64,000 nt of DNA from Nitrososphaera sp. (lineage in GTDB: Archaea; Thermoproteota; Nitrososphaeria; Nitrososphaerales; Nitrososphaeraceae), in the NCBI GenBank assembly GCA_039938515.1, contig JBDUUL010000020.1:1-64000 (forward strand), in the 5' to 3' direction. A program made the translations under genes and the position numbers. Shown one piece after another: positions 1 through 64,000 of the stretch; positions within the stretch are counted from its first letter, which is position 1; each line of letters begins with the position of its first letter. Under the pieces are notes generated by a model. The model was not told the origin of the DNA, made no database searches, and saw only the letters and a program-made list of their open reading frames with translations.

Positions 1-319
1 CGGCAGCAATTTTCTTCCCGATCCGGTTTCGGCCAATGTAACGTTCACCAATCCGCATTTCAACTACACCCACCAGGAGGAGCAGTACGTTTCTAACAAA
101 AATGCCACCATGCTCCTGGACTTTGGGGCAGTGGAGCCGCCACGGGACTCTGGCACAATTCACCCGCTCGTAGGCGTCTACAAGATGGACTACGGCAAAG
201 GCCATATAATCAACCTGGGGATTTATGCGCACTCGCTTGTAAACAACACGCAGTTCCTCGACTATTACGACAAGACCATCCTCCCTATGGCATATCATGA
301 TGCGGAGCAGCAAAAGTAG
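1..319 (+). CDS. C-terminal part of an unrecognised protein (5' end outside window)
   Basis: The reading frame is open from base 2 to the stop at 319, so about 105 residues of a longer protein are present and its start lies before the window. The visible part has many Asn-X-Thr/Ser sites and a stretch reading GKGHIINLGIYAHS, which resembles the 'GKG-x-hydrophobic strand-GxYG' ends seen in some glutamine-amidotransferase-like folds; that resemblance is weak. The glycosylation-type sites suggest a protein outside the cytoplasm. No function is claimed. An internal ATG at 110 is not needed as a start because the frame continues upstream. Confidence 0.6.
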   Translation, partial: GSNFLPDPVSANVTFTNPHFNYTHQEEQYVSNKNATMLLDFGAVEPPRDSGTIHPLVGVYKMDYGKGHIINLGIYAHSLVNNTQFLDYYDKTILPMAYHDAEQQK

Positions 320-464
320 CCAGGATAATTTCTGGCCGGCGCCCCGGTATTACGCGGCTCTCCCGAGATGCCCGCTGCTTTTTCTGTTCTTATGTCATGT
401 ACTGTAATGGTGTTATCAAAACCGGAACATCGCCGCTTATCTGCGATACTGACCCAGCTGCGAT

Positions 465-959
465 GTGAATTTTCCAAAACTCAATAGATCCATCGTACTT
501 GCCGTTGCAGCTGGGGCATCGCTACTGCTTCTCGCAAACACCGGGCTGGCGATCATGTCGGCGCAGAATGCTCACGCGCTATCGTACAAAGGTGTCAAGC
601 GGGAGTTCTATCTGTTCAACATGGATAACACTAGGATAAACGAGACCAAGGTTGGCATGCCGGCTGACATGTACAGCATATCTACCATGACCGTCACAAA
701 GGGCGACAATGTAACAATCCACTTTTACAACGTCGAGGCAAATGCCTCAGACCAGCACAGCTTCACTATTCTTGACAAGCCGTACGTGAAAAACGTAATT
801 CTGGCAGGCGGGCAGAACAGGACAATAAACTTTATTGCAAACGAGACTGGGGTCTTTGGCTATATCTGCTCATTCCACCAGCCCGTCATGAGAGGGCAGC
901 TGGTAGTCCTTGCTCCAACTGCCGACCAGTTCAATGCCCAAAAGAGCGCTGCTCCCTAG
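465..959 (+). CDS. Plastocyanin/cupredoxin-like blue copper protein, exported
   Basis: A 164-residue type I copper protein. Residues 1-39 form an uncleaved anchor or signal peptide (hydrophobic segment 9-31). The cupredoxin ligands are visible: His98 (DQHSF) and the C-terminal loop Cys135-x2-His138-x3-Met142, the classic C-x2-H-x3-M pattern. Such small cupredoxins are abundant in ammonia-oxidising archaea, where they are proposed to replace cytochrome c as electron carriers outside the membrane; that role is inferred here. The start is GTG at 465. It stands alone, with no operon partner. Confidence 0.9.
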   Translation: MNFPKLNRSIVLAVAAGASLLLLANTGLAIMSAQNAHALSYKGVKREFYLFNMDNTRINETKVGMPADMYSISTMTVTKGDNVTIHFYNVEANASDQHSFTILDKPYVKNVILAGGQNRTINFIANETGVFGYICSFHQPVMRGQLVVLAPTADQFNAQKSAAP

Positions 960-1063
960 CGGGACGGCCCTTATCGCCGCGAATAAGTACAATCCTGGTG
1001 ACACGATTGAATCAATACTCGGGACCTCTGTCTGGGCCGGTATGACTTGCTCCGGAAAGGAAT

Positions 1064-1723
1064 CTACACAAGCGGGTACTCCCTAAACCTCTCGTGCCCG
1101 GCGCCTTCTCTGTGCGCGTGGACTTCATGCGCAAAAATGAAGGTCGCATTGCAGTCCATGCAAGAGTAGACCCGGTCTATGATGTCCCTTACCAATTCGG
1201 AAGGATTGTGTGAGTTTGATTTGCCTTCAAGTTCTCGAATCCTCGCTAGAGCAGGCGTTGCCCTGCTCCAAAGCGTGTCGAAAATTAGCTGCTTGAACGC
1301 CACAATCGTTTCGGAATTGCTTTGTATGGACTGGATCGTTTCTTTCGGATTTGTTGAGAGTGGCCGCGGGGCCAGCGCGATAAATTCAACGTCAGACACC
1401 CCAAAAACGCTCAGGACGCCTGCAAGATGTCGCATCTCGTCAAGCCGGGCCATGTCTTGCTTGCATTCTTCAAGGTTCTCGGGGGTAACTTCGGTAATGC
1501 TTCTGACCCTGACGCCGCGCGTGCGCGCACTGCAGATTTCCTTCCACAGCCATGTATTCTTGGACGTCATCTCAATATGATTCCCGTCGATTACGAGGCT
1601 TACCGAACTTATCGGGTTCTTGAAAAAATCCTCAACGGCCTTTCGATTATTTTCAAGCCCGACAATCAGGTATGCGACGGGAATTCTGGTCATGTTCTCG
1701 CCTGGTGGTAAGGCAGACGCCAT
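1064..1723 (-). CDS. Histidine-kinase-type sensor domain fused to a C2H2 zinc finger, no kinase
   Basis: A 219-residue protein. Residues about 12-170 match, from memory, the N-terminal input domain of many Nitrososphaera sensor histidine kinases: a 'GVRVRSITEVTPENLEECK' segment, 'DEMRHLAGVLSVFGVSDVEF', then 'FDTLWSRATPALARIRELE'. Here no kinase core follows. Instead the C-terminus carries a zinc finger with C2H2 spacing: Cys188-x2-Cys191-x12-His204-x5-His210. It could be a stand-alone sensor that passes its signal through nucleic-acid or protein binding rather than phosphorylation; this is inference. The start could be ATG at 1723 or, ten codons in, at 1693. It is a single gene with no clear partner. 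Confidence 0.7.
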   Translation of the reverse strand: MASALPPGENMTRIPVAYLIVGLENNRKAVEDFFKNPISSVSLVIDGNHIEMTSKNTWLWKEICSARTRGVRVRSITEVTPENLEECKQDMARLDEMRHLAGVLSVFGVSDVEFIALAPRPLSTNPKETIQSIQSNSETIVAFKQLIFDTLWSRATPALARIRELEGKSNSHNPSELVRDIIDRVYSCMDCNATFIFAHEVHAHREGAGHERFREYPLV

Positions 1724-1884
1724 TGAGTCGCAGCTGAAGGTATGATTGATAAGAAGTTCGATGAAGTCTTTCTCTTGAGCCAGTGGCTCTTATGGCGATA
1801 GGCTCTAGAGTGTTCGGTGGTTCAAGCACCAATCCTTGACTTAGGCAGGAAAGAAAAAAGGGGAGAGCAGTCAGGGACCGCTCA

Positions 1885-2754
1885 TTACTTTATCAGGCTT
1901 AGTCCGTTCGGGCCGGTGAGTACGGTAGCAATACCTGAGAGCGGGGCAGTGGGGAACGTGCTTCCGGTTACAGAGCTGCTCACGCTAATTGTAAGCACCT
2001 TGCCGTTCAAGAGGTGAACTGTTACCGGGACATCTGTGAATTGCTGCGCCCCGTTTGTGGACACGTTGACATGGGTGCTAAAGCTGGTTGTATTGCCCGT
2101 GAGGACAACTGAAGGAGTGCTTGACTGGGCTGTCGAGGTTGTAGAATTCGCTGCGGTTGAAGTCGAGGGCGTCACCGTGGTCGATCTCGAAGCGGTCAGA
2201 GAACCTGCAGAGCTGTTCACGGTAGCAGAGCGGTTGGCAGTAAGCGACGCGCCTGTTGCCGTGCTAGTTGAATTAGCCGTTCCTGTTGAAGCGGTACCCG
2301 TGGTATTGCTGGCTGACGTGGTGCTGGTCATTGTAGTCAGAGTGTGGTTTGCAACGACCATGCCTGTGAGTGAAGAGTATTGTGCGTAATAGACAGTAAA
2401 GTTCTGCACTTGGCCGTTTGAAACGTCAATCTGCCATTGTCCTGCGATAACAGAATCTGCTACCCCGGTTGGGACGCTAGTGGCATTTGCCGGAATCGCA
2501 AAGCCGTTAACAGTGCCCCTGACATGGAAGGTATTTTCAGTGGCGGCGGAGGCGGTGGTCGTGGTTCCGGTAGCGTTTGAAGCTGTCGACGTTGTATTGG
2601 CAGACGTGCTGTTCATTCCGCCTGTCGTGTTAGAGGTTGTTGCGGCTGTTGTCTGGGCAGATGCCTGGTGCAGAGCTGCGAGGCTTGGCGATACCGCCAA
2701 TACGAGTACTGCTGCAGTAAGCATTGCTGCAAATGTTGCGTACTTTGTGTTCAT
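1885..2754 (-). CDS. Secreted Ser/Thr/Asn-rich low-complexity protein
   Basis: The reading frame continues upstream to 2847, but the ATG at 2754 gives a clean signal peptide (MNTKYATF..., hydrophobic core 6-24, likely cut after about residue 34), so I place the start there (289 residues). Two short ordered regions (about residues 72-140 and 225-289) flank a long Thr/Ser/Ala/Asn tract with many N-x-T/S sites, typical of a glycosylated stalk or cell-surface linker. The first ordered part contains HVRGTVNGF and QWQIDVSNG. I recall similar 'secreted, low-complexity' proteins in soil ammonia-oxidising archaea, but I assign no function. Confidence 0.75.
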   Translation of the reverse strand: MNTKYATFAAMLTAAVLVLAVSPSLAALHQASAQTTAATTSNTTGGMNSTSANTTSTASNATGTTTTASAATENTFHVRGTVNGFAIPANATSVPTGVADSVIAGQWQIDVSNGQVQNFTVYYAQYSSLTGMVVANHTLTTMTSTTSASNTTGTASTGTANSTSTATGASLTANRSATVNSSAGSLTASRSTTVTPSTSTAANSTTSTAQSSTPSVVLTGNTTSFSTHVNVSTNGAQQFTDVPVTVHLLNGKVLTISVSSSVTGSTFPTAPLSGIATVLTGPNGLSLIK

Positions 2755-2929
2755 TGCAAAATCGCAAGTCTCAAACGCCTTTAACAGGTTCGCAAGCATA
2801 CTCGGAAGATAATGCTGATAGTCAAAACCTGCCAGATATTCCCCCAATGCTGTCCGGTAAACTTTTCATCCTGACGAACAGAATTGGCAAATGCACGGCC
2901 CGGTGCTACTTGAGCCGGAGATATTGCAA

Positions 2930-3043
2930 ATGAAAAAGCCGGATTCGTCCCTCAGAATTGACTCAATTCAGTATATCCAGGCGAATATTGAACGGGAAGC
3001 GCTGCCGCTTAGAGTCTTCAGGGCTAAGATAATCCGATTATAA
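2930..3043 (+). CDS. Possible 37-residue small protein
   Basis: An ATG at 2930 opens a frame of 37 codons (begins MKKPDSSLRID, ends at 3043). A GGAG lies at 2917-2920, nine bases before the ATG, which is a reasonable ribosome-binding site. The peptide is basic at its C-terminus and has no domain I recognise. It sits in the 350-base gap before the next gene on the same strand. Length alone cannot establish that it is coding. Confidence 0.3.
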   Translation: MKKPDSSLRIDSIQYIQANIEREALPLRVFRAKIIRL

Positions 3044-3110
3044 TCAACCCCCAGAATCTGGGCCGACGAGCTTCCTCATCGCATATTAGGTCGGATTAAA
3101 CTTGATATGC

Positions 3111-3347
3111 ATGACAGAATCGTCGCCGGTATTCGACTGGGATGCCATCTTTCAGAAAGCCGTCAGGGCCAGGGAAGGAGAAGACGTCGGAGTAGTTGTG
3201 GGCGTGTCAAACGATAATATTTTTGTCCAGAAAGCCCCCATGAAGGAGATTATATTGTCCAAGAAAAGTGTCGGCAGCTTTGACGGCGACGAGGTCGTCT
3301 TGAACATAACAGGCGAAGAGGCCAGAAAGCACGAGATAAGAATCTAG
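3111..3347 (+). CDS. Small PRC-barrel/DUF2171-like protein
   Basis: A 78-residue protein from the ATG at 3111 (a TTG at 3102 is possible but less likely; an AT-rich cgcatattagg lies about 26 bases before the ATG). After an acidic N-terminus, the segments GVVVGVSNDNIFVQK, EIILSKKSVGSFDG and DEVVLNITGEEA look like the strands of a PRC-barrel or DUF2171 domain, where 'I/V-P-K/S-x-V-x-x-FDG-x-x-V-x-L' is typical. The family assignment is from pattern only. Such domains bind small molecules or other proteins. It is monocistronic. Confidence 0.6.
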   Translation: MTESSPVFDWDAIFQKAVRAREGEDVGVVVGVSNDNIFVQKAPMKEIILSKKSVGSFDGDEVVLNITGEEARKHEIRI

Positions 3348-3809
3348 CAGAAAGCAATAGCCTAAGCAGGGACGATCGTCCCGAGCACCCAACAACGGTA
3401 GCGGCCTTTCCCACAGCGCCGCCCTTTGTTTTTTGGATAAGGCCTTGATTGCTTTGCAAGGCACGGGCCGGTTAGGGTTCCCAAACTATCAAGCTGGAAT
3501 TGCTTTGCTGAGGTTTATGATCGGGCTTGCTGTTAGCATCGGGTATTATCAATCCGGAAATATCCGAGACATAGACGCTCGACCAATCTTGCGAAGAAAT
3601 ACGGATTTTTAATTCCCACTAAGGGAGGGTTCGATCTCCCCTAGCTGAACAAGACATCTGCAGGATCGGAATCGCTGCTTGACCGTTGTTAGTAAATGCA
3701 GAAATAAACCACTTGCTTAACGATAGTAAGTCTATTGGTTATGTGATGTTGTCTATTCAAAAGGTCCGCGACCAAAATGTGTTTAGATATGAGTTCGAAG
3801 GATGCTAGC
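3348..3809. other. 462-base intergenic region
   Basis: No convincing gene is seen. At 3617-3640 there is a short hairpin, ggga(g) ... ctccc, around a ttcgatc loop that looks like the T-arm of a tRNA; the rest of a tRNA is missing. The segment is AT-richer than the flanks. Confidence 0.4.
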
Positions 3810-4709
3810 CTAAACCGTCGCAGATGGATCCGGCATATCAGATGCTGCATTGGAATGGCATCTACTTACCACTTGATTTCCAGTCAGTGCACCATAGTTT
3901 GTAAAGGTGCCGCTGCAAGAATCAATGATACTGCCTGAATTGTTAACAGTAGATGCAACATGATTAACCAGAGCGGCTGAGTTCTTGATAACTCCGGGAT
4001 TGTCAAGAGTACCGTAATTATCTACGGTGCCTCCAGGTTTATTGATAATTTGCCCCGAGTTAACAAAAGCGTAAGTCGCGTCAATGGAATTATAGTTAAT
4101 GATGGTACCGGCGTTAAACAGGCCGCCATAATCTGAGGCAAAGCTGTTAATCGAACCGCGATTGATAATTACCCCGCTTGGCGTGTTAGTGAGGTTGCCT
4201 CCGTCTGTATCTACACGGCCGTTCTTGTCTGTATAAATTGTCCCAGAGTTGACAACTGTTCCTTGGATGAGAATGTTTACGGCGTGGATTCTTATCGCGC
4301 CATAGTTACTTGAATGGCCATAGAAAAAGATGCTACCATTCATGTCTCGAAGGGTGCTTCCAGGGTTATTTGTCATGCCATTGTAGAAGCTGATGCCACC
4401 GTAAGGGCTGCTGTTGATAACGGTTCCGTTGTTGATAAAGTTCCCCCAGACCGAGCTGTTGTATTTTCCAATTACATTTAGCGTTACTCCTTTTGCAACG
4501 GTCAGAGAGTCACCGCCGTTGACCGTCAGTGTGTTGACGGTGCAAACAGAATGGGTACTGCTCCAGTTACCCCCTAGCGCAGCGCAGGATGAACTACCGG
4601 CTAGTACGTTAGACGCGGCCCTTGCATTCCCTGCCGACAACATCAGAATAGTTACAAAGACAGCTGCTGATGCAAGCCCGAATGCTGTGAGGATATTTCG
4701 CGGGACCAT
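3810..4709 (-). CDS. Secreted repeat protein, likely beta-solenoid surface protein
   Basis: A 299-residue exported protein. A signal peptide is clear (basic start, hydrophobic 8-27, ending AGNARA near residue 32). From residue 60 to 275 it is built of short repeats of the type N-x-G-T/S-I/V-x-N (for example NNGTVINS, NSGTIYTD, NRGSINS, NAGTIINY, NYGTLDN, NNSGSII), about 12-18 residues each. This pattern is known from right-handed beta-helix adhesins and filamentous-haemagglutinin-like proteins. Cys42-Cys56 and Cys266-Cys284 could form disulphides at the two ends. A role in surface attachment or matrix is inferred. Confidence 0.75.
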   Translation of the reverse strand: MVPRNILTAFGLASAAVFVTILMLSAGNARAASNVLAGSSSCAALGGNWSSTHSVCTVNTLTVNGGDSLTVAKGVTLNVIGKYNSSVWGNFINNGTVINSSPYGGISFYNGMTNNPGSTLRDMNGSIFFYGHSSNYGAIRIHAVNILIQGTVVNSGTIYTDKNGRVDTDGGNLTNTPSGVIINRGSINSFASDYGGLFNAGTIINYNSIDATYAFVNSGQIINKPGGTVDNYGTLDNPGVIKNSAALVNHVASTVNNSGSIIDSCSGTFTNYGALTGNQVVSRCHSNAASDMPDPSATV

Positions 4710-5046
4710 TTCTTTTTCGCGGATTTGGCTAAGGGAACAATCTTAGTATTAAACAAATCGAAATGAATATTCAGAAAAGTCTACTAGAAGAACCTCGCCG
4801 TTTTACATATGCTGGCAAGTAATTGATCTCCGGATATCAGATTACGACTCTCCCAAGTTTCCGGCAAACTGTGATTGGCAAGAATCAGGGTGTGCTGTGA
4901 AACTCCGGCGCAAGAAGGGTCTGAAGGCATTTCGACTGGCTTTTGGTCGATGTTATAAGCGTCGCGCTAGCTGGTTCTGATAAACTGACGGCGGATGGCT
5001 TTCACCTCAATGGTTGTGATCCGCGGCAGATTTGACAGTACCCAAT
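4710..5046. other. 337-base intergenic region
   Basis: No gene or RNA is recognised. The upstream edge would carry the promoter of the minus-strand repeat protein; AT-rich tracts lie at 4741-4790. Confidence 0.4.
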
Positions 5047-5775
5047 TTAGCACGTCTGGTCGATCGATGTTCCACATTGATTGCAAAACTTTGCAGCTGC
5101 AGGATTGGAATGGCTGCAAGAACTACAGCTGAGTTTCACTTTTGCACCGCAATTAATGCAGTATGTTGCATTCAACGGGTTCGTGGCTGAGCATTTCGAG
5201 CATGTTATGCTGTTGTGAACGGCGCTGGCTGTATTCCTTGCTGAGTCTTCGGAAGAATTCTTCCCGGCTTTGTTAAGGGCGAATCCGCAGTACGGACATT
5301 GATGGAAGCCAAATTTAGTATCTGATGTAGACACGTCTTTGCCGCAGGACGGACACACTAGCCCACGTAGTACAGCTGTGGTCGATATGCTTTGAATATC
5401 TGCCGCTTGCGCTTGCGTCTCTTGATTGCTCTGATTTGAATTGCCGTAAGACTTGTTGCCACCGAGAATGCTCTTTATTCTATTGAAAGCTACTGTAGCC
5501 TCATTTGCTGGAACGAGGTAGAGGGATTTTTGTGGACTGCCGTCCGAATCATAGTCAATCCGGTTGATGGCAGAGCTATTGCCCGGGTCGCAAAGGCGAA
5601 ACACGTTAGCATGACGTACATTGCTGTTATGTGGCGGCAAAATTATGAAAAAGAACGTAGCCCCAATCATAATAGCTATAATGACAGCAGTCACACCAAA
5701 TACTGTCTTCCACGCCAACTCTCGCCGGGTACCCCTCGAAAGGCATTGATTCGGCGGTAAGATAAACACTATCAC
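5047..5775 (-). CDS. Membrane-anchored zinc-ribbon protein
   Basis: A 242-residue protein with one N-terminal membrane helix (about residues 22-47, preceded by basic residues), a low-complexity Asn/Gln/Ser linker, and three zinc ribbons toward the C-terminus. The ribbons are CPSCG...CPYCG, CSKC...CINCG and CSSC...CNQCG, that is, a single zinc-ribbon plus a double zinc-ribbon (DZR type). Such proteins are common and poorly understood in archaea. The ribbons would face the cytoplasm if the basic side of the helix stays inside, which is at odds with their C-terminal position, so topology is uncertain. The start is GTG at 5775. Confidence 0.7.
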   Translation of the reverse strand: MIVFILPPNQCLSRGTRRELAWKTVFGVTAVIIAIMIGATFFFIILPPHNSNVRHANVFRLCDPGNSSAINRIDYDSDGSPQKSLYLVPANEATVAFNRIKSILGGNKSYGNSNQSNQETQAQAADIQSISTTAVLRGLVCPSCGKDVSTSDTKFGFHQCPYCGFALNKAGKNSSEDSARNTASAVHNSITCSKCSATNPLNATYCINCGAKVKLSCSSCSHSNPAAAKFCNQCGTSIDQTC

Positions 5776-6012
5776 AATACAGCATCGCGATACGTACTAT
5801 TCAGACAGTCGACAACAACTTGCTTGGGGTTCTGCGGTGCAATTGATTATTGCCTGATCACTTATCCGGCGCTCCTATAACAAATAAATCGCGGAGGCCT
5901 AGCGATTGTTTCGATTGGCTGTGGGAGTCAATTTGTATTGCCCCGGATTCTACGCCGCCACCTTCAACGTAACAAAACGTCTGTTGCAAATAAAGACCTA
6001 AAAGGTGCTGAT

Positions 6013-7788
6013 ATGCTGCCAATATTAGTGCCGCAAGATAGGGAGCTGCAACTAATAGTCTTGGTTGCAATACTCGCAGGCATTGACCTTATGGCGGCAT
6101 TTGCATTCCTATACGACTATGGAGGATTGCCGCCACGTTCGAATGGAGGGTGTTTTTCAGCACTAGAGTTGTATGCCAAGTCCAAGCTTCGTGTAAGTCT
6201 TCCAGATTACGTTCCTGATGGTTATGATATTGCTTGTGCACGCAATGATGCTGGTTGTAGTCCGCAAGGCGGCTGCATAGAGGGATATGTAGTGGTTTAC
6301 TCGAAAAATGGGGCGCCGCTGGAAAACAATAACAACCTGCTTGTCCTGACAGTCATAGACCACACCCGTATCTTCCAATACAATCCAAGTTACTATGCAA
6401 ATATGAGCACGCAGGCTCAAAGGTACCGTTTCTCATCAATTACCCTGCCCATTCTGGATAGTTACCGGCAGATAGTCGGCCAGAAGACGATAACTCCTCA
6501 GCTTGTTACGCTAAACAATCAACCATTAGAGATAATCGAGGGTTACAGAAGCTATCCCTCCAGCGCAGGCTTTTGGAACGGGAACTTGACATACTCGGTC
6601 GAAAGCAACCAAGTGCCCTTAAGCGAGCTTGAGAAAATGGCGGTCTCTATCCACCAAGGGAGCTACGCACCAGGGGATTCGTTGGGCTTTGACAGCCAAC
6701 CGCCAAGATTAACTGTTTCAAACTTTGTTGTAGCCAATCATGTCTATCGAGCGCCGGCCTTTACTACCTATCTAAATGGAAATCAAACCCTAGTCAATGA
6801 TTCAATGATTGATGTAGTTCCGGGCCAGCAGCAGAAGGTAACAGATCTTGTCCAGCCGGCCTCCTCTCTTGCTGATTACGATATCTCGTACTCTGGAGAT
6901 TGCGATTCGAGCGGAATAATTAGCCCGGACAAAGTAACTGCCGGTGCGGAGCTCAGGTGCCAGATTACAAATACGCTGACTCACTGGCCGCCGGGGTCGT
7001 TTCCAAAACCCGGCACCAAGATAGCAGCATACAAAAGTTACATGCAGGGGATATGGCTCATGAATTTGGATGGGAGCGACCAGACATTGGTTGCTGACGG
7101 GTATTCTCCCAGCTGGTCGCCAAACGGCACAAAGGTGGTTTACGAATGCGGTACTGAAATTTGCACTATAAACTCTGATGGAAGCGACCGCAAGATCCTA
7201 CGCGATGGCATGGATCCTCGATGGGCGCCGGATGGCAGCAGGATCGCATATAGCACTTTGGCCGAAGGCCACTACCGCATATACATAATGAATACAGATG
7301 GGAGCAATCCAACGATGGTAACCAAGCAATCCAATGACTTTACACATCCCACTTGGTCGCCCGATGGCAAAAAACTAGCCTTTCAAGGGGCTAACGAACG
7401 TTCAAACCAGATCGGGCTTTCAGATCAGATTTACACGATCGATGCAAACGGTACAGGCTTTGCCGAGTTGACAAAGGAGAATTTTTTTGGCAACCAATCA
7501 TTAGACGACAATCGGCTTCCTAGCTGGTCTCCAGATGGCCAGAAGATCATGTACATTAGCGATAGAGACCCGAATGGCGATCAGATCTTTCTCATAAATC
7601 CAGACGGCAGCAACGAGACTCTATTGACAGGCGATCCGAATGGCCAAGAGATGCCTACTTGGCTCTCAGATGGCAAGAGGATCGGTTATGCATCTCGCAT
7701 AGGACTAGCCACTGTGAATGTAAACGGCAGCGACAGAGTTCTAATCAGCAATACGACTGGTTACTATGATGCGGCTTGGCAACCATGA
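6013..7788 (+). CDS. Exported TolB-like WD40/PD40 beta-propeller protein
   Basis: The frame opens with TTG at 5938, but ATG at 6013 is preceded by aggtg at six bases and directly by the membrane segment, so I choose 6013 (591 residues). There is one N-terminal transmembrane helix (about residues 13-36). A central region of about 300 residues follows; part of it (YDISYSGDC...ITN, residues about 292-325) resembles a prealbumin-like domain. Then at least five PD40 repeats (PSWSPNGTKVVY, PRWAPDGSRIAY, PTWSPDGKKLAF, PSWSPDGQKIMY, PTWLSDGKRIGY) form a TolB-type six-bladed propeller, with the last blade ending DAAWQP. Such propellers bind proteins or glycans. The ligand is unknown. Confidence 0.85.
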   Translation: MLPILVPQDRELQLIVLVAILAGIDLMAAFAFLYDYGGLPPRSNGGCFSALELYAKSKLRVSLPDYVPDGYDIACARNDAGCSPQGGCIEGYVVVYSKNGAPLENNNNLLVLTVIDHTRIFQYNPSYYANMSTQAQRYRFSSITLPILDSYRQIVGQKTITPQLVTLNNQPLEIIEGYRSYPSSAGFWNGNLTYSVESNQVPLSELEKMAVSIHQGSYAPGDSLGFDSQPPRLTVSNFVVANHVYRAPAFTTYLNGNQTLVNDSMIDVVPGQQQKVTDLVQPASSLADYDISYSGDCDSSGIISPDKVTAGAELRCQITNTLTHWPPGSFPKPGTKIAAYKSYMQGIWLMNLDGSDQTLVADGYSPSWSPNGTKVVYECGTEICTINSDGSDRKILRDGMDPRWAPDGSRIAYSTLAEGHYRIYIMNTDGSNPTMVTKQSNDFTHPTWSPDGKKLAFQGANERSNQIGLSDQIYTIDANGTGFAELTKENFFGNQSLDDNRLPSWSPDGQKIMYISDRDPNGDQIFLINPDGSNETLLTGDPNGQEMPTWLSDGKRIGYASRIGLATVNVNGSDRVLISNTTGYYDAAWQP

Positions 7789-7800
7789 GGGAATTCCAGT

Positions 7801-8613
7801 TTATTTTCCAAGCATGAACGTCACATAGACTCCCGCTCGAGATGCCCCTGCTTCTAGGTTAATTTGCGACAAGGTATGGTCTGGCATAAAAAACCAGCTT
7901 GACTTGCTATTGGTGTCAACGTCGTCTACAAATACTGCAAGGTCGTATTTCTTGCTCCCGCAGTTTGCACATGGCTCTCCAAAGATCGCCTTCATGGTCT
8001 GATTGGAAAAGTATAGGTTCAATGTGGTGTCGTTGTACGTCAGAAAGTTTGCCTCAAATGAGCGGGTGTCGTAATTTGCAGTCATGTTTATCATTTTGCC
8101 ATAGTTATTTTGGAATGTATAGCCTACCATGTAGTTATGCGAGCCCACAGTCAGATTATAGTGATCCATCCGAATTGCAGAAAATATGCCCTCGCAGGAT
8201 TTGGCAGCTTGTAATGCAAGCGATACTTTAGCACCGGTAATTGATGCGGATTCCATATGAGGATTAACTTCTCCAATTGAGCGTGTTTCTGTCATGTTTA
8301 GCACACCTGCGGTGTTTGTGCGCTCATTTACCGGGATGTACAAGTCCAAGGTCATTCCTGAAAGCGGCGAGAGTTGAGGCACATACTGGTACCTCAAATC
8401 TACGATGGCGACAGGGTCGATTATCGAAGCACCACTATAATGGATCGACGCATCTGGACATGCTGAGAGGAAAAGTTTCCCTTCAGGGAGCGCTTTGGCA
8501 TAAGCGATGGTCTGAGGAGAAATTGATGACTGGATTATTGCGAAAAGCCCTAGTGAGAGTGCAGCCACCATGCTTATTCCAATGACAACATATGCGGTCT
8601 TGCCTATGGGCAA
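7801..8613 (-). CDS. Unrecognised membrane-anchored extracellular protein
   Basis: A 270-residue protein with one N-terminal hydrophobic helix (about residues 7-28) and a large polar domain with several N-x-T sites, so it probably faces outside the cell. Four cysteines occur as Cys52, Cys139 and a CANC pair (GEPCANCGSKKYD) that could form disulphides or bind metal. It converges with the propeller gene on the other strand with only 12 bases between stops. I do not recognise a family. Confidence 0.65.
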   Translation of the reverse strand: MPIGKTAYVVIGISMVAALSLGLFAIIQSSISPQTIAYAKALPEGKLFLSACPDASIHYSGASIIDPVAIVDLRYQYVPQLSPLSGMTLDLYIPVNERTNTAGVLNMTETRSIGEVNPHMESASITGAKVSLALQAAKSCEGIFSAIRMDHYNLTVGSHNYMVGYTFQNNYGKMINMTANYDTRSFEANFLTYNDTTLNLYFSNQTMKAIFGEPCANCGSKKYDLAVFVDDVDTNSKSSWFFMPDHTLSQINLEAGASRAGVYVTFMLGK

Positions 8614-8747
8614 AATCAGGAACTATATCCTGAGTGACAAAGATGAATATATTGGCAATGTGGTATCGCCTGTTTTGATACTAGCATCGCATAGTCTGTC
8701 ATGGCAGACATGAAAAGTCAAAATAGCGTCGTATTGCTCAATCTGAC

Positions 8748-8996
8748 ATGGTCAGCAGGCGGGCCGGTATTGGCATACTCTTTGTTGGAGCAGTACTGCT
8801 CGCCTTTGGAGCATACAACTTGTCGCTGTCGGCACAGCGGTACTATTTGCGTAATGAATGCATCCATAGTCCTCTTCAGTCCGACCCAAGGTTCCTCGGC
8901 GGCTGGGCTATTTGCATAGAGTTCGATTGGGGTGACACAGTAATCATGACAGTCCCGTTTTTTGCAGCTGGCTTCATACTAGCGGATTTTGGATAG
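8748..8996 (+). CDS. Small two-helix membrane protein
   Basis: An 82-residue protein starting at ATG 8748 with a hydrophobic helix at residues 7-27 and a second at about 62-80. The loop between them contains Cys38 and Cys56 and would lie outside the cell. A different frame overlaps it from 8701, but only this one gives two proper helices. The 3' end overlaps the minus-strand integrase relic by 18 bases. Function unknown. Confidence 0.55.
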   Translation: MVSRRAGIGILFVGAVLLAFGAYNLSLSAQRYYLRNECIHSPLQSDPRFLGGWAICIEFDWGDTVIMTVPFFAAGFILADFG

Positions 8997-9398
8997 CCAA
9001 GTATGAGACTTCAGGTCCTGCGCATGCTGCCCAATATTAGAAATAGTTCCATCAGGAGCTAGTTGCCAGGGTAAAAGCTCAAGCGTCTGCAGGAACCAAG
9101 ACTTCAGTGCCTTCACATAGGGCTTTTGGTACTCAACAGATTTTCCGGCCTTGTGCATGCCGATGATAATTGAAACTATTAACCTCTGGCCTTCCTTTGC
9201 TGACAGTTTTGCCAGTTTGTCAGGGTTGGTCTTGTAGATACGACAGACATACCCTATTCTTCTCAGTCTGTCTTCGACAAGGGACGGCGAACTGTTGAAA
9301 AGGTTGTCATACCATGTTTTGAGGTCAGAGTACTTGTCTAAAAGAGCATTGTAGTCGTATTTTTCGCCGGCCACATGGCCGAATTTGCGTCTCGGCAC
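8979..9398 (-). pseudogene. Integrase N-terminal (core-binding) fragment
   Basis: A 139-residue frame whose residues about 15-105 (LKTWYDNLFNSSPSLVEDRL, then ...VKALKSWFL) look like the SAM-like core-binding domain of archaeal tyrosine recombinases. In that domain a 'W-Y-x-N-x-x-x-x-S-x-x-T-x-x-x-Y-L-R' helix is followed by 'Y-x-K/A-L-K-S-W'. No catalytic domain (Arg, His-x-x-Arg, Tyr) follows: the frame ends after about 30 further unrelated-looking residues. The ATG at 9398 is 26 bases from the 3' end of a tRNA gene on the same strand, exactly where SSV-type elements leave a split integrase. I read it as the relic of an old integration. It could also be a free-standing DNA-binding protein. 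Confidence 0.55.
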
Positions 9399-9423
9399 TC
9401 AAGGTTTTGAACCCAAATGGCAG

Positions 9424-9497
9424 TGGGCCCAAGGGGGTTTGAACCCCTGACCTACCGGTTATGAGCCGGTCGCTCTGCCAGGCTAAGCTATGGGCCC
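9424..9497 (-). tRNA. tRNA with CAT anticodon (elongator Met or Ile2)
   Basis: A complete 74-base cloverleaf: acceptor GGGCCCA/TGGGCCC, D-stem GCTT/GAGC, anticodon stem ACCGG/CCGGT with loop CTCATAA (anticodon CAT), T-arm AGGGG-TTCAAAC-CCCCT, discriminator A; the 3' CCA is not encoded. The initiator-type three-GC anticodon stem is absent, so it is an elongator tRNA-Met or an Ile2 tRNA whose C34 would be modified to agmatidine. Sequence alone does not decide which. An integrase relic starts 26 bases past its 3' end. Confidence 0.95.
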
Positions 9498-9545
9498 CTC
9501 TTTGCGATGTGCCGCAAGCCTAGAATGTATAAAGGTTTGGCGAAT

Positions 9546-10229
9546 TTACGAGCAGCACATTTCTGCGCTCACGTGGTTTCGCATGACGGAATCAAGCAAA
9601 CCGTTTTGCGCTTCCAGCGACCTGACCGCGGCTTCAAAGGCAGCAGAACGCCGGTCCGCCGGAAGACTGTCGAGCAGCTCCCTCCAGACCTGAGCATGGC
9701 GCACGTCGGCTTCTTCGTGGATTCTAAAGTAGTCCAGCGCATCGTCGCTGTCAAGGCCGTAGAACTTTTGCAAGCCCTCGATTTTCGAGCGGCTGATCTT
9801 TGGAAGTTCCGCTTCATAGGCGTACATCATTGCAACCGCCTGCTCGAATGAAAGGCCTGAAAGCTGTTCCATCGCGCGGACAGACTCAGATGTCTTGGCC
9901 GCTGGGGCAAAGCCCTCCAGTTCCGCGGAACTGATTCCAAGTGAGTCTGCAAACCGTATCCAAGGCAATAAGTGCTCATGCTCCTCCTGGCCGTTTGCCC
10001 GGATAGACACTTGCATATCCCTGCCCAGCGGATGGGACTCTGCAGAAGCTGAGATTGCGTCCACCATTCCGGGAACCGCCTTTACAAGCTGAAAGTATTC
10101 CTTTGCATAACCGCGCAAGTGTGCAAGCTCCAGTTGGCCCTTTGACCACATCTGATAGAAAGGATGCTTCAGAAGGCTCCTTTTTTCAATCTCGCTGTCA
10201 ATTCTCTCAACCAAAGAAAAGTCTTCCAT
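9546..10229 (-). CDS. Heme-oxygenase-fold protein of the TenA/PqqC/CADD group
   Basis: A 227-residue all-helical protein. The segments HPFYQMWSKGQLELAHLRGYA (start), NGQEEHEHLLPWIRFADSLG (middle) and YGLDSDDALDYFRIHEEADVRHA (end) match the heme-oxygenase-like diiron family that includes PqqC and chlamydial CADD. Likely metal ligands are the Glu/His of EEHEH, the Glu of YAYEAE and the His/Glu/His of FRIHEEADVRH. In this group CADD makes p-aminobenzoate for folate and thaumarchaeal members are frequent; whether this one does so is inference. The gene is single and adjacent to two tRNA genes. Confidence 0.75.
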   Translation of the reverse strand: MEDFSLVERIDSEIEKRSLLKHPFYQMWSKGQLELAHLRGYAKEYFQLVKAVPGMVDAISASAESHPLGRDMQVSIRANGQEEHEHLLPWIRFADSLGISSAELEGFAPAAKTSESVRAMEQLSGLSFEQAVAMMYAYEAELPKISRSKIEGLQKFYGLDSDDALDYFRIHEEADVRHAQVWRELLDSLPADRRSAAFEAAVRSLEAQNGLLDSVMRNHVSAEMCCS

Positions 10230-10287
10230 GGTAAAATATGGTTTTGCGCTCCTAGAAAAACCTTGTCACCCGGGCTTCTGGAAACGA

Positions 10288-10295
10288 TTTTATTT
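10288..10295 (+). promoter_or_regulatory. TATA box of the tRNA-Glu gene
   Basis: TTTTATTT centred 29 bases before the tRNA 5' end, the usual archaeal spacing. Confidence 0.5.
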
Positions 10296-10320
10296 GAATC
10301 TCCAGGCATCAACGCGGACT

Positions 10321-10416
10321 GCTCCGATGGTGTAGAAGCCGTTTTGGCTGCACAGTCCGGTCAAGCATTCCGCCCTTTCAAGGCGGAGATCTCGGGTTCA
10401 AATCCCGATCGGAGCA
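10321..10416 (+). tRNA. tRNA-Glu(TTC) with a probable 20-base D-loop intron
   Basis: Acceptor GCTCCGA/TCGGAGC, anticodon stem CCGCC/GGCGG around CTTTCAA (anticodon TTC, Glu), T-arm TCGGG-TTCAAAT-CCCGA and discriminator A are all intact. The D-arm is normal only if 20 bases (10336-10355, or shifted by one to 10335-10354) are removed. Then the D-stem GTGT/GCAT closes the loop AGTCCGGTCAA with G18-G19 and A14/A21 in place, and the mature tRNA is 76 bases. The extra segment folds into its own AGCC-GTTTT-GGCT hairpin. CCA is not encoded. Confidence 0.93.
10336..10355 (+). other. Predicted non-canonical tRNA intron (D-loop, after position 15)
   Basis: The 20 bases interrupt the D-loop between G15 and T16 of tRNA-Glu. 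They contain a 4-bp hairpin (AGCC/GGCT) with a short outer TGT/ACA pairing to flanking bases, which can form a relaxed bulge-helix-loop of the kind the archaeal splicing endonuclease cuts. Non-canonical tRNA introns are known in Thaumarchaeota; splicing here is predicted. Confidence 0.75.
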
Positions 10417-10626
10417 CTTTTCCAATTCTGGCAGGCCTTGCAAGCGTTTTTGCTCGTAATGGATTGCACTGCATATTTTATTCGGCGCGCCCGGCGAAGA
10501 CAAATGGCCGAGCGATCATGAGCGGCCTGCCCCTGCCTCACTTTATTGTGTGCCGAACTTTCAATTGAGCCTGATCACTAAATTAATATTGCAACCGGCT
10601 AACCCTAAAGAAGGGACAGCTCCTTT

Positions 10627-11496
10627 TTGAATAGGAAAAATGCAGGGCCAAATCCTCTCACTGACAAGTTTGCCACTTATGTCGCCAAGATTGACGACGC
10701 GCTGAGGCAGGAGCTTGACAGCTATTCCTGGTCCGAGTTTCATGCGCCGCTTCGCTACGCAAGCGACGGAGGCAAGAGGATACGCCCGCTCATACTTGTG
10801 CTGTCGGCAGAGTTTGTTGGAAACAGGGAGCCTGAATCCGACTCGTACCTTGCGGCCTCTGCAATCGAGCTTTTGCACACGGAATCGATAATCCACGACG
10901 ACATCATTGACGAGGAGAACCTGCGCCGTGGCAAGCCCTCTTTTCACGTAAAGTACGGGTACAACAGCAGCATCCTTACTGCCGACTTTGTGCTCGGAGT
11001 GATACTCAACATCGGGTCAAAGCTTCGAGACCCGCGGATAATGAACGAGCTGGCAGTCGCGGCGACTCGCATGAGCGAGGGCGAGATGATGGAAATCCGG
11101 CTCAACAAGTCTACCGACATTACCGAGGAGGATTACATCAAGGTCGTCGAATACAAGACCGCGTCGCTGTTTGAGGCCTCGGCCATGATAGGCGCGCTGC
11201 TTGGCAAGGGCGACTCTTCGCAGGTAAGCGCAATGACCTCGTTTGGGAGGCTGCTTGGCATTGCCTACCAAATCCACGACGACCTGATTGACTGGAACAA
11301 CGAGAACAGGCTGTTTAACATGCTTGTACGCAAGCATGACGGCAGTTCAAAGGAGTTCGTCGGCTCGATGGACAGGCTGTACAAGGGCTATGCGGAAAAG
11401 GCCAAGAACGAGCTTGCCAAGATATCTCACGGCTCCAGGAGTGCAAGCGGCATGCATCTGGAGCACCTCACGGACCTTGCCTCAGTCCAGTTCTAG
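10627..11496 (+). CDS. Short-chain polyprenyl (geranylgeranyl) diphosphate synthase
   Basis: A 289-residue trans-prenyltransferase that condenses isopentenyl diphosphate onto allylic diphosphates to make the isoprenoid chains of archaeal lipids. The first aspartate-rich motif DDIID is at residues 91-95 after HTESIIH, the second, DDLID, is near residues 218-222, and GGKRIRP lies at 48-54. Most relatives have about 320-340 residues, so this one is short at the C-terminus. The start is TTG at 10627. Chain length (C20 or other) cannot be read safely. It is divergent in job but close to the minus-strand geranylgeranyl reductase region, 11 kb away. Confidence 0.85.
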   Translation: MNRKNAGPNPLTDKFATYVAKIDDALRQELDSYSWSEFHAPLRYASDGGKRIRPLILVLSAEFVGNREPESDSYLAASAIELLHTESIIHDDIIDEENLRRGKPSFHVKYGYNSSILTADFVLGVILNIGSKLRDPRIMNELAVAATRMSEGEMMEIRLNKSTDITEEDYIKVVEYKTASLFEASAMIGALLGKGDSSQVSAMTSFGRLLGIAYQIHDDLIDWNNENRLFNMLVRKHDGSSKEFVGSMDRLYKGYAEKAKNELAKISHGSRSASGMHLEHLTDLASVQF

Positions 11497-11511
11497 GCAG
11501 GATAAGCGCGC

Positions 11512-13017
11512 CTAGTGTGGCGCGGCTACAGTCACGCTTGCAAGGCTTGGCACGGACCTGGAAGCCAGGTCGAGCAGCGGCGCGTGCCATATTCCAAAGC
11601 CCACAATGAACACTATTGCAAAGACAAGCACAGCCACCATCGCGCGGGGCTCCTTGACAGGTGTCATGTCCGGGCTCTCGTCCATGTACATCTTTTTCAT
11701 GATCCAGGCATAGTAGGCAAGCGAAAGCGCGCTGTTGAGCAGTCCGGCAATTGCCAGCCACGGGCCCCACGGCACCTGGGCGCCGCTGTTGATGGCGGCT
11801 CCGAACAGCACCAGCTTGCTCCAGAACCCGTTGAGCGGAGGAACGCCTGCAAGCGCGAGTAGCGATATAGAGAACGCAATCGCGGTAATTGGCATCCTTC
11901 TCCCGAGGCCGCGGTATTTTTCAAGGCTGTAGCTGGCAAGCGCGGTTGCAACCGCGGCGGCCGCGATAAATGCTGCCGATTTCATGACGGCGTGGTTTAG
12001 TATGTGAAACAGCGAGCCGCTGAGCGCCTGGTCGGAATAGGGCGCCAGCGCGACTCCTATCATGATGTACCCTGCCTGCGCGATGCTAGAGTATGCAAGA
12101 ATCCTCGGCACGCTTCTCTGCACCAGCGCCCCCAGGTTGCCAAGCGTCATTGTAAATACAGCCAGTATGCCAAGCGTCAGCGTCCAGTCGGCATTGAGCG
12201 CAAACATGCCGAGGACTACGACGCGGATGGCGGCAGCAAATCCGGCCTTCTTGGTGCCTGCTGCAAGTATTGACCCGATGGTCGTAGGCGCGCCCTCGTA
12301 GGTGTCAGGCAGCCACATGTGGAACGGAACGATCCCCATCTTGAAGCCAAAGCCGGCTACAAACAGCGCGATAGAGAGAAGCCCTATTGGCACGAGGCTC
12401 TTGTCAAGGTGGGTGAGTGCGTTTATCGAGTCTCCGATGTTAGTAGTGCCTGTGATGCCGTAGACAAGCCCAATCGCAAGGATTATCAGCGCGGACGAAA
12501 GGGCGCCAAACATAAAGTACTTGATTGCCGCCTCGTTTGAGATAGGGTCGCGCTTTGAAAACGCGGCAAGCGCATAGGTTGGTATGGACATCAGTTCCCA
12601 TGCGACCAGGAGCATGACAAAGTCTGTGGAATACGCAATAAGCAGCATGCCTATCGTTGAAAGCAGTATGAGCGAATAGTACGCCGCGGGGTTCGACCTG
12701 CCCTTCCAGTAGTTCCATGAAGAAGCTGTCGACATCAAGGAGACCAGAAGCATCGCCAGCGCAAAGAACGAGCCGAACATGTCGTCTGATATTACGCCCT
12801 TGGAGAACGTTGCCGCCGGAAGGACCTCGCCGGAGAAGATCCGGAAGATTACAAAGCCGAATGCAAAGACAAGGGCGCCAAATGCAATCGCGCTGTACAG
12901 CTTGTTCCTGTTGGCTCCGCGCTCCCGCCTTATCGCGTCTATTGCGGGGATTGCCAGCCCGACGGCTCCAAGGACGCCTGTCAGGATTATCGGGGTTGAT
13001 GTTATCTCTAGTGCCAT
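11512..13017 (-). CDS. nuoN: Complex I subunit N
   Basis: A 501-residue antiporter-like membrane subunit with about 14 transmembrane helices, the last gene of the nuo operon. The proton-translocation motif VAWELMSIPTYALAAF (conserved Glu in helix 5) is near residue 139, the Lys/His-bearing segments GFKMGIVPFHMWLPD and AYSSIAQAGYIMIG are present, and PPLNGFWSK precedes the C-terminal helices. It pumps protons as part of the membrane arm. Its start is 4 bases after the nuoL stop. It converges with the prenyl synthase gene. Confidence 0.95.
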   Translation of the reverse strand: MALEITSTPIILTGVLGAVGLAIPAIDAIRRERGANRNKLYSAIAFGALVFAFGFVIFRIFSGEVLPAATFSKGVISDDMFGSFFALAMLLVSLMSTASSWNYWKGRSNPAAYYSLILLSTIGMLLIAYSTDFVMLLVAWELMSIPTYALAAFSKRDPISNEAAIKYFMFGALSSALIILAIGLVYGITGTTNIGDSINALTHLDKSLVPIGLLSIALFVAGFGFKMGIVPFHMWLPDTYEGAPTTIGSILAAGTKKAGFAAAIRVVVLGMFALNADWTLTLGILAVFTMTLGNLGALVQRSVPRILAYSSIAQAGYIMIGVALAPYSDQALSGSLFHILNHAVMKSAAFIAAAAVATALASYSLEKYRGLGRRMPITAIAFSISLLALAGVPPLNGFWSKLVLFGAAINSGAQVPWGPWLAIAGLLNSALSLAYYAWIMKKMYMDESPDMTPVKEPRAMVAVLVFAIVFIVGFGIWHAPLLDLASRSVPSLASVTVAAPH

Positions 13018-13021
13018 TTTC

Positions 13022-15085
13022 TCACTTTATCAATAGCAGCATCACGACTATCATGATGCCGACTCCAAACACAAACAGGTATGTCTGCGTGATTCCAGTC
13101 TGCCCTGCCTTGACGACGCGGGACATATACACCATGGAGGACTGGAAAGCAGGATTGATTCCCTCTATTATCGTTGACTCAAAGTATCTCCAGAAGTACC
13201 TCGAAATTACCATTGGGATTATTACGCCGCCCCAGTAGAGCGCGGAGTTCAGGTACCATCGGTTGTACAGGAAGCGCCAGATCGCGCGGGTGACGATGTT
13301 GTACGAGACAATCCGCGGGTCGGCTTTTCTTGCAATGTAAAATACGTAGCCAAGCCCTGCTCCGATGCCAAAGGCGCCAAGCGACGCCGCGGCAGCAACC
13401 GGGTTGAGCCCAAAGAAAGTCTTGTCTCCCTGCGGCATGATGCTCATGTTCTCCGGCCTTGTGTCGTGGATTCCAAAGTAGGTGGCAAGGTAGGAGGCGA
13501 AAAGCGCGTGGAGCTGTGCTTCAAAGAGAAAGCCGACCACGCCTATTGCTATGGTCAGCACTGCAAGGATTCCAAATGGCACCCACATGAGCGGACTGAC
13601 CTCGTGAAGGTGGTGGCCCTTGTGTTCCATCTCCTCGATGTGCTTGCTTTCCTTGCCAAAGAACGACATGCCTATCATTCTGAAAGTGTAAAAGGCAGTC
13701 ATTACTGCGACGATTACCGCTATGGCAAACAGTGGTGTCGAATACGTGTACCCGGATTCAAGAAGGGCGCCAAATACCGCGTCCTTGCTCCAGAAGCCGA
13801 TGGTCACAAGCGGCGCGGCTGCAAGCGAAAGGCTGGCAAGAAGCATAAAGATGTAGGTCTTTTTCATGTGCTTTTTCATGCCTCCCATGTCGGTCATGAA
13901 CCGGGAGCCCACGACGTGCAGGAGTGCTCCGGCTCCCATGAAAAGCGAGGCCTTGAACATTGCGTGGCTTACCAGCTGGAAAAAGCCCGCGGTGTAGCCG
14001 TCCACAAAGTTGGAGGAGAGGCCCGCGACGCCAAGGGCCATCATCATGTAGCCTATCTGCGAGCCGGTCGAGTAAGCTAGTACCTTCTTTATTTCGGGGT
14101 TGACAAGGGCCTGCGTCGCCAGCAGGAACGCGGTAATAGCGCCTACCCATGCTACTACCTCAAAGAACTGGGCAGTGTGGAGGACAGAGAGCGCGAAGAA
14201 CAGTGGCGCGATTCTTGCCACGAGAAACACGCCGGCCTTTACCATGGTTGCGGCATGAATGAGCGCGGAAACGGAGGTTGGGCCCGTCATGGCTTCCAGC
14301 AGCCACTCGTTTAGCGGGAACTGGGCGGACTTGCCGATGGCGCCTCCAAATAGCAGAACCGCTGCCGGGACAAGCACGTTCTGGCTTGCCATGACCTGGG
14401 CCCAGGTCTGGTCAGCCAAGAGCTCCTTGAAGCCAAACGTGCCGGCATACGAGAATATCAGAAACATCCCTGCAAGCATCATTACGTCTCCAGCGCGGGT
14501 CTGGAGGAAGGCCTTCATGCCCGCGTGGGTCGGTGATGTCCACATGGGAATTCCGCCGGCCATGTGGCCCTCGGTTCCGACAAAGTCTTTCTTTCTGTCG
14601 TGGTACCAAAAGCCCACAAGAGCGTACGACGCAAGTCCCACGCCCTCCCAGCCAAAGAACACCATCAGCAGGTTGTCCGAGACTACGATTAGCTGCATCG
14701 AGCCGATGAAAAAGAGCATGAAAAACCAGTACCTGGTAAGGTCCCTGTCCCCGTGCATGTACCCCATAGAGTACACCATGATAAGGAACGAGATCCAGGC
14801 TACGAGGTTTGACATGACGATTGAAAGCGGATCGGCAAGGATTCCTGCCTTGAGTCCGAGCGAGGGAATCCAAGGGATCTGGCTGTGGATTTCTCCGCCT
14901 GCGAGCGCGGTGGGTATCAGAGTTGCTGCAAGTATGGCGCTGGCAAGCGCAAAGCCTACGGCAGTATAGTCTCGCGCCTTCTTGCCAAACCTGGCGACTG
15001 CTGCGATTATCGCGGCGCCGACAAAGGGCAGCATCCAGACGAACCAGACGTTTATGGCAATTCCTTCAAAGCCCAGTGTGGCCAT
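13022..15085 (-). CDS. nuoL: Complex I subunit L
   Basis: A 687-residue antiporter-like subunit at the far end of the membrane arm. Key motifs are FFGWEGVGLASYALVGFWY (Glu of helix 5), GKSAQFPLNEWLLEAMTGPTSVSALIHAATMVKAGV (Lys and His channel residues) and AYSTGSQIGYMM. It is longer than E. coli NuoL (613 residues), and the extra C-terminal helices (residues about 545-687) are compatible with the long lateral helix plus anchor. It abuts nuoM: the nuoM stop and this ATG share base 15085. Confidence 0.95.
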   Translation of the reverse strand: MATLGFEGIAINVWFVWMLPFVGAAIIAAVARFGKKARDYTAVGFALASAILAATLIPTALAGGEIHSQIPWIPSLGLKAGILADPLSIVMSNLVAWISFLIMVYSMGYMHGDRDLTRYWFFMLFFIGSMQLIVVSDNLLMVFFGWEGVGLASYALVGFWYHDRKKDFVGTEGHMAGGIPMWTSPTHAGMKAFLQTRAGDVMMLAGMFLIFSYAGTFGFKELLADQTWAQVMASQNVLVPAAVLLFGGAIGKSAQFPLNEWLLEAMTGPTSVSALIHAATMVKAGVFLVARIAPLFFALSVLHTAQFFEVVAWVGAITAFLLATQALVNPEIKKVLAYSTGSQIGYMMMALGVAGLSSNFVDGYTAGFFQLVSHAMFKASLFMGAGALLHVVGSRFMTDMGGMKKHMKKTYIFMLLASLSLAAAPLVTIGFWSKDAVFGALLESGYTYSTPLFAIAVIVAVMTAFYTFRMIGMSFFGKESKHIEEMEHKGHHLHEVSPLMWVPFGILAVLTIAIGVVGFLFEAQLHALFASYLATYFGIHDTRPENMSIMPQGDKTFFGLNPVAAAASLGAFGIGAGLGYVFYIARKADPRIVSYNIVTRAIWRFLYNRWYLNSALYWGGVIIPMVISRYFWRYFESTIIEGINPAFQSSMVYMSRVVKAGQTGITQTYLFVFGVGIMIVVMLLLIK

Positions 15086-16815
15086 CAGCCCGAACCTCCT
15101 GAAATATTAGGACCGCCCGGGTTTGTCCCGCCGCCCATAACTGCAGCAGCGTGCCCGGGAGTCGGGACAGGCAGCACTGTCGACTGCGAGCCGAACATGC
15201 CCCCCACATAGTGCAGGATTGGCGCCAGCAGCGTGTCTGGCAAGACGCCGATAACAAGAGAAATTGCGGCAAACGCGGCCATTGTCACGGTAACGTATCT
15301 GTTAGAGTCCTTGACGTGGGCAAGCTCCTCGGGGATTTTGCCAAAGAAAATCCGCTTGTACATCCAGAGAAGATATGCAGTGGATAGCACGGTTGCGAGG
15401 ATGCCGAGCGCAAATATTGTCGTGCGCACCGAGTCGTGGTTGTGCGCGGCAGTCTGCAGTACGCCGTTGAACATCACCCATTCGGACATGAAGCCGCTGG
15501 TGGGCGGTATCCCGATAAGAGTCAGGCCCGCAATCATGGCAAAGACTGCGGTATACGGCATCTTGCCAGCAAGCCCGCCAAGGTTTGAAAGCCTGACGGT
15601 CCCAGTCTGGAGTATGACAGAACCGGCCATCATGAAAAGCGCCGCCTTTGCTAGTCCGTGGGTGACAAATAGCAGAGTCGCGCCCGAGATTCCAAGCACG
15701 CTGCCGGACCCAAGGCCGAACAGGATATAGCCCATCTGGCTGATACTGGAATAGGCGAGGACTTTCTTGATGTCGTCCTGCATAAGCGCCATCGCGCCTC
15801 CGTAGATCATTGTGGCGAGCCCCCAGAGGTTGATGTAAATGCTGTACTGGTCGTAGCTCGAACCGAGGAGCTCCATCCAGATCCGGAGAAGGCCGTACGC
15901 TCCGATTCCGGTCATTGCGGACGACAGGAGAGCGGATACAGGCGTTGGCGCCTGGGCGTACGTATGCGGGAGCCAGATGTGGAACAGGAACGCGGCCAGT
16001 TTCACTCCAAAGCCCACAATCAGCGCGACTACGATAAGCGACAGCCACTGCGCGGGGATCTTCGCCGCGTTTTCCTTTACGGTGGCGTAGTCAAAGCCTC
16101 CAGCGAAAAAGCCCATTGCAAGAAGCCCCAGCAACAGCACCGCTGCGCCGACATGCGTCCAGAATAGAAACATCAGTGCGACACGGCTTCGGGAGCCGTA
16201 GCCGAACAGCGCGACTAGAAAGAATGACGGGACGAGCATGAGTTCGAAAAACACATAGAATTCAATGAGGTTGGTGGCAAGCACAGTTCCTAGCATGCCC
16301 ATCGAAAACGTGAGGTAGAGGGCATAGTAGAGGCCCATCTGCTTTGAGACGTATTTCTGCGTGGTGACGACTGCAAGCTGGGAAGCAGAACCGCCGCCCG
16401 ATAACTCGGACTGTTCCGAAGGCGCATCAGGGCGCGAAGAAAAGCCGCCGCCTGGATTTCCGCGGAAATCACTTCCCTTTGGCATCTCGTCTGTCAGCTT
16501 GCGGACCATGTATGGCTTTGAGAAAAGCGAGATTATTGTCGCGGCCACGTAAATGAGAAATGCAAAGGGAATGCTGATGCCGTCAAGCCGGAGGCCAAAG
16601 TCGCCGAACTGGCCCCACTTGTAGGTTTCAGAGTATACGCCGTCTCCCAGACCTATCGTAGGAATGAGCAGCAGGGCAGTCGAGACGGCGAGGATCCCGA
16701 AGGAAAACCACGTGACGGCGTTGACGCTGGACCTGCGGCCAAGGGCAAAGGCGACCGGCGAGCCGAAAAGCGGAAGGAACGTCGCAGCCATCAAAAGGAA
16801 TGATGCGGCCATCAA
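15085..16815 (-). CDS. nuoM: Complex I subunit M
   Basis: A 576-residue antiporter-like subunit. Motifs seen are FYVFFELMLVPSFFLVALFGYG (Glu of helix 5), KLAAFLFHIWLPHTYAQAPTPVSALLSSAMTGIGAYG and AYSSISQMGYILFG. A hydrophilic insertion of roughly 45 residues rich in Gly/Ser/Pro (about residues 108-152: RGNPGGGFSSRPDAPSEQSE...) sits in an early loop and is not part of the bacterial subunit; the C-terminus also ends in a Gly/Pro-rich tail. Both look like lineage-specific surface loops. It lies between nuoK and nuoL with 0-1 base spacing. Confidence 0.95.
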   Translation of the reverse strand: MMAASFLLMAATFLPLFGSPVAFALGRRSSVNAVTWFSFGILAVSTALLLIPTIGLGDGVYSETYKWGQFGDFGLRLDGISIPFAFLIYVAATIISLFSKPYMVRKLTDEMPKGSDFRGNPGGGFSSRPDAPSEQSELSGGGSASQLAVVTTQKYVSKQMGLYYALYLTFSMGMLGTVLATNLIEFYVFFELMLVPSFFLVALFGYGSRSRVALMFLFWTHVGAAVLLLGLLAMGFFAGGFDYATVKENAAKIPAQWLSLIVVALIVGFGVKLAAFLFHIWLPHTYAQAPTPVSALLSSAMTGIGAYGLLRIWMELLGSSYDQYSIYINLWGLATMIYGGAMALMQDDIKKVLAYSSISQMGYILFGLGSGSVLGISGATLLFVTHGLAKAALFMMAGSVILQTGTVRLSNLGGLAGKMPYTAVFAMIAGLTLIGIPPTSGFMSEWVMFNGVLQTAAHNHDSVRTTIFALGILATVLSTAYLLWMYKRIFFGKIPEELAHVKDSNRYVTVTMAAFAAISLVIGVLPDTLLAPILHYVGGMFGSQSTVLPVPTPGHAAAVMGGGTNPGGPNISGGSG

Positions 16816-17118
16816 TTATCCCTTGAGGCTCTTGTACTCCGCAACGTCGACTTCCTTGTAAAGGCGATATGCGACAATTATCAGTCCAAGGCCGACGGCG
16901 ACTTCTGCCGCGGCAATTGCTATAGAAAAGAGTGCAAACACCTGTCCCTGGGCGTTTGGAATACCACGGGAAAAAGCCACTAGTGTGAGGTTTGCGGCAT
17001 TTGCGATAATCTCGATTGAAAAGAGCATCCTTATCGCATTACGCTTGACTACCAGTCCATAGACTCCGATTGCCACAAGGACAACCGCGACTATTAGAAA
17101 ATCAATCAGTTCGCTCAT
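16816..17118 (-). CDS. nuoK: Complex I subunit K
   Basis: A 100-residue, three-helix subunit (MrpC-like). ATG at 17118 gives the usual N-terminus MSELIDFLIVAVVLVAIGV; the frame is open further upstream, but that part overlaps nuoJ. The conserved membrane glutamates appear in MLFSIEIIANAANL and AIAAAEVAVGLGLI. It overlaps the end of nuoJ by 17 bases and stops one base before nuoM, so translation is probably coupled. Confidence 0.93.
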   Translation of the reverse strand: MSELIDFLIVAVVLVAIGVYGLVVKRNAIRMLFSIEIIANAANLTLVAFSRGIPNAQGQVFALFSIAIAAAEVAVGLGLIIVAYRLYKEVDVAEYKSLKG

Positions 17119-17626
17119 TTGGTTGCTGTTCCACCTCTTCTCTTCGTGCCAGTGCAAGCGCAGCAATTATCGAGCCGGCCAGAGTCAGTCCGAGGATTAC
17201 CAGTACCGGCGCATAATAGGTCAGCATCTGCTGGCCCAGGGCCTTGATGTCAATTGGGGGCAGGTCAAATCCTGCCTGGTGCTGGTTCAGGCCCGACACA
17301 ATCAACAAAGTGCCAAGGCTTGCTATCATTATCAGCATAAGGGTAATTCCCGCGGCCTTTCTCTTCCGATCCTCCTTTGATGTAAACAGTCCCTGAGTGT
17401 TAACGAGCATGACTGTAAAGATGATAAGCACCGCCACCGCGCCGACGTATACCGCTATCTGGAACATTGCGACAAACGGGGCATCTAGCAGCAGAAAGAA
17501 TCCGGCTATCCCCATCATGCATATCGCAAGCGCGATTGCACCGTAGATAAGCTCCTTTGTTTCAAGCGCAATTATCGCAGAGCCGACCGTCAGGACTGCG
17601 ACTGCAATAAAGACTGGATCAGCCAT
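17102..17626 (-). CDS. nuoJ: Complex I subunit J
   Basis: A 174-residue membrane subunit with five hydrophobic helices. The conserved segment VAMFQIAVYVGAVAVLIIFTVML (helix 3 with the pi-bulge tyrosine) is at about residues 53-75. It overlaps nuoI by 8 bases at the start and nuoK at the end. It belongs to the quinone-site-proximal membrane arm. Confidence 0.93.
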   Translation of the reverse strand: MADPVFIAVAVLTVGSAIIALETKELIYGAIALAICMMGIAGFFLLLDAPFVAMFQIAVYVGAVAVLIIFTVMLVNTQGLFTSKEDRKRKAAGITLMLIMIASLGTLLIVSGLNQHQAGFDLPPIDIKALGQQMLTYYAPVLVILGLTLAGSIIAALALARREEVEQQPNERTD

Positions 17627-18119
17627 GGGTTGCGCCCCTGTCAGTTATCTTGAGTTCTATCGTACCATCGTATTGTGGCTTGACCTCTAGCTGAGCAGGA
17701 GTGTAAATGAGGTGCTCCTTTGTAAAGGAAGACAGCTCGTAATCGTTTGTCATGAACAGGGCGTAAAACGGGCACGAGTCAACGCAAAAGCCACAAAACA
17801 CGCACTTGCCGTAGTCAATCTGGGGCATGATGCCTTTCTTGTTCTGGTCCCATGATTCGTCGACCTTGACCATGCTGATGGCTTCCGCGATTCCCTCGCA
17901 AGCTATGGAGCACAGCTGGCAGCCCGTGCACTTGTCGTGGAAGAGAATGTGCCTTCCCCTGTAACCGGCTATTCCGACGCCACGCTTTGGCTCAAACTGG
18001 TAGCCGTCGCCGACAAACTTTAGTTTTTCCTGGGGATACCTGAACGTAAAACGCTTTATGAAAAGATGCTTCGAACCGGACTCGATGGCCTTGATAATTC
18101 CAGTTGCAGAATTTGTCAA
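17619..18119 (-). CDS. nuoI: Complex I subunit I, 2[4Fe-4S] ferredoxin-like
   Basis: A 166-residue subunit carrying two [4Fe-4S] clusters (N6a/N6b) that pass electrons toward NuoB. Ligands are Cys64-x2-Cys67-x2-Cys70-x3-Cys74 and Cys106-x2-Cys109-x2-Cys112-x3-Cys116-Pro. The first motif ends in Glu-Gly rather than the usual Pro. The N-terminal segment FTFRYPQEKLKF matches the family. It overlaps the nuoH stop by 4 bases. Confidence 0.95.
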   Translation of the reverse strand: MTNSATGIIKAIESGSKHLFIKRFTFRYPQEKLKFVGDGYQFEPKRGVGIAGYRGRHILFHDKCTGCQLCSIACEGIAEAISMVKVDESWDQNKKGIMPQIDYGKCVFCGFCVDSCPFYALFMTNDYELSSFTKEHLIYTPAQLEVKPQYDGTIELKITDRGATHG

Positions 18120-19384
18120 TGTACCAAAAGCCCTCCCGGACCAAGTACGCCGCCATATATTAGTGCAAGGGCAACAAACATGTTGATAAACGCAAGCACA
18201 ATGAACTTGTACCAGCCCGTATGGAGCAGGATGTCTATCCTAATTCTAGGGCTGATTCCCCTGGGCAGAAGAAGCAGCATAATCATGCCAAAGGTCTTGA
18301 CGACGAACCAGAGGATTGCGCTCGCTGTCACGTAGTTGTATATCTTGTCACCGGTGTAGCCGGGGATTATTTCTTGAGGGAAGACAAGAGGGCCGGCCCA
18401 GCCGCCCAGGAACAGAGTGACGAAGAGCGCGGCAAGGGCGTAGAGCTTCACGTAGGTCCCCAGCTGGATAAGCCCGTAAATCATGCCAGAGGTTTCTGTC
18501 AGCCATCCTGCGACAATCTCGCTTTCCGCTTCGGGCAGGTCGAAGGGTATCCTCTCAAGTTCTGCCAGAGATGACAGGTAGAAAACAAAGGCGCTGACAG
18601 GCAGGAAAAAGATAAACCAGTACGACTGGACCTGCGCGTTTACGATTCCCGTAAGGTTGAGAGTCCCGGCAAGAATCACGACTGACAGTGCGGAGAGGAT
18701 GAACGGGATTTCAAAAGCGATCATCTGGTGCAGGGCGCGCAGGCCGCCGATGAAGGGATACTTGCTGTTGCTAGCCCAAGAGAAGAGCAGCGCTATGAGC
18801 GGGAAGAAGCCGAGGATTGCAAAGACGGCCAGCAGGCCCACGTCCGTGTTTGAGACGACCCAGTGCGGGGCAACAGGAATGAGTGCGACTACCGCTGCAG
18901 CGGTTGAAACAAATGCAATCGGCGCGGCCCAGAATAGGGGCTTGTCCGCGCCGGACGGAACAATGATTTCCTTTGAAATCAATTTGAGCCCGTCGGCTAA
19001 AAGCTGGAATATGCCCTCTATCTTGCCAGCGTAGAGCGGCCCGACTCGCAGCTGCATCTTGGCGAGGAACTTTCTTTCGACAAAAATGGTCACGGCTGCA
19101 AAGATAGCAGCAAAGCCGAACCCGGGAAACGCGGCGACCCTAAAGAGGTCGGTATGGATCAGGTACTTGATAATCGGAATCGTGCGGGTCGGATCGACCA
19201 TCATCGTCAGGAACAGGTAGGGTGTCAGAACCTGGCCGTTGACCGGCGGAAGCGGGACGTAAAACAGAATGACAAAGATCAGCGGCAGGCCGACAAGCGT
19301 GACTATGGCAAGTATCCAGAATACAAGCCAGATTACGCTCCCGACAAACTCGCCAAACCTAAAGTTCTGCGGATAGGTTGCCAT
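18116..19384 (-). CDS. nuoH: Complex I subunit H
   Basis: A 422-residue membrane subunit forming the entrance of the quinone chamber. It shows ERKFLAKMQLRVGPLYAGKIEGIFQLLADGLKL, AELERIPFDLPEAESEIVAGWLTE (the acidic quinone-side loop) and RGISPRIRIDILL near the C-terminus. It is longer than the bacterial subunit (about 325 residues) mainly because of an N-terminal extension and extra loop, including about 70 residues before the ERK motif. The start is 6 bases after the nuoD stop. Confidence 0.95.
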   Translation of the reverse strand: MATYPQNFRFGEFVGSVIWLVFWILAIVTLVGLPLIFVILFYVPLPPVNGQVLTPYLFLTMMVDPTRTIPIIKYLIHTDLFRVAAFPGFGFAAIFAAVTIFVERKFLAKMQLRVGPLYAGKIEGIFQLLADGLKLISKEIIVPSGADKPLFWAAPIAFVSTAAAVVALIPVAPHWVVSNTDVGLLAVFAILGFFPLIALLFSWASNSKYPFIGGLRALHQMIAFEIPFILSALSVVILAGTLNLTGIVNAQVQSYWFIFFLPVSAFVFYLSSLAELERIPFDLPEAESEIVAGWLTETSGMIYGLIQLGTYVKLYALAALFVTLFLGGWAGPLVFPQEIIPGYTGDKIYNYVTASAILWFVVKTFGMIMLLLLPRGISPRIRIDILLHTGWYKFIVLAFINMFVALALIYGGVLGPGGLLVH

Positions 19385-19389
19385 GCTTT

Positions 19390-20556
19390 CTACCTGTCAG
19401 CCTCCACGGGCCAGTAGTTGAGTGACCAGTATACCGAGGGCATGTCGGCCATGCGGGAGCCAACGAGGAGATGCGGCAGCGCAAGGATGTTTCTAAAGGA
19501 GCCGACTGAGATCTTTACCCTGTACAGCCGCGGCTTGCCGTCGCTTACGATGTAATAGCCCAGTGCGCCCCTTCCAGACTCGACGCGCCTGTAGGCCTCC
19601 CCTGGAGGGCCCTTGGGGTTTGGCTGCAGTTTTGCCCTCACTTCGCCTGACTCGGGCATCTTGTCGAGCAGCTGCTCCATTATGTAGCACGATTCCTTCA
19701 TGTCAAGAAACGGCACGTATGAGCGGGCAAACGAGTCGCCGGACTGCATGTACTGGACCTTGAAATCGATTTCATTGTAAATGTCGTAGGGCTCGACCTT
19801 TCGGATATCATAGGGCACGCCCGAGGCTCGCAGGACCGAGCCGGTGACTCCGAGTTTGATTGCATCTTCCTTGCTCAGCACCGCCACGCCTTCGGTCCTC
19901 TGGCGGAAAAGGGGCATGTTGTAGAATATGTCCTCGTATTCCTTGAGCCGCTTCTGGAAGTAGCGGATCTGTCGGAGTGCCTTTTCCTTGAATCCGTTTG
20001 GCATGTCGTTTCTTACTCCTCCGGGGATGTTGTAAGCGTGCGTGACACGTGCGCCTGTCAGGGCCTCCATCAGGTCGATGAAAAGCTCTCTGTCGCCGGC
20101 GGGCCACATGAACATGGTCGAGTGCCCAAGAAATATTCCGTAAATTGCAAGCCAGTATAGAGTGTAGATCTGCCGGTTCATTTCCGAGGCAAGGGCGCGG
20201 ATAAACTGGCCCCTCCGGGGCACCTCGATACCTATCAGCTCCTCTACGGCAAGGCTGTACGAGTAGGTTACGTTTGTAGAGTCGTGGATTACAGGCCTTT
20301 CAAGGTGGGGAATGTTCTGAATCACGTTTCGGTACTCGCACATTTTCTCCTCGCCGCGATGAACGTAACCCGGGTCAGGGTCGCAGTAGACGATATAGTC
20401 CCCGTCTACCTTGATAACGAACCTAAAGTGGCCGGAACCGGGGTGCTGCGGACCGACGCTCAAAGTCATCAGTCGGTCCTCCTCGGACTCTTTTACTATC
20501 TGAAGGCCAAGTCTTTTAGATTCTTCAAATTTGTCCTCGAGGCTGCTTCCACTCAT
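19390..20556 (-). CDS. nuoD: Complex I subunit D, 49-kDa-type
   Basis: A 388-residue peripheral subunit that, with NuoB, forms the quinone-binding cavity; related to the large subunit of NiFe hydrogenases. Motifs seen are GPQHPGSGHFRF (the His at the quinone head group), DPGYVHRGEEKM, NIPHLERPVIHDSTNVTYSYSLAVEELIG and ESGRGALGYYIVSDG. The nickel cysteines are absent, as in all complex I members. It is separated from nuoC by 9 bases. Confidence 0.95.
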   Translation of the reverse strand: MSGSSLEDKFEESKRLGLQIVKESEEDRLMTLSVGPQHPGSGHFRFVIKVDGDYIVYCDPDPGYVHRGEEKMCEYRNVIQNIPHLERPVIHDSTNVTYSYSLAVEELIGIEVPRRGQFIRALASEMNRQIYTLYWLAIYGIFLGHSTMFMWPAGDRELFIDLMEALTGARVTHAYNIPGGVRNDMPNGFKEKALRQIRYFQKRLKEYEDIFYNMPLFRQRTEGVAVLSKEDAIKLGVTGSVLRASGVPYDIRKVEPYDIYNEIDFKVQYMQSGDSFARSYVPFLDMKESCYIMEQLLDKMPESGEVRAKLQPNPKGPPGEAYRRVESGRGALGYYIVSDGKPRLYRVKISVGSFRNILALPHLLVGSRMADMPSVYWSLNYWPVEADR

Positions 20557-20565
20557 TTTGTCAAC

Positions 20566-21183
20566 CTATCTCCCTTTGATCCTAAAATCCTTCCGGAGAG
20601 GCGGAAGGTCCGCCCAGTCCTCGGGCAGAAGGAACCTGTCATTTCGCGGGTGACCGTCAAAATAGATGCCAAGCATTTCAAACGTCTCTCGTTCATGATA
20701 CTCGACGCTTTTGTAGACATTTAACAACGTGGGAAGGTGCGGATCGTCTCTGTTTGTCCTCACAGCCAGCATAAGAATCTGCGGTCCCAGGTCCTCGTTC
20801 GTGTAGGAGCCTAGCTGATAAACCATTTCCATCTGGTTGTCTTTGGGATAGTCCGTTCCGCCTGCGCACTCGGCATGATCAAAGCCCATTGTATCGCGGA
20901 GGTAAGTAGCGACAGAAACAACGTTCGTGGGTTCGACTAGGATCTTGAGCCTGAGAGGCCGGACGAAAAGCACCTTTACAAGATCGCCGAACTCGGCTGT
21001 TAGCTGGTCTGCAAGCCCTTTCTCAAACTTGGGCGGTGCCGGTTCTTTTGCAATTCCCGTCTGAGGCGCGGCCACAGCGGCCATGGCGGAGGTCTTGGTC
21101 TTTGCAGGAAGTGTGGGGGGCGAAGGGCTTGAAGATGTGCTGCCGCTCTCTTTGGGCTTGGTCGGCTTTTGCTCGCCGCTCAT
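20566..21183 (-). CDS. nuoC: Complex I subunit C, 30-kDa-type
   Basis: A 205-residue peripheral subunit. The core begins near residue 55, with FDHAECAGGTDYPK, VYQLGSY and the signature YHERETFEMLGIYFDGHPRNDRFLLPEDW, ending PLRKDF. The first 50 residues form a Lys/Ser/Pro/Thr-rich extension that is unlike the bacterial subunit and probably disordered. It is followed by one base before nuoB's stop boundary and precedes nuoD. Confidence 0.95.
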   Translation of the reverse strand: MSGEQKPTKPKESGSTSSSPSPPTLPAKTKTSAMAAVAAPQTGIAKEPAPPKFEKGLADQLTAEFGDLVKVLFVRPLRLKILVEPTNVVSVATYLRDTMGFDHAECAGGTDYPKDNQMEMVYQLGSYTNEDLGPQILMLAVRTNRDDPHLPTLLNVYKSVEYHERETFEMLGIYFDGHPRNDRFLLPEDWADLPPLRKDFRIKGR

Positions 21184-21184
21184 G

Positions 21185-21700
21185 CTACTTTATCTTTGAC
21201 CTTTTGATCTTTTCCTGCAGGAGCATACATCCTTGGATTAGAGTCTCAGGTCTAGGAGGGCACCCAGGAACGTAAACGTCCACTGGAACTACACTATCTA
21301 TTCCCGGCAATACGTTGTACGAGTCAAAGAACAGTCCTCCGGTTATGGCGCATGCACCCATGGCTATGACGTACTTTGGTTCGGCCATCTGGTCATATAC
21401 CATTCGAAGACGCGGGGCCATTTTCCGAGTCACAGTTCCCTGGACCACTATCAGATCGCATTGCCTTAGAGAACCAAAAGCTTCAATGATTCCGAATCTC
21501 TCGACGTCGTAGCGTGGGCTAGACGAGGCGCCGAATTCCACACTGCAGCACGCGGTTTCCAGGTGGACGGGCCAGAGCGACCAGATTCTTCCCCAGTTTA
21601 TGGCGTAACCTAGCGGAGCATCGAGTGCTCTGACAAGCACGTCGCTCAGCTTGCTCACCATAACGTTGAAGTTCTGCGGGCTCACGAGGTCCTTCATCAT
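21185..21700 (-). CDS. nuoB: Complex I subunit B (cluster N2)
   Basis: A 171-residue subunit that binds the terminal [4Fe-4S] cluster N2, which reduces quinone. The ligands are the tandem Cys51-Cys52 (ETACCSVEFGAS), Cys117 (AMGACAITGG) and Cys147 (VPGCPPRPE). An AGGAGG lies about 13 bases before the ATG, inside the short frame that separates nuoA and nuoB. Confidence 0.96.
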   Translation of the reverse strand: MMKDLVSPQNFNVMVSKLSDVLVRALDAPLGYAINWGRIWSLWPVHLETACCSVEFGASSSPRYDVERFGIIEAFGSLRQCDLIVVQGTVTRKMAPRLRMVYDQMAEPKYVIAMGACAITGGLFFDSYNVLPGIDSVVPVDVYVPGCPPRPETLIQGCMLLQEKIKRSKIK

Positions 21701-21765
21701 TTGGCTTTGTCTCCCTCCTTTCTGAGTTCTTTGGCGCTTTTTCCGTATTTAATACTTGTTAGCAT
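21697..21765 (-). CDS. Possible 22-residue peptide between nuoA and nuoB
   Basis: Between the nuoA stop and the nuoB start the operon leaves 73 bases. An ATG at 21765 opens a 22-codon frame (MLTSIKYGKSAKELRKEGDK...) whose TGA overlaps the nuoB ATG by 4 bases (ATGA). The peptide is strongly basic and acidic. The overlap would couple translation to nuoB. Its size makes it uncertain; it could simply be a spacer. Confidence 0.3.
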   Translation of the reverse strand: MLTSIKYGKSAKELRKEGDKAK

Positions 21766-21773
21766 GAACTCTT

Positions 21774-22148
21774 TCACCAGATCCCCTTCTTGCCGGAAAG
21801 GTAAAGGGCATACCCCATTGCAGTAAACATTATTGCCAGAAATCCAATGATTGGGAGCGTGGCTGCTCTTGGGATGGAAAAAAGAGCGGTGCCCCAAGCA
21901 TAGAGGAAAATCGACATGACGTCAAAGACCACGAACATCAGGATGTAGGCGTAGTACTGCATCATAAAGTGCGAACGGCCCTCGCCTGTCGGCATCTGAC
22001 CGCATTCCATTGGCAAAAACTTTACAGGGTTGTATCGCCTTCGCGGGGACAGCAATCGGGACAGAATCAGCGCGGGCACTGATGCAACCAAGCCAAAGCC
22101 GAGCATGTAAAGGATAGGAGTAAAGTCGGCAGCCGTCTCCCCAGCCAA
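21774..22148 (-). CDS. nuoA: Complex I subunit A
   Basis: A 124-residue, three-helix subunit, first gene of the operon. The family segments are KFLPMECGQMPTGEGRSHFMMQYYAYILMFVVFDVMSIFLYAW, including the conserved Cys-Gly and Glu/Asp of the quinone-chamber loop. The start is TTG at 22148, 25 bases after a strong TATA box, so the transcript is predicted to be leaderless. Confidence 0.93.
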   Translation of the reverse strand: MAGETAADFTPILYMLGFGLVASVPALILSRLLSPRRRYNPVKFLPMECGQMPTGEGRSHFMMQYYAYILMFVVFDVMSIFLYAWGTALFSIPRAATLPIIGFLAIMFTAMGYALYLSGKKGIW

Positions 22149-22172
22149 GGCAAAACTGCTCTTCTGATCAAG

Positions 22173-22182
22173 GTATAAAAAC
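22173..22182 (-). promoter_or_regulatory. TATA box of the nuo operon
   Basis: TTTTTATACC on the minus strand, about 28 bases before the nuoA TTG start. It shows that the complex I operon has a promoter of its own and is not simply read through from the upstream geranylgeranyl reductase gene. Confidence 0.65.
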
Positions 22183-22219
22183 TTAACGAGGTTGCCTCAA
22201 AATCGATCTTTTTGACCGG

Positions 22220-23431
22220 TTAATTCTTTAGTACCATCCCAAAAAGTTGCCGGGCTGCAAGTTTTGGATGTTTTATAGCAAGTTTCATCATTTTTGACGC
22301 TGTGAACTCTGCCTTGATAAAGTCGATAAACTCGTCCGGACTCATGTCGTGGAGGATTTCTATTTCCTTGTCCCAGTCGCCATCGGAAAGGCCAAGCCAT
22401 CGCTCCTGGACCTTCAGGGCAGATTTTATCTTTGACTCCGCTTTTTTCCTCCAGGCGGAATCATACTCCAGAAGGGACTCTTTGGTGGAACCCTGTCCAA
22501 GCGAGCGAGCTCCCACATCACCGGCAAGTCTTCCAAACTCGATGGCGTAGCGTATCCCCTCAAGGACAAGCGGGTTTGCCTGGCCTGCGGAATCTCCGAC
22601 GACCATAAGACCGTCCCAGACGCTCTGCTGGCGGACCCCTTCATTTGGGATGCTGCCGTAATGAAATTCCAGTGGCTGGATGGTCCTAATTCCCGCAAGC
22701 GGTCCGGGCCTCTTGGATATGATTTCGTGCAGGATTGCGACAGGGTCTGCGGATGCCTCGGGTCTTCCGACGCCGACGCCTATCCGCACGCGGTTTGCAG
22801 AGAGCGGGAAAATCCAGGCATAGCCCGCAGGGGAGTACCGGGCTCCAACCAGCAGGGTCCAGGTGGTGCTGTCAATATCAGAGCAATAGCATTCGTATTC
22901 GGCGCCCACGCCAAACCGCCGCCACTCCCTTGCCAGGCCGGCCCTCCGTGCTATTGACGAGCCAAAGCCGCTGGCGTCGATTGCAAGGGTGGAGCTGATT
23001 GAAAGGTCTCCCCGGGGAGTGCTTGCCTTTACTCCAGCAATCCTACCGCCGTCTTTTGTTATCACGCCCGAGACGTTCCCGCGGACGATTATTTCGGCTC
23101 CGGCGCTTGCGGCAAGCGAGGCTAGGTGCTGGTATGTCGACCTCACGTCTAGAACGCACGAGAGCGGTTTGCTTCCGCTGATCCTGACCTCGTTGTTCGG
23201 AGAGACGAAACTGAACGAAGAGACGGGATTGTACAGGCTGTCCGGTATTCCAAGGGCCTGCATGGAGTCTATCCAACTTACACCGCTTGTGCGCACGCTG
23301 TGAGCTATGGCCTCGTCTTTTTCTAGGACAATCACCTTGGCCCCTACTTTGGCTGCCGAGTATGCCGCGGACAGCCCGGCAGGACCTCCTCCAACTACTA
23401 CAATATCGGTTGAAATTTCCAACAACTTCAC
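22220..23431 (-). CDS. Geranylgeranyl reductase family flavoprotein
   Basis: A 403-residue FAD-dependent reductase. The N-terminal dinucleotide-binding fold is clear (VVVGGGPAGLSAAYSAAKVGAKVIVLEKD, residues 11-39), followed by the family's DASGFGSSIARRAG and the second FAD motif GDSAGQANPLVLEGIRYAIEFG. In archaea these enzymes saturate the double bonds of geranylgeranyl chains of membrane lipids or other isoprenoids. The start is GTG at 23431, overlapping the TldE stop (GTGA). The last about 70 residues, with KMMKLAIKHPKLA, form the variable C-terminal part. Confidence 0.88.
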   Translation of the reverse strand: MKLLEISTDIVVVGGGPAGLSAAYSAAKVGAKVIVLEKDEAIAHSVRTSGVSWIDSMQALGIPDSLYNPVSSFSFVSPNNEVRISGSKPLSCVLDVRSTYQHLASLAASAGAEIIVRGNVSGVITKDGGRIAGVKASTPRGDLSISSTLAIDASGFGSSIARRAGLAREWRRFGVGAEYECYCSDIDSTTWTLLVGARYSPAGYAWIFPLSANRVRIGVGVGRPEASADPVAILHEIISKRPGPLAGIRTIQPLEFHYGSIPNEGVRQQSVWDGLMVVGDSAGQANPLVLEGIRYAIEFGRLAGDVGARSLGQGSTKESLLEYDSAWRKKAESKIKSALKVQERWLGLSDGDWDKEIEILHDMSPDEFIDFIKAEFTASKMMKLAIKHPKLAARQLFGMVLKN

Positions 23432-24762
23432 CCTGCCGTAAACGACACCGCGCTGATGCGCATGTAGGGCAGTATCGCGCTGTACAGTACCTTTCGCTCC
23501 TTTGACAGCCCCGTCAGCCTCTTTAGCGACTCAAATGCATTTCCGGCAACCATAAGTTCTCTCACTCCCTTGCCGAGGACGCCTCCGGAGATTATCCGTC
23601 CACCCTTGACTACGCCGGAAAAGTCTCCGGTCACGGGGTTTACGTTTCCGGAAAATCTGCTTACAAGTACGCCGCGGTTAATCTCGGAAATAAGTGAATC
23701 GAGAGGAGTCCTGCCTGCCGATATTATCAGGTTAGTTGTTGCGACGCTCGGAGGAGACATTGCAGAGCCGACTGCGTTTGCGGTGCTCTTTACGCCTTCC
23801 TTGCTCGCAGTATACGTGTTGTACAGGAAGCGCTCAAGTATTCCGTTGCGTATGACTACGTTGCGCCTGTGCGGCAGGCCTTCGCGGTCAAAACTTGCAG
23901 CCGCAAGGCCCTCGGTGTTTGTCGCGTCGTCTTCAAGCGTTAGCAGGTCGCTTGCAACCCTCCTGCCGAGTTTGCCCGCAAACTTGCTTGATTTTCGCTG
24001 CACCGACTCGGAGTTTACTGAATGTGCAAGCACGTCGCCCAGGATTTCAAGCGCAGCAGAAGGTGTGAGCAGCATCTCTCCTTTGAAGCTCTCGATTTTG
24101 CGGGCGCCTAGCGACTGGACGACAGTCTTTGAAAAGTCGTTTGCCACCTCAGTTACATCAATGTCCTTAACCCTGTGGGTGCCTGCAGACTGGACGTCGA
24201 AACTCGAAACGTCGTCCCCGTCGATTGCCATGCCCATTATCGACCAGTAAAAAGTGCTGATTTTCTCAGACAGATAGACCCCTGAGGTATTGGCAAGCGT
24301 CTGGGCAAACACCGAGGAACCGAATTCGCCGCTATCCACGCTGACGCGGCTGTCCAAAGATCTGGCAGTCTCGAGCATCTCAACCGCGTGCCTTGCGGCA
24401 TCCGAGGCCTCGAATGATGACGCGTTTCTGTCGTGCAGGCCGCTCAGAAGGGAGAATTTTTTCCTGGCCGAGGGCAGCCGGTTATTCTTGTCCTTGGGAC
24501 TGACCCTTGCAATATGCACGGCTTTGACCGCCGCTGCGGCTACCTTTTCCCTGTCAGGCTGGTTCAGAGAGTAAAAGCCGGTGCAGCCTCCGTCCAGCAG
24601 TACCCTTATCCCAAGGGTGTGCGAAGTATTCGATTTGGCCTGCTTTAGATTATTGTTCTCGATAAACACCTCCGAGTCCCTGCTGCTTGTCAGGTATGCT
24701 TCGGCATCGCGGGCTCCCGCGGCCACGGCCTCCTTCAGTGCGAATCGAAGTATGTCTGCCAA
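23428..24762 (-). CDS. TldE/PmbA-family metalloprotease subunit
   Basis: A 444-residue partner of TldD in the heterodimeric TldD/E peptidase, which degrades unfolded or modified peptides. It lacks the HExxxH zinc motif, as expected for TldE. Recognisable parts are SNTSHTLGIRVLLDGGCTGFYSLN near the start and EGLPHRRNVVIRNGILERFLYNTYTASKEGVKSTANAVG in the C-terminal half. It starts 3 bases after the tldD stop. Confidence 0.9.
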   Translation of the reverse strand: MADILRFALKEAVAAGARDAEAYLTSSRDSEVFIENNNLKQAKSNTSHTLGIRVLLDGGCTGFYSLNQPDREKVAAAAVKAVHIARVSPKDKNNRLPSARKKFSLLSGLHDRNASSFEASDAARHAVEMLETARSLDSRVSVDSGEFGSSVFAQTLANTSGVYLSEKISTFYWSIMGMAIDGDDVSSFDVQSAGTHRVKDIDVTEVANDFSKTVVQSLGARKIESFKGEMLLTPSAALEILGDVLAHSVNSESVQRKSSKFAGKLGRRVASDLLTLEDDATNTEGLAAASFDREGLPHRRNVVIRNGILERFLYNTYTASKEGVKSTANAVGSAMSPPSVATTNLIISAGRTPLDSLISEINRGVLVSRFSGNVNPVTGDFSGVVKGGRIISGGVLGKGVRELMVAGNAFESLKRLTGLSKERKVLYSAILPYMRISAVSFTAG

Positions 24763-24765
24763 GTT

Positions 24766-26193
24766 TTATCCCTGCAGTCCTCCAATGACGGCGGTGCACC
24801 TCAGATACGGTCCCCCTCCATCCACCTTTGCAGGCTGGTACTTGCCGCAGTATCCTGCGCCCATGTCATACTCGAACCTGCTTCCAAGCATGTCTATTGA
24901 GCCGAGAACCTCAAACGCGCTCCCTGAGATGCTTGCCCCCTTGAAAAGGGTCTTGAGCTCGCCTGCCTCAATCAGGTACGCTTCCTGCGCACCGAACATG
25001 AACTCGCCGTTGGCGTCAGCCTGCCCGTTTCGGGCCCCGCGTACCAGGTAGCCATGATGCGTCTCTTTTATTATTTCATCAAGATCGCTATTTCCCGGCT
25101 CGATGTACGTGTTTCGCATTCGAATTAGAGGCTCGTCGGAATATCCAAATGCGCGAGCGTTGCCGGTCGGACGGACGCCAAACTCCTGTGCAGTTTCGCG
25201 GTTGTGAAGATAGGACACGAGCTCGCCCTTCTCTATAATCGGGACCCTTGAGGCTGCCACGCCTTCGTCGTCGACGGCAATGCTGCCGCCGGCATTCTTG
25301 GCAAGGTCAGAAGAGCCGCTGTCGACCAGCGTGACTCCCGCGCTTGCCACTGGCTGTCCGAGTCTTTTGCTCGCGACAGAGCCGGAAAGCACAAAGTCGG
25401 CCTCAACCGTGTGTCCTATCGCCTCGTGGCAGAGAAGGCCAACCATGCCCGGGTCGAGAATTATCGAGGTCTTTTCGCCCGGAGGGTATTTTGCCGCGGC
25501 TAGTTTTTCTGCCTTTTCTGCCGCCTCGTAGGCATAGTCTAGGTGGCTCTTTTTGTCAAACAGATCAACCCAGCCTCCGGTAATTCCTAGCCCCTCGCTT
25601 GCAGTAGCCGTCTCCCCGTTGAGCTTGGCGACGGCAGAGACATTGAACTCCGGCTTCGAGTCAAAGATTTCCAGTTCCGCGCCGTCGGTGTTGACGATTG
25701 CTTTGTAGTCGATTATTTCCCTGTACGTGCACGATGACGTCCTTATGGCCTTGGAGTGCTTTTTTGCCGCGGCCTCGGCCTGCCGGGTTACTGCTACTTT
25801 TTGCTCCATGTCAACTGAGCAAAGCTCACCATTGACAGGGGGACTGAATCGGCCCTTCTCCATTTTGCACTCTGCCAGTTTTCGCGACCTGATTCCACCG
25901 GGTCGCTCTGAAATCACCCTCGCCAATGAAACTGAATCAGAAAGCGCTTTTCTAAGCGAAGATAGCGCCGAGTCGGAGGTCGCGGCAAAGCCCCACGAGC
26001 CCCCGGAAAGGACCCGGATGCCTGAGCCCGAAGACTCGACCGCCCGTATCCGGTCAAGCTCTCCGTTAACAAAGGCGACCTCAGAAACCGTCCGGCTCTG
26101 GAACCTTATCTCTGCGTAGGACACTGATGAATCCCGCCCCGAGAGTGCGGACCTGAGCCTGTCAAGCATTTCCGGCTCCTGCGACGGAGACAA
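24766..26193 (-). CDS. tldD: TldD-family zinc metalloprotease subunit
   Basis: A 475-residue catalytic subunit. The zinc-binding motif HEAIGH (within GLLCHEAIGHTVEADF) is near residue 255, with the downstream GARNGQADANGEFMFG. The start could be TTG at 26193 or ATG at 26169 (MLDRLRSALSG). With TldE it forms the widely conserved barrel-shaped peptidase; in archaea its substrates are unknown. First gene of the TldD-TldE-GGR operon. Confidence 0.9.
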   Translation of the reverse strand: MSPSQEPEMLDRLRSALSGRDSSVSYAEIRFQSRTVSEVAFVNGELDRIRAVESSGSGIRVLSGGSWGFAATSDSALSSLRKALSDSVSLARVISERPGGIRSRKLAECKMEKGRFSPPVNGELCSVDMEQKVAVTRQAEAAAKKHSKAIRTSSCTYREIIDYKAIVNTDGAELEIFDSKPEFNVSAVAKLNGETATASEGLGITGGWVDLFDKKSHLDYAYEAAEKAEKLAAAKYPPGEKTSIILDPGMVGLLCHEAIGHTVEADFVLSGSVASKRLGQPVASAGVTLVDSGSSDLAKNAGGSIAVDDEGVAASRVPIIEKGELVSYLHNRETAQEFGVRPTGNARAFGYSDEPLIRMRNTYIEPGNSDLDEIIKETHHGYLVRGARNGQADANGEFMFGAQEAYLIEAGELKTLFKGASISGSAFEVLGSIDMLGSRFEYDMGAGYCGKYQPAKVDGGGPYLRCTAVIGGLQG

Positions 26194-26247
26194 ATTAGAG
26201 CTGAGGGAACGCGCTAGCCAATTATGTTTATCTGATGGCCCAAAAGC

Positions 26248-26667
26248 CTAGTCCTCAAGCCAAGTCGTACTGCCGGGCCTCTTGACCTGGTAGTGGGCAA
26301 ACTGGCCCTCGTCTTTTGCGCCGTGCCAGTGCCACAGGCCTGCGGGCACCATTACAAAGTCGCCGGCTTGGAGCTGCCTGATTACAAAGTCCACCGATGC
26401 ATGCTCCTCGCTGGCGAGGGAAGCCTTGGACTGGACTGCCACAAGCCCGGAACCCTCTGTCGCAAGGAGAATCTGGTCAGAATCGTGGAAATGAAGTTTT
26501 GTCCGGGCCCCTCCGTAAAATGTCACGAGAAACATTTCAGCCTCCCTGCTCTGCAGATCGCTTACCATCTTTCTTATCTCCACCCTTCCGGTAAAGTACT
26601 TGGACATTGAACTGTCCGGTGCTGTTTGTGGTATACTGCCAAAATGCACTTGCCTTGCTGCGCTCAT
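26248..26667 (-). CDS. Single-domain cupin protein
   Basis: A 139-residue cupin from the ATG at 26667 (the frame is open to 26709; a TATA-like ACTTATTCG about 28 bases upstream of 26667 supports the inner start). Cupin motif 1 is GGARTKLHFHDSDQILLATEGSG and motif 2 is GDFVMVPAGLWHWHG, giving three His and one acidic ligand for a metal. Function unknown; the gene stands beside oxidative-stress genes. Confidence 0.8.
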   Translation of the reverse strand: MSAARQVHFGSIPQTAPDSSMSKYFTGRVEIRKMVSDLQSREAEMFLVTFYGGARTKLHFHDSDQILLATEGSGLVAVQSKASLASEEHASVDFVIRQLQAGDFVMVPAGLWHWHGAKDEGQFAHYQVKRPGSTTWLED

Positions 26668-26718
26668 GACTAGGAATGCAGGAGTTACGGCGAATAAGTT
26701 CGTTGGCATCGGAGTCTC

Positions 26719-26728
26719 TTAAAAGAAT
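26719..26728 (+). promoter_or_regulatory. TATA-like element of the DipZ-like gene
   Basis: AAAGAATAATATT tract about 32 bases before the ATG at 26758. Confidence 0.4.
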
Positions 26729-26757
26729 AATATTGGCCGCAGCCGCCTGAGGTAAAG

Positions 26758-27765
26758 ATGGAAATTGTACCTGCGACGCCGGCCCCGGAACTCAGGGAAA
26801 TTACCGGGTGGGCAAATTCTCCTCCGCTGAGCGTCAAGGGGCTCAAGGGAAGCGTCATCCTGCTTGACTGCTGGACATATACCTGCAGCTTCTGCCTGAG
26901 GACCCTGCCAGTCCTAAGAAGGCTTCACGAAAAATACGCAATGCACGGGCTGCGCGTAATCGAGGCCCATTCGTACGAATATGAATTTGCAAAAGACCCT
27001 GCAAACATAGCCAGGGCACTTGCTCGGTACAATGTAAATGAGGTGCCAGTGGCCTATGACACCAGCAACAAGACCTGGGATGCTTACGGCAACACCTACT
27101 GGCCAAAGCACGTGCTGATAGACGGCAACGGCCTTGTCAGGTACGAGCACGCAGGGTATGGCACGATTGTTGATTTTGAAGACGCTGTGGTTGAACTGTT
27201 GCGGGAAGCGGGACAGTCCATCGAGGCCGAGCTTGATAAGGATGACCCGAAGGACGAGATCTATGAAACTTATGGCATCCAGTTCGCCGGCATGGCGCCG
27301 GAGATATGCGTGGGATACTCGCGCCTCAGAAGGTTTGGGAATAACCAAAAGCTCAAGCCCGACGCGGCAAACTATGTCTCGGACAGCCCGTCGCATGAAA
27401 TGAACGTGGTGTACCTTAGGGGCAAGTGGGTATGGGAACGAGAGCGCGTGTCCATCGCAGACAGGGCGACAAAAGACTCTAGGCCGCCGGCAGTCATGAT
27501 GCATTACAACTCTGCACGGCGGGTTCATGCGATTCTTGGCACCACTGACGGCAGGCCGGGAAAGGCAGAGATAAGAGTTGATGGCAAGCCTTTAAGCAAG
27601 GATAATTTGGGCAGGGACTGCGTTATTGAAGGAGAAAGGTCGGTCGTCAACATCGACTGGCCGTTCATGTACAACGTTGCAAAGACGCCAGAGCCGGAGG
27701 TCCACGAAGTCGAGGTGAGCCCGCTTTCAGACAACTTTGCGTTCTACACTTTCGCTTTCGGGTAG
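26758..27765 (+). CDS. DipZ-like thioredoxin-fold protein with C-terminal beta domain
   Basis: A 335-residue protein without a signal peptide. Residues about 1-150 are a thioredoxin fold of the TlpA/redoxin kind: LLDCWTYTCSFCLRTLPVLRRL holds the redox pair Cys-Ser-Phe-Cys (about residues 43-46), with the cis-Pro segment WPKHVLIDGNG. Residues 170-335 resemble the C-terminal carbohydrate-module-like domain of mycobacterial DipZ (LRGKWVWERERV..., VHAILG, EVEVSPLSDNFAFYTFAFG). Relatives are fused to a membrane CcdA domain; that part is absent here. Likely a thiol reductase or peroxidase. Confidence 0.85.
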   Translation: MEIVPATPAPELREITGWANSPPLSVKGLKGSVILLDCWTYTCSFCLRTLPVLRRLHEKYAMHGLRVIEAHSYEYEFAKDPANIARALARYNVNEVPVAYDTSNKTWDAYGNTYWPKHVLIDGNGLVRYEHAGYGTIVDFEDAVVELLREAGQSIEAELDKDDPKDEIYETYGIQFAGMAPEICVGYSRLRRFGNNQKLKPDAANYVSDSPSHEMNVVYLRGKWVWERERVSIADRATKDSRPPAVMMHYNSARRVHAILGTTDGRPGKAEIRVDGKPLSKDNLGRDCVIEGERSVVNIDWPFMYNVAKTPEPEVHEVEVSPLSDNFAFYTFAFG

Positions 27766-27808
27766 CATAGTTTTTTTACTCCGCGGACGCAACAACCGGT
27801 AGGCTATA

Positions 27809-28309
27809 ATGGCAGAGAAAAAGGACGAATCTGCTGCTAGTGCAGTGGCGCTTGCAGAGGGCAAGATGGCGCCGGACTTTGCGATGCTCGACTCTTCCGG
27901 CATATCGATGCGCCTGTCGGATCTTCGCGGCAAAAAAGACGTCGTGATTTACTTTTATCCGAAGGATTTTACGCCCGGCTGCACCACGGAGGCGGCCGAG
28001 TTTTCGCGCGATTACGCCAAGTTCTCAAAGGCTGGCATCGAGGTGGTTGGCGTCAGCCCCGACGATCAGGAATCGCATGACAAGTTCCGCGCCAAGATGG
28101 GGATTCCGTACCCACTTGCTGCCGACACTGACAAATCCACCGCAAAGCAGTACGGCGTCTACGGCTTGAAGTCGTTTATGGGAAGGGAGTACATGGGCGT
28201 AAACAGGACAACCTTCTTGGTCGACCGCACCGGCAAGATAGTCAAGGTGTTTGCCCGGGTAAAACCGGCGGGCCACAGCGACGAAGTCTATGCCGTCCTT
28301 CGAGGCTAG
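27809..28309 (+). CDS. bcp: Peroxiredoxin of the Bcp/PrxQ type
   Basis: A 166-residue thiol peroxidase that reduces hydrogen peroxide and organic peroxides. The peroxidatic Cys is in FTPGCTTEAAEF (about residue 57) with the Pro-x-x-x-Thr-x-x-Cys arrangement; no Cys five residues on, so it is a 1-Cys-like or differently resolved form. YPLAADTD and NRTTFLVDRTGKI match the family. It converges with the winged-helix gene, overlapping by 4 bases. Confidence 0.92.
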   Translation: MAEKKDESAASAVALAEGKMAPDFAMLDSSGISMRLSDLRGKKDVVIYFYPKDFTPGCTTEAAEFSRDYAKFSKAGIEVVGVSPDDQESHDKFRAKMGIPYPLAADTDKSTAKQYGVYGLKSFMGREYMGVNRTTFLVDRTGKIVKVFARVKPAGHSDEVYAVLRG

Positions 28310-28650
28310 CGCCGGTCAAAGGCGAAAAAGTCAGACATTGGGTCGATACGCCTGTTGTTCATCACGATCCCTATCATGGACCGGATCTCATCGCAACACT
28401 CGATGAACTTTCTTCCCTTTTCCGTAGTCTGGTACAGGTTATGCCCGTCAGCGTCGTGCTTGTGCACAAGCAGGTTGTGCGCAAGGAGAGCCGAAAAATA
28501 ACTCTCGACCTGAGTGCTGCTGATATTTGCCTTGTATAGTATGTGCGTTTTTTTTGTGCCAGCGCCGACTGCCGACACCAAAATGTCATAGACGATGTCC
28601 ACCTTGCTTCTGTGGCGCTCGCCTTTTACCGGCTCTGAATATGTAATCAA
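28306..28650 (-). CDS. Winged-helix DNA-binding protein
   Basis: A 114-residue protein with an archaeal ArnR1-like/DUF winged helix: KVDIVYDILVSAVGAGTKKTHILYKANISSTQVESYFSALLAHNLL is the helix-turn-helix, followed by the wing GHNLYQTTEKGRKFIE and a C-terminal helix that may dimerise. Thaumarchaeota carry many such single-domain regulators. Its target is unknown; the neighbouring peroxiredoxin or ferritin-like gene are candidates by proximity only. Confidence 0.8.
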   Translation of the reverse strand: MITYSEPVKGERHRSKVDIVYDILVSAVGAGTKKTHILYKANISSTQVESYFSALLAHNLLVHKHDADGHNLYQTTEKGRKFIECCDEIRSMIGIVMNNRRIDPMSDFFAFDRR

Positions 28651-28718
28651 ATTCCGACAGAATCTTGCTAATGCCCACTACTTAAGAAAACTACGCAATA
28701 AGATTCTAGATAGTTGTT

Positions 28719-29138
28719 CTATTTTTGAGGAGAAACAAGCTCGCCCAGGTGCTGGAGAATCCGGATATGATGCTCTTCGTCCACGCTGATGCTCTTAAGG
28801 AGCTCCCTTACTTCGGCATCATCAGCCATTTCGGCGCACTGGAGCAAGGTGTCTCGCGACTCCTGCTCCTCCCTGATTGACTCTTCTATCCCCGCCTTTG
28901 TAAGGATGGTGCTTCCTGTGGCGCCCTCTATCCCGGCCATCATTTTGGAGATGTACTCGATGTGCTTGAGTCCGTCGGTCAGCAGCGTGTGAAGATAGGT
29001 CCGAACAAGGTTGTTCTCAACTGTGGCCAGCGCAGACAAGTAGTGCATGAGTTCGTGTATCTCTGCATCATGCTGGCTCTTCAATAGAGAGTAAAGCTTT
29101 TGTTTCCTTTCAAGCTGGCGGAGGCGCGAGTCCATCAT
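28719..29138 (-). CDS. Ferritin-like/rubrerythrin-type helical protein
   Basis: A 139-residue four-helix protein. The repeats DAEIHELMHYLSALATVENN, GLKHIEYISKMMAG, SIREEQESRDTLLQC and ISVDEEHHIRILQHLGEL give Glu, Glu-x-x-His and Glu-Glu-His-His positions suited to a diiron centre, as in small ferritin-like proteins. Start is ATG at 29138 or the next codon. A role in iron or oxidative stress handling fits the surrounding peroxiredoxin and cupin genes but is inferred. Confidence 0.65.
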   Translation of the reverse strand: MMDSRLRQLERKQKLYSLLKSQHDAEIHELMHYLSALATVENNLVRTYLHTLLTDGLKHIEYISKMMAGIEGATGSTILTKAGIEESIREEQESRDTLLQCAEMADDAEVRELLKSISVDEEHHIRILQHLGELVSPQK

Positions 29139-29213
29139 GAACTGACGCGCTGCAGATTCATAAAAAAGTAGCTTTGCCGCGCATGGGAAGGCGACAAGTG
29201 CTTCCCAATACTA

Positions 29214-29221
29214 GGTTTAAA
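29214..29221 (+). promoter_or_regulatory. TATA box of a small cysteine-rich protein gene
   Basis: GTTTAAAT lies about 29 bases before the GTG at 29247, the distance expected for a leaderless transcript. Confidence 0.5.
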
Positions 29222-29246
29222 TGCGCTTTCGTTGGAAGCAGAGCCC

Positions 29247-29369
29247 GTGTCCAGTTTTGTATGCGACTGTCTGTGTCACAAAAAATACGGCGAGCGGTCC
29301 ATATGCGACAAGTGCGTTGAAAGACACAAGGCGTCGCCTTACTACAATATTCTGAAAAAATTCGACTAG
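29247..29369 (+). CDS. Small cysteine-rich, probably zinc-binding protein (40 residues)
   Basis: A GTG at 29247 opens a 40-codon frame. The peptide contains CDCLCHKKYGERSICDKCVERH: Cys6, Cys8, Cys10, His11, then Cys20, Cys23 and His27, enough ligands for one or two zinc ions. A TATA box at the right distance supports expression. It lies in the gap between the ferritin-like and M24 genes, both on the other strand. I recall no named family. Confidence 0.55.
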   Translation: MSSFVCDCLCHKKYGERSICDKCVERHKASPYYNILKKFD

Positions 29370-29386
29370 CAAACTGCTGTACTGGG

Positions 29387-30499
29387 TCAGAGTGAAATGA
29401 GTTCTTTTGGGAACCTGTGCAGTACCCGCGGCTTGCCCTCGGTCACGATTATGCTGTCTTCAATCCGGATTCCGAACTTGCCCTGACGGTATATCCCGGG
29501 CTCGACTGTTACGGCCATTCCAGGCGACAGAGACTCGGAGGTATTGTTTGCCCTGAGCCAGGGAGGCTCGTGCACGTCGAGTCCGATGCCGTGACCGGTG
29601 GAATGAATGAATTCGGACGACGCGCCTGCCTCTGAAATGACGCTCCTGCATGCGGAGTCGACCGCCCCGCATGTCGTGCCTGCGCGTGCGGCCTTTAGTC
29701 CCGCCAGCTGCGACTCTCTGACCACCTCGTACGAGTCTCGGGCTTCTGGGGGAACAGAGCCCAGCGCGAACGTGCGCGTTGCATCAGAGATGTAGCCCCG
29801 GTGGCGAAGCGTGAGGTCAACTACCACGAGGTCGCCTTTCTTGAATTTTCTGTCGCTTACCTCGGCGTGCGGAAGTGCACCGTTCGGGCCCCCTGCGATG
29901 ATAAGCGGATTGAGGGTTGACTTGTAGGCAGGCGGATTGGCGCCGAGTTTCATGCCTTCGTAGACCAGCAGCGCCTGAAGGTCTCTTTCTGAAACGCCTG
30001 CCCTGATCTTTTTCAGGCAAATCTCATAGAGCCTGTCGAGTATCTTTGATGCGGCTGAGATTATGCGCACCTCGCCCTCGTCCTTTATTTTTCGGGCTTC
30101 AAAAAGCGGGTTTACGTCGTAGGCAATCGCTGAATCAGCGCCCGACGGCGAGTCGGGCCTAAGCGAAAGCTGCTTTTTTATCGATTCAATAGTAGCATAG
30201 TCAGAACAGTCAGTGCAGGTCTTGCCGGTCTTTTCGAGCGCGGATACAAAAGTAGATATCAACTCTGTGCCGCGTTCCGTGGCGACAACCTCGCAGTCAT
30301 TAGAGTCCTCCTTTGCCCGCGTGTACTCTAGCTTGGGCGCGATTAGCTTTGTCGACCAAGGTGAGCAGATTGCGATGGCTTCGCCCCAAAAGCCCGTAAG
30401 GTAGAATACGTTTTGGGGCTCGAATGCAGCGACGCTCTTGTATCCCGCCTTTTCGGCCAGCTGCAAGAGTCTTTCCCGCCGAGCCTTCACGGTTTTCAC
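29387..30499 (-). CDS. M24-family Xaa-Pro dipeptidase/aminopeptidase
   Basis: A 370-residue metallopeptidase cleaving bonds before proline. The N-terminal creatinase-like domain (FEPQNVFYLTGFWGEA) is followed by the pita-bread domain with the five metal ligands in order: Asp in VVVDLTLRHRGY, Asp in ISDATRTF, His in HSTGHGIGLDVHE, Glu in VEPGIY and Glu in GIRIEDS. Starts with ATG at 30499, 54 bases from the coaBC stop; possibly co-transcribed with the CoA genes. Confidence 0.92.
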   Translation of the reverse strand: MKTVKARRERLLQLAEKAGYKSVAAFEPQNVFYLTGFWGEAIAICSPWSTKLIAPKLEYTRAKEDSNDCEVVATERGTELISTFVSALEKTGKTCTDCSDYATIESIKKQLSLRPDSPSGADSAIAYDVNPLFEARKIKDEGEVRIISAASKILDRLYEICLKKIRAGVSERDLQALLVYEGMKLGANPPAYKSTLNPLIIAGGPNGALPHAEVSDRKFKKGDLVVVDLTLRHRGYISDATRTFALGSVPPEARDSYEVVRESQLAGLKAARAGTTCGAVDSACRSVISEAGASSEFIHSTGHGIGLDVHEPPWLRANNTSESLSPGMAVTVEPGIYRQGKFGIRIEDSIIVTEGKPRVLHRFPKELISL

Positions 30500-30552
30500 T
30501 TTTCAAAAAACGCACGCCGCTCTATATAGTATGCTTGTCAGGAGCGTTCCAG

Positions 30553-31812
30553 TCATTTACTGTTCTTGTCGATTACTTCTGCGACAAGCTGGACAAGCTT
30601 TTGCGCCACCTCGACTTTTGATGCGAGTGGCATGTGCAGGGGCCTGCCTGTCCTTCCGACCACAAGGACCTCAGTGGTGTCAGAGCCCGCAGATGCTCCC
30701 GGAAGTGCCAAGTCGTTTGCGACCACAAGGTCGGCGTTGCATTCGTCAAGTTTCAATTTGGCCTTCTCAACCAGCTGCCCCCTGTCAAGACCCCACTCGG
30801 CCTTGAATGCCACGAGCACGGTTCGGCTGCTAATTTTCTTTACTTCGTTTATGATCTTCTTTGTAGGTTCCAGGCGCAGTTCGAGCGATCCCTTTCTGGT
30901 GTCGATCTTTGAAGCGGATTTTTTTGATGGCTTAAAGTCGGATACTGCAGCCGTCATTACAGCAACATCATAGCCGCCCTCTTCGGATTTCAGCTCAGAG
31001 ACAACCGCATCATACATCTCTGATGACGTTTTCACGCGCAGTATCTTTTCAAACCGCGGCGGTTCAACCCCGACCCCAAGTATCAACGTCACCTTTGCGC
31101 CCATTGCAGAGGCCTGCTGTGCTATCGCAATCCCCATTTTGCCGGAGCTCAGGTTGGTAACGACCCTGATGGGATCGATGTATTCTATGGTGCTTCCGGC
31201 CGTAACCAGTACTTTCTTGCCGGCGAGAGGCTTTGGCGAAAGTGTCGAAATTGCAAGTTGCAGTACCTCCTGCGGTTCCGCTGCCTTGGCCTTGCCTTCT
31301 ACAATCAAGGGTTCGCAAAAGATAACCCCGGCCTGCTTTAGCTTGCCGATGTTCTGCGCAACAGCAGCGTTTTCAATCATTGCCTCATGCATAGCAGGGG
31401 CAACGATTACCGGGATTTTCGAGCCAAGCGCCACTGACAGCACCGAGGTGACCGGGGTATCGTCTATCCCGTTTGCCGCCTTGCCTATAGTGTTTGCAGT
31501 GCACGGATAGACAACTATCAGGTCGGACCTGCCAAAGTCTGCCAGAGCAACATGCTCAAGGTCGCCACTAAGCGACGATACTGCGGGATTTCCTGTGGCC
31601 CACTTCATCATCTCCGGGGAAACCATCATACCAGTGGATCCGCTCATAACCGGCCTCACGTCGGCGCCGTGCCTCATGAGCAGTCGGGCCAGATCGATTG
31701 CCCTGTATGCGGCCACGCTGCCAGTTACGCAGAGCACCACCCTCTTGCCCGCGAGCTCTTTACCCGCAGTGCCTGTGATATCCTTTGAAGGGTGGGTGTC
31801 TCTTTCAGTCAA
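30553..31812 (-). CDS. coaBC: Bifunctional phosphopantothenoylcysteine decarboxylase/synthetase
   Basis: A 419-residue two-domain enzyme for CoA synthesis. The N-terminal flavoprotein decarboxylase (CoaC) has GSVAAYRAIDLARLLMRHG, the catalytic His region in LEHVALADFG and the PAMHEAMIENAA active-site clamp. The C-terminal ligase (CoaB) starts near residue 200 (KKVLVTAGSTIEYIDPIRVVTNLSSGKMG) and contains ALVAFKAEW-like VLVAFKAEWG and the nucleotide part NADLVVANDLALPG. It overlaps panB by 8 bases. Confidence 0.95.
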   Translation of the reverse strand: MTERDTHPSKDITGTAGKELAGKRVVLCVTGSVAAYRAIDLARLLMRHGADVRPVMSGSTGMMVSPEMMKWATGNPAVSSLSGDLEHVALADFGRSDLIVVYPCTANTIGKAANGIDDTPVTSVLSVALGSKIPVIVAPAMHEAMIENAAVAQNIGKLKQAGVIFCEPLIVEGKAKAAEPQEVLQLAISTLSPKPLAGKKVLVTAGSTIEYIDPIRVVTNLSSGKMGIAIAQQASAMGAKVTLILGVGVEPPRFEKILRVKTSSEMYDAVVSELKSEEGGYDVAVMTAAVSDFKPSKKSASKIDTRKGSLELRLEPTKKIINEVKKISSRTVLVAFKAEWGLDRGQLVEKAKLKLDECNADLVVANDLALPGASAGSDTTEVLVVGRTGRPLHMPLASKVEVAQKLVQLVAEVIDKNSK

Positions 31813-32695
31813 GCCTTTTCCCTTTGTTCACGGTGCCAGACTCTTCCTTTCGGAAAGTGCCGGCCCATTTGTCAAGCTCCCCGCTGTCCATGTGAAATGT
31901 GTGCGACTCGGCTGGAAATTTTTCTCCCTTTATGTCCATAGAATACCGGGACACTGCGTCAAATATCACGCTGGAAACGTCCGCATTGCGCACAGCAAAC
32001 CTTGGCTTGATATCCTCGTACATCCCTATCAGGTCGTGCAGCACGAGAACCTGACCGTCGCATTTTGGGCCCGAGCCTATTCCAATGGTCGGTATCCGGA
32101 GCGCTTTTGATATTTCGCCAGCTGCCTCTGTCGATACCATTTCAAGTACAATCGAAAATGCGCCTGCCTGCTCGAGCGCGAACGCGTCAGCGAGCAACTT
32201 CTGGGCCGCCTCTGCAGTCCTTCCCTGAACCTTGTATCCTTCCCAAAGCGTCGCAGTCTGTGGCTTCAGTCCGATGTGCCCCATCACAGGGATCCCGGCT
32301 GACACGATAGACTCGACTGTCTTTTGGATTTCGGCCCCCCCTTCCAGCTTGACCGCGTCGCAGCCACTCTTTATCATCCGGACGGCATTTTCCACTGCCT
32401 GCGTTGGGCCAGACTGATAGGAGCCAAATGGCATGTCGCCTACCACCATTGCCCTTTTTGCGCCCCTTGAAACCGCGCCGCAAAAGAGAAGCATGTCGGC
32501 CATCTCCACCCGAACCGTGTTAGGATAGCCCAGAACCACCATCCCGGCGCTGTCGCCGACAAGCAGGATGTCCAGGCCTGCCCTGTCGCAGATAAGGGCA
32601 GTGCAGTAATCATATGCAGTGACTACCGAGATTTTCGAGCGATTCTTCATTGCAGCAATCCCCGAAACCGTTTGCTTTTTCTCTTTGTTCGCCAT
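31805..32695 (-). CDS. panB: Ketopantoate hydroxymethyltransferase
   Basis: A 296-residue TIM-barrel enzyme that adds a hydroxymethyl group from methylene-tetrahydropterin to 2-oxoisovalerate, the first committed step to CoA. Seen are VVTAYDYCTALICDRAGLDILLVGDSAGMVVLGY, GDMPFGSY, VKLEGG, GHIGLKPQ and GIGSGPKCDGQVLVLHD. It sits 2 bases after the phosphopantothenate synthetase stop. Together the four genes here cover pantoate to phosphopantetheine except ketopantoate reductase. Confidence 0.95.
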   Translation of the reverse strand: MANKEKKQTVSGIAAMKNRSKISVVTAYDYCTALICDRAGLDILLVGDSAGMVVLGYPNTVRVEMADMLLFCGAVSRGAKRAMVVGDMPFGSYQSGPTQAVENAVRMIKSGCDAVKLEGGAEIQKTVESIVSAGIPVMGHIGLKPQTATLWEGYKVQGRTAEAAQKLLADAFALEQAGAFSIVLEMVSTEAAGEISKALRIPTIGIGSGPKCDGQVLVLHDLIGMYEDIKPRFAVRNADVSSVIFDAVSRYSMDIKGEKFPAESHTFHMDSGELDKWAGTFRKEESGTVNKGKRLD

Positions 32696-32697
32696 TG

Positions 32698-33441
32698 CTA
32701 GCCGACTCCGCCGCGGATTAGTTGCAGCGATCTTGCAAGGTTTTCCTGGTTGTCAAAAGAGTCCAGCAGGGCCTGGAGAGATTCGCCGCTCTTCTTCAGG
32801 TCGGCTACCGCGGCGACCAGTTCAGGGACAGCCCTTACAAGGTTGTCCACAATGCTGATTTGTGCGGCTTTTGCGGTCCTTGAGATCGGATTCAGGTCTA
32901 CAGTAATTACAGTCTTGCCCATCTTTACAAGCGCCTCCGTCCTGTCGCCGTCCTCAAGTGGCACGAAGACAACATCGGCAGAAAATATTCCCGCGGGGTC
33001 AACCCTGCGCCTCTCGCTTTGCAGTTCGGGGATCTGCGCTGAGGCATCGCCGCCGGTTCCAAGGACCTGAGTTGCGCCGTTTCGCTCAAGTTCCTGCCTT
33101 ATCCTCCTTTCCCTTTCCTCGGTTCGGTGAAACAGGTTGACTTCGAGTTTGGCATTTACCGAGGCTGCAAGCTCTACCAGCTGTCCTGGAACAAGCGCTG
33201 CCGCATTTCCGTTGACGGATATCACCGGGTGCATTGCCGTCAAAAGCGAGGCGGCGGCAGCCCGTATTGCGGCGCGTGCCATAGGGGTTGTAGCCTCACC
33301 GAGAAGGTAGTCAAACGCCTCGCCTCGACCGTGGGCGATGAGCCCCTGAGGTGCCACCAAGCCGTTCTGAAATCCGGCGACCAGAGCCTCCCGCACGTGC
33401 AGCGACTTGGCTCTCGGGTGGCTTTCAGGGATTTCTATCAT
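32698..33441 (-). CDS. Phosphopantothenate synthetase (4-phosphopantoate--beta-alanine ligase)
   Basis: A 247-residue member of the archaea-specific DUF137/COG1701 family, which joins 4-phosphopantoate to beta-alanine using ATP, replacing bacterial PanC. Matching segments are HPRAKSLHVREALVAGFQNGLVAPQGLIAHGRGEAFDYLLGE, SVNGNAAALVPGQLVELA, LEVNLFHRTEERERRI and FVPLEDGDRTEALVKMGK. Encoded 12 bases after the kinase that makes its substrate. Confidence 0.93.
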   Translation of the reverse strand: MIEIPESHPRAKSLHVREALVAGFQNGLVAPQGLIAHGRGEAFDYLLGEATTPMARAAIRAAAASLLTAMHPVISVNGNAAALVPGQLVELAASVNAKLEVNLFHRTEERERRIRQELERNGATQVLGTGGDASAQIPELQSERRRVDPAGIFSADVVFVPLEDGDRTEALVKMGKTVITVDLNPISRTAKAAQISIVDNLVRAVPELVAAVADLKKSGESLQALLDSFDNQENLARSLQLIRGGVG

Positions 33442-33453
33442 GGCAGCGGCCTT

Positions 33454-34377
33454 TCAGATAAGCCGCGCGCCGGCGGGGTCGATTCCACAGACAAGCAAGT
33501 CCCCGTCAAAAGGCTGCAGTATTCTCTCTGCCTTCCAGGCATCCTCGGATGGCACGAGCGCAAAGACGGTCTCGCCGAAAAGTGCGACGCTTGAAACATA
33601 GCCAGATCGTGCAAGGGCTTCCATTGGCGCCTTGCATTTTCCGGAATCAATCCCCAGCCTTGCCGAAAATGCCCGGGACATTTTCATAAATTCCTCCGGC
33701 TGATAACCACCTGCGGCAAGTTCCGAGAGCATCCGCGTGCCGAGCCCCTGCTCGAAACCGTTCCTGCAAGATAGATAAGTCTTGGTCGAAATCGGAGAGA
33801 GACACAGAATCACGGCTGAGTAGCCATCAAGGGGTCTTGTTGATACCAGCCCGACTCCGGGTGCCCCGACAGTCTGCCGCGCTTCAAAGCCTCCTGCAAA
33901 TTCGGCGATTACGGTTCCGAGTCCCGTCTTGCATTCAATCTCTGCGCGGTGCGCGATTTGGGCCGCCTCTGTCTGCGAGAGTCCGGTCCCAAGCGCGCTG
34001 TTGAGCGCATAAGAAAGGCTCAATGCTGCAGCTCCGCTTGAACCAAGTCCGTAGCCAATTGGAATTTCTACGTGATGGTCAATGGAAACAAAAAAGGAAG
34101 AGCCCAGATAGCGCATGTATTTTTCGGCAACCCATTTCGAAACTTCTGCGTCTCTGGACGGCCTTCCGTTGATAGTAATCGAGTAACCCTTCACCCTGCT
34201 CTCGTGGACCTGGACAGTGGTGTAGATGCCTTTGTCAATTGAAAACCCAGCACCGACGGAACCTGCGTACATTGCATTCTGCTGAGGCGCCGCAGGCTTG
34301 TCAAAAAAGCCTGTAATATGGGCAGGACTAAAAGATCTGGCGAGAGCCACGGGCGCACTAATTAGTGCCGATGCCAT
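33454..34377 (-). CDS. Pantoate kinase (GHMP superfamily)
   Basis: A 307-residue GHMP kinase of the archaeal COG1829 type, which phosphorylates pantoate before condensation with beta-alanine. The family start is AFSPAHITGFFD-like (ARSFSPAHITGFFDK), the ATP-binding Pro-x-x-x-Gly-Leu-Gly-Ser-Ser loop is IPIGYGLGSSGAAALSLSYALN near residues 102-123, and the C-terminal GHMP part ends with VCGIDPAGARLI. First gene of the CoA operon. Confidence 0.92.
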   Translation of the reverse strand: MASALISAPVALARSFSPAHITGFFDKPAAPQQNAMYAGSVGAGFSIDKGIYTTVQVHESRVKGYSITINGRPSRDAEVSKWVAEKYMRYLGSSFFVSIDHHVEIPIGYGLGSSGAAALSLSYALNSALGTGLSQTEAAQIAHRAEIECKTGLGTVIAEFAGGFEARQTVGAPGVGLVSTRPLDGYSAVILCLSPISTKTYLSCRNGFEQGLGTRMLSELAAGGYQPEEFMKMSRAFSARLGIDSGKCKAPMEALARSGYVSSVALFGETVFALVPSEDAWKAERILQPFDGDLLVCGIDPAGARLI

Positions 34378-34419
34378 CAGAACAAGTCTTAATAATCTGC
34401 TGAAAATATAAGAATAACG

Positions 34420-34427
34420 TTTAATTA
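34420..34427 (+). promoter_or_regulatory. TATA box of the PhoU-type regulator gene
   Basis: TTTAATTA centred about 26 bases before the ATG at 34450, compatible with a leaderless transcript. It lies in the 72-base divergent gap shared with the CoA operon. Confidence 0.5.
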
Positions 34428-34449
34428 GTTTATACGAGCATAAATATTC

Positions 34450-35469
34450 ATGTCAAAGTATGTGCGGAGGCTGCAGAAGGTCGGCAGCAGCTTTATGATC
34501 TCCCTTCCGGGTGATTGGATAAAACGAAATAAACTTGGAAAGGCGAGCATCCTGACGCTTGACATAAATCGGGACAACTCGATCTCGATTTTTTCATCAG
34601 ACGACAATTCTGATGCGACCAAGGAGGCCACCCTGTCGTATACGCCTGCGACCATGGATTCGGTGGTAAACCAAGTTTACGGCGCTTATCTTCTCGGCTA
34701 CGACTTGATTCGCATACGTTCAAGCTCAGAGATTCCGTTTGACGACGCCGACAGGATAAAGAGGGCGGTTCACAAGTTGGCAGGTCTTGAAATCGTTGAC
34801 GAGGATGCCTTCAAGATTTCGGCTCAGTTTTTGCTGGACGCAGGTACCCTTGACGCCGAAAAGATTCTTCGAAGAATGAATTCCATAGTGTCAGGTATGT
34901 CAAGGGATGTCGTGGAATCAATGAACAAGAAAGAGAAGGACATACGCAGGGTAGTGGGCAGCAGGGATCAGGAAGTAAACCGCCACTACTTTTTACTTGT
35001 CAGGCTTATTCGGAGTGCGATGATGGATCAGAGGCTTGCGGGAAAACTAAACCTGAGCAACATCGACATCCTTGACTACAGGATAGCTGCAAACCTGCTC
35101 GAAAGTGCAGGGGACTATATCGTTGACCTGGCCGGGATCCGCGCGGCTTCAGAGATTCCACACATTGAAAAAATCGTCGAGGCAGGCATGCTAGTCGACG
35201 ACATGCAGGAAAAGGCAGTATCTGCCTTTGTCAACAAGAACAGGAACGACTCGCTCACGGTGGTCAGGATGTACGAGCGCTTTACAGACCTTGTCAATTC
35301 GCTCAAGGATGTCTCATCGCTGAACGCCATTGCTTCAAAACGCGACTCCAGCTCGACCATTAACTTTCTCAATATCCTCTATTCGCTTGACAAGATCGCC
35401 CGATGCTGGGTGGACATTGCAGACCTGGTAAAGCCGGTGCACCTGACGGCGCCTCTCAAAAACGCATAG
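34450..35469 (+). CDS. AbrB-PhoU fusion, phosphate-uptake-type regulator
   Basis: A 339-residue protein. Residues 1-50 form a SpoVT/AbrB-like DNA-binding domain (YVRRLQKVGSSFMISLPGDWIKRNKLG...SILTLD). The remainder is helical with PhoU-like segments, including VNRHYFLLVRLIRSAMMDQRLAGKL and LDYRIAANLLESAGDYIVDLAGI, where the D/E-x-x-x-D/R pattern binds metals. Archaeal AbrB-PhoU proteins are linked to phosphate transport control; no transporter is next to it here, so the target is unclear. Confidence 0.88.
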   Translation: MSKYVRRLQKVGSSFMISLPGDWIKRNKLGKASILTLDINRDNSISIFSSDDNSDATKEATLSYTPATMDSVVNQVYGAYLLGYDLIRIRSSSEIPFDDADRIKRAVHKLAGLEIVDEDAFKISAQFLLDAGTLDAEKILRRMNSIVSGMSRDVVESMNKKEKDIRRVVGSRDQEVNRHYFLLVRLIRSAMMDQRLAGKLNLSNIDILDYRIAANLLESAGDYIVDLAGIRAASEIPHIEKIVEAGMLVDDMQEKAVSAFVNKNRNDSLTVVRMYERFTDLVNSLKDVSSLNAIASKRDSSSTINFLNILYSLDKIARCWVDIADLVKPVHLTAPLKNA

Positions 35470-35486
35470 AGCCGCTGTTGTAGAAG

Positions 35487-36473
35487 TTATTCGCTGACAA
35501 GGCCATGCGTGTCAATTCCGGTCACAAAGGCCTCGTAGCCATGCTGCTCCACCGCGGCGAGAATTTTTTCTCCTTCTTCATGACTGCCAGCAAGCGCAAT
35601 GACGGCTCCTCCCCCGCCTGCCCCCGTGACCTTTGCTCCCAGCGCGCCTGCACTTAGTGCGAGCTTTATTATTTCCTCTGCCTTTGGATGAGAGACTCCA
35701 AGCCTATGCAGTAGCCGCTGGTTCTGGCCCATGAGGCGGCCCACCCCGACCTTGTCGCCGCGCTCCAGTGCATCGGCAGCTTTGGACGATATATCGTCGA
35801 GCTCGTCCTGAAGACTCTTGAAATTGGCAACGTCTCTTTCCTTGAACTTTCTAACCTTGTCCACTTCCTCTCTTGTGGAGTGGGCAATTCCGGTGTTACA
35901 GACCAACAAAACCAAATCAGAACCCGGGGTCAAAGGCCTCATGCTCTGGTTCCGGTTGTAGGTCACAAGCCCGCCGAACGTGCTCACATAGCAGTCCGCC
36001 CCCGACGCAGTTCCATGCACCATTCCCTCGGCATCCATAGCAAGTCTGCATACCCGCTGCCTGTCGACCGGCCCGAAAAGAGACACTACGGCAGCAGCAG
36101 TTGCTACACAGGAAGCTGCGGAAGAACCCAGTCCTATTCCCGACCGGACGTGTGATTCAATATGAATCCTGATTCCGGGTACCTGCCCGCCAGATTTTTC
36201 ATGAACAATTTGCCTTGCCAAGTCCAGTAGAGGCGCCAGTCCGCCTGTCTTCCGCCGCTGGGCGTCCTCTGCGCTTTCCTGCGAACCGACAACCATGCTC
36301 TCGCTGCCAAGGTCGGAAATTATGGAGATCCTGCCCGGCTCGTCTGTCAAGGCAGCCTTGGCGGAGATTCGCCGCTCTATCGATGCGAGAATCGCCGTGC
36401 TCCCATGCACGACGAAATGCTCGCCGAAAAGGATTACCTTTGCGGGGGCCGACGCGAAGGATGCAGGTTTCAT
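35487..36473 (-). CDS. mvk: Mevalonate kinase
   Basis: A 328-residue GHMP kinase phosphorylating mevalonate for isoprenoid (lipid) synthesis. The N-terminal APAKVILFGEHFVVHGSTAI, the ATP loop VRSGIGLGSSAASCVATAAAV (about residues 107-127), the catalytic Asp in GTASGADCYVSTFGG and the C-terminal AKVTGAGGGGAVIAL are all present. It overlaps the MEMO-like gene by 4 bases in a gene order conserved among archaea. Confidence 0.95.
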   Translation of the reverse strand: MKPASFASAPAKVILFGEHFVVHGSTAILASIERRISAKAALTDEPGRISIISDLGSESMVVGSQESAEDAQRRKTGGLAPLLDLARQIVHEKSGGQVPGIRIHIESHVRSGIGLGSSAASCVATAAAVVSLFGPVDRQRVCRLAMDAEGMVHGTASGADCYVSTFGGLVTYNRNQSMRPLTPGSDLVLLVCNTGIAHSTREEVDKVRKFKERDVANFKSLQDELDDISSKAADALERGDKVGVGRLMGQNQRLLHRLGVSHPKAEEIIKLALSAGALGAKVTGAGGGGAVIALAGSHEEGEKILAAVEQHGYEAFVTGIDTHGLVSE

Positions 36474-37348
36474 GTAAATATTATGGAGCAGTATCCGACA
36501 ACCGCGTCCTTATCTCCTGTGACATCGCCGCTAGTCGCATACTTTAACAGCTCTCCCTTTGTCGCCCCAAGCCCCTTTGCAGCTATCATGGTGGTGGCTA
36601 TAGCGCCATAGCCGCACGCAGATACGTCAAGGCGCTCAAGTACGGCATAGAACCTGTTGACGTCAAGCGACAGTATTGCATTTATCAGCTCGCCGTCCTT
36701 TCTGTGGGCCTCTTCGTTTGGCTCATAGTGAGTCAGGTCTGAGGATCCGATAATGACAGGTGTCTTGCCCTCTTCGGCGTTTTCTTCGACAGTTTCTTTG
36801 ATGGCGTTTCCAAGGTCGTATGCGGTGTCCAGGTCCTGCATAATAAGAATAATCGGGACTATTGAAAACTCGGCAGAATACTTGCGCTGCCTGATTACCT
36901 GGAGGTATGGAAGCTGCACCTCGATGCAGTGGTCCCTGCTGTGTGCAAAATTGTCAAAGTCAAGTATGCCGGATTTTTTCGAGATAAGTGCTGTCCAATC
37001 AGAATTAACGGCGATGCTGCCAATGGGGGTTTCCCACTGGCCGGATTTCATGGTGGCAACAGTTGAGCCAATTCCGTAGTGATTGGGGCCTACGAGAATG
37101 ACGTTCTCAAAGTTAGAGCCGGAAATCCGGTAATAGCCATTTGCCGCAACGGCTCCCGAGTAAGCGTATCCGGCGTGCGGCGAGATCATCCCATAGATTC
37201 GTTGGTTTTCAAGCGAGGGCGGCTGCGCGCCTGGCCCGAAGCGCCAGTCTGCAAAAGTGTCCTCCACTGCTCTGGTCAACTCGCGGGAATTGTCAGGATA
37301 AAACATTCCGGCGACTGCAGGCGGGCGCGTGGCAGTATCAGAAGTCAA
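36470..37348 (-). CDS. MEMO1-family protein
   Basis: A 292-residue member of the MEMO/AmmeMemoRadiSam family, structurally like extradiol dioxygenases. Conserved His/Asp positions are in PHAGYAYSGAVAANGYY, GPNHYGIG, RDHCIEVQLPYLQ and SSDLTHYEP. In archaea it is regularly encoded between rpsB and mevalonate kinase; its biochemical role there is not established. Confidence 0.93.
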   Translation of the reverse strand: MTSDTATRPPAVAGMFYPDNSRELTRAVEDTFADWRFGPGAQPPSLENQRIYGMISPHAGYAYSGAVAANGYYRISGSNFENVILVGPNHYGIGSTVATMKSGQWETPIGSIAVNSDWTALISKKSGILDFDNFAHSRDHCIEVQLPYLQVIRQRKYSAEFSIVPIILIMQDLDTAYDLGNAIKETVEENAEEGKTPVIIGSSDLTHYEPNEEAHRKDGELINAILSLDVNRFYAVLERLDVSACGYGAIATTMIAAKGLGATKGELLKYATSGDVTGDKDAVVGYCSIIFT

Positions 37349-37539
37349 GTTATTTCAGACAACCCTACCGGCTTGATTGTATAATAAGCGAATGGATGGC
37401 TTGCGCGAGTAGGAAACGAAGAATCGGTAAGCTGGAGGCAGGGATACGCAAGACAAAAACCTCTGCAGTCTGCCATGTACCTGCCTCGTTCTGGACGGTC
37501 GCAATTTAAAGAAATCGGTGAAGAAAATAAAAGTGAGGC

Positions 37540-38283
37540 CTAGAGCAACTCTTCGACCAGCTTGGTCTCAAAGTCGTCTATGGATGCCTTTGACTCCATT
37601 TCGCCGTCTGACTTGATCTTGCTCTGCTTCTTTAGCACTTCACGCGCCAAGAGCCAGTAAGTCGTGGCAAGTGCCTTGCGGCCTCTGTTGTTTGCCGGCA
37701 CAACAAGATCCACCTTGGATGTCACGTTGTCGCTGTTTGAAATTGCAATTACCGGTACACCGGCTCTCGTGGCTTCCAAAACCGCCTGCTGGTCAGCCTG
37801 AGGGTCTGTGACTACTACTATTTCCGGCTCCATATAGTCGGGAAGTGAGGGATTCGTAAATGTGCCGGGCATAAACCTGCCGAGGATGGGTGTAGCCCCT
37901 GTGAGTTCGCAGAATTTTTCAACCGGGGTCTTGCCGTACTCCCTAGCAGAGGTTACTGCAACCTTTGAAATGTCGGATCTACCGATAAACTTGGCAGCAA
38001 CATCGATTCTGGCAAGGGTCTTGCTGATGTCAAGGATGTATAGTCCCTCAGGGTTTGCCTTGAGTATAAACGGAGCCATGTACTTGGTCTTTACCGGCGT
38101 GCCAACACGGATGCCAGTTGACAGTATCATGTTCTCAAGGTCAGTCGTTTCAACATTCTCTTGTCCCTCAGGGGACTCGACCTGTTCAGAGGAATAAGAC
38201 TCGGATTGATCAGTGCCCTCGACTTCGCTTACTTCGTCGGCGGCGCTAATCTCGTTGTCTTCGTTGGGAGATGATTCAGTCAT
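37540..38283 (-). CDS. rpsB: 30S ribosomal protein S2
   Basis: A 247-residue S2. The core starts near residue 48 (LENMILSTGIRVGTPVKTKYMAPFI) and includes ILDISKTLARIDVAAKFI, GRFMPGTFTNPSLPDYMEPEIVVVTDPQADQQAVLEA and the WLLAREVLK end. The first about 47 residues form a very acidic extension rich in Glu, Ser and Asp that bacterial S2 lacks; similar extensions occur in thaumarchaeal S2. Confidence 0.95.
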   Translation of the reverse strand: MTESSPNEDNEISAADEVSEVEGTDQSESYSSEQVESPEGQENVETTDLENMILSTGIRVGTPVKTKYMAPFILKANPEGLYILDISKTLARIDVAAKFIGRSDISKVAVTSAREYGKTPVEKFCELTGATPILGRFMPGTFTNPSLPDYMEPEIVVVTDPQADQQAVLEATRAGVPVIAISNSDNVTSKVDLVVPANNRGRKALATTYWLLAREVLKKQSKIKSDGEMESKASIDDFETKLVEELL

Positions 38284-38518
38284 GTAAATCCTTACGCAGG
38301 GGACAGTTTTGCCACTCCAGCTATTAAACCATGCTACAAACTAGGCGTATGTGGCGTTTATTAAGAATATTCATGCGCAGGCCTACCGGCGCATATTCGG
38401 CCATGAACCCGCAAATCCGCAGATTCCAAATGCAGGCCTATCGCAAGATTGCTGCCAAATCGCTAGAGACAAGCGCACAATCCGCTTTGCCCAAAGCTCT
38501 GCCAAAGCCCGCCTTTTG
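38284..38518. other. Intergenic gap between rpsB and eno (235 bases)
   Basis: No gene is recognised. The gap interrupts an otherwise tight cluster and leaves room for a separate rpsB promoter; a GGTTTAATAG tract on the minus strand near 38320-38330 is a possible TATA box. Confidence 0.35.
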
Positions 38519-39760
38519 CTAGATTATGCGGGCCATCCCAGCAACTAGACCGTGCTCTGAAAGCCGGACAAGTTCATTGAGCTTGGCTACGCGCTCGCCT
38601 CCAAGCACGCCGGACTTGAGCATCTTCGAGCCCGTCGCCACGGCGATATGGGAAATGTGCGAGTCTACTGATTCGCCTGACCTATGTGAGGTGATTATGC
38701 CTACGTCGCGCTTGTTGCACTCTGCTGCAAACTGCATAGCATCATAGAGGCTACCGGCCTGGTTCACCTTCAGGATAGCTCCGCTGCAGGCGCCATACTC
38801 GGCAGCCTCCCTCACCTTTGCCGCGTTTGTAACCAGCATGTCGTCGCCGGTCACGTACGTCTTTGGGTTCTTCTTGGTGATTTCTGCCATGCTTTCAAAA
38901 TCTTCTTCCTGAACAGGGTCTTCTGCGTAGATTAGCTTGTAGTCCTTGATGAGTCTGTTTGCAAACTCGATTTGCTCGCCGACATCGCGCTTGATTCCCT
39001 GGCGGGCATAATCATACACCTTCTTTTTTTCGTCCCAAAAAGAAGAGCTTGCAAAATCAATGCCAAGTGAAATCTCTTTTCCAAGCGTGTAACCGCAGTT
39101 CCGAGTTGCCTTCTCCACGATTTCAAGAGCCTGGTCGTTGTTGACGTTTGGGGCCCATGCGCCCTCGTCGCCCCTGCCATAAGTAAACCGCTTGTCTATT
39201 GATTCGATTACCTTCCGGGTCTCTGCGTGCAGTCTAAAGTTGGTCTCAAGAGCCGAAACTATGTCCCGGGCTCCGGTAGGACATGCGAGGATTTCCTGTA
39301 TGTCAGGGGTCCCGGGTCCTGCATGAGCCCCTCCGCCAAGAATGTTTCCAAGTGGGAAAGGAAATGCGTATGGCCCCTTCGGGTTTAGCTGCCTGAAAAG
39401 GGGAACATCCGCGGCCTTGGCGGCGCTTTCCGCAGCTGCAATGCTCAGGGCGTATGCCACTGAACCTCCGATCTTGCTGTAGTTCTGTGTATCGTCGATT
39501 TTTCTTAGGATATCATAGACTGCCTTCAAGTCAGCCGCGTTTGCTCCAACGAACTTGGATGCATTGGCATTGAGGGCAGACAGGGCCCTTTCTGGCTTGT
39601 TCTCTGGAAAACTTTGGGCTTCCAGTTTGCCAACGCTTGCGCCGGAGGGCGCGCAGGCGCGTCCCATGAACTTGTTATCGGAAACGACGTCAACTTCAAT
39701 TGTTTTACTGCCCCGGCTGTTGAAAATGATGCGACCGCGGACTGAAGAAATGGAAGCCAA
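38519..39760 (-). CDS. eno: Enolase
   Basis: A 413-residue phosphopyruvate hydratase of glycolysis/gluconeogenesis. The catalytic features are SGASVG (loop), FPLGNILGGGAHAG, the magnesium ligands in LGIDFASSSF, YAEDPVQEEDF and TGDDMLVTN, the Lys of ILKVNQAGSL and the SHRSGESVDS loop. Its start is 29 bases after the rpoN stop. Confidence 0.96.
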   Translation of the reverse strand: MASISSVRGRIIFNSRGSKTIEVDVVSDNKFMGRACAPSGASVGKLEAQSFPENKPERALSALNANASKFVGANAADLKAVYDILRKIDDTQNYSKIGGSVAYALSIAAAESAAKAADVPLFRQLNPKGPYAFPFPLGNILGGGAHAGPGTPDIQEILACPTGARDIVSALETNFRLHAETRKVIESIDKRFTYGRGDEGAWAPNVNNDQALEIVEKATRNCGYTLGKEISLGIDFASSSFWDEKKKVYDYARQGIKRDVGEQIEFANRLIKDYKLIYAEDPVQEEDFESMAEITKKNPKTYVTGDDMLVTNAAKVREAAEYGACSGAILKVNQAGSLYDAMQFAAECNKRDVGIITSHRSGESVDSHISHIAVATGSKMLKSGVLGGERVAKLNELVRLSEHGLVAGMARII

Positions 39761-39788
39761 TACGTTGACTGGACTTTGAAGACGATAT

Positions 39789-40025
39789 TTATTCTATTTC
39801 AGATTGGATCTCTGACATGCGGCGCCTCAGGGCCTCATAGTAGGGAATTATCTGATAGATTGTCTCTACGCTCGAGACAAACATCCTTCTGCAGCAATAC
39901 CGCTTGATGCCGATAGAGTCCATAACCTTTGCAGGATCCTCGCCAGCTTTTACGCGGATAGAGTACTGCTGAAACCTGTCTGCGATGAGGCCTCCACAAG
40001 TAAAACACCTGACAGGCACTAGCAT
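39789..40025 (-). CDS. rpoN: RNA polymerase subunit N (Rpb10-like)
   Basis: A 78-residue zinc-binding subunit of archaeal RNA polymerase. The signature is MLVPVRCFTCGG at the start (Cys-x2-Cys) and KRYCCRRMF further on (Cys-Cys), the unusual zinc-bundle arrangement of Rpb10. I use the ATG at 40025, which gives the standard family start; another ATG nine bases earlier is possible. First gene of the cluster, with its own TATA box. Confidence 0.95.
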   Translation of the reverse strand: MLVPVRCFTCGGLIADRFQQYSIRVKAGEDPAKVMDSIGIKRYCCRRMFVSSVETIYQIIPYYEALRRRMSEIQSEIE

Positions 40026-40050
40026 TGCTTGCATTTACATTTCACCCTGC

Positions 40051-40059
40051 TAATAAAAA
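40051..40059 (-). promoter_or_regulatory. TATA box of the rpoN-eno-rpsB cluster
   Basis: TTTTTATTA on the minus strand, centred 30 bases before the ATG at 40025. It lies close to the left edge of the integrated element, so the element has not cut the promoter. Confidence 0.5.
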
Positions 40060-40177
40060 CGCTTGGCGGTGGGCGAAGGCCCGATTTCCTTGAATGCAAT
40101 CTCGCATTCCCCAATAAATTATAGATACTGTGACATATCTCCCCTAAAATACGACCTCAGAGCATTAATTACAGTCA

Positions 40178-41311
40178 ATGACTACCGCAATTGACGAACC
40201 GCTATTAAATTCTGCCGCTTATAGTAATTTCGTAGACTCCATAAGAAGCCCATTCAGTCTCAGACTTTACAGCAAGGCTCTTCAGCGATACATGAGATTT
40301 CACGGTCTGACAGATTTTGACGCTATGGCTGCCGAGGACGCAAAGACGATTCAAATAAGGGTCCAGGCGTACATCTCGGAACTTCGATACAAACGGAACC
40401 TAAGAGCTCAAACCATAATTGTAAACCTTTCAGCGATTATCCATTTCTACCAATACAATGACGTTATCGGCGTCAACTGGAAAAAGCTAAAGGCGTTCTG
40501 TGGAGAGAGAAAAAGGGCAGTTAAGGACCGAGCATATACTATAGATGAAATTCGCAAACTCCTAGATCATGCTGACGACAGAAAGAGGATAATGATTTTA
40601 CTCATGGCATCCGCGGGGCTGCGCATAGGCTCAATTGCGGACCTGAAAATCAGGAATCTAGAGCGCATAAGCGGACTATACAAGATAATGTTGTACGAGG
40701 GGGCGGATGAGGAGTATTTTACATTCTGTACGCCTGAGTGCGTGGCGGTTATTGACCTATACCTAGAGAAAAGAAAGCGTGCAGGCGAGGATCTGACGCC
40801 TGATGCTCCATTGATAAGAGAGGAATTTTCACGGTCGGACGCAAGGAATCCGAGACACGTGTCAACAACTACCCTGAATACACTGATGAAAGGGCTCCTA
40901 GTTACAGCCGGCATTCGCGAGACTAAAGGTTACAGTAGTCGCAAGCGACACGACGTAATGGCGAATCATGGTCTACGAAAATTCTTCAACACTCAGCTGA
41001 TCAAAGCCGGCGTAAATCACACGGTGAAGGAACACCTAATGGGGCATAAAACGGGATTAGACATCTCTTATGCTAGGCTCACAGACGAGGAAATAACCCG
41101 CGAATACCTAAAAGCCGCCGACCTTCTCACGATCGAAAGTGAAAGCAAGCTCAGGTCCGAGATCCGAGATCTGGAGAAGAAGCTGAGCGCCGAAGCCAAA
41201 CTGCGAGAGAAAATTATGTCTGAAATTGATGCGAAGAATAAGCCTCTGCTCGACCAAATGGCGGAAATCCAGGAGCGCCTTAACAAGTTCCCTAAGCTTA
41301 GGCTAGACTAG
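40178..41311 (+). CDS. Tyrosine recombinase/integrase, complete
   Basis: A 377-residue integrase. The N-terminal SAM-like core-binding domain covers about residues 15-110 (SLRLYSKALQRYMRFHGL). The catalytic residues are Arg149 (SAGLRIGSIADLK), His264-x-x-Arg267 (NHGLRKFFNTQL), His290 (GHKTG) and the probable nucleophile Tyr298 (DISYARLTDEE). A coiled-coil tail of about 55 residues follows (KLRSEIRDLEKKLSAEAKLREK), typical of thaumarchaeal integrases. It is intact, unlike the relic at 8979-9398, so the element may still be mobile. Confidence 0.93.
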   Translation: MTTAIDEPLLNSAAYSNFVDSIRSPFSLRLYSKALQRYMRFHGLTDFDAMAAEDAKTIQIRVQAYISELRYKRNLRAQTIIVNLSAIIHFYQYNDVIGVNWKKLKAFCGERKRAVKDRAYTIDEIRKLLDHADDRKRIMILLMASAGLRIGSIADLKIRNLERISGLYKIMLYEGADEEYFTFCTPECVAVIDLYLEKRKRAGEDLTPDAPLIREEFSRSDARNPRHVSTTTLNTLMKGLLVTAGIRETKGYSSRKRHDVMANHGLRKFFNTQLIKAGVNHTVKEHLMGHKTGLDISYARLTDEEITREYLKAADLLTIESESKLRSEIRDLEKKLSAEAKLREKIMSEIDAKNKPLLDQMAEIQERLNKFPKLRLD

Positions 41312-41384
41312 AGCCTCAGCGGACTATACTTATTATACATTTATGAAGGAGAAATTCACGCTCAATTTGTGAAGGCACCACATA

Positions 41385-41392
41385 TTATATTT
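41385..41392 (+). promoter_or_regulatory. TATA box of the element cassette
   Basis: TTATATTT centred 25 bases before the ATG at 41414; it would drive the small zinc-binding gene and the two genes after it as one leaderless transcript. Confidence 0.6.
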
Positions 41393-41413
41393 TTGAACTT
41401 TACAAAATAAACC

Positions 41414-41536
41414 ATGTCCGAATGCGTAGCAATAACAGGTGATATACAGGCGGACTTTTTGCGTCAGGTTAGCAAGATGCTACAGCATATCGAAAACTGC
41501 GAGCGTTGCCGCGAGCATTTCGGCGCAGTTCAATAG
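41414..41536 (+). CDS. 40-residue protein with zf-HC2-like His-Cys-Cys motif
   Basis: An ATG at 41414, 25 bases after a strong TATA box, opens a 40-codon frame. Its second half reads MLQHIENCERCREHF: His25-x3-Cys29-x2-Cys32 plus His35, the arrangement of the zinc-binding anti-sigma (zf-HC2) motif. It ends 7 bases before the next gene. It is probably a small regulator of the cassette; no sigma factors exist in archaea, so the partner is unknown. Confidence 0.6.
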   Translation: MSECVAITGDIQADFLRQVSKMLQHIENCERCREHFGAVQ

Positions 41537-41543
41537 TGTAGAG

Positions 41544-42623
41544 ATGGTTAATTACAAAATGGGTCTCACTGCAAAAATTTTTGTTACTGATAGTCAAATC
41601 TTGAAGGGTAGACCAGTCCCAGATCTTTCTCGAAAAAGTATACCAAATGCCGATTTAGTACAGAATGTCCGATCTAGCGAAATTGAACAGCTAGCCTTGG
41701 AAAAATATCAGAAAAACGGTAGTGGTATAACATTTGTAAACTTGATTGAAAGTGGGCTTGCTACGAGCAAGTCGAAGGCTCAGGCGATGCTAAAATATCA
41801 TTCAAATCGTTCTCTGGTGCTTTTCACCATACCTGATAAACGTACAAAACCTCAACAGTATTATCCGTCATCGTTAAAAGCCGAAATTGTCACTAGAACT
41901 ACACCAATTCGCCCCACGGGGGTATTCTACTTTGATCACGAGCATAACCAAGATGCCTTATGCGCTGATACGTTGCTTGATCCAGTAAGGGCTAACACGC
42001 TTATCGAGTATGCTTTGCCGCTCCTAAAGGACGCACCGCTGCATATCCATAACATACACTTTAAGCTATGTCTGCCTACTGAAACGTATCCAGCTCTAAA
42101 AGCCGATATTGTAAATGGTAACAAGGGTAAGCAGTGGAAGATTCCTGTAGGCTATAGAAGCGTCAAGTTATCGTTCTATCCTTCTGGCTCGCTCGAGATC
42201 GTCGTGGTTTGTTCTAGACATGCTTTCCCGCTAGTTTCAGAGAGTCATAGGACCGAGCTAAATGCGTTCCTAGGCGAAGTTAGAGGCGCGCTTTCCGTCA
42301 TTCTGCACGACGAGAGACATCACATCATTCCAGCTATCAGCGATTGGCTAGTCACGCAGTTAGACATCAATAGGGACGTTTCAATATCGAGCTGCAAAGT
42401 CAGCGATTTACAACTGAACCACTCTGAACAGTATCGATACTACGATAACGTTTTCAGGGTGTATCTTAAGCCAATCAATGATAAATTATTCTATAGGTTT
42501 GAGAAGACTGTTAATCCCAATAAACCGTACGGAGAGACTATCGCCGAAGCGTTCACCTTAGAGGGACTTAACAAACGGTTAATCGCGCTGGAAACGTCAA
42601 AGGGTAAAGAGGGTATGACATGA
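41544..42623 (+). CDS. Unrecognised element protein with possible N-terminal HTH
   Basis: A 359-residue protein from the ATG at 41544; the same frame is open upstream to 41439, but that part overlaps the small zinc gene. Residues about 44-108 (SEIEQLALEKYQ...FVNLIESGLATSKSKAQAMLKYHSNRSLVLF) could be a winged helix. The rest is mixed alpha/beta with a VFYFDHEHN segment, a HERHHII-like DERHHIIPAI segment and no catalytic motif I can name. Its TGA overlaps the next ATG (ATGA), so the two are translationally coupled. Position right after an integrase suggests a replication or regulation role; inference only. Confidence 0.7.
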   Translation: MVNYKMGLTAKIFVTDSQILKGRPVPDLSRKSIPNADLVQNVRSSEIEQLALEKYQKNGSGITFVNLIESGLATSKSKAQAMLKYHSNRSLVLFTIPDKRTKPQQYYPSSLKAEIVTRTTPIRPTGVFYFDHEHNQDALCADTLLDPVRANTLIEYALPLLKDAPLHIHNIHFKLCLPTETYPALKADIVNGNKGKQWKIPVGYRSVKLSFYPSGSLEIVVVCSRHAFPLVSESHRTELNAFLGEVRGALSVILHDERHHIIPAISDWLVTQLDINRDVSISSCKVSDLQLNHSEQYRYYDNVFRVYLKPINDKLFYRFEKTVNPNKPYGETIAEAFTLEGLNKRLIALETSKGKEGMT

Positions 42624-43225
42624 GCGATATTCCTGCAAACTCTCCCGAAATTGAAAGCGTCGATCCAGCATTAATGCAAGGCGCTAACCTGATCAAACCT
42701 ATGCAGAAATTCTCACCATATACCAAGGCAGAACGGCATAAGCGCCGCAAGGAGGTCTTTAGGCTTCATTTCGAGTATGGATATTCGGCTAGCAAGATTT
42801 CAGAAATAATGAAAGTCAGTAGAGGGACCATTAATTCAGATATCAGATTTCTATACGCCCAAACGCGAAAGACTGAAGGAACAACTACTTTCGACGAGGA
42901 CATGCGTAGATATCTTGTACGACTCTCCATTCAGCAAGCTCGCCTACGCTCCTATCTAGACAAGGCAACGGACCTTGAAACCAGGCTATCTATAGAGCGA
43001 CTTATGGCTGAACTAGATCTTCGGCTTGTAAATGCGGGTTTGAAGATCCTCGATTCCAGGCTTGCGTTCTCTGAAGCAGTAGCAAATGCGGTAAACCAAA
43101 TCGCGGAGAAGGAGAAAATCGATCGGCGTTACATGCTGCCGGACCAGCAATTCAGTATTTCCAAAAAGGCTTGGTCCGAAATTGAGCATATAATAGAGAA
43201 GGACCGACATGGTGGAGAGCTATGA
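42620..43225 (+). CDS. Helix-turn-helix protein, terminase-small-subunit-like or regulator
   Basis: A 201-residue basic/helical protein. Residues about 41-75 are a helix-turn-helix: RRKEVFRLHFEYGYSASKISEIMKVSRGTINSDIRFLY. A helical region follows (YLVRLSIQQARLRSYLDKATDLETRLSIERLMAELDLRLVNAGLKILDSRL) suited to oligomerisation. This layout is shared by phage terminase small subunits and by plasmid/phage regulators; no large terminase is seen nearby, so a regulator is as likely. It is coupled to the gene before it by a 4-base overlap. Confidence 0.75.
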   Translation: MSDIPANSPEIESVDPALMQGANLIKPMQKFSPYTKAERHKRRKEVFRLHFEYGYSASKISEIMKVSRGTINSDIRFLYAQTRKTEGTTTFDEDMRRYLVRLSIQQARLRSYLDKATDLETRLSIERLMAELDLRLVNAGLKILDSRLAFSEAVANAVNQIAEKEKIDRRYMLPDQQFSISKKAWSEIEHIIEKDRHGGEL

Positions 43226-43398
43226 AAAATCCGGAATTAGCCTATTGCGAGTACTTCGGCAGGCTCGCTTAAACTACGGAACAAAAAATTCGTCTAATCG
43301 GGAAACTAGTAGAGGGACACAAACTGACTTTCGATCTTAATAATAAAAGCATATGGGAGATGCCATTTTCCTTTCTAGGTATTATGATCCAGAGCTAG
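43222..43398 (+). pseudogene. Short frame with an internal stop (16 + 41 codons)
   Basis: An ATG at 43222 overlaps the stop of the HTH gene (ATGA) and reads 16 codons to TAA at 43270-43272. The same frame continues without another stop for 41 codons (TTEQKIRLIGKLVEGHKLTF...) to TAG at 43396. The residues after the stop look like ordinary protein (amphipathic, charged), so the gene may be broken by one point mutation, or only the 16-residue peptide is made. Confidence 0.35.
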
Positions 43399-43595
43399 GA
43401 CAAAAATTGAAAGTAATAGCTTGGGGAATAAGCGTTCCAATAGGTAACGCAAACCACATGTTCCAAAGACAAAAAAACGAGAGAGGAATTTCCTTTTGGA
43501 TCGACGTCTGTAACCGCCAGATATCGGAGTGGACAAAAATATTTGGTGAACTTGATGCCGAAATTGTGAAAGTTAATGTGAGAAGGAGTACCTGA
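43353..43595 (+). CDS. Unrecognised 80-residue element protein
   Basis: ATG at 43353 opens 80 codons (MGDAIFLSRYYDPELGQKLKV...). It has a compact alpha/beta look with Trp and Tyr residues and no known motif. It overlaps the end of the broken frame before it in another phase. Coding is plausible, not proven. Confidence 0.45.
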   Translation: MGDAIFLSRYYDPELGQKLKVIAWGISVPIGNANHMFQRQKNERGISFWIDVCNRQISEWTKIFGELDAEIVKVNVRRST

Positions 43596-43687
43596 GATAG
43601 TTGAGCCTAAATACCACAAGCAAGATTTCGTAGCTCGTTTTTAAGTAAGGTACTCACAATAAGTAAAAGTCAAGGAAGGTTCAATCA

Positions 43688-43996
43688 TTGAGAGACGAAA
43701 TTAAGGATGATGAATTTTATGAGCGGAACCTGGCTCAGTTAAATGATAAGGACAGCATCACATTTGCCAATACCACCAGTTTCTACAGGCGCGGCTACAA
43801 AGAGCCAACGCCAAAGGAGACAGTAATACAGGCTAGATCAAAACTGGAGCAATACCTAGGACAATTCGCAGATACCAGTGATCCTCGGATAGATACCTAT
43901 GGAGTTCTTTATGACTTGGCGAAGGGTTTTGTGCAAGCTTATCAAAGGGAACACCCAAAGGCAAAGATAGACCTCCGCCGCAAGACCTTTTGCTAA
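43688..43996 (+). CDS. Unrecognised 102-residue acidic/basic element protein
   Basis: Starts at TTG 43688 with GGAAGG about nine bases upstream. The protein is charged throughout (RDEIKDDEFYERNLAQLNDKDS at the start, a helical middle TVIQARSKLEQYLGQFAD and a basic end). No membrane segment or motif is seen. Confidence 0.5.
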   Translation: MRDEIKDDEFYERNLAQLNDKDSITFANTTSFYRRGYKEPTPKETVIQARSKLEQYLGQFADTSDPRIDTYGVLYDLAKGFVQAYQREHPKAKIDLRRKTFC

Positions 43997-44073
43997 AGTG
44001 AAAATACTCTGGAAGATTAGAAGAAAGACTTCGCTGAGGAGCTCGTATTACAGCCAGCGAACTAGTATTCCTT

Positions 44074-44322
44074 TTAGTCGTAAAACCCAGTGTTCTCTTG
44101 CAGTTTGCGAAGCGCTTTGTGCTCGTAGTAAGCGAACTGCGAAATAATAAACAATCCCAGCCCAGACACGAGAAGACCAGCCTGAAAGAGAGCATCCGAG
44201 CCAGTTGGAAATATTCCATCAATTTTACCGCCAGCCCAAAACAGAAACGCTGCGTAAATCGTGCAGAACGCTCCATAGCCTAGCGGTATAACTGGATGCA
44301 GGCTATACTTCCTCAATACCAA
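44074..44322 (-). CDS. Small two-helix membrane protein
   Basis: An 82-residue protein starting at TTG 44322, about 22 bases after an AATTAATAAG TATA-like tract on the minus strand. Hydrophobic helices lie at about residues 11-31 and 42-64, followed by a charged cytoplasmic tail (YYEHKALRKLQENTG). Function unknown; small membrane proteins recur in this element. Confidence 0.6.
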   Translation of the reverse strand: MVLRKYSLHPVIPLGYGAFCTIYAAFLFWAGGKIDGIFPTGSDALFQAGLLVSGLGLFIISQFAYYEHKALRKLQENTGFYD

Positions 44323-44372
44323 GTTAACAGTGTCTAACCTTATTAATTTCTCGGTAGGTAAATCCGCTGGCT

Positions 44373-44504
44373 ATGAGGAAAAGATGTCCAAAGTGCAAAC
44401 ATGACATGCGGATAATCAAAGAACTGAAGGATGGCAAAGAGCAAAAAATATGGGTGTGTAACCGTGGATGCTCTGTCGAAGAATCTCGCATTCCAGTTGA
44501 ATGA
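44373..44504 (+). CDS. 43-residue zinc-ribbon protein
   Basis: ATG at 44373 opens 43 codons: RKRCPKCKHDM at the start (Cys5-x2-Cys8) and WVCNRGCSVEE further on (Cys29-x3-Cys33), a minimal zinc ribbon with a strand-turn between (KELKDGKEQKI). A long frame on the opposite strand overlaps it, but only this one carries a recognisable structure. Confidence 0.6.
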   Translation: MRKRCPKCKHDMRIIKELKDGKEQKIWVCNRGCSVEESRIPVE

Positions 44505-44529
44505 AGCTTTTTCCAGTCTGCCGCAGCAG

Positions 44530-44537
44530 TATTTAAT
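44530..44537 (+). promoter_or_regulatory. TATA box of the trypco2-like gene
   Basis: TATTTAAT about 31 bases before the ATG at 44565. Confidence 0.45.
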
Positions 44538-44564
44538 TTCGAGCATTTGAACTGACCAACTGTC

Positions 44565-44888
44565 ATGGAACTTCAGGACTTCGTTATGACTACACTCGTT
44601 GAAATTGTAAAAGGCGTAAAAAATGCAAATGATGCAATAGAAGAGACTGACAAGTTTCAATTTATCGGGGAAAAAGTTCCTGACTATTATGGACAATTTG
44701 TTGATTTTGACGTCTCTGTTGCCGCCAGAGATAAGGATGAAAAGGGCGGTTCGGTCAAAGGGGGAGTTTATGTAATAGGCGCTTGGCTTAGTGGTTCTGC
44801 AAATTCCAAGCAAGAGAAAGCTTCGGAGAATGTCAATCGAATAAAGTTTCGAGTCTTCGTGAAGTCAGACGATATTGAGTCGGAATGA
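44565..44888 (+). CDS. Small protein resembling trypsin-co-occurring domain 2 (trypco2)
   Basis: A 107-residue protein. A first helix (MELQDFVMTTLVEIVKGVKNAND) is followed by a beta meander: VDFDVSVAARDKDEKGGSVKGGVYVIGAWLSGSANSKQEKASENVNRIKFRV. The pattern 'VEFDVAV...GG-x-x-V...S...NRIKF-V' matches a widespread small prokaryotic family that I associate with trypco2 domains, found near conflict-related proteases and ATPases. The match is from memory and untested. It precedes the OLD nuclease by 400 bases on the same strand. Confidence 0.6.
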   Translation: MELQDFVMTTLVEIVKGVKNANDAIEETDKFQFIGEKVPDYYGQFVDFDVSVAARDKDEKGGSVKGGVYVIGAWLSGSANSKQEKASENVNRIKFRVFVKSDDIESE

Positions 44889-44925
44889 AATCCTCCCGCC
44901 GCAGCCTTCGGAGCAGCATGACTAA

Positions 44926-45093
44926 AGAGCCAGTTTCGACCTGATAGACTGCCTAAGCATTGGAATAGACGAAGACGGAGAAAGCGTCAACTATGCACTA
45001 TTTGATTTTGACGGAAACGAGTTGTCAAGCTCAAGTAGTTCCTATAGCGGTGCGGAGTATGATACGCCTAGTGGCGCGGTGTTCGATGATTGA
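44926..45093 (+). pseudogene. Start-less coding-like fragment
   Basis: A frame of 55 codons without any usual start ends at TGA 45091-45093. It reads like the acidic C-terminal end of a protein (SIGIDEDGESVNYALFDFDG, then a serine run and EYDTPSGAVFDD). It probably is the remaining 3' end of a decayed gene. The surrounding stretch 44889-45302 otherwise holds no convincing gene. Confidence 0.35.
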
Positions 45094-45302
45094 GCGAACT
45101 TTGTACACGTTGTATGCGATAGTAATTTGGGTTAGCGGGGGAATGGCAACGCAAACTGTTGAGGGCATGAATACAAACGTCTACCAAACACGCTCAGATA
45201 GCCGAATAACGAGAGAAATCTGTCCGCGATGCTGTAGAGGATTATAATTTAGTTGATCGTTGCTACTAGTATAGAAAACTCGATAAAGTTTATAGAAGTA
45301 GC

Positions 45303-47336
45303 TTGCGTACTAGCCCCCACTTGCGCCTAGCAGATTTTAGAGTCACTAATTTTCGCTCAGTTGTAGATTCCGGAGTTATTACAATGTCTGACATAATGGT
45401 AGTGATCGGTCCAAATGAAGCAGGCAAGAGCGGAATCCTAAATGGATTGGCATCCTTGTCTATGGACGCCTTCTATGCCTACTTCGATCTAACTCAGTTA
45501 GAGGGAATGCTCAAGAGATACAATGACAATGAGATTGAGGACAAAGACATCCCTATGGTTCATGCTAGCTTCGAGCTCGCTCCAGAGGAGATTAAAGAGC
45601 TCGGCAGCCTATTGCAACTTGCTGAAGAACCGAAGAAAATAATGATTACGAAATATTTTGATGAGTCTTATCAGATCAAGATTTCAGACAAAGCAATCCG
45701 CGTCATATCTAGAGCGAAAGTTAATGACTTGATGAGTGAAATGCGCAGAGTGATCGCCAATCATAGAAACAGCGCAACTAATACTCATCTCACACACGCC
45801 CCTAACGATGCAATGAGAGCCCAATTCAATTCCGCCGCTGCAACCGTGGAAAATGCAAGCCCAGCGCAAACTGTGAAGTCAGTTGCCTTGAGTAGTTTGC
45901 AGGAGATTACAAACTTGTCCAATGCGGCTATCGACGCCCCGTTCAAGACAGATCTTGTTGCATTTGCGAGAGAGCTGCAATCAATTATGGAATCTTTTAT
46001 GGAGGATGAAATTGCAATTGCAATGTACAAGTTCGTCCTTGAGCGAATGCCGAGAACCATATACTTCAAGACATGGGATAGACTCGAGGATGAAGTAACA
46101 ATCGCTGAACTTAGGGCTAATCCTCAAAAACACAAAACTTTCATTAACTTTTTGAAGCTAGCTCAAATTAAACTAGATACTATCGAGTATCTGCAGGACG
46201 AAACCAAAAGGCAGGTTTATCTGGAAAGTGGTTGTGGCAGGGCGACAAAGTTGCTTAGAGGAGCTTGGAGACAAGAGGAGCTCGATATGGAACTTCGCTA
46301 TTCAACTGAGAAATTGATGGTATTCACAAAGAATTCTGCCGCAGTCGAGACATTACTCCCGCCCAGCCTTGGGAGTGAAGGCTTTCAGTGGTTCTTAGGA
46401 TTTTTCATTAACTTCGGCGCAGAGACGAATTCTGAATTCAAAAGGGCGATTCTATTACTTGATGATCCGGGGGTATTCCTCCATCCAAAAGGGCATAAAG
46501 ACTTGCTGGACCTTTTTGAGTCATATCTAGGAAATGGCGTTACGACAATCTACACAACCCACTTACCATTTCTCATCCCACGTTCGAAGCTAGAACGGCT
46601 GAGATTAGTCAGAAAGAAAGGCGCTGGATACACAGAAGTTACCGAGAAATTTTATGCGATCGAGGATAAAGATGTATTATACCCACTCCGTGCTGCGTTG
46701 GGTGTTTCGCTCGGAGATAGCCTCTTTGTTGGAGAGAAAACGATTGTTGGAGAAGGTCCTTCAGACCGAATTTTGCTTGACGGCATGCTCCAAGAATTCA
46801 ATAGCCGAAAAATTAGGAAAATAGATTTAGAGCACATAAGTGTGGTTGCAGGCAAAGGGGCACGCGGCGCAAAAGAATATGCGCTATTATTGCAAATCGA
46901 GAATCTTCCTTATGTCGTGGTCCTCGATAACGACGATGAAGGGAGGAACGCGAGTGCAGACTTTCAAAAGGATGGAATTCCCACTAGTAATGTAATTTTG
47001 CTTTCGAATCACAGAGGCGTTCAAGCGGACTTAGATATCGAGGATCTATTTCCTTTAGAAACATACGCGGAGGCGTTCCACTCAGTTCACGGGAAATCGC
47101 TTAATCTAAGCAAAGTAGATGTCCTGAAGGCAATATCTGAAGGCAATGGAAAGGTTACTAACAAGGGCAAATCTTTGCTCAAGACCTCAAAGTACGACCT
47201 CGATAAAGTCAAAATTGCATACGAGATGTTGAGAATCACCAATTCCTTAACTCAGCTCGACCAAGCATTAGTGGAAAATTTGTCAAAGATTTTTGACGGA
47301 ATAAATTCAAGAATAGCAATATACTCGAAAGAATAG
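45303..47336 (+). CDS. OLD-family nuclease: AAA/ABC ATPase fused to a TOPRIM domain
   Basis: A 677-residue protein. The N-terminal RecF/SMC-like ATPase shows FRVTNFRSVVDSG, Walker A GPNEAGKS (36-43), and the signature/Walker B part LLLDDPGVFLHPKGHKDLL near residues 383-400, with the switch His in TIYTTHLPFLI. The TOPRIM nuclease domain has GEGPSDRILL near residue 481 (the Glu), the acidic pair in VVLDNDDEG near 538 and a Lys-rich C-terminus. This is the class 1 OLD layout; no UvrD-like helicase (GajB type) follows, so it is not a typical Gabija pair. OLD proteins act in phage defence. The start TTG at 45303 gives the complete first strand. Confidence 0.88.
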   Translation: MRTSPHLRLADFRVTNFRSVVDSGVITMSDIMVVIGPNEAGKSGILNGLASLSMDAFYAYFDLTQLEGMLKRYNDNEIEDKDIPMVHASFELAPEEIKELGSLLQLAEEPKKIMITKYFDESYQIKISDKAIRVISRAKVNDLMSEMRRVIANHRNSATNTHLTHAPNDAMRAQFNSAAATVENASPAQTVKSVALSSLQEITNLSNAAIDAPFKTDLVAFARELQSIMESFMEDEIAIAMYKFVLERMPRTIYFKTWDRLEDEVTIAELRANPQKHKTFINFLKLAQIKLDTIEYLQDETKRQVYLESGCGRATKLLRGAWRQEELDMELRYSTEKLMVFTKNSAAVETLLPPSLGSEGFQWFLGFFINFGAETNSEFKRAILLLDDPGVFLHPKGHKDLLDLFESYLGNGVTTIYTTHLPFLIPRSKLERLRLVRKKGAGYTEVTEKFYAIEDKDVLYPLRAALGVSLGDSLFVGEKTIVGEGPSDRILLDGMLQEFNSRKIRKIDLEHISVVAGKGARGAKEYALLLQIENLPYVVVLDNDDEGRNASADFQKDGIPTSNVILLSNHRGVQADLDIEDLFPLETYAEAFHSVHGKSLNLSKVDVLKAISEGNGKVTNKGKSLLKTSKYDLDKVKIAYEMLRITNSLTQLDQALVENLSKIFDGINSRIAIYSKE

Positions 47337-47420
47337 GCTAAGAATTTCAAAGGAGAGCAAAGGAAAAAGCTTGAAATGGACATGACAAGGTTTACAATTT
47401 CACGGTATGAGAAAAGTTTG

Positions 47421-47798
47421 TCACTGCCCAACGACAAGGAAAATATACCTTATGTAGACTGTAAATGCAATTGTGACAGTAAGCATGATTACGCCTACAA
47501 CTGTCATTATAGTACAGAATTTGAACCGCGTCTCGTAAGAGCTCTTTCTGGAAAATGCTCCGATGACCGAAGTTGAAAATGCTCCAAATGACATCACGGT
47601 GCTAGCAAGCGTCGTCCATTTCATCCATTCCTGAAGCTTGGCGTACCAGTCTACATTATGGCTAATTGGCTCCAATGCAAGAATGAAAAGCATCGCTCCC
47701 ATGAGTACGCCATCTAAGACTAGAAGGTCTTTTAGGTCAACATCAATATCCTTTTCATCTTTTTGATTATCCTTCGACCGGGGATGAAACAAGGACAC
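47421..47798 (-). CDS. Three-helix membrane protein
   Basis: A 125-residue protein starting at GTG 47798. A charged N-terminus (KDNQKDEKDIDVDLKD) is followed by three hydrophobic helices at about residues 28-46, 62-85 and 96-121. It lies convergent to the OLD nuclease, 85 bases from its stop. No motif; it may be unrelated or a membrane partner. Confidence 0.6.
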   Translation of the reverse strand: MSLFHPRSKDNQKDEKDIDVDLKDLLVLDGVLMGAMLFILALEPISHNVDWYAKLQEWMKWTTLASTVMSFGAFSTSVIGAFSRKSSYETRFKFCTIMTVVGVIMLTVTIAFTVYIRYIFLVVGQ

Positions 47799-47845
47799 AG
47801 CCCGTTATAGCGTTCGAAATTTAAGGTCATCGTGACTTAGCTTAT

Positions 47846-47990
47846 CTATTCCAGCCGTCGCAAACGAGTGTATTTCTTTCCTTTATCGGTTACCAAGTCC
47901 CATGCTATAACGTCGCCTATCTTGTAGCCTAGCTCCTCGACTAATTCAGGAGGGTCTACTGACTCTTTTTGAGAGATGTGATCTGTAAAA
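47846..47990 (-). pseudogene. AbrB/MazE-like C-terminal fragment
   Basis: In the minus strand a frame without a start codon ends at TAG (47846-47848) and reads ESVDPPELVEELGYKIGDV then IAWDLVTDKGKKYTRLRRLE. The 'PPELVEELGxKxGDVIxW' strand-helix-strand is the core of AbrB-like and small phage swapped-hairpin proteins. Its 5' part is missing or lies in another phase under the membrane gene 47946-48269, so a frameshift relic is likely. Boundaries at the 5' side are approximate. Confidence 0.4.
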
Positions 47991-48269
47991 GTAAACCCGA
48001 AAGTAGCCAGCCAAAGCCATCCCCAGAATGACGACCGGAATGACTATTGAAAATCCTGCATACGTGATCATCAATTGAGCCTCCGATGGCAACTGACCAA
48101 GATGGTTTCCGAATAGTATGATCTCCGTCGGCGCAAGTGGCGAAAATCCTCCTGAGAAGAGGCTCACAAAACCGATTATATACGCAGCAAGATACCAAGA
48201 TCCTGTAACATCTTGTTCTGAACGAAAACTCAAGATTAGGCGACAATACTTCAAATATTCATGATTCAC
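47946..48269 (-). CDS. Small membrane protein (two to three helices)
   Basis: A 107-residue frame from GTG 48269, with hydrophobic segments at about residues 22-41, 48-56 and 70-92 and a basic end (YRSHLSKRVSRPS). The helix pattern supports this frame over the one overlapping it in another phase. Its 3' end overlaps the AbrB-like fragment. Confidence 0.5.
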   Translation of the reverse strand: MNHEYLKYCRLILSFRSEQDVTGSWYLAAYIIGFVSLFSGGFSPLAPTEIILFGNHLGQLPSEAQLMITYAGFSIVIPVVILGMALAGYFRVYFYRSHLSKRVSRPS

Positions 48270-48279
48270 TTGTTTGAAT

Positions 48280-48645
48280 ATGAGCGCACGCCTGAGCTCT
48301 ATGCTAGCCGTTTATTCAAGCCTTGAAGCTACTATTGAAAGGACTAGGCAAATCTACACCTCACAGCATCCTGATTTGGTTTGGAAGGGAATATGGAAAG
48401 GCGAAAGGCTTGAGAAGGATTGGTTCAGAGAGCGTCCTGATGGTGGCATTATACCTCAAGCAGGAAGAGTTTTCAAGGAAAATGGCGAGATGTATTTTGA
48501 CATTTTTTATCAGATTATTGTTGAGTTAGTGGACTTGGCAGATATGGGAAGAACCTCCGAGGATTTCAAACAGCTTGTTGATGCTCTTAGAGGGCAAGGG
48601 ATGGGCTTGGGTTCAAAAGCAAAAATCAACCAATCATTCACGTAA
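48280..48645 (+). CDS. Unrecognised 121-residue element protein
   Basis: ATG at 48280 (the frame also offers TTG at 48274). A helical start (ARLSSMLAVYSSLEATIERTRQIY) is followed by a Trp-rich middle (VWKGIWKGERLEKDWF) and a helical end (FDIFYQIIVELVDLADMGRTSEDFKQLV). No membrane helix and no motif I know. It diverges from the membrane gene with about 10 bases between starts, which leaves little room for separate promoters. Confidence 0.55.
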   Translation: MSARLSSMLAVYSSLEATIERTRQIYTSQHPDLVWKGIWKGERLEKDWFRERPDGGIIPQAGRVFKENGEMYFDIFYQIIVELVDLADMGRTSEDFKQLVDALRGQGMGLGSKAKINQSFT

Positions 48646-48772
48646 GTTTATTGGTAGTGTATCTCCCCAAACCTGAAAGTTGAAACTAGTGGCTCGATAA
48701 GTTAGCGCTCTTTCGCTTGCTCTAGTGCTTTCACGAGCAAGCCGAGCCTAGAAAAAGGAGAGACCTGAGCGC

Positions 48773-48943
48773 TTAACGCCCTTTAGCTTGGTCCCGTAAG
48801 CGTTTGCAATTGTTTTCGAGTTGTTGATGCCAGTGGGCATCCAAGTAATCTTGCTTATTCAGTGCTTTTCGCTTAAGCTGTCGCTCTTTGAGCACACAAC
48901 TGTTTTGCCAAAAGTCTGAGGATATGGTCCGGTGCTTCGCCAT
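48773..48943 (-). CDS. 56-residue basic protein
   Basis: ATG at 48943 (minus strand) opens 56 codons: MAKHRTISSDFWQNSCVLKE, then a helix rich in Arg, Lys, Gln and His (RQLKRKALNKQDYLDAHWHQ) and a basic end. A TATA-like CTTTTAAGAG centred about 29 bases upstream (48967-48976) supports it. Its amino-acid composition is that of a small nucleic-acid-binding or regulatory protein; unknown family. Confidence 0.5.
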   Translation of the reverse strand: MAKHRTISSDFWQNSCVLKERQLKRKALNKQDYLDAHWHQQLENNCKRLRDQAKGR

Positions 48944-49089
48944 ACAACATAGTCTATTGTCGATATCTCTTAAAAGGTTTATGGGCTGGTGGGTATCACG
49001 TTCAAAATCTCCGCTAGGTCACCGACGGGTCGGCTCTCTCGAGATATCGCGAGTCCAAAATCCGGAGCGAGTCAGAACTATTTCAAGCA
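48944..49089. other. Gap in the element without a recognised gene
   Basis: With 48646-48772 this leaves two short stretches around the 56-residue protein that hold no clear gene. The sequence around 49000-49070 contains GC-rich inverted segments (gtcaccgacgggtcgg; ctctcgagatatcgcgag). Confidence 0.3.
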
Positions 49090-49791
49090 TTGACGCAGAC
49101 AGCGGCTGACAGACTGACGATTGAAGAACTGCAAATATCAGCCCAACGAGTGGACGATTATTTCCCCCTTTTCCTTTTTTGGTGTCAAACTTTTAAGAAA
49201 CCCTGCAAGCTGTCGGATTACTTGTCAATTAACGACGCAAGGAGAGAAGCTGTCAGTATTGCATATTGGATGCTTGCAGCGACTGCATTCTTCACAGTTG
49301 GAGGAGCGCTACTAGCGGTCGGACTTAGCTACCCTTTCGGAGCAATACCAACCATAGTAGAAAAGGGATATGGGAATCAGACAGAAGCCAGCCAAGCTGT
49401 ATTGCGTGTGTATAATGCTCTCGGTTCCATCGCCAATTATGACATCGGAAGCGGACTCGGGCTAATTGCGTTAGGTGCATTCTTAGGAGTTTTTGGTCTT
49501 AAAAGAGTGAGAGGTGGTATCGAGGCATTAGCTAACCCCAAGAGTATGAAAGATAACATAGAATCAGTCGAAGACATGCTCAAGAATCTTGACGAGTCAT
49601 TTGGAAGCCATTATAGTGCAGAGAGGCTGCTAAAAGATGCGTTATACCAACATGCCAGAATAACGATAGCAACAACAAAGCAGGTCTCGGATTCTTCAAA
49701 ACGCTTAGAAAAATTTACGATTGCTCTCGTTGCTCTGACTATAATTTTGGCAGCAGCTGAAATCGTGCGAATAGCGACTGGTCACAACTAA
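49090..49791 (+). CDS. Membrane protein with cytoplasmic helical domain
   Basis: A 233-residue protein from TTG 49090. Residues 1-55 are soluble (TIEELQISAQRVDDYFPLFLFW), helices lie at about 57-80 (MLAATAFFTVGGALLAVGLSY), 120-137 (GSGLGLIALGAFLGVFGL) and 213-230 (FTIALVALTIILAAAEIV). The section between the second and third helix (about 140-210) is a charged helical region that may be coiled coil. No known family. Last gene of the element before tRNA-Leu. Confidence 0.65.
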   Translation: MTQTAADRLTIEELQISAQRVDDYFPLFLFWCQTFKKPCKLSDYLSINDARREAVSIAYWMLAATAFFTVGGALLAVGLSYPFGAIPTIVEKGYGNQTEASQAVLRVYNALGSIANYDIGSGLGLIALGAFLGVFGLKRVRGGIEALANPKSMKDNIESVEDMLKNLDESFGSHYSAERLLKDALYQHARITIATTKQVSDSSKRLEKFTIALVALTIILAAAEIVRIATGHN

Positions 49792-50040
49792 ACCGCAGCA
49801 GATCAAGTCTACATTGATTTCTCCCGCCGCACATTGCTTTTCGAAATCGGAAAATTTGATACTTGCTTAAGACCTTATCGACATGCGAATTGTAAAGGCT
49901 AAAATCAGACTAGTTGTAAATACTACCTGCCGACGCACCAGTTATTTCGTTTTCAGACAAATAAATCGCATTAGCATTATATAGTCAGCGACACTAGCAC
50001 ACGCCGGGCAACTAGGGGAACAGGCCAACTTGGCGCATGA

Positions 50041-50075
50041 TTACCCGCGTTCGTTTCACCGAAATGACGCGGTAA
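50041..50075. repeat. Imperfect inverted repeat at the element/tRNA-Leu junction
   Basis: TTACCCGCGT (50041-50050) and ACGCGGTAA (50067-50075) pair with one bulged C. The inside repeats the symmetry with TTTC/GAAA around ACC. The right arm runs into the tRNA-Leu TATA box. It could be a terminator hairpin, a protein-binding site or a recombination arm site. Confidence 0.6.
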
Positions 50076-50082
50076 TATTTTA
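50073..50082 (+). promoter_or_regulatory. TATA box of tRNA-Leu
   Basis: TAATATTTTA centred 25 bases before the tRNA 5' end. Confidence 0.55.
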
Positions 50083-50101
50083 CGCCAGCCGAGCAAGTTA
50101 T

Positions 50102-50189
50102 GCGGGAGTCGCCCAGCTTGGCCAAAGGCGTAAGACTGAGGCTCTTATCCCTTAGGGGTTCGTGGGTTCAAATCCCATCTCCCGCACCA
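50102..50189 (+). tRNA. tRNA-Leu(GAG)
   Basis: A class II tRNA: acceptor GCGGGAG/CTCCCGC, anticodon stem TAAGA/TCTTA with loop CTGAGGC (anticodon GAG, Leu CUC/CUU codons), a long variable arm (TCCCTTAGGGGTTC), T-arm GTGGG-TTCAAAT-CCCAT, discriminator A at 50186 and an encoded CCA (50187-50189). The other two tRNA genes in the window lack an encoded CCA. Confidence 0.95.
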
Positions 50190-50273
50190 TTTGTTTGAAA
50201 GTAGTGTTTAGTGGGCCATCCGGATAATTGATTTAAATATAGGAAAAAACGCCGTTTTGCTTGAGATTCTAAT

Positions 50274-51422
50274 ATGGAATATCTTGCAATGCTTCCCGGA
50301 CCAACTAACGTTCCAAACCGTGTAATGAATGCAATGCTTGCGCCGATAATTAATCACAGGAGCGATGATTTCAGGGTGCTCTACAAATCAATAGTTGAAA
50401 AGTCGCAAAAGGTGTTTCAGACACAGGGCGACATTGTTCTCCTGACCACTTCTGGCACCGGCGCAGTCGAGGCATCCGTCGTCAACCTCATAAAGAAGGG
50501 CGACAAGGCCGTAATTCCAGTAAACGGCGAGTTTAGCACAAGGCTGGCTGACCTGATTGACAGCTGGGGCGGCCAGACAATCAGGATAAAGGCACCATTT
50601 GGGGAAAACCCGCCTTATGAAAAATTTGAAGAAGTCATGGACCAAAATAAAGACGTCAAGGCGCTTTACGCGGTCTATAACGAGACTTCAACCGGCACGA
50701 CGATCCGCTATATGGATAAGCTCGGCGAACTGGCTGCAAGAAAAGGCTGCTACTTTATCGCTGACGCGGTGTCAATCCTTGGAGGCGACGAGCTCCCCGT
50801 TGACAAGTGGAACATTGACATCTGCGTTACAGCTGCGCAAAAGGCCCTTGCTGCGCCGCCTGGCGTATCGCCGGTTTCCGTAAACGCCAGAACCAAGAAA
50901 TACATGCAGGAAAATCCGCCGCCGACTCAGTACCTGAACTTTAAACGCTACTTCAAGTACTACGAAGAACACCATGAAACGCCGTTCACTCCGGCGCTGC
51001 CGCTTTACTATGCGTTCAGAGAGGCACTTGACATCGTGCTTGAGGAGGGCATGGACGCAAGAATTCGCCGCCACAGGACTTGTGCTGAAGCGCTTTACGC
51101 CGGCCTTAGCGCGCTTGGGCTTACGCCTTTCGCGAAGCCGGACGCAAGGAGCAACGTGATAATAGCCGTCAATTACCTGGCGGGGATGGATGACAAGAAG
51201 TTCAGGGATCTGCTCTCAAACCAGTTCAAGGTGCTTATTGCCGGCGGCTTTGGCGACCTGAAGGGCAAGGTATTCAGGGTTGGTTCGATGGGTGAGGTTG
51301 GAAGGTACCATGTCATGCGCACCATATCTTCAATTTCGTCTGCAATGAACATGCTTGGCATAAAGACAAACCCAGAGGCTACTTCGGTAGCGCTTGAAAA
51401 ACTAAAGGCGCTTCCGAACTAG
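50274..51422 (+). CDS. Class V aminotransferase (serine-pyruvate/alanine-glyoxylate type)
   Basis: A 382-residue PLP enzyme. Near the start LPGPTNVPNRVMNAM and HRSDDFRVLY are family signatures; TTSGTGAVEASVVNL binds the cofactor phosphate, ADAVSILGG carries the PLP-binding Asp, and the Schiff-base Lys is in TAAQKALAAPPG near residue 200. It interconverts serine or alanine with pyruvate or glyoxylate; the in vivo pair is not decidable. First core gene right of the element. Confidence 0.92.
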   Translation: MEYLAMLPGPTNVPNRVMNAMLAPIINHRSDDFRVLYKSIVEKSQKVFQTQGDIVLLTTSGTGAVEASVVNLIKKGDKAVIPVNGEFSTRLADLIDSWGGQTIRIKAPFGENPPYEKFEEVMDQNKDVKALYAVYNETSTGTTIRYMDKLGELAARKGCYFIADAVSILGGDELPVDKWNIDICVTAAQKALAAPPGVSPVSVNARTKKYMQENPPPTQYLNFKRYFKYYEEHHETPFTPALPLYYAFREALDIVLEEGMDARIRRHRTCAEALYAGLSALGLTPFAKPDARSNVIIAVNYLAGMDDKKFRDLLSNQFKVLIAGGFGDLKGKVFRVGSMGEVGRYHVMRTISSISSAMNMLGIKTNPEATSVALEKLKALPN

Positions 51423-51511
51423 CAATCTTTTTTCCGCTCCAGCAGTTCTCCACCCACTTTTTACACATTTTCTCTGAAACTTAATATTACCTGTACAGTA
51501 CGCGGGGTTAC

Positions 51512-52276
51512 ATGACTTTGGATAAGGGTTCTCTCGTGCTGCTAGATTACACTGCTCGCGTTAAGGACACTAACGAAATTTTCGAAACTACAAAGGAGGA
51601 AGATGCAAAGAAAAGCGATCACTTTGACCCGACGCGCAAATACCAGCCACGGCTCGTGTCCGTTGGTGATGGCTGGGTTCTAAAGGGGCTGGACGAGGCC
51701 CTCACAAAAGCCGACATCGGCAGCCAGATGAACGTGGAGCTCACTCCCGACAAGGCGTTTGGCGAGCGTGACCCGGCAAAGGTACGCATGATTCCGCAGC
51801 GCAAGCTTGGCGACAAGGCAGACGAGGTTTCTGTCGGTGACGTCATCGACGTGGACGACAGGACAGGCATTGTCAGGTTTGTCGGCTCTGGCAGAATACA
51901 GGTCGACTTCAATCACAGGCTTGCAGGCCGCACGCTTGTTTACGACGTAAACGTTGTCAAAAAGCTCGAGACGGATAATGAAAAGGTCTCTGCGCTTGTA
52001 AAGAGATGGCTTCCGATAGACGACGACAAACTAAAGTTCGCGATAAGCGACGAGCAGCTTGAGATGGACCTGCCTGAGGAAACGTACCAGATGGAAGGCC
52101 TCCAGTCGGTAAAGGCAGGAATTGCAAGGGACATCTTCAAGAATGTCTCCAAGGTAAAGAAGGTAAAGTACGTAGAAACGATTTCCGCTCCCCAGCAGCC
52201 AAAGCCGGCCCCAGAGCCAGCGCAAAGCACCGAAGCAGCTGCAAAAGAGCAGGAAAAGCCTGCTGAGGCAAAGTAG
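51512..52276 (+). CDS. FKBP-type peptidyl-prolyl isomerase with C-terminal extension
   Basis: A 254-residue SlyD-like isomerase and chaperone. The FKBP domain (residues 1-90) contains VLLDYTARVKDTNEIFETT and GWVLKGLDEALTKADIG with an insert-in-flap domain (EVSVGDVIDVDDRTGIVRFV, FNHRLAGRTLVYDVNVV) at about 107-155, as in long archaeal FKBPs. The last about 95 residues form a separate domain and a Pro/Ala/Glu-rich tail. It aids protein folding in the cytoplasm. Confidence 0.92.
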   Translation: MTLDKGSLVLLDYTARVKDTNEIFETTKEEDAKKSDHFDPTRKYQPRLVSVGDGWVLKGLDEALTKADIGSQMNVELTPDKAFGERDPAKVRMIPQRKLGDKADEVSVGDVIDVDDRTGIVRFVGSGRIQVDFNHRLAGRTLVYDVNVVKKLETDNEKVSALVKRWLPIDDDKLKFAISDEQLEMDLPEETYQMEGLQSVKAGIARDIFKNVSKVKKVKYVETISAPQQPKPAPEPAQSTEAAAKEQEKPAEAK

Positions 52277-52335
52277 CAGGCAAGGCTTTACCGAGCGCGG
52301 ACTCACCCTTGTCATAGAGTAAAAAGGGGCAAAAG

Positions 52336-52352
52336 TTTATTACATTATAAAG
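52336..52352 (+). promoter_or_regulatory. TATA region of the IscA-like gene
   Basis: GTTTATTACATTATAAAG lies 17-33 bases before the ATG at 52369. Confidence 0.45.
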
Positions 52353-52368
52353 CCAAAAAGCTCGCAGC

Positions 52369-52716
52369 ATGGAAAGCATTCAACAGCAACCGGTTACAAT
52401 AACCCCCAAGGCGGCCGAAAAAGTCGCTGAATTTATGAAGCAAGAAGGCAACTCGAACCTTTTCCTGAGAGTATATGTTTCGGGTGGTGGTTGCGCGGGC
52501 CTGTCCTATGGCATGGGCTTTGAAGAAAAAGTCGACGATGACGACAAGGTCATCGAGCAGGGCGGAGTCAAGATAATCCTCGACAGCTACAGCGAGCGAT
52601 ACCTCAAGGGCGCCAACATTGACTACATTGAGAGCCTGATGGGGTCGGGATTTAAGATAAACAATCCCAACGTGACCAAGAGCTGCTCTTGTGGCCACTC
52701 GTTCAGCACAGAATAA
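52369..52716 (+). CDS. A-type iron-sulfur cluster carrier (IscA/HesB/ErpA family)
   Basis: A 115-residue scaffold or carrier for Fe-S clusters. It has ITPKAAEKVAEFMKQEG, LRVYVSGGGCAGLSYGMGF (first Cys) and the C-terminal pair SCSCGHSF (Cys-x-Cys), the three conserved cysteines of the family. Single gene, probably leaderless. Confidence 0.94.
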   Translation: MESIQQQPVTITPKAAEKVAEFMKQEGNSNLFLRVYVSGGGCAGLSYGMGFEEKVDDDDKVIEQGGVKIILDSYSERYLKGANIDYIESLMGSGFKINNPNVTKSCSCGHSFSTE

Positions 52717-52859
52717 GCGTCCCTTTCTTCTCTTTTTGAATTCCGCAGCTCTTTTTATCTTGTTTTACGGGCTATAAGCGGCAGCAGATGCGCTGCAAGA
52801 TAGGCTCTAAAGCCGTCTGTGCAAATAGATAGATTTTTTCATGATCAGAAAAAGGCGCG

Positions 52860-54125
52860 CTAGGGCCACAGGCCACGCGCCTGAATAGCCTCGACGACGC
52901 GGTTTATCGCCAAAAGCGTGCTGGCCTTTCGCATATTGACCTTGTACTTGTCATGCGTCTCATAAACATCGAGGAATGCTTTAGTGATGTTCTTGTCGAG
53001 CCTCTCATTTACCTCTGCCTCCGTCCAGTATTCCCTGCGAAGGTTTTGTAGCCACTCAAAGTAGGACACTGTCACTCCTCCTCCGTTTGCGAGAATGTCC
53101 GGGATTACAAGGATCTTGTTGTTGAAGAGAATATCGTCTGCTTCAGGAGTTGTCGGACCGTTTGCAGCTTCGGCAACTATCTTGGCCTTGACCTTCGGCG
53201 CGTTCTTTGCGGTAATCTGGTTTTCAAGCGCCGCTGGAATGAGTATGGTACAGTCTGTCTCTAGCAGTTCCTCGTTTGAAATTGCCTTTGAGCCGCCAAA
53301 GCCCTCGACGCTGCCCGTCTTTTGCTTGTGCTGCCGCAGGCTGGCAATTGAAATGCCAGACTTGTTTACGATCCCGCCTTTGGAATCTGAAGCCGCAACT
53401 ACCTTTGCACCAAGGGCTTCAACGAGCTGCGACGCAAACTGGCCTGCGTTTCCAAAGCCCTGGACAGCCACGGTTGCATTCTTCATGTCGACCTTGAGCT
53501 TCTTGGCCGCCTCGCGCACGGTGATTGAAAGTCCGCGGCCGGTAGCCTCGTTTCTTCCAAGCGAACCGCCTATCGAGAGGGGCTTGCCGGTGATAATTTC
53601 GGGCTGCATGTAATTGCCCTTTAGCGCCGAATAAGTGTCCATAATCCAGGCCATCTCCTTGCCTCCCGTGTAAACATCGGGCGCTGGAATGTCGGTAAGG
53701 GGTCCGATAATGTCCGCAATGGCGTATGCGTATCTGCGGGTCATGCGTTCCAATTCTCCGTCGGACATTTCCTTGGGATTGCATATTATGCCGCCCTTTC
53801 CTCCGCCGTAAGGAATGTCTGCGACGGCGCACTTCCATGTCATCCACATTGAAAGAGCTTTTACCTCGTCGATGGACACCTGGGGATGGTATCTGATTCC
53901 TCCCTTGTAAGGCCCCCTCGCATCATTGTGCTGTGATCTATAGCCGGTAAACACGCGGATTTCCCCGTTGTCCATCTTGACAGGGAGAGAAACGGTAAGA
54001 ACGCGCTTTGGATTTGCAAGGACCTGGTGGAGTCCTTTGTCGAGCTTGATGAGTTTTGCAGCCTCGTCAAGCTGTTTCAGTGCAACCTCAAACGGGTTTA
54101 TGGCCACGCTCCGGGACGCTGACAT
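52860..54125 (-). CDS. gdhA: Glutamate dehydrogenase
   Basis: A 421-residue hexameric-type enzyme joining ammonia to 2-oxoglutarate, central for nitrogen assimilation in an ammonia oxidiser. Signatures include YRSQHNDARGPYKGGIRYHP, WKCAVADIPYGGGKGGI (catalytic Lys), DIPAPDVYTG and the nucleotide fold VAVQGFGNAGQFASQL. The frame is open to a TTG at 54140, but ATG 54125 lies about 28 bases after CTTAAATA (minus strand), so it is the better start. Confidence 0.95.
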   Translation of the reverse strand: MSASRSVAINPFEVALKQLDEAAKLIKLDKGLHQVLANPKRVLTVSLPVKMDNGEIRVFTGYRSQHNDARGPYKGGIRYHPQVSIDEVKALSMWMTWKCAVADIPYGGGKGGIICNPKEMSDGELERMTRRYAYAIADIIGPLTDIPAPDVYTGGKEMAWIMDTYSALKGNYMQPEIITGKPLSIGGSLGRNEATGRGLSITVREAAKKLKVDMKNATVAVQGFGNAGQFASQLVEALGAKVVAASDSKGGIVNKSGISIASLRQHKQKTGSVEGFGGSKAISNEELLETDCTILIPAALENQITAKNAPKVKAKIVAEAANGPTTPEADDILFNNKILVIPDILANGGGVTVSYFEWLQNLRREYWTEAEVNERLDKNITKAFLDVYETHDKYKVNMRKASTLLAINRVVEAIQARGLWP

Positions 54126-54177
54126 AAAAGATTTGAACAAAACGAGTGTATTTAAGTGTTGTAAATTGTTCTAGAAT

Positions 54178-54540
54178 TTAAGAGCTCATTTTTTGCGAGA
54201 TCTGCGTCCTGAGTTCGTCGTCGGTTTTTCCTTTTGAGTCAATCCCAAGGCTCTGGGCGATCTGCTCTAGCTTTTCCCTTTCTGTTGTGACAGGACCCGT
54301 AATGCGCGGCACGACGCCGCTGGTTTGCGCGGGTGGCGATCCATAGGAAGAAAAGCCCTGCCCCAGTTCCCTTTTTACCATATTTCTGGCCTTCTCGTAC
54401 TCGCCAGCTGCCCTACCCAAAGTCCGGGACATCTGAGGCAGCCTTTTTGTCCCAAACATCAGGACAAGTACCAACAGGATAAGGATAATCCATTCCGAGC
54501 CTGCGATTTCTCGCACAAGCGCCGCCAGGACCAAATCCAA
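54178..54540 (-). CDS. tatA: Twin-arginine translocase subunit TatA-like
   Basis: A 120-residue protein with one N-terminal helix (WIILILLVLVLMFG, residues about 18-31), the hinge FGTKRLPQMSRTLGRAAGEYEKAR that forms the amphipathic helix, and a long polar tail. The Phe-Gly-Thr-Lys-Arg-Leu-Pro motif is diagnostic. It would help export folded redox proteins, for example copper proteins; tatC is not in this window. Confidence 0.88.
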   Translation of the reverse strand: MDLVLAALVREIAGSEWIILILLVLVLMFGTKRLPQMSRTLGRAAGEYEKARNMVKRELGQGFSSYGSPPAQTSGVVPRITGPVTTEREKLEQIAQSLGIDSKGKTDDELRTQISQKMSS

Positions 54541-54613
54541 GTCAATCAGGGTCTAACAGCAATTAATTACTTGCTGTGTTACATGACTGAAAATATGCCC
54601 GACTTGCGAGATT

Positions 54614-55237
54614 CTAGGCGGAGCCGGGCCTGAGCCGGTCAAAGGCGGCGATAAGTGTAGTCCTGCGCCGCTCTTCTGTGACTGACGCCCTTACGTCTTC
54701 AATCAGCATCCGGGCGACGTCGAGCTTTTTGCGAAGGCCGGCAACGATGTTGTCGTAAACCGCAAACGGATACACTGCATCGTAGAGCTCTTCCATCACA
54801 CCAAAAAGCGACTCGGCATCCTGCTCTCTGCCTGTTCGCATCCGGTCGTAGACGAGCCGCTTGACCTCGCCGACGCAGTCCAGTATCCCCGTCAGGTATG
54901 ACGGACCGGAGATCCCGAGGCTTTCGGCTGACGGAATCGGCTTGTTGTTCATGATGGCAAGAAGGCAGTACGCTTCGGCAAGCTCCTGCTCGGCCACCGC
55001 GACGTACTTGTAAAGGTCGCTCTGGGCAGAAGGGCGCAGCTGGTCGACTGTCGAGCGAGCATTTTCCATCTGCAGGACGGCTTCGTCAAACTTGCCCTTG
55101 TGCATAAATATTATCGATTTGCTGGCCATTGCGATGGCGTCGCGGGAACCTCGTATCAGTAGCTCCCTGCGGCGCTGCACGTCTTTAAGCTGGCCGTCAA
55201 TTAGCTGAAGAGAATTGCCTGCCGATGAATCAATCAC
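54614..55237 (-). CDS. Translin-family RNA-binding protein
   Basis: A 207-residue all-helical protein of the archaeal translin group. Matching segments are RRRELLIRGSRDAIAMASKSIIFMHKG, EQELAEAYCLLAIMNNKPIP, LGISGPSYLTGILDCVGEVKR and the C-terminal VYDNIVAGLRKKLDVARMLIEDVRASVTEE. Translins bind single-stranded RNA/DNA and with a catalytic partner process tRNA. Start is GTG at 55237. Confidence 0.88.
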   Translation of the reverse strand: MIDSSAGNSLQLIDGQLKDVQRRRELLIRGSRDAIAMASKSIIFMHKGKFDEAVLQMENARSTVDQLRPSAQSDLYKYVAVAEQELAEAYCLLAIMNNKPIPSAESLGISGPSYLTGILDCVGEVKRLVYDRMRTGREQDAESLFGVMEELYDAVYPFAVYDNIVAGLRKKLDVARMLIEDVRASVTEERRRTTLIAAFDRLRPGSA

Positions 55238-55310
55238 GATGGGATTTCGATCCTATTTTATTCAATAAAAACATTGCAGAGGCTGCAAAACTTTAATTCT
55301 TCAAGCCGCG

Positions 55311-55862
55311 GTGCGGTACGTCGTGGGCAACATCCGGCGAAGCAGAGGCTACAACTTTGAACATGCCCTTGTCGAGCGGTTCAACCGCTCCGAAGGCTGG
55401 CACGCAAGAAGGCTAGGGGGCTCGAGCACTGGTCTTCCAGACATTGTTGCCCTGAACAACGAGCGTTCCATTCTTCTTGCCATTGAGGCCAAGTCCGGCA
55501 CAGGTGACATCCTGTATGTCCCACCCGACCAGATAGCCAGGTGCGTTCTTGTCCGGGACATGTTTTCGGTGTACAAGGAACGCAAGATTGTCTTTGCGTT
55601 CAAGTTCCTGAGCAAGAAAAGGTTCAGGAGAAAAAACAAGACGGTTTACGAGCAGCGAAAGCTCGTCGAATACTTCAAGGTCGCGGATTCCGTCGACGCG
55701 CATGGCGACCTAACGGTCAAGTGCACGTACGAGGGGAGGACTTACAGCCTGAGAGAAAACGCGCAGAGCGTCGAGTTGAATCTGCCGGATTTTGCAATGC
55801 CGTTTTCCGATGAACTGCGCAGTACTGCCCAGGCAAGAATATCCCGACTAGCAAGCCACTAG
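55311..55862 (+). CDS. hjc: Archaeal Holliday junction resolvase Hjc
   Basis: A 183-residue nuclease that cuts four-way DNA junctions. Conserved residues are Glu in SRGYNFEHALVERF, the Asp in TGLPDIVALN and Glu-x-Lys in LAIEAKSGTG, with the basic YVPPDQIARC segment. The family is about 130-145 residues; the extra C-terminal part (KKRFRRKNKTVYEQRKL... and an approximately 45-residue tail) is basic and specific to this lineage. Start GTG 55311; AT-rich ctttaattct lies about 20 bases upstream. Confidence 0.9.
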   Translation: MRYVVGNIRRSRGYNFEHALVERFNRSEGWHARRLGGSSTGLPDIVALNNERSILLAIEAKSGTGDILYVPPDQIARCVLVRDMFSVYKERKIVFAFKFLSKKRFRRKNKTVYEQRKLVEYFKVADSVDAHGDLTVKCTYEGRTYSLRENAQSVELNLPDFAMPFSDELRSTAQARISRLASH

Positions 55863-55959
55863 GCTGAGCTAACCCAAATTGGAATGCGCTTTCAGGCTCG
55901 GCAAGTGGGTGCCCATTTTGGTTATTGGCAACGGGCTGAAACTCGCATTGAATTTGTGA

Positions 55960-55973
55960 ATATTATATAAGAT
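55960..55973 (+). promoter_or_regulatory. Strong TATA element before the subtilase gene
   Basis: ATATTATATAAGA; with transcription starting about 25 bases on, the subtilase message would have an unusually long leader of roughly 90 bases. Confidence 0.45.
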
Positions 55974-56088
55974 TTATCTGTCCATTGGGCCCCAGATTAT
56001 ATTTACTATAGACATCTCGGCCAAATGCCTGAGAAAAATGTTCTAGATGTTTCTTATGCTGGCAGAGTAACGACAATGTTAGAGAATT

Positions 56089-57420
56089 TTGCACTACACA
56101 ATTCTTCTGACATTGACGTTGCTTATTGCACCGCTGACAACGGCATTTTCGCCCACAAATGTCATGGTTTCCTTCCATGATGGCAGGGTCTCGAGTTATT
56201 CTATCACCGATCTTGGCGGCAGGATAGACCACGTCTACCAAAAAGTAGGAATCATCGATGCAACCCTCCCGCAGATCTCGGTCGCGCTTCTGAGAGTTCT
56301 TCCGGGCATAGACTTTGTCGAACCAAACTCACAGGTAGTCGTTGCTCCTGCGTCCGTGCAAGATGGGGGCACAGACAATTTCACCGGTTCGTCGCATACA
56401 GCGAGCAACGAATACTCGCATTCATGGGGTCTGTCTGCGATCGGAGTGAAGGCAGTCCATGATGCGGGCTTTATGGGCAAGGGCGTCAAAGTTGCGGAAC
56501 TTGACACAGGGATTGACTACAAACACCCAGACCTTGCGGCCAACTACATGGGGGGAATCAATCTTGTAAATGGCAACAATGACCCAATGGACGACAACGG
56601 TCACGGGACGCATGTAGCCGGCATAATTGCGGCCGCCAGAAATAACTTTGGAACAATTGGAGTGGCGCCGCAGGCAAGCCTCTACGCGGTCAAGGTGTCT
56701 GACTCGCAGGGAAAGGGGACATTTGACTTGCTGGTTCAGGGAATCAACTGGGCTATTGAAAACCACATGAATGTCATTACCATGAGCATCACCGGTTCGG
56801 ACGGGAGCGAGGCGCTCAAGCAGGCGGTAACCGTTGCCCATGACAAATACGGCATTGTCCTTGTCGCAGCAGTGGGCAATGGCTCCTCCGGGGGAGTACT
56901 GTATCCTGCCGAATACGACGCCGTGATCGGGGTGGGTTCTGTGACAAGAGACGGGTCTAGGTCGTCGTTCTCACTGACAGGAAACAAGGTTGAACTGGTG
57001 GCTCCGGGGTCAGGAATCAACTCTACATGGTTCGACGGGAAGTACAAGGTACTAAGCGGCACGTCAATGGCAACCCCTTTTGTCACGGGGACCGTGGCTC
57101 TCATCCTTGGAAGCGATGAAAGGCTCTGGAAGTCGAGCGGACTGACGGACGGCGACGGCAAATGGACGCCGGAGGAAGTCCGTAACGTTCTCGACCACAT
57201 GACAAAGCACCTGGGTTCCCCGGGCCGAAATGATCAGTATGGTTACGGCGAACTCAGCCTGAACTTTCCGACGGTCGTGAAAAGTGTCAAGTCAAGCAGC
57301 GACGCGGGCAGTACTAATGTGGCTTCCATCCCCGCGCTCAGCATGCTGCCGCGAGCCGGCGCAGGTTCTCTTTTTGGAAGCTTTTCGCTGGTTTCAGCGG
57401 GATTCCAGTTCTACAACTAG
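56089..57420 (+). CDS. Secreted subtilisin-like serine protease (S8)
   Basis: A 443-residue exported protease. A signal peptide (MHYTILLTLTLLIAPLTTAF) starts at TTG 56089; an inhibitor-I9-like propeptide follows (about residues 24-80, ending VEPNSQVVVA). The catalytic triad is Asp138 in AELDTGIDYKHPD, His near 172 in NGHGTHVAGI and Ser near 326 in LSGTSMATPFVTG, with oxyanion Asn in AAVGNGSS. The C-terminus after residue about 400 is a Ser/Ala-rich tail. It digests external proteins or peptides. Confidence 0.92.
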   Translation: MHYTILLTLTLLIAPLTTAFSPTNVMVSFHDGRVSSYSITDLGGRIDHVYQKVGIIDATLPQISVALLRVLPGIDFVEPNSQVVVAPASVQDGGTDNFTGSSHTASNEYSHSWGLSAIGVKAVHDAGFMGKGVKVAELDTGIDYKHPDLAANYMGGINLVNGNNDPMDDNGHGTHVAGIIAAARNNFGTIGVAPQASLYAVKVSDSQGKGTFDLLVQGINWAIENHMNVITMSITGSDGSEALKQAVTVAHDKYGIVLVAAVGNGSSGGVLYPAEYDAVIGVGSVTRDGSRSSFSLTGNKVELVAPGSGINSTWFDGKYKVLSGTSMATPFVTGTVALILGSDERLWKSSGLTDGDGKWTPEEVRNVLDHMTKHLGSPGRNDQYGYGELSLNFPTVVKSVKSSSDAGSTNVASIPALSMLPRAGAGSLFGSFSLVSAGFQFYN

Positions 57421-57633
57421 ACCTAGGCGCGGATTCCGCGACCCCTGATTTTTCAGAAGCTTTGCGGAAGTTGCAAAAATCCGCTATATTTTCAATTCTA
57501 TATAAATGTCCGCACAATCCTTATTTTCCAGCTATACCGCGGTTCTCGTAGTCATATTGCAGCGTTTCGGGTTTTTTCATGGTAATTCTTGGAGTGGTAG
57601 CCGCTTTTTGTCGTTTTTCTGGCATCAGAACTA

Positions 57634-57641
57634 CTTATATG
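57634..57641 (+). promoter_or_regulatory. TATA box of the tfb gene
   Basis: CTTATATG lies 41-48 bases before the ATG at 57682. It puts the transcript start at about 57660, after the TTG at 57643, so ATG 57682 is the better start. Confidence 0.5.
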
Positions 57642-57681
57642 CTTGATCCGTGATAATAATTCTGCAACTATCCTAGAAAAC

Positions 57682-58587
57682 ATGCAAACCTCGATTATAT
57701 GCAATGGATGTAAGGACGGACGGGTCATTACTGATTCGGAATCAGGCGAAATAATTTGCGGCAACTGCGGTCTTGTGCTGACTGATCGTGTGCAGGAGAC
57801 GCGTGCAGAATGGCGCGCATTTAATACCGAAGAAGTGACTGACAGGAGCAGAACGGGTATTCCAAGCTCGCTTGCCAGGCACGACATGGGCCTATCGACC
57901 ATTATTGGCAAGGCGGACAAGGATGCAAGCGGACGCAGGCTTGAAGGACAGATGAAGTCCACATTTGACCGCCTGCGGTCTTGGGACTTTAGGACCCAGG
58001 CGCACTCGCCGACAGACAGAAACCTCCGGCAGGCATTCAGCGAGCTGGACAGGCTCAAGGACAAACTGTCCCTCTCCGACGCCGTGGTTGAAAAAACTGC
58101 CTACATTTACAGAAAGGCGCAGGAGCGGGGGCTTGTCAGAGGAAGGACCATTTCCGCAACTGTAGGCGCTGCAGTGTACATCGCCTGCAGAGAAGCAGGA
58201 ACCTCACGCACACTCAAGGACATCGCTCAGATAGGCAACATCAAGAGAAAGGACCTTGCGAGAATTTACAGGCTCGTGGTCATAGAGCTCGACCTAAAGA
58301 TTCCCTTGATAGATCCAATGAAGTGCATAGGCAGGGTTGCGAGCAAGGCAAACCTGAGCGAGAAGACGAGAAGAGTCGCACTCAATGTAATGACGCGGGT
58401 TGTACAGAGCGGCATATCCGCGGGCAAAGATCCAATGGGTCTTGCAGCGTCGGTCCTCTACCTCGCGTGTCTCTCGACAGGAGAGAGCAGGACGCAGACT
58501 GACATTGCAGAGGCGGCAGGCGTAACCGAAGTGACCGTCCGCAACAGATACAAGAATCTAAGAAGCCAGCTCACTGGCTTGAACTAG
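57682..58587 (+). CDS. tfb: Transcription initiation factor TFB
   Basis: A 301-residue TFIIB homologue that recruits RNA polymerase to TBP-bound promoters. The N-terminal zinc ribbon is CNGC...CGNC (Cys-x2-Cys, Cys-x2-Cys), followed by the B-reader/linker (RAEWRAFNTEEVTDRSRTG) and two cyclin repeats, the first around LDRLKDKLSLSDAVVEKTAYIYRKA and the second around VGSKANLSEKTRRVALNVMTRVV; a helix-turn-helix (DIAEAAGVTEVTVRNRY) closes repeat 2. Thaumarchaeota carry several tfb copies. Confidence 0.95.
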   Translation: MQTSIICNGCKDGRVITDSESGEIICGNCGLVLTDRVQETRAEWRAFNTEEVTDRSRTGIPSSLARHDMGLSTIIGKADKDASGRRLEGQMKSTFDRLRSWDFRTQAHSPTDRNLRQAFSELDRLKDKLSLSDAVVEKTAYIYRKAQERGLVRGRTISATVGAAVYIACREAGTSRTLKDIAQIGNIKRKDLARIYRLVVIELDLKIPLIDPMKCIGRVASKANLSEKTRRVALNVMTRVVQSGISAGKDPMGLAASVLYLACLSTGESRTQTDIAEAAGVTEVTVRNRYKNLRSQLTGLN

Positions 58588-58655
58588 ATCTTTTCCCCTT
58601 TTTCTGATTCCAAAGAAAAGTAGATAAGAATTCAGCCTTGATAGTCCTGCTGGCG

Positions 58656-60122
58656 ATGAAAAGGCCGGGGGATGCAAAGAAAACAGCGCTTCAGCTGTCG
58701 CTATTCGCGATTGCCACAGTTTTTGCATTCGAGTTTATCGCAGGCGCCGCCACCAACAGCCTTGCGCTTTTTACCGACGGCACTCACGCGCTGCTTGATG
58801 CGGTCGTTACTGCAGTCCTGATAATTGCAGTAAGGCTCGCGTCGAAGCCCCGCGACAAGGACCACACCTATGGCCACGGCAGAATAGAGACCATAGGCGG
58901 GTTTGTAGGCGGAATCGCCCTCTTTGTTGTTTCAATCCTTTTCATCTTCGAGGCGGTAACGAGAATTGCAGGGTATTACTCTGGCGCGGCGATGTCCCAG
59001 GTGACGCAGCCCGGCCTCGTTGCCTATGCGGCAATCGCGTACACGCTGTCGGTTGACGGGTTTAGAGTCACGGTACTGCGGAGAGCGCTCGTGCGAGAGC
59101 AAGCAGCTGACAGCGGAAGTTCAGTTGCCCTTTCAAGCACCACGCTCAAGACCGACATGTATCATGCTCTGACGGACATGGTGTCAACGGGCGTGGCCCT
59201 CGTCGGATTGCTGCTAGTCGCGCGGGGCTTTGCGGCGGGCGACTCGCTTGCAGCGATAGTCCTTGGCGGCTTTCTTGCTTTCTTGAGCAGCAAATTTGCA
59301 TACCAGAACGTGCTGGAGCTGTCGGACTCTATCCCCCCATCTCTTGTGGCAAAAGCAACAGAGGCCGCGCAGCAGACGCCCGGCGTTCTTGACTGCAAGG
59401 ATGTCAAGATGCGCAGGGTCGGGAGGGACGTATATGTAGAGCTGACGCTTGGAATGCGGAGCGATCTCAGTTTTGAGGTCGCGCATGAAACATCCGTGCT
59501 GGTGGAGAACAACGTGACAAGAATCCTTGCAGACGTACTTGGGAGCAGGCCCATAACTGTGACTGTTCACTTTGAGCCCGAGGGCGCGGCCACACGGCCA
59601 TCAATTGAGGATCTTGTAGAGCGCGCTGCGCGGCTGGTCGACGGGGTGCGCGGCGTACACAACATCATTGTAAGCGCGGTCAAGGACAGCAACCGAAAGG
59701 AGGCTTCCCTTCACATACAGGTAAACAGGTCCGCAACGCTGGCGCAGGCACACGCGATATCAAATTCCGTCGAGGACTCGATCCGAAACCAGGTGCCCGA
59801 AATCCAGTCCACCACAGTGCATGTAGAACCATTCATGCCGGAACTCCTAGGCATCGAGCCAATATCTGACAAGGAAATGCAGGACTCTATTCGCGAGATC
59901 GTGGTTTCCTCAAGAGGCGTCAGGCGTGCCGGAAGGATTAACACCTACAGGACTGTCCAGGGCTCCATGAAGATTGACGTCGACTGCGTCTTTCAGTCAA
60001 CGTCGGACGGCGCGCCGATAGACACCATTGAGCAGGTGCACCAGTACGTCTCTGATATCGAGGAGCGTATTTTGCAGAGGTTCCCCGGATCCATCGTCAC
60101 AATACATGCCGAGCCGGAATAA
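58656..60122 (+). CDS. Cation diffusion facilitator transporter with three C-terminal domains
   Basis: A 488-residue metal exporter (zinc, manganese, iron or cobalt). Six transmembrane helices span about residues 10-220; the metal site residues are in ALFTDGTHALLDAVV (Asp-x-x-His-x-x-x-Asp) and DHTYGHGRIE, with the matching site TDMYHALTDMVSTG in helix 5. Instead of one cytoplasmic ferredoxin-like domain it has three in tandem (about residues 222-305, 312-390 and 398-486). ATG 58656 is used; the frame also opens at TTG 58638. Confidence 0.9.
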   Translation: MKRPGDAKKTALQLSLFAIATVFAFEFIAGAATNSLALFTDGTHALLDAVVTAVLIIAVRLASKPRDKDHTYGHGRIETIGGFVGGIALFVVSILFIFEAVTRIAGYYSGAAMSQVTQPGLVAYAAIAYTLSVDGFRVTVLRRALVREQAADSGSSVALSSTTLKTDMYHALTDMVSTGVALVGLLLVARGFAAGDSLAAIVLGGFLAFLSSKFAYQNVLELSDSIPPSLVAKATEAAQQTPGVLDCKDVKMRRVGRDVYVELTLGMRSDLSFEVAHETSVLVENNVTRILADVLGSRPITVTVHFEPEGAATRPSIEDLVERAARLVDGVRGVHNIIVSAVKDSNRKEASLHIQVNRSATLAQAHAISNSVEDSIRNQVPEIQSTTVHVEPFMPELLGIEPISDKEMQDSIREIVVSSRGVRRAGRINTYRTVQGSMKIDVDCVFQSTSDGAPIDTIEQVHQYVSDIEERILQRFPGSIVTIHAEPE

Positions 60123-61037
60123 TTGGTAAGGTTTATCCAGCCAGGTCCGAAAGCTAGTATCGCGCAGGAATTGAGCATAGTAACTTCAAAGGCACTTGTC
60201 AAGCGGCTGATACCGCCAAGGTCGGCGTCATCAAGAAAGGGGGACAATGGCACCGTGCTTGTGGCGGGCGGAAGCAGGTATTACCACGGCGCCCCAACTC
60301 TCGCATCAATGGCCGCCCTTCGAACCGGGGCGGACCTAGTTTACACGGCAGTTCCAAGGTCAATAACTACAGAGGTCAGATGCCATTCTCCAGCCCTTAT
60401 CGCTCTCCCGCTGCCGGACGACAAGCTCACGGTCGGCTCCGCAGGCAGGCTGAGCGCGATGCTGCCAAAAAAGTGTGACTCGGCGGCCATCGGGATGGGC
60501 ATGAGCATTGCAAGGCCGGAGGCGATTGTCGCGCTGGTAAGAAAGTTGCGCGAAGCAGAGACTCGGCTCCTCCTTGATGCTTCGGCGCTTGTCCCCGAAG
60601 TCCTCGAAGAGGTGAAGGGTACGGGATGCGTCGTGACCCCCCATGCGGGCGAGTTCAAGAGGCTTTTTGGAGTGTCTCCCGGCGACGGCGAGGACCAGAG
60701 GATCAAGACCGCAAGCGAAATGGCAAGAAAGCATGACGTGACCATCCTGCTTAAGGGCCCTTCGGACGTCATTTGCGACCAGTCACGCGTCGGATTAAAC
60801 AGGATCCACAACAGCGCAATGACAGTTGGGGGAACTGGCGATGTTCTGTCAGGAGTTGTCGCAGGCCTGCTGGCGAAAAAAATGTCGCCCTTTGACGCTG
60901 CTCTTGCGGGCGCCTACGTAAACGGCGCTGCAGGTAACCTCGCATTTGCAAAAGTTGGCCTCCACATGATTGCAACAGACCTTGTGGACTTTATGGCCGA
61001 AGCGTTCAAGCCCTTTGACGTTATCAAGAGCCAGTGA
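60123..61037 (+). CDS. nnrD: ADP/ATP-dependent NAD(P)H-hydrate dehydratase
   Basis: A 304-residue ribokinase-like enzyme repairing hydrated NADH/NADPH. Signatures are GDNGTVLVAGGSRYYHGAPTLASMAALRTGADLVYTAV, the Asp in LLLDASAL, VTPHAGEFKRLFG, LLKGPSDVI and the nucleotide/catalytic motif VGGTGDVLSGVVAGLL. The partner epimerase domain (NnrE) is not fused. Start is TTG 60123, directly after the CDF stop, so the genes are probably co-transcribed. Its end overlaps the converging DHH gene by 14 bases. Confidence 0.93.
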   Translation: MVRFIQPGPKASIAQELSIVTSKALVKRLIPPRSASSRKGDNGTVLVAGGSRYYHGAPTLASMAALRTGADLVYTAVPRSITTEVRCHSPALIALPLPDDKLTVGSAGRLSAMLPKKCDSAAIGMGMSIARPEAIVALVRKLREAETRLLLDASALVPEVLEEVKGTGCVVTPHAGEFKRLFGVSPGDGEDQRIKTASEMARKHDVTILLKGPSDVICDQSRVGLNRIHNSAMTVGGTGDVLSGVVAGLLAKKMSPFDAALAGAYVNGAAGNLAFAKVGLHMIATDLVDFMAEAFKPFDVIKSQ

Positions 61038-62097
61038 TGTCCTGGACCTTCTCATTCGCCTGGCCGGCGCCCCTTTCCAGCTGCATCTTTGAGAGGTAGG
61101 AGCTTACTGCACTTGAAATCTCGTTTATCGCCTCCGAGTCGCCGTTTGGTGCGTCCTTCGGGATGATCCTGAGGAATCCTCCTGCCGCTCCCGCATGTCC
61201 GCCGCCCTCTTTGAATTCACGGGCCAGCTTGCTGCAGTCAATGGCTGATGCCTTTTCAGAATTTGGTACGTCCTTCCTGCGGAGGCTGACCTTGCCGTCA
61301 TCGGTATAGGCGGCTGCAATGTCGATTTCCGTCTGGTCCATGACCCGGCCAAGAAGGATTGACCTGCTGACAAACGAGTCGGCCTTGACTATGGCCACGC
61401 CGAACATCAGATTTCCGATAGCAAACTGTCTTATGGCAAGCGACTTTACGGATCGCTCGATGGACTCGTCGATAAGGCGAGCCGATTCAATAATGTCTTC
61501 CTGCATCGCGTAATTCCAAAAGATGCCCTTCGTAATGTTCTCAAGTATCACGCTATGCAGCCTGCCGCGGAGCTCAGGCAGACCGACGTAATACGATATG
61601 AGAGGCGTCAGCGGAGGGATGGGGAACTTTGTAGTGTCTGGAAAGTCTGTTCTGCGGGCAATGGCGGCAAGCTGCAGCGAAAGCGAGTCAGTGCTCTTGA
61701 ACCGATCCACACACAGCTCGGCGGTACATTTCTTGTCGCCGTTGTTGCAGAGAACAACCTCGCACCACTTCCTGATTTCGGCGTGCTCCTGCTCGGGCCA
61801 GATGTGATGGTCTATCCAGATGCACCGCCAATTGTTCTGAGACGCCATCTGCAGGGCGTCGATTACTGCGCCGGCAGATTCCGGGTTGGGCCCCATGTCT
61901 GCGATGATAATCGTCCCGGGCGCGCCGCCTGCGCGGATAAACGAGTATATCTTGTCCCGCACTGAAAGCATATTTTCAATGCCGTAGTTGGTCAGGACTA
62001 TTTCCGGCGATCCAAATGCGAGCTTTAGAATCGCGGCCGAGAAGATGCCATCAACGTCCTGCTCGTGAGAAAATACCAGGGTATTGCTTTCGTTCAC
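61024..62097 (-). CDS. DHH-family phosphoesterase
   Basis: A 357-residue DHH/DHHA1 protein. The first motif is VFSHEQDVDGIFSAAIL (Asp-x-Asp), the next is IADMGPNPES and the DHH motif is WIDHHIWPEQEH near residue 94. The C-terminal DHHA1-like region contains REFKEGGGHAGAAGGF, typical of nanoRNases and archaeal RecJ-like proteins. It probably cleaves short oligonucleotides or cyclic dinucleotides; the exact substrate is unknown. Confidence 0.88.
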   Translation of the reverse strand: MNESNTLVFSHEQDVDGIFSAAILKLAFGSPEIVLTNYGIENMLSVRDKIYSFIRAGGAPGTIIIADMGPNPESAGAVIDALQMASQNNWRCIWIDHHIWPEQEHAEIRKWCEVVLCNNGDKKCTAELCVDRFKSTDSLSLQLAAIARRTDFPDTTKFPIPPLTPLISYYVGLPELRGRLHSVILENITKGIFWNYAMQEDIIESARLIDESIERSVKSLAIRQFAIGNLMFGVAIVKADSFVSRSILLGRVMDQTEIDIAAAYTDDGKVSLRRKDVPNSEKASAIDCSKLAREFKEGGGHAGAAGGFLRIIPKDAPNGDSEAINEISSAVSSYLSKMQLERGAGQANEKVQDITGS

Positions 62098-62179
62098 TAT
62101 TTTTCAGACACAGTGCGTGTGAGGGATTGTTATTATAAGTTATAGCACCACGGGTGCTCAGAATAATCGAGCTAAACAA

Positions 62180-62187
62180 CTTATACG
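62180..62187 (+). promoter_or_regulatory. TATA box of a 43-residue gene
   Basis: CTTATACG centred 24 bases before GTG 62207. Confidence 0.5.
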
Positions 62188-62206
62188 TCTCGGCAGGCAA
62201 TTACAG

Positions 62207-62338
62207 GTGCGCTTGGGCGCAACCACAACCTTTGCATACTATGCGCTGGAGTTCCTCTACTTTAGGCTCTTGAGCGACCCGGCCTTGAGAGACAAGAAGA
62301 ATCGGTTCCTGGTAAGGCTAGGCAAGCGCACCAGTTGA
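62207..62338 (+). CDS. 43-residue small basic protein
   Basis: GTG at 62207, 24 bases from a TATA box, opens 43 codons with an aromatic helix (TTTFAYYALEFLYFRLLSD) followed by a basic end (RDKKNRFLVRLGKRTS). The composition and promoter placement suggest a real leaderless gene; the family is unknown. It may associate with a membrane or with RNA. Confidence 0.5.
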   Translation: MRLGATTTFAYYALEFLYFRLLSDPALRDKKNRFLVRLGKRTS

Positions 62339-62443
62339 TGTGCAACCACTTCCAACCATAACAAGCAAGTGCTACCATTTCCTGTTTCCAGCCCTCTTGG
62401 CGAAGTAACAAAATAAATGAGAGCAATACGCGCTGTCTGGGAT

Positions 62444-62794
62444 ATGTCTGAACCTCTTGCTGAAAGCAGTTTTGTGACTTTTGAGGAATTCTCGAAGGTC
62501 AAATTCGTGATGGGCAAGATTATCTCGGCGGAAAGCATACCGGGCATGAAGAAGGTGCTAAAAGCGACAGTAGACATTGGCACGGAGAAGCGGCAGATTG
62601 CAGTGGGCGTGGCGCAGTATTACAAGCCGGAAGAGGTGGTCGGAAGGACCGTGGTGGTATGTGCAAACCTTGAGCCCAAGAAAATAGGTGGAATTATCTC
62701 GTCCGGCATGTTACTGTCGGCCGACGGGCCGGAGGGCAGACCCATTTTTCTCACTGCTTCCGAGGATGTCGTCCCCGGCGCGCAGATTAGATAG
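62444..62794 (+). CDS. EMAP/Trbp111-like tRNA-binding protein
   Basis: A 116-residue OB-fold protein like the C-terminal domain of methionyl-tRNA synthetase (MetG) and free Trbp111. Signatures are VKFVMGKIISAESIPGMKKVLKATVDIG, RQIAVGVAQYYKPEEVVGRTVVVCANLEPKKIGGIISSGMLL. The frame is open to 62417; ATG 62444 lies about 30 bases after AAATAAATG and is preferred. Such a protein delivers or holds tRNA; in archaea it can be a separate partner of MetRS. Confidence 0.9.
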   Translation: MSEPLAESSFVTFEEFSKVKFVMGKIISAESIPGMKKVLKATVDIGTEKRQIAVGVAQYYKPEEVVGRTVVVCANLEPKKIGGIISSGMLLSADGPEGRPIFLTASEDVVPGAQIR

Positions 62795-62833
62795 GCCTCC
62801 AGCAGAGAACGAAAGTGACGGGCAGGCTGGAGA

Positions 62834-63559
62834 TTAGCCGCTGCCGGGCCCGTGCTTCGGCGGCTCCTTCTTTTTGAGCACTTCGTCGAGCACCGACTCG
62901 TACTGTGCATCGAGCGGCTTGGTATCCACGGGGATTTTTTCAATCCGAGAAAACGCCCCGATGATGCTTTTGGCGGCGAGCGGCTGCGGGACACTTGTCT
63001 CAGAGATTTCGCCAAAAAGACCAATTCCGTCAATGCCCCTGTCTGCCGCAAGGCCAAGAATAAGGCCATTGAACCATGTAATGGTCGATATCTCGTTTCC
63101 GATAGGCTCTATCCCGGACTCGCTCAGGACGACCGCGAGCTCTTTTCTGTTTACGGCGCCGCATACCCTGGGCGCGCCGGTGAGGTTTTCCCGCAGGTAT
63201 CCGCCAGCAGAATAGACCCTTGTCACGTTTCCCATCGACTGCACTGTGTCAAGCAGTGCGTTGCAAAGCCTGTAAAGTTCTGTAGCATCCTGAGGCTGAG
63301 ACGCGCCTGAAAAAATCAGCAGACTGGCCCGCTCATGATAATGAAGCGTGTACGAGTCCGTGACTGACTTTACAACCCCATCGGAATATGATACCCAGGG
63401 CTTGTCGCCGGAAAGGAACTCTGCCACCGGCTTTGCCCGGAGGTGCAGCGCCAAATATGAGGAGACGATGCCGCCTACGCGGCCCATATCCGGAAGGGAG
63501 GCGACGAGCCTGCAGTCGCCGGCTGCGATTTTTTGAAGTGTTTCAATCCTTATTGTCAT
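62834..63559 (-). CDS. PAC2-family proteasome-assembly-chaperone-like protein
   Basis: A 241-residue PAC2 (COG2047) protein, used from ATG 63559 (a start at 63568 is possible). It has LVASLPDMGRVGGIVSSYLALHL, LLIFSGASQPQDATELYRLCNALLD, VYSAGGYLRENLTGAPRVCGAV, then GNEISTITWFNGLILGLAADRGIDGIGLFGE. These relate to archaeal PbaA/PbaB-like proteasome chaperones; function is inferred. Its start overlaps the end of the dehydrogenase gene by about 17 bases, so they are likely co-transcribed. Confidence 0.88.
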   Translation of the reverse strand: MTIRIETLQKIAAGDCRLVASLPDMGRVGGIVSSYLALHLRAKPVAEFLSGDKPWVSYSDGVVKSVTDSYTLHYHERASLLIFSGASQPQDATELYRLCNALLDTVQSMGNVTRVYSAGGYLRENLTGAPRVCGAVNRKELAVVLSESGIEPIGNEISTITWFNGLILGLAADRGIDGIGLFGEISETSVPQPLAAKSIIGAFSRIEKIPVDTKPLDAQYESVLDEVLKKKEPPKHGPGSG

Positions 63560-64000
63560 TTTTACCAAGCCCGTTTATCTGCGACAAGAACGCGCAGACC
63601 GAGGTGTAGTCAAGGTCGGAGTACCCGCTATTATTTGCAGCCCGGAACATCTGCTCGGCAAGCGCTGCGTTTGGAATGCTGACCCCCGCGTCCCGCGCTG
63701 CGCCGACTGCAAGCGAAATGTCTTTCAACATATTCTTCAGATGAAAGGAAGGCGAGAAATCCCACGCTACCATCTTGGGACCCTTGCCCTCGGACAGCCC
63801 GGTTTTGAAGTATGTGGAATTTAGCACGTTTATGAAATGTGCCGGATCAAGGCCGCTTGCTTTGACAAGGTTGATTCCTTCAGAAACCGCAACTGCAATT
63901 AGCGCGATGTTGAGGTTCAAGGCGAGCTTTAGCACGTTTGCATCACCGTTCTTGGCACCAATGTAAAAGTGCCTGCTTCCAATCGCTGCAATAACAGGTT
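63543..64000 (-). CDS. 3-hydroxyisobutyrate dehydrogenase-like oxidoreductase (C-terminal part, truncated by window)
   Basis: The frame is open from the window end through 63543 (about 152 residues), so this is the 3' part of a longer gene of the 6-phosphogluconate-dehydrogenase-like beta-hydroxyacid dehydrogenase family. It shows GAKNGDANVLKLALNLNIALIAVAVSEGINLVKASGLDP (the catalytic Lys in 'G-D/A-x-x-x-K-x-x-x-N') and FHLKNMLKDISLAVGAARDAGVSIP. The NAD-binding domain lies beyond the window. A GTG at 63935 is only an internal codon. Confidence 0.85.
   Translation of the reverse strand, partial: PVIAAIGSRHFYIGAKNGDANVLKLALNLNIALIAVAVSEGINLVKASGLDPAHFINVLNSTYFKTGLSEGKGPKMVAWDFSPSFHLKNMLKDISLAVGAARDAGVSIPNAALAEQMFRAANNSGYSDLDYTSVCAFLSQINGLGKNDNKD

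Follow-up and report, generated by a model that had tools for sequence, protein, structure and literature searches.

The window, that is the whole 64,000-nucleotide stretch of DNA that was analysed, lies on contig C20 of a 2.56-Mb genome in 24 contigs. Between rpoN and tRNA-Leu(GAG) it carries an island of roughly 10 kb, whose first gene, on the plus strand, encodes an intact tyrosine recombinase and whose right edge lies before tRNA-Leu(GAG). The GC content was 43.8% inside the island (40.0-50.0 kb) as compared to 52.8% elsewhere in the window. Segments of 10 kb outside the island spanned only 49-55%, and the drop is confined to the element. The genes of the island and its two flanks are as follows.

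39789-40034, minus strand: rpoN, archaeal RNA polymerase subunit, left flank; the TATA box of its promoter (about 40050-40060) is retained
40178-41311, plus strand: tyrosine recombinase (integrase), 377 aa, Pfam PF00589
41439-42623, plus strand: proposed rolling-circle initiator, 394 aa, with a predicted N-terminal winged helix and TBP-like domain and Rep_trans-type motifs
42620-43225, plus strand: HTH protein, weak sigma-70 region 4-like HTH, 4-bp overlap with the preceding gene
43353-43595, plus strand: open reading frame of 80 aa, unmatched
43688-43996, plus strand: open reading frame of 102 aa, unmatched
44074-44322, minus strand: open reading frame of 82 aa, putative membrane protein (by eye)
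44565-44888, plus strand: open reading frame of 107 aa, unmatched
45303-47336, plus strand: OLD-family ATPase-TOPRIM nuclease with Walker A and TOPRIM motifs
47421-47798, minus strand: open reading frame of 125 aa, putative membrane protein
47946-48269, minus strand: open reading frame of 107 aa, putative membrane protein
48274-48645, plus strand: open reading frame of 123 aa, unmatched
49090-49791, plus strand: open reading frame of 233 aa, putative membrane protein
50102-50189, plus strand: tRNA-Leu(GAG), intact, right flank

The integrase scored 47.8 bits against PF00589 (Pfam cut-off 27.1) and all of its catalytic residues (R, HxxR, GH and Y) are present, in agreement with the original prediction that an intact recombinase opens the island. 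The gene order integrase, initiator, HTH suggests a single transcript. The genes of the island had been described as short and unrecognised, which holds for the many unmatched open reading frames but not for the OLD-family nuclease or for the initiator-like gene that follows the integrase. The OLD protein lay above the Pfam cut-off for both PF13175 and PF20469, matched the PADLOC Old model at 1.3e-23 and was matched to PDB 6p74. It resembles OLD-family nucleases in combining a Walker A-containing ATPase with an OLD-like TOPRIM domain and departs from them in that no GajB-like UvrD helicase was found among the annotated neighbours of the gene; it is probably defence cargo. Searches with Pfam, PADLOC, PHROGs and NCBIfam returned no capsid, terminase/packaging, conjugation or casposase genes in the island, and the claim that known capsid and conjugation genes are lacking was thereby upheld.

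The site of insertion was evaluated by comparison with congeners, in which rpoN on the minus strand lies next to, and is divergent from, tRNA-Leu(GAG) on the plus strand. The site is empty in six of them (G005, G006, G007, G008, G010 and one contig of G011), with about 80-125 bp from the matched rpoN end to the matched tRNA-Leu end. This gap contains the rpoN TATA box TATAAAAACC and, at the position of the tRNA promoter, the conserved motif AATATTCAAATTAGCG. In the window, TATAAAAACC is kept in slightly altered form at about 40050-40060, while the tRNA-Leu promoter motif of the congeners has become the degenerate TAATATTTTACG within 50060-50101, meaning that the promoter was altered either by the element or by a later change. 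Based on the retained TATA box at one end and the degenerate motif beside the tRNA at the other, the element entered within a few bases between the two divergent promoters. The insertion into the rpoN/tRNA-Leu gap is real and the six congeners represent the true empty site, which, together with the drop in GC content, confirms the integrated element of about 10 kb that had been predicted between these two genes.

The usual insertion place for elements of this kind is the 3' end of a tRNA gene. The island, however, is found on the 5' side of tRNA-Leu, between two divergent promoters, and a classical tRNA insertion was ruled out as the left end contains no duplicated piece of a tRNA. Vertical inheritance, in which relatives would have the same genes at the same place, was not seen, the identical gap in G002 being occupied by a 9.1-kb insert (L033:1850-10940) that has none of its proteins in common with the island; an identical element in relatives was rejected on the same account. 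The tyrosine recombinase of the G002 insert is split, and it is accompanied by a transposase, by cupredoxin-like proteins and by what on inspection by eye is an AbiE-like gene pair. Smaller inserts of roughly 0.1-0.8 kb were observed in the gap at L034, L035, L036 and L040 (G001, G016, G017 and another contig of G011). These inserts and that of G002 indicate that the gap tolerates insertions, and the space between the divergent promoters seems to receive insertions repeatedly. G017, G002 and G001 are the closed genomes among the congeners. Separately, the block that ends in eno-rpoN-tRNA-Leu (about 29400-50226 of the window) is inverted relative to its neighbours, giving an order unlike that of all congeners compared, with one inversion breakpoint between tRNA-Leu and an aminotransferase gene at 50274.

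Direct repeats and hairpins at and within the ends of the element gave the following candidates.

40062-40068, no strand: 7-bp candidate for the left att core (CTTGGCG), not significant by itself, adjoining the point where similarity to the empty sites stops
50029-50035, no strand: candidate right att core CTTGGCG
48691-48748, no strand: hairpin of -14.5 kcal/mol, the strongest within the element and a candidate origin
50031-50086, no strand: second strong hairpin, -13.9 kcal/mol, by the tRNA and absent from the empty sites; possible element end or attachment structure

Related genomes had been expected to reveal exact att repeats along with the empty site. The empty site was found, whereas the best-placed att candidate is the 7-bp repeat, which is not above chance given that 8-bp end-to-end repeats arose in 76 of 100 shuffles. 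Long att repeats at the island ends were rejected, none being above chance. The two hairpins are both candidate origin or attachment structures, and across 16 sister loci no common origin hairpin was seen at a constant position. The want of a significant att repeat would be explained if the island were dead, that is formerly mobile and now fixed with decayed att sites and kept for its OLD nuclease cargo, a state that the altered tRNA-Leu promoter beside the element and the inversion breakpoint just past tRNA-Leu would also suit. Such a fixed island is nevertheless unlikely, as the integrase, the proposed initiator and the OLD nuclease all have complete frames and motifs, and very short att sites are common in these archaea, some measuring as little as 8 bp (PMC6563490).

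The gene that follows the integrase (first ATG at 41544; residues are numbered from 41535) had no meaningful match in Pfam, NCBIfam or PHROGs. Relatives were nonetheless present in 22 of 70 Nitrososphaeraceae genomes. Of 400 genomes of the class, 28 contained the family when a 16-member profile was used, and five of the 28 belong to two other families of the order; relatives outside Nitrososphaeraceae were more distant than those within. Linkage was analysed at 42 loci that were picked by the initiator gene alone and then checked for an integrase. An integrase was detected at 22 of the 42, a count in which the loci are not fully independent as several come from one genome. It was located upstream on the same strand in 21 of these 22, at distances ranging from overlap to 5.1 kb, L170 being the sole exception. 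Many of the loci at which no integrase was detected are short contigs; L083, L084 and L085 are long enough yet also show none. Integrase and initiator distances were correlated (Mantel r 0.36, with 4 of 5000 permutations equally high), indicating that the pair is partly co-inherited.

Several of the sister pairs start immediately downstream of the 3' terminus of a tRNA gene. In the sister element L168 (L168:7499-18692, genome G026), 11,120 bp are bounded by an att repeat, the final 17 bp of tRNA-Ile recurring without mismatch; in this element the integrase comes first and is overlapped by the initiator gene. In L090 an imperfect copy of the tRNA-Ala end occurs about 11.06 kb further on. The pair of integrase and initiator forms the recurring core of an element family in ammonia-oxidising archaea, and the remaining genes, the OLD nuclease included, are cargo. 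A second, distant pair was observed in the source genome itself, by tRNA-Arg(GCG) on contig C1 (L118:7862-11233), and pairs were also observed in another family of the order (f2) at L162, L163, L165 and L166.

Sequence collections (IMG/VR and others) were scanned for relatives of the initiator using a closer subset of the 16-sequence alignment as query. No relatives of the integrase or of the initiator were returned from IMG/VR, and for the initiator none were returned from phage records either. A free plasmid was considered and rejected, the initiator having no match in PLSDB. The original prediction had allowed for a satellite, and a virus satellite or reduced provirus would fit the small size of the island and its several short open reading frames without homologues. 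These scans, and the fact that no structural or packaging family was significant, make this very improbable. Thus an integrated, plasmid-like element is retained from that proposal, while the satellite is set aside for want of any virus-derived or packaging gene.

The predicted fold of the initiator was investigated further employing AlphaFold2 models built from seven sequences. The model consists of a winged helix (residues 44-92) followed by a TBP-like domain (residues 165-326) in the form of a curved sheet of two similar halves, at a modest confidence of pLDDT 58.5 for the window protein and 70.6 for the cropped domain of the relative L097. In a Foldseek comparison with the PDB, the best 37 of the 50 matches listed were TBPs, with E values of 4e-5 to 3e-3. 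The best of these had an E value of 4.3e-5 and a probability of 1.00, with low TM-scores and moderate model confidence. The 50 PDB matches listed included no RepDE-type structure, and viral Foldseek matches included giant-virus TBPs and an inovirus protein.

Four conserved motifs were found in the TBP-like domain. H172, which lies in the domain's first strand, was present in 40 of 40 sequences, and the first position of D277-x-N279-x-D281 was D or H in 38 of 38. In R308-x-Y310-x-K312 the tyrosine was conserved in 36 of 38 and the lysine in 37 of 38, R308 being frequently Q, while both R321 and E323 of R321-x-E323 were found in 37 of 37. In L163, L165 and L166 of family f2, the D277-x-N279-x-D281 motif begins with His instead of Asp. 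The conserved residues of the initiator family correspond to D46, D142, Y191, K193, R212 and E214 of RepDE, in which D46, D142 and E214 are metal ligands, Y191 is the nucleophile and R189, K193, R212, A144 and D146 are further conserved residues (PMC4797284). Top structural matches to transcription TBPs and a winged helix in the model would also be expected of a DNA-binding regulator that controls transcription of the element through these two domains and has no nuclease activity. For a TBP, however, a match of conserved polar residues to a nuclease site in four separate motifs would be needless. Moreover, the cellular TBP is encoded by a separate gene in the source genome, and the TBP profile PF00352 had no Pfam match to the initiator and gave an hhalign probability of 0.1, the weakest comparison tried with the initiator family. 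A regulator is therefore quite unlikely.

Unsupervised profile alignment with no motif input placed the four motifs in register with inovirus Rep_trans at a probability of 0.3, which is not significant; hhalign comparison of the family with Rep_trans or Rep-Arvir was likewise non-significant (probability 0.3). As a control, the accepted pair of Rep-Arvir and Rep_trans was also non-significant and lower still (hhalign probability 0.04), meaning that sequence scores cannot decide on homology to Rep_trans. Proof of this homology at the sequence level was accordingly rejected. PF02486 and PF25227 gave nothing above cut-off in the 70 Nitrososphaeraceae genomes, while the positive controls for PF25227 scored 362 bits (HHPV3) and 385 bits (HRPV3).

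The island is in our reading an integrated plasmid-like element of about 10 kb, and the gene next to its integrase most likely encodes a rolling-circle initiator; we place the probability of this reading at about 0.68. It is based on the predicted fold of a winged helix and a TBP-like domain, and on near-invariant residues that match four Rep_trans motifs, and it makes the protein a parallel to bacterial Rep_trans and archaeal Rep-Arvir. A reasonable alternative, given that MOBT relaxases belong to the same superfamily, is that the TBP-fold protein is a mobilisation relaxase that nicks an oriT for a conjugative helper, making the island an integrative mobilisable element. Rep_trans does include relaxases of conjugative elements, among them MOBT of ICEs (PMC4797284; see also PMC6499999 and PMC9371924), and an integrase beside a nicking enzyme is the minimal plan of a mobilisable element as well. 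Motifs cannot separate a relaxase from a replicase, and both roles may coexist. A helper would be required, as the island is without transfer genes, and RepSNJ2, the archaeal relative with experimental data, drives replication (PMC13107129). We hold a relaxase to be improbable on balance.

For a rolling-circle initiator the following mechanism is proposed. The tyrosine recombinase would excise the element and later reinsert the circle. Origin binding would fall to the winged helix at the N-terminus, and Tyr310 of the C-terminal TBP-like saddle would cut one strand, the metal for nicking being held by His172, Asp277 and Glu323. The nick would leave a 3'-OH for the host polymerase, upon which the circle could be replicated and then reintegrated. 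We infer nicking, rolling-circle replication, an origin and present mobility for the element.

What is new is a candidate for the replication and signature gene of many such elements, identified from prediction and conservation, whose predicted fold and active site have escaped profile libraries. A marker gene overlooked by current profile libraries would allow such elements to be found and typed, and the proposed initiator would provide a concrete enzyme to test and a replicon for vectors. To our knowledge, ammonia-oxidising archaea have almost no genetic tools. Most of the mobile elements described in them are 'cryptic' and many are without an assigned replication protein (PMC6563490).

The 'cryptic integrated elements' were defined in Thaumarchaeota by Krupovic et al. 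2019 (PMC6563490). They are mostly <20 kb, have an integrase and are without capsid or conjugation genes; that study identified no class-specific signature gene among them and, for many members, no replication protein. The island resembles them in its tyrosine integrase, small size, mostly unassigned genes and empty sites in relatives, and in that signature genes of viruses, casposons and conjugation were not found in it. By the published definitions it belongs to the cryptic integrated elements, and the new class suggested in the original prediction is accordingly one that is already known. The island differs in that a recurrent candidate initiator is proposed for its family, that it is located between divergent promoters and that its att site is only a 7-bp candidate.

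RepSNJ2, the founder of Rep-Arvir, is a demonstrated rolling-circle initiator (PMC13107129, 2026). Rep-Arvir has a TBP-like fold related to bacterial Rep_trans, and RepSNJ2 gave a Foldseek pattern dominated by TBPs, as the island protein does; the main text of that report mentions neither Nitroso- nor Thaumarch- (PMC13107129). The island protein is similar to Rep-Arvir (PF25227/DUF7845) in being archaeal, in its predicted TBP-like fold and winged helix, in its conserved tyrosine and acidic residues and in its linkage to integrases of mobile elements, and kinship is in both cases visible through structure and motif only. Unlike Rep-Arvir, in which the catalytic domain comes first, it has the winged helix first and the TBP-like domain last. 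It also has His where Rep-Arvir has the first Glu, and it is below the Pfam cut-off for PF25227.

With Rep_trans (PF02486; pT181 RepD, inovirus RstA-like proteins and MOBT relaxases) the island protein shares a first-strand metal ligand, DxxxD, RxYxK and RxE with equal internal spacing, and its modelled domain, at moderate confidence, resembles their TBP-like fold (PMC4797284). It differs in having no PF02486 match, shorter spacing between motifs, an N-terminal winged helix and His in place of the first metal-binding Asp. The odds somewhat favour the initiator family being a third TBP-fold lineage of rolling-circle initiators alongside Rep_trans and Rep-Arvir, distinguished by a His in its metal site and by a winged helix at the front, and serving as the replication and signature gene of a widespread family of integrated plasmids in ammonia-oxidising archaea for which no such gene had been assigned. 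If true, this would strengthen the case for an old line of TBP-fold initiators common to archaea and bacteria.
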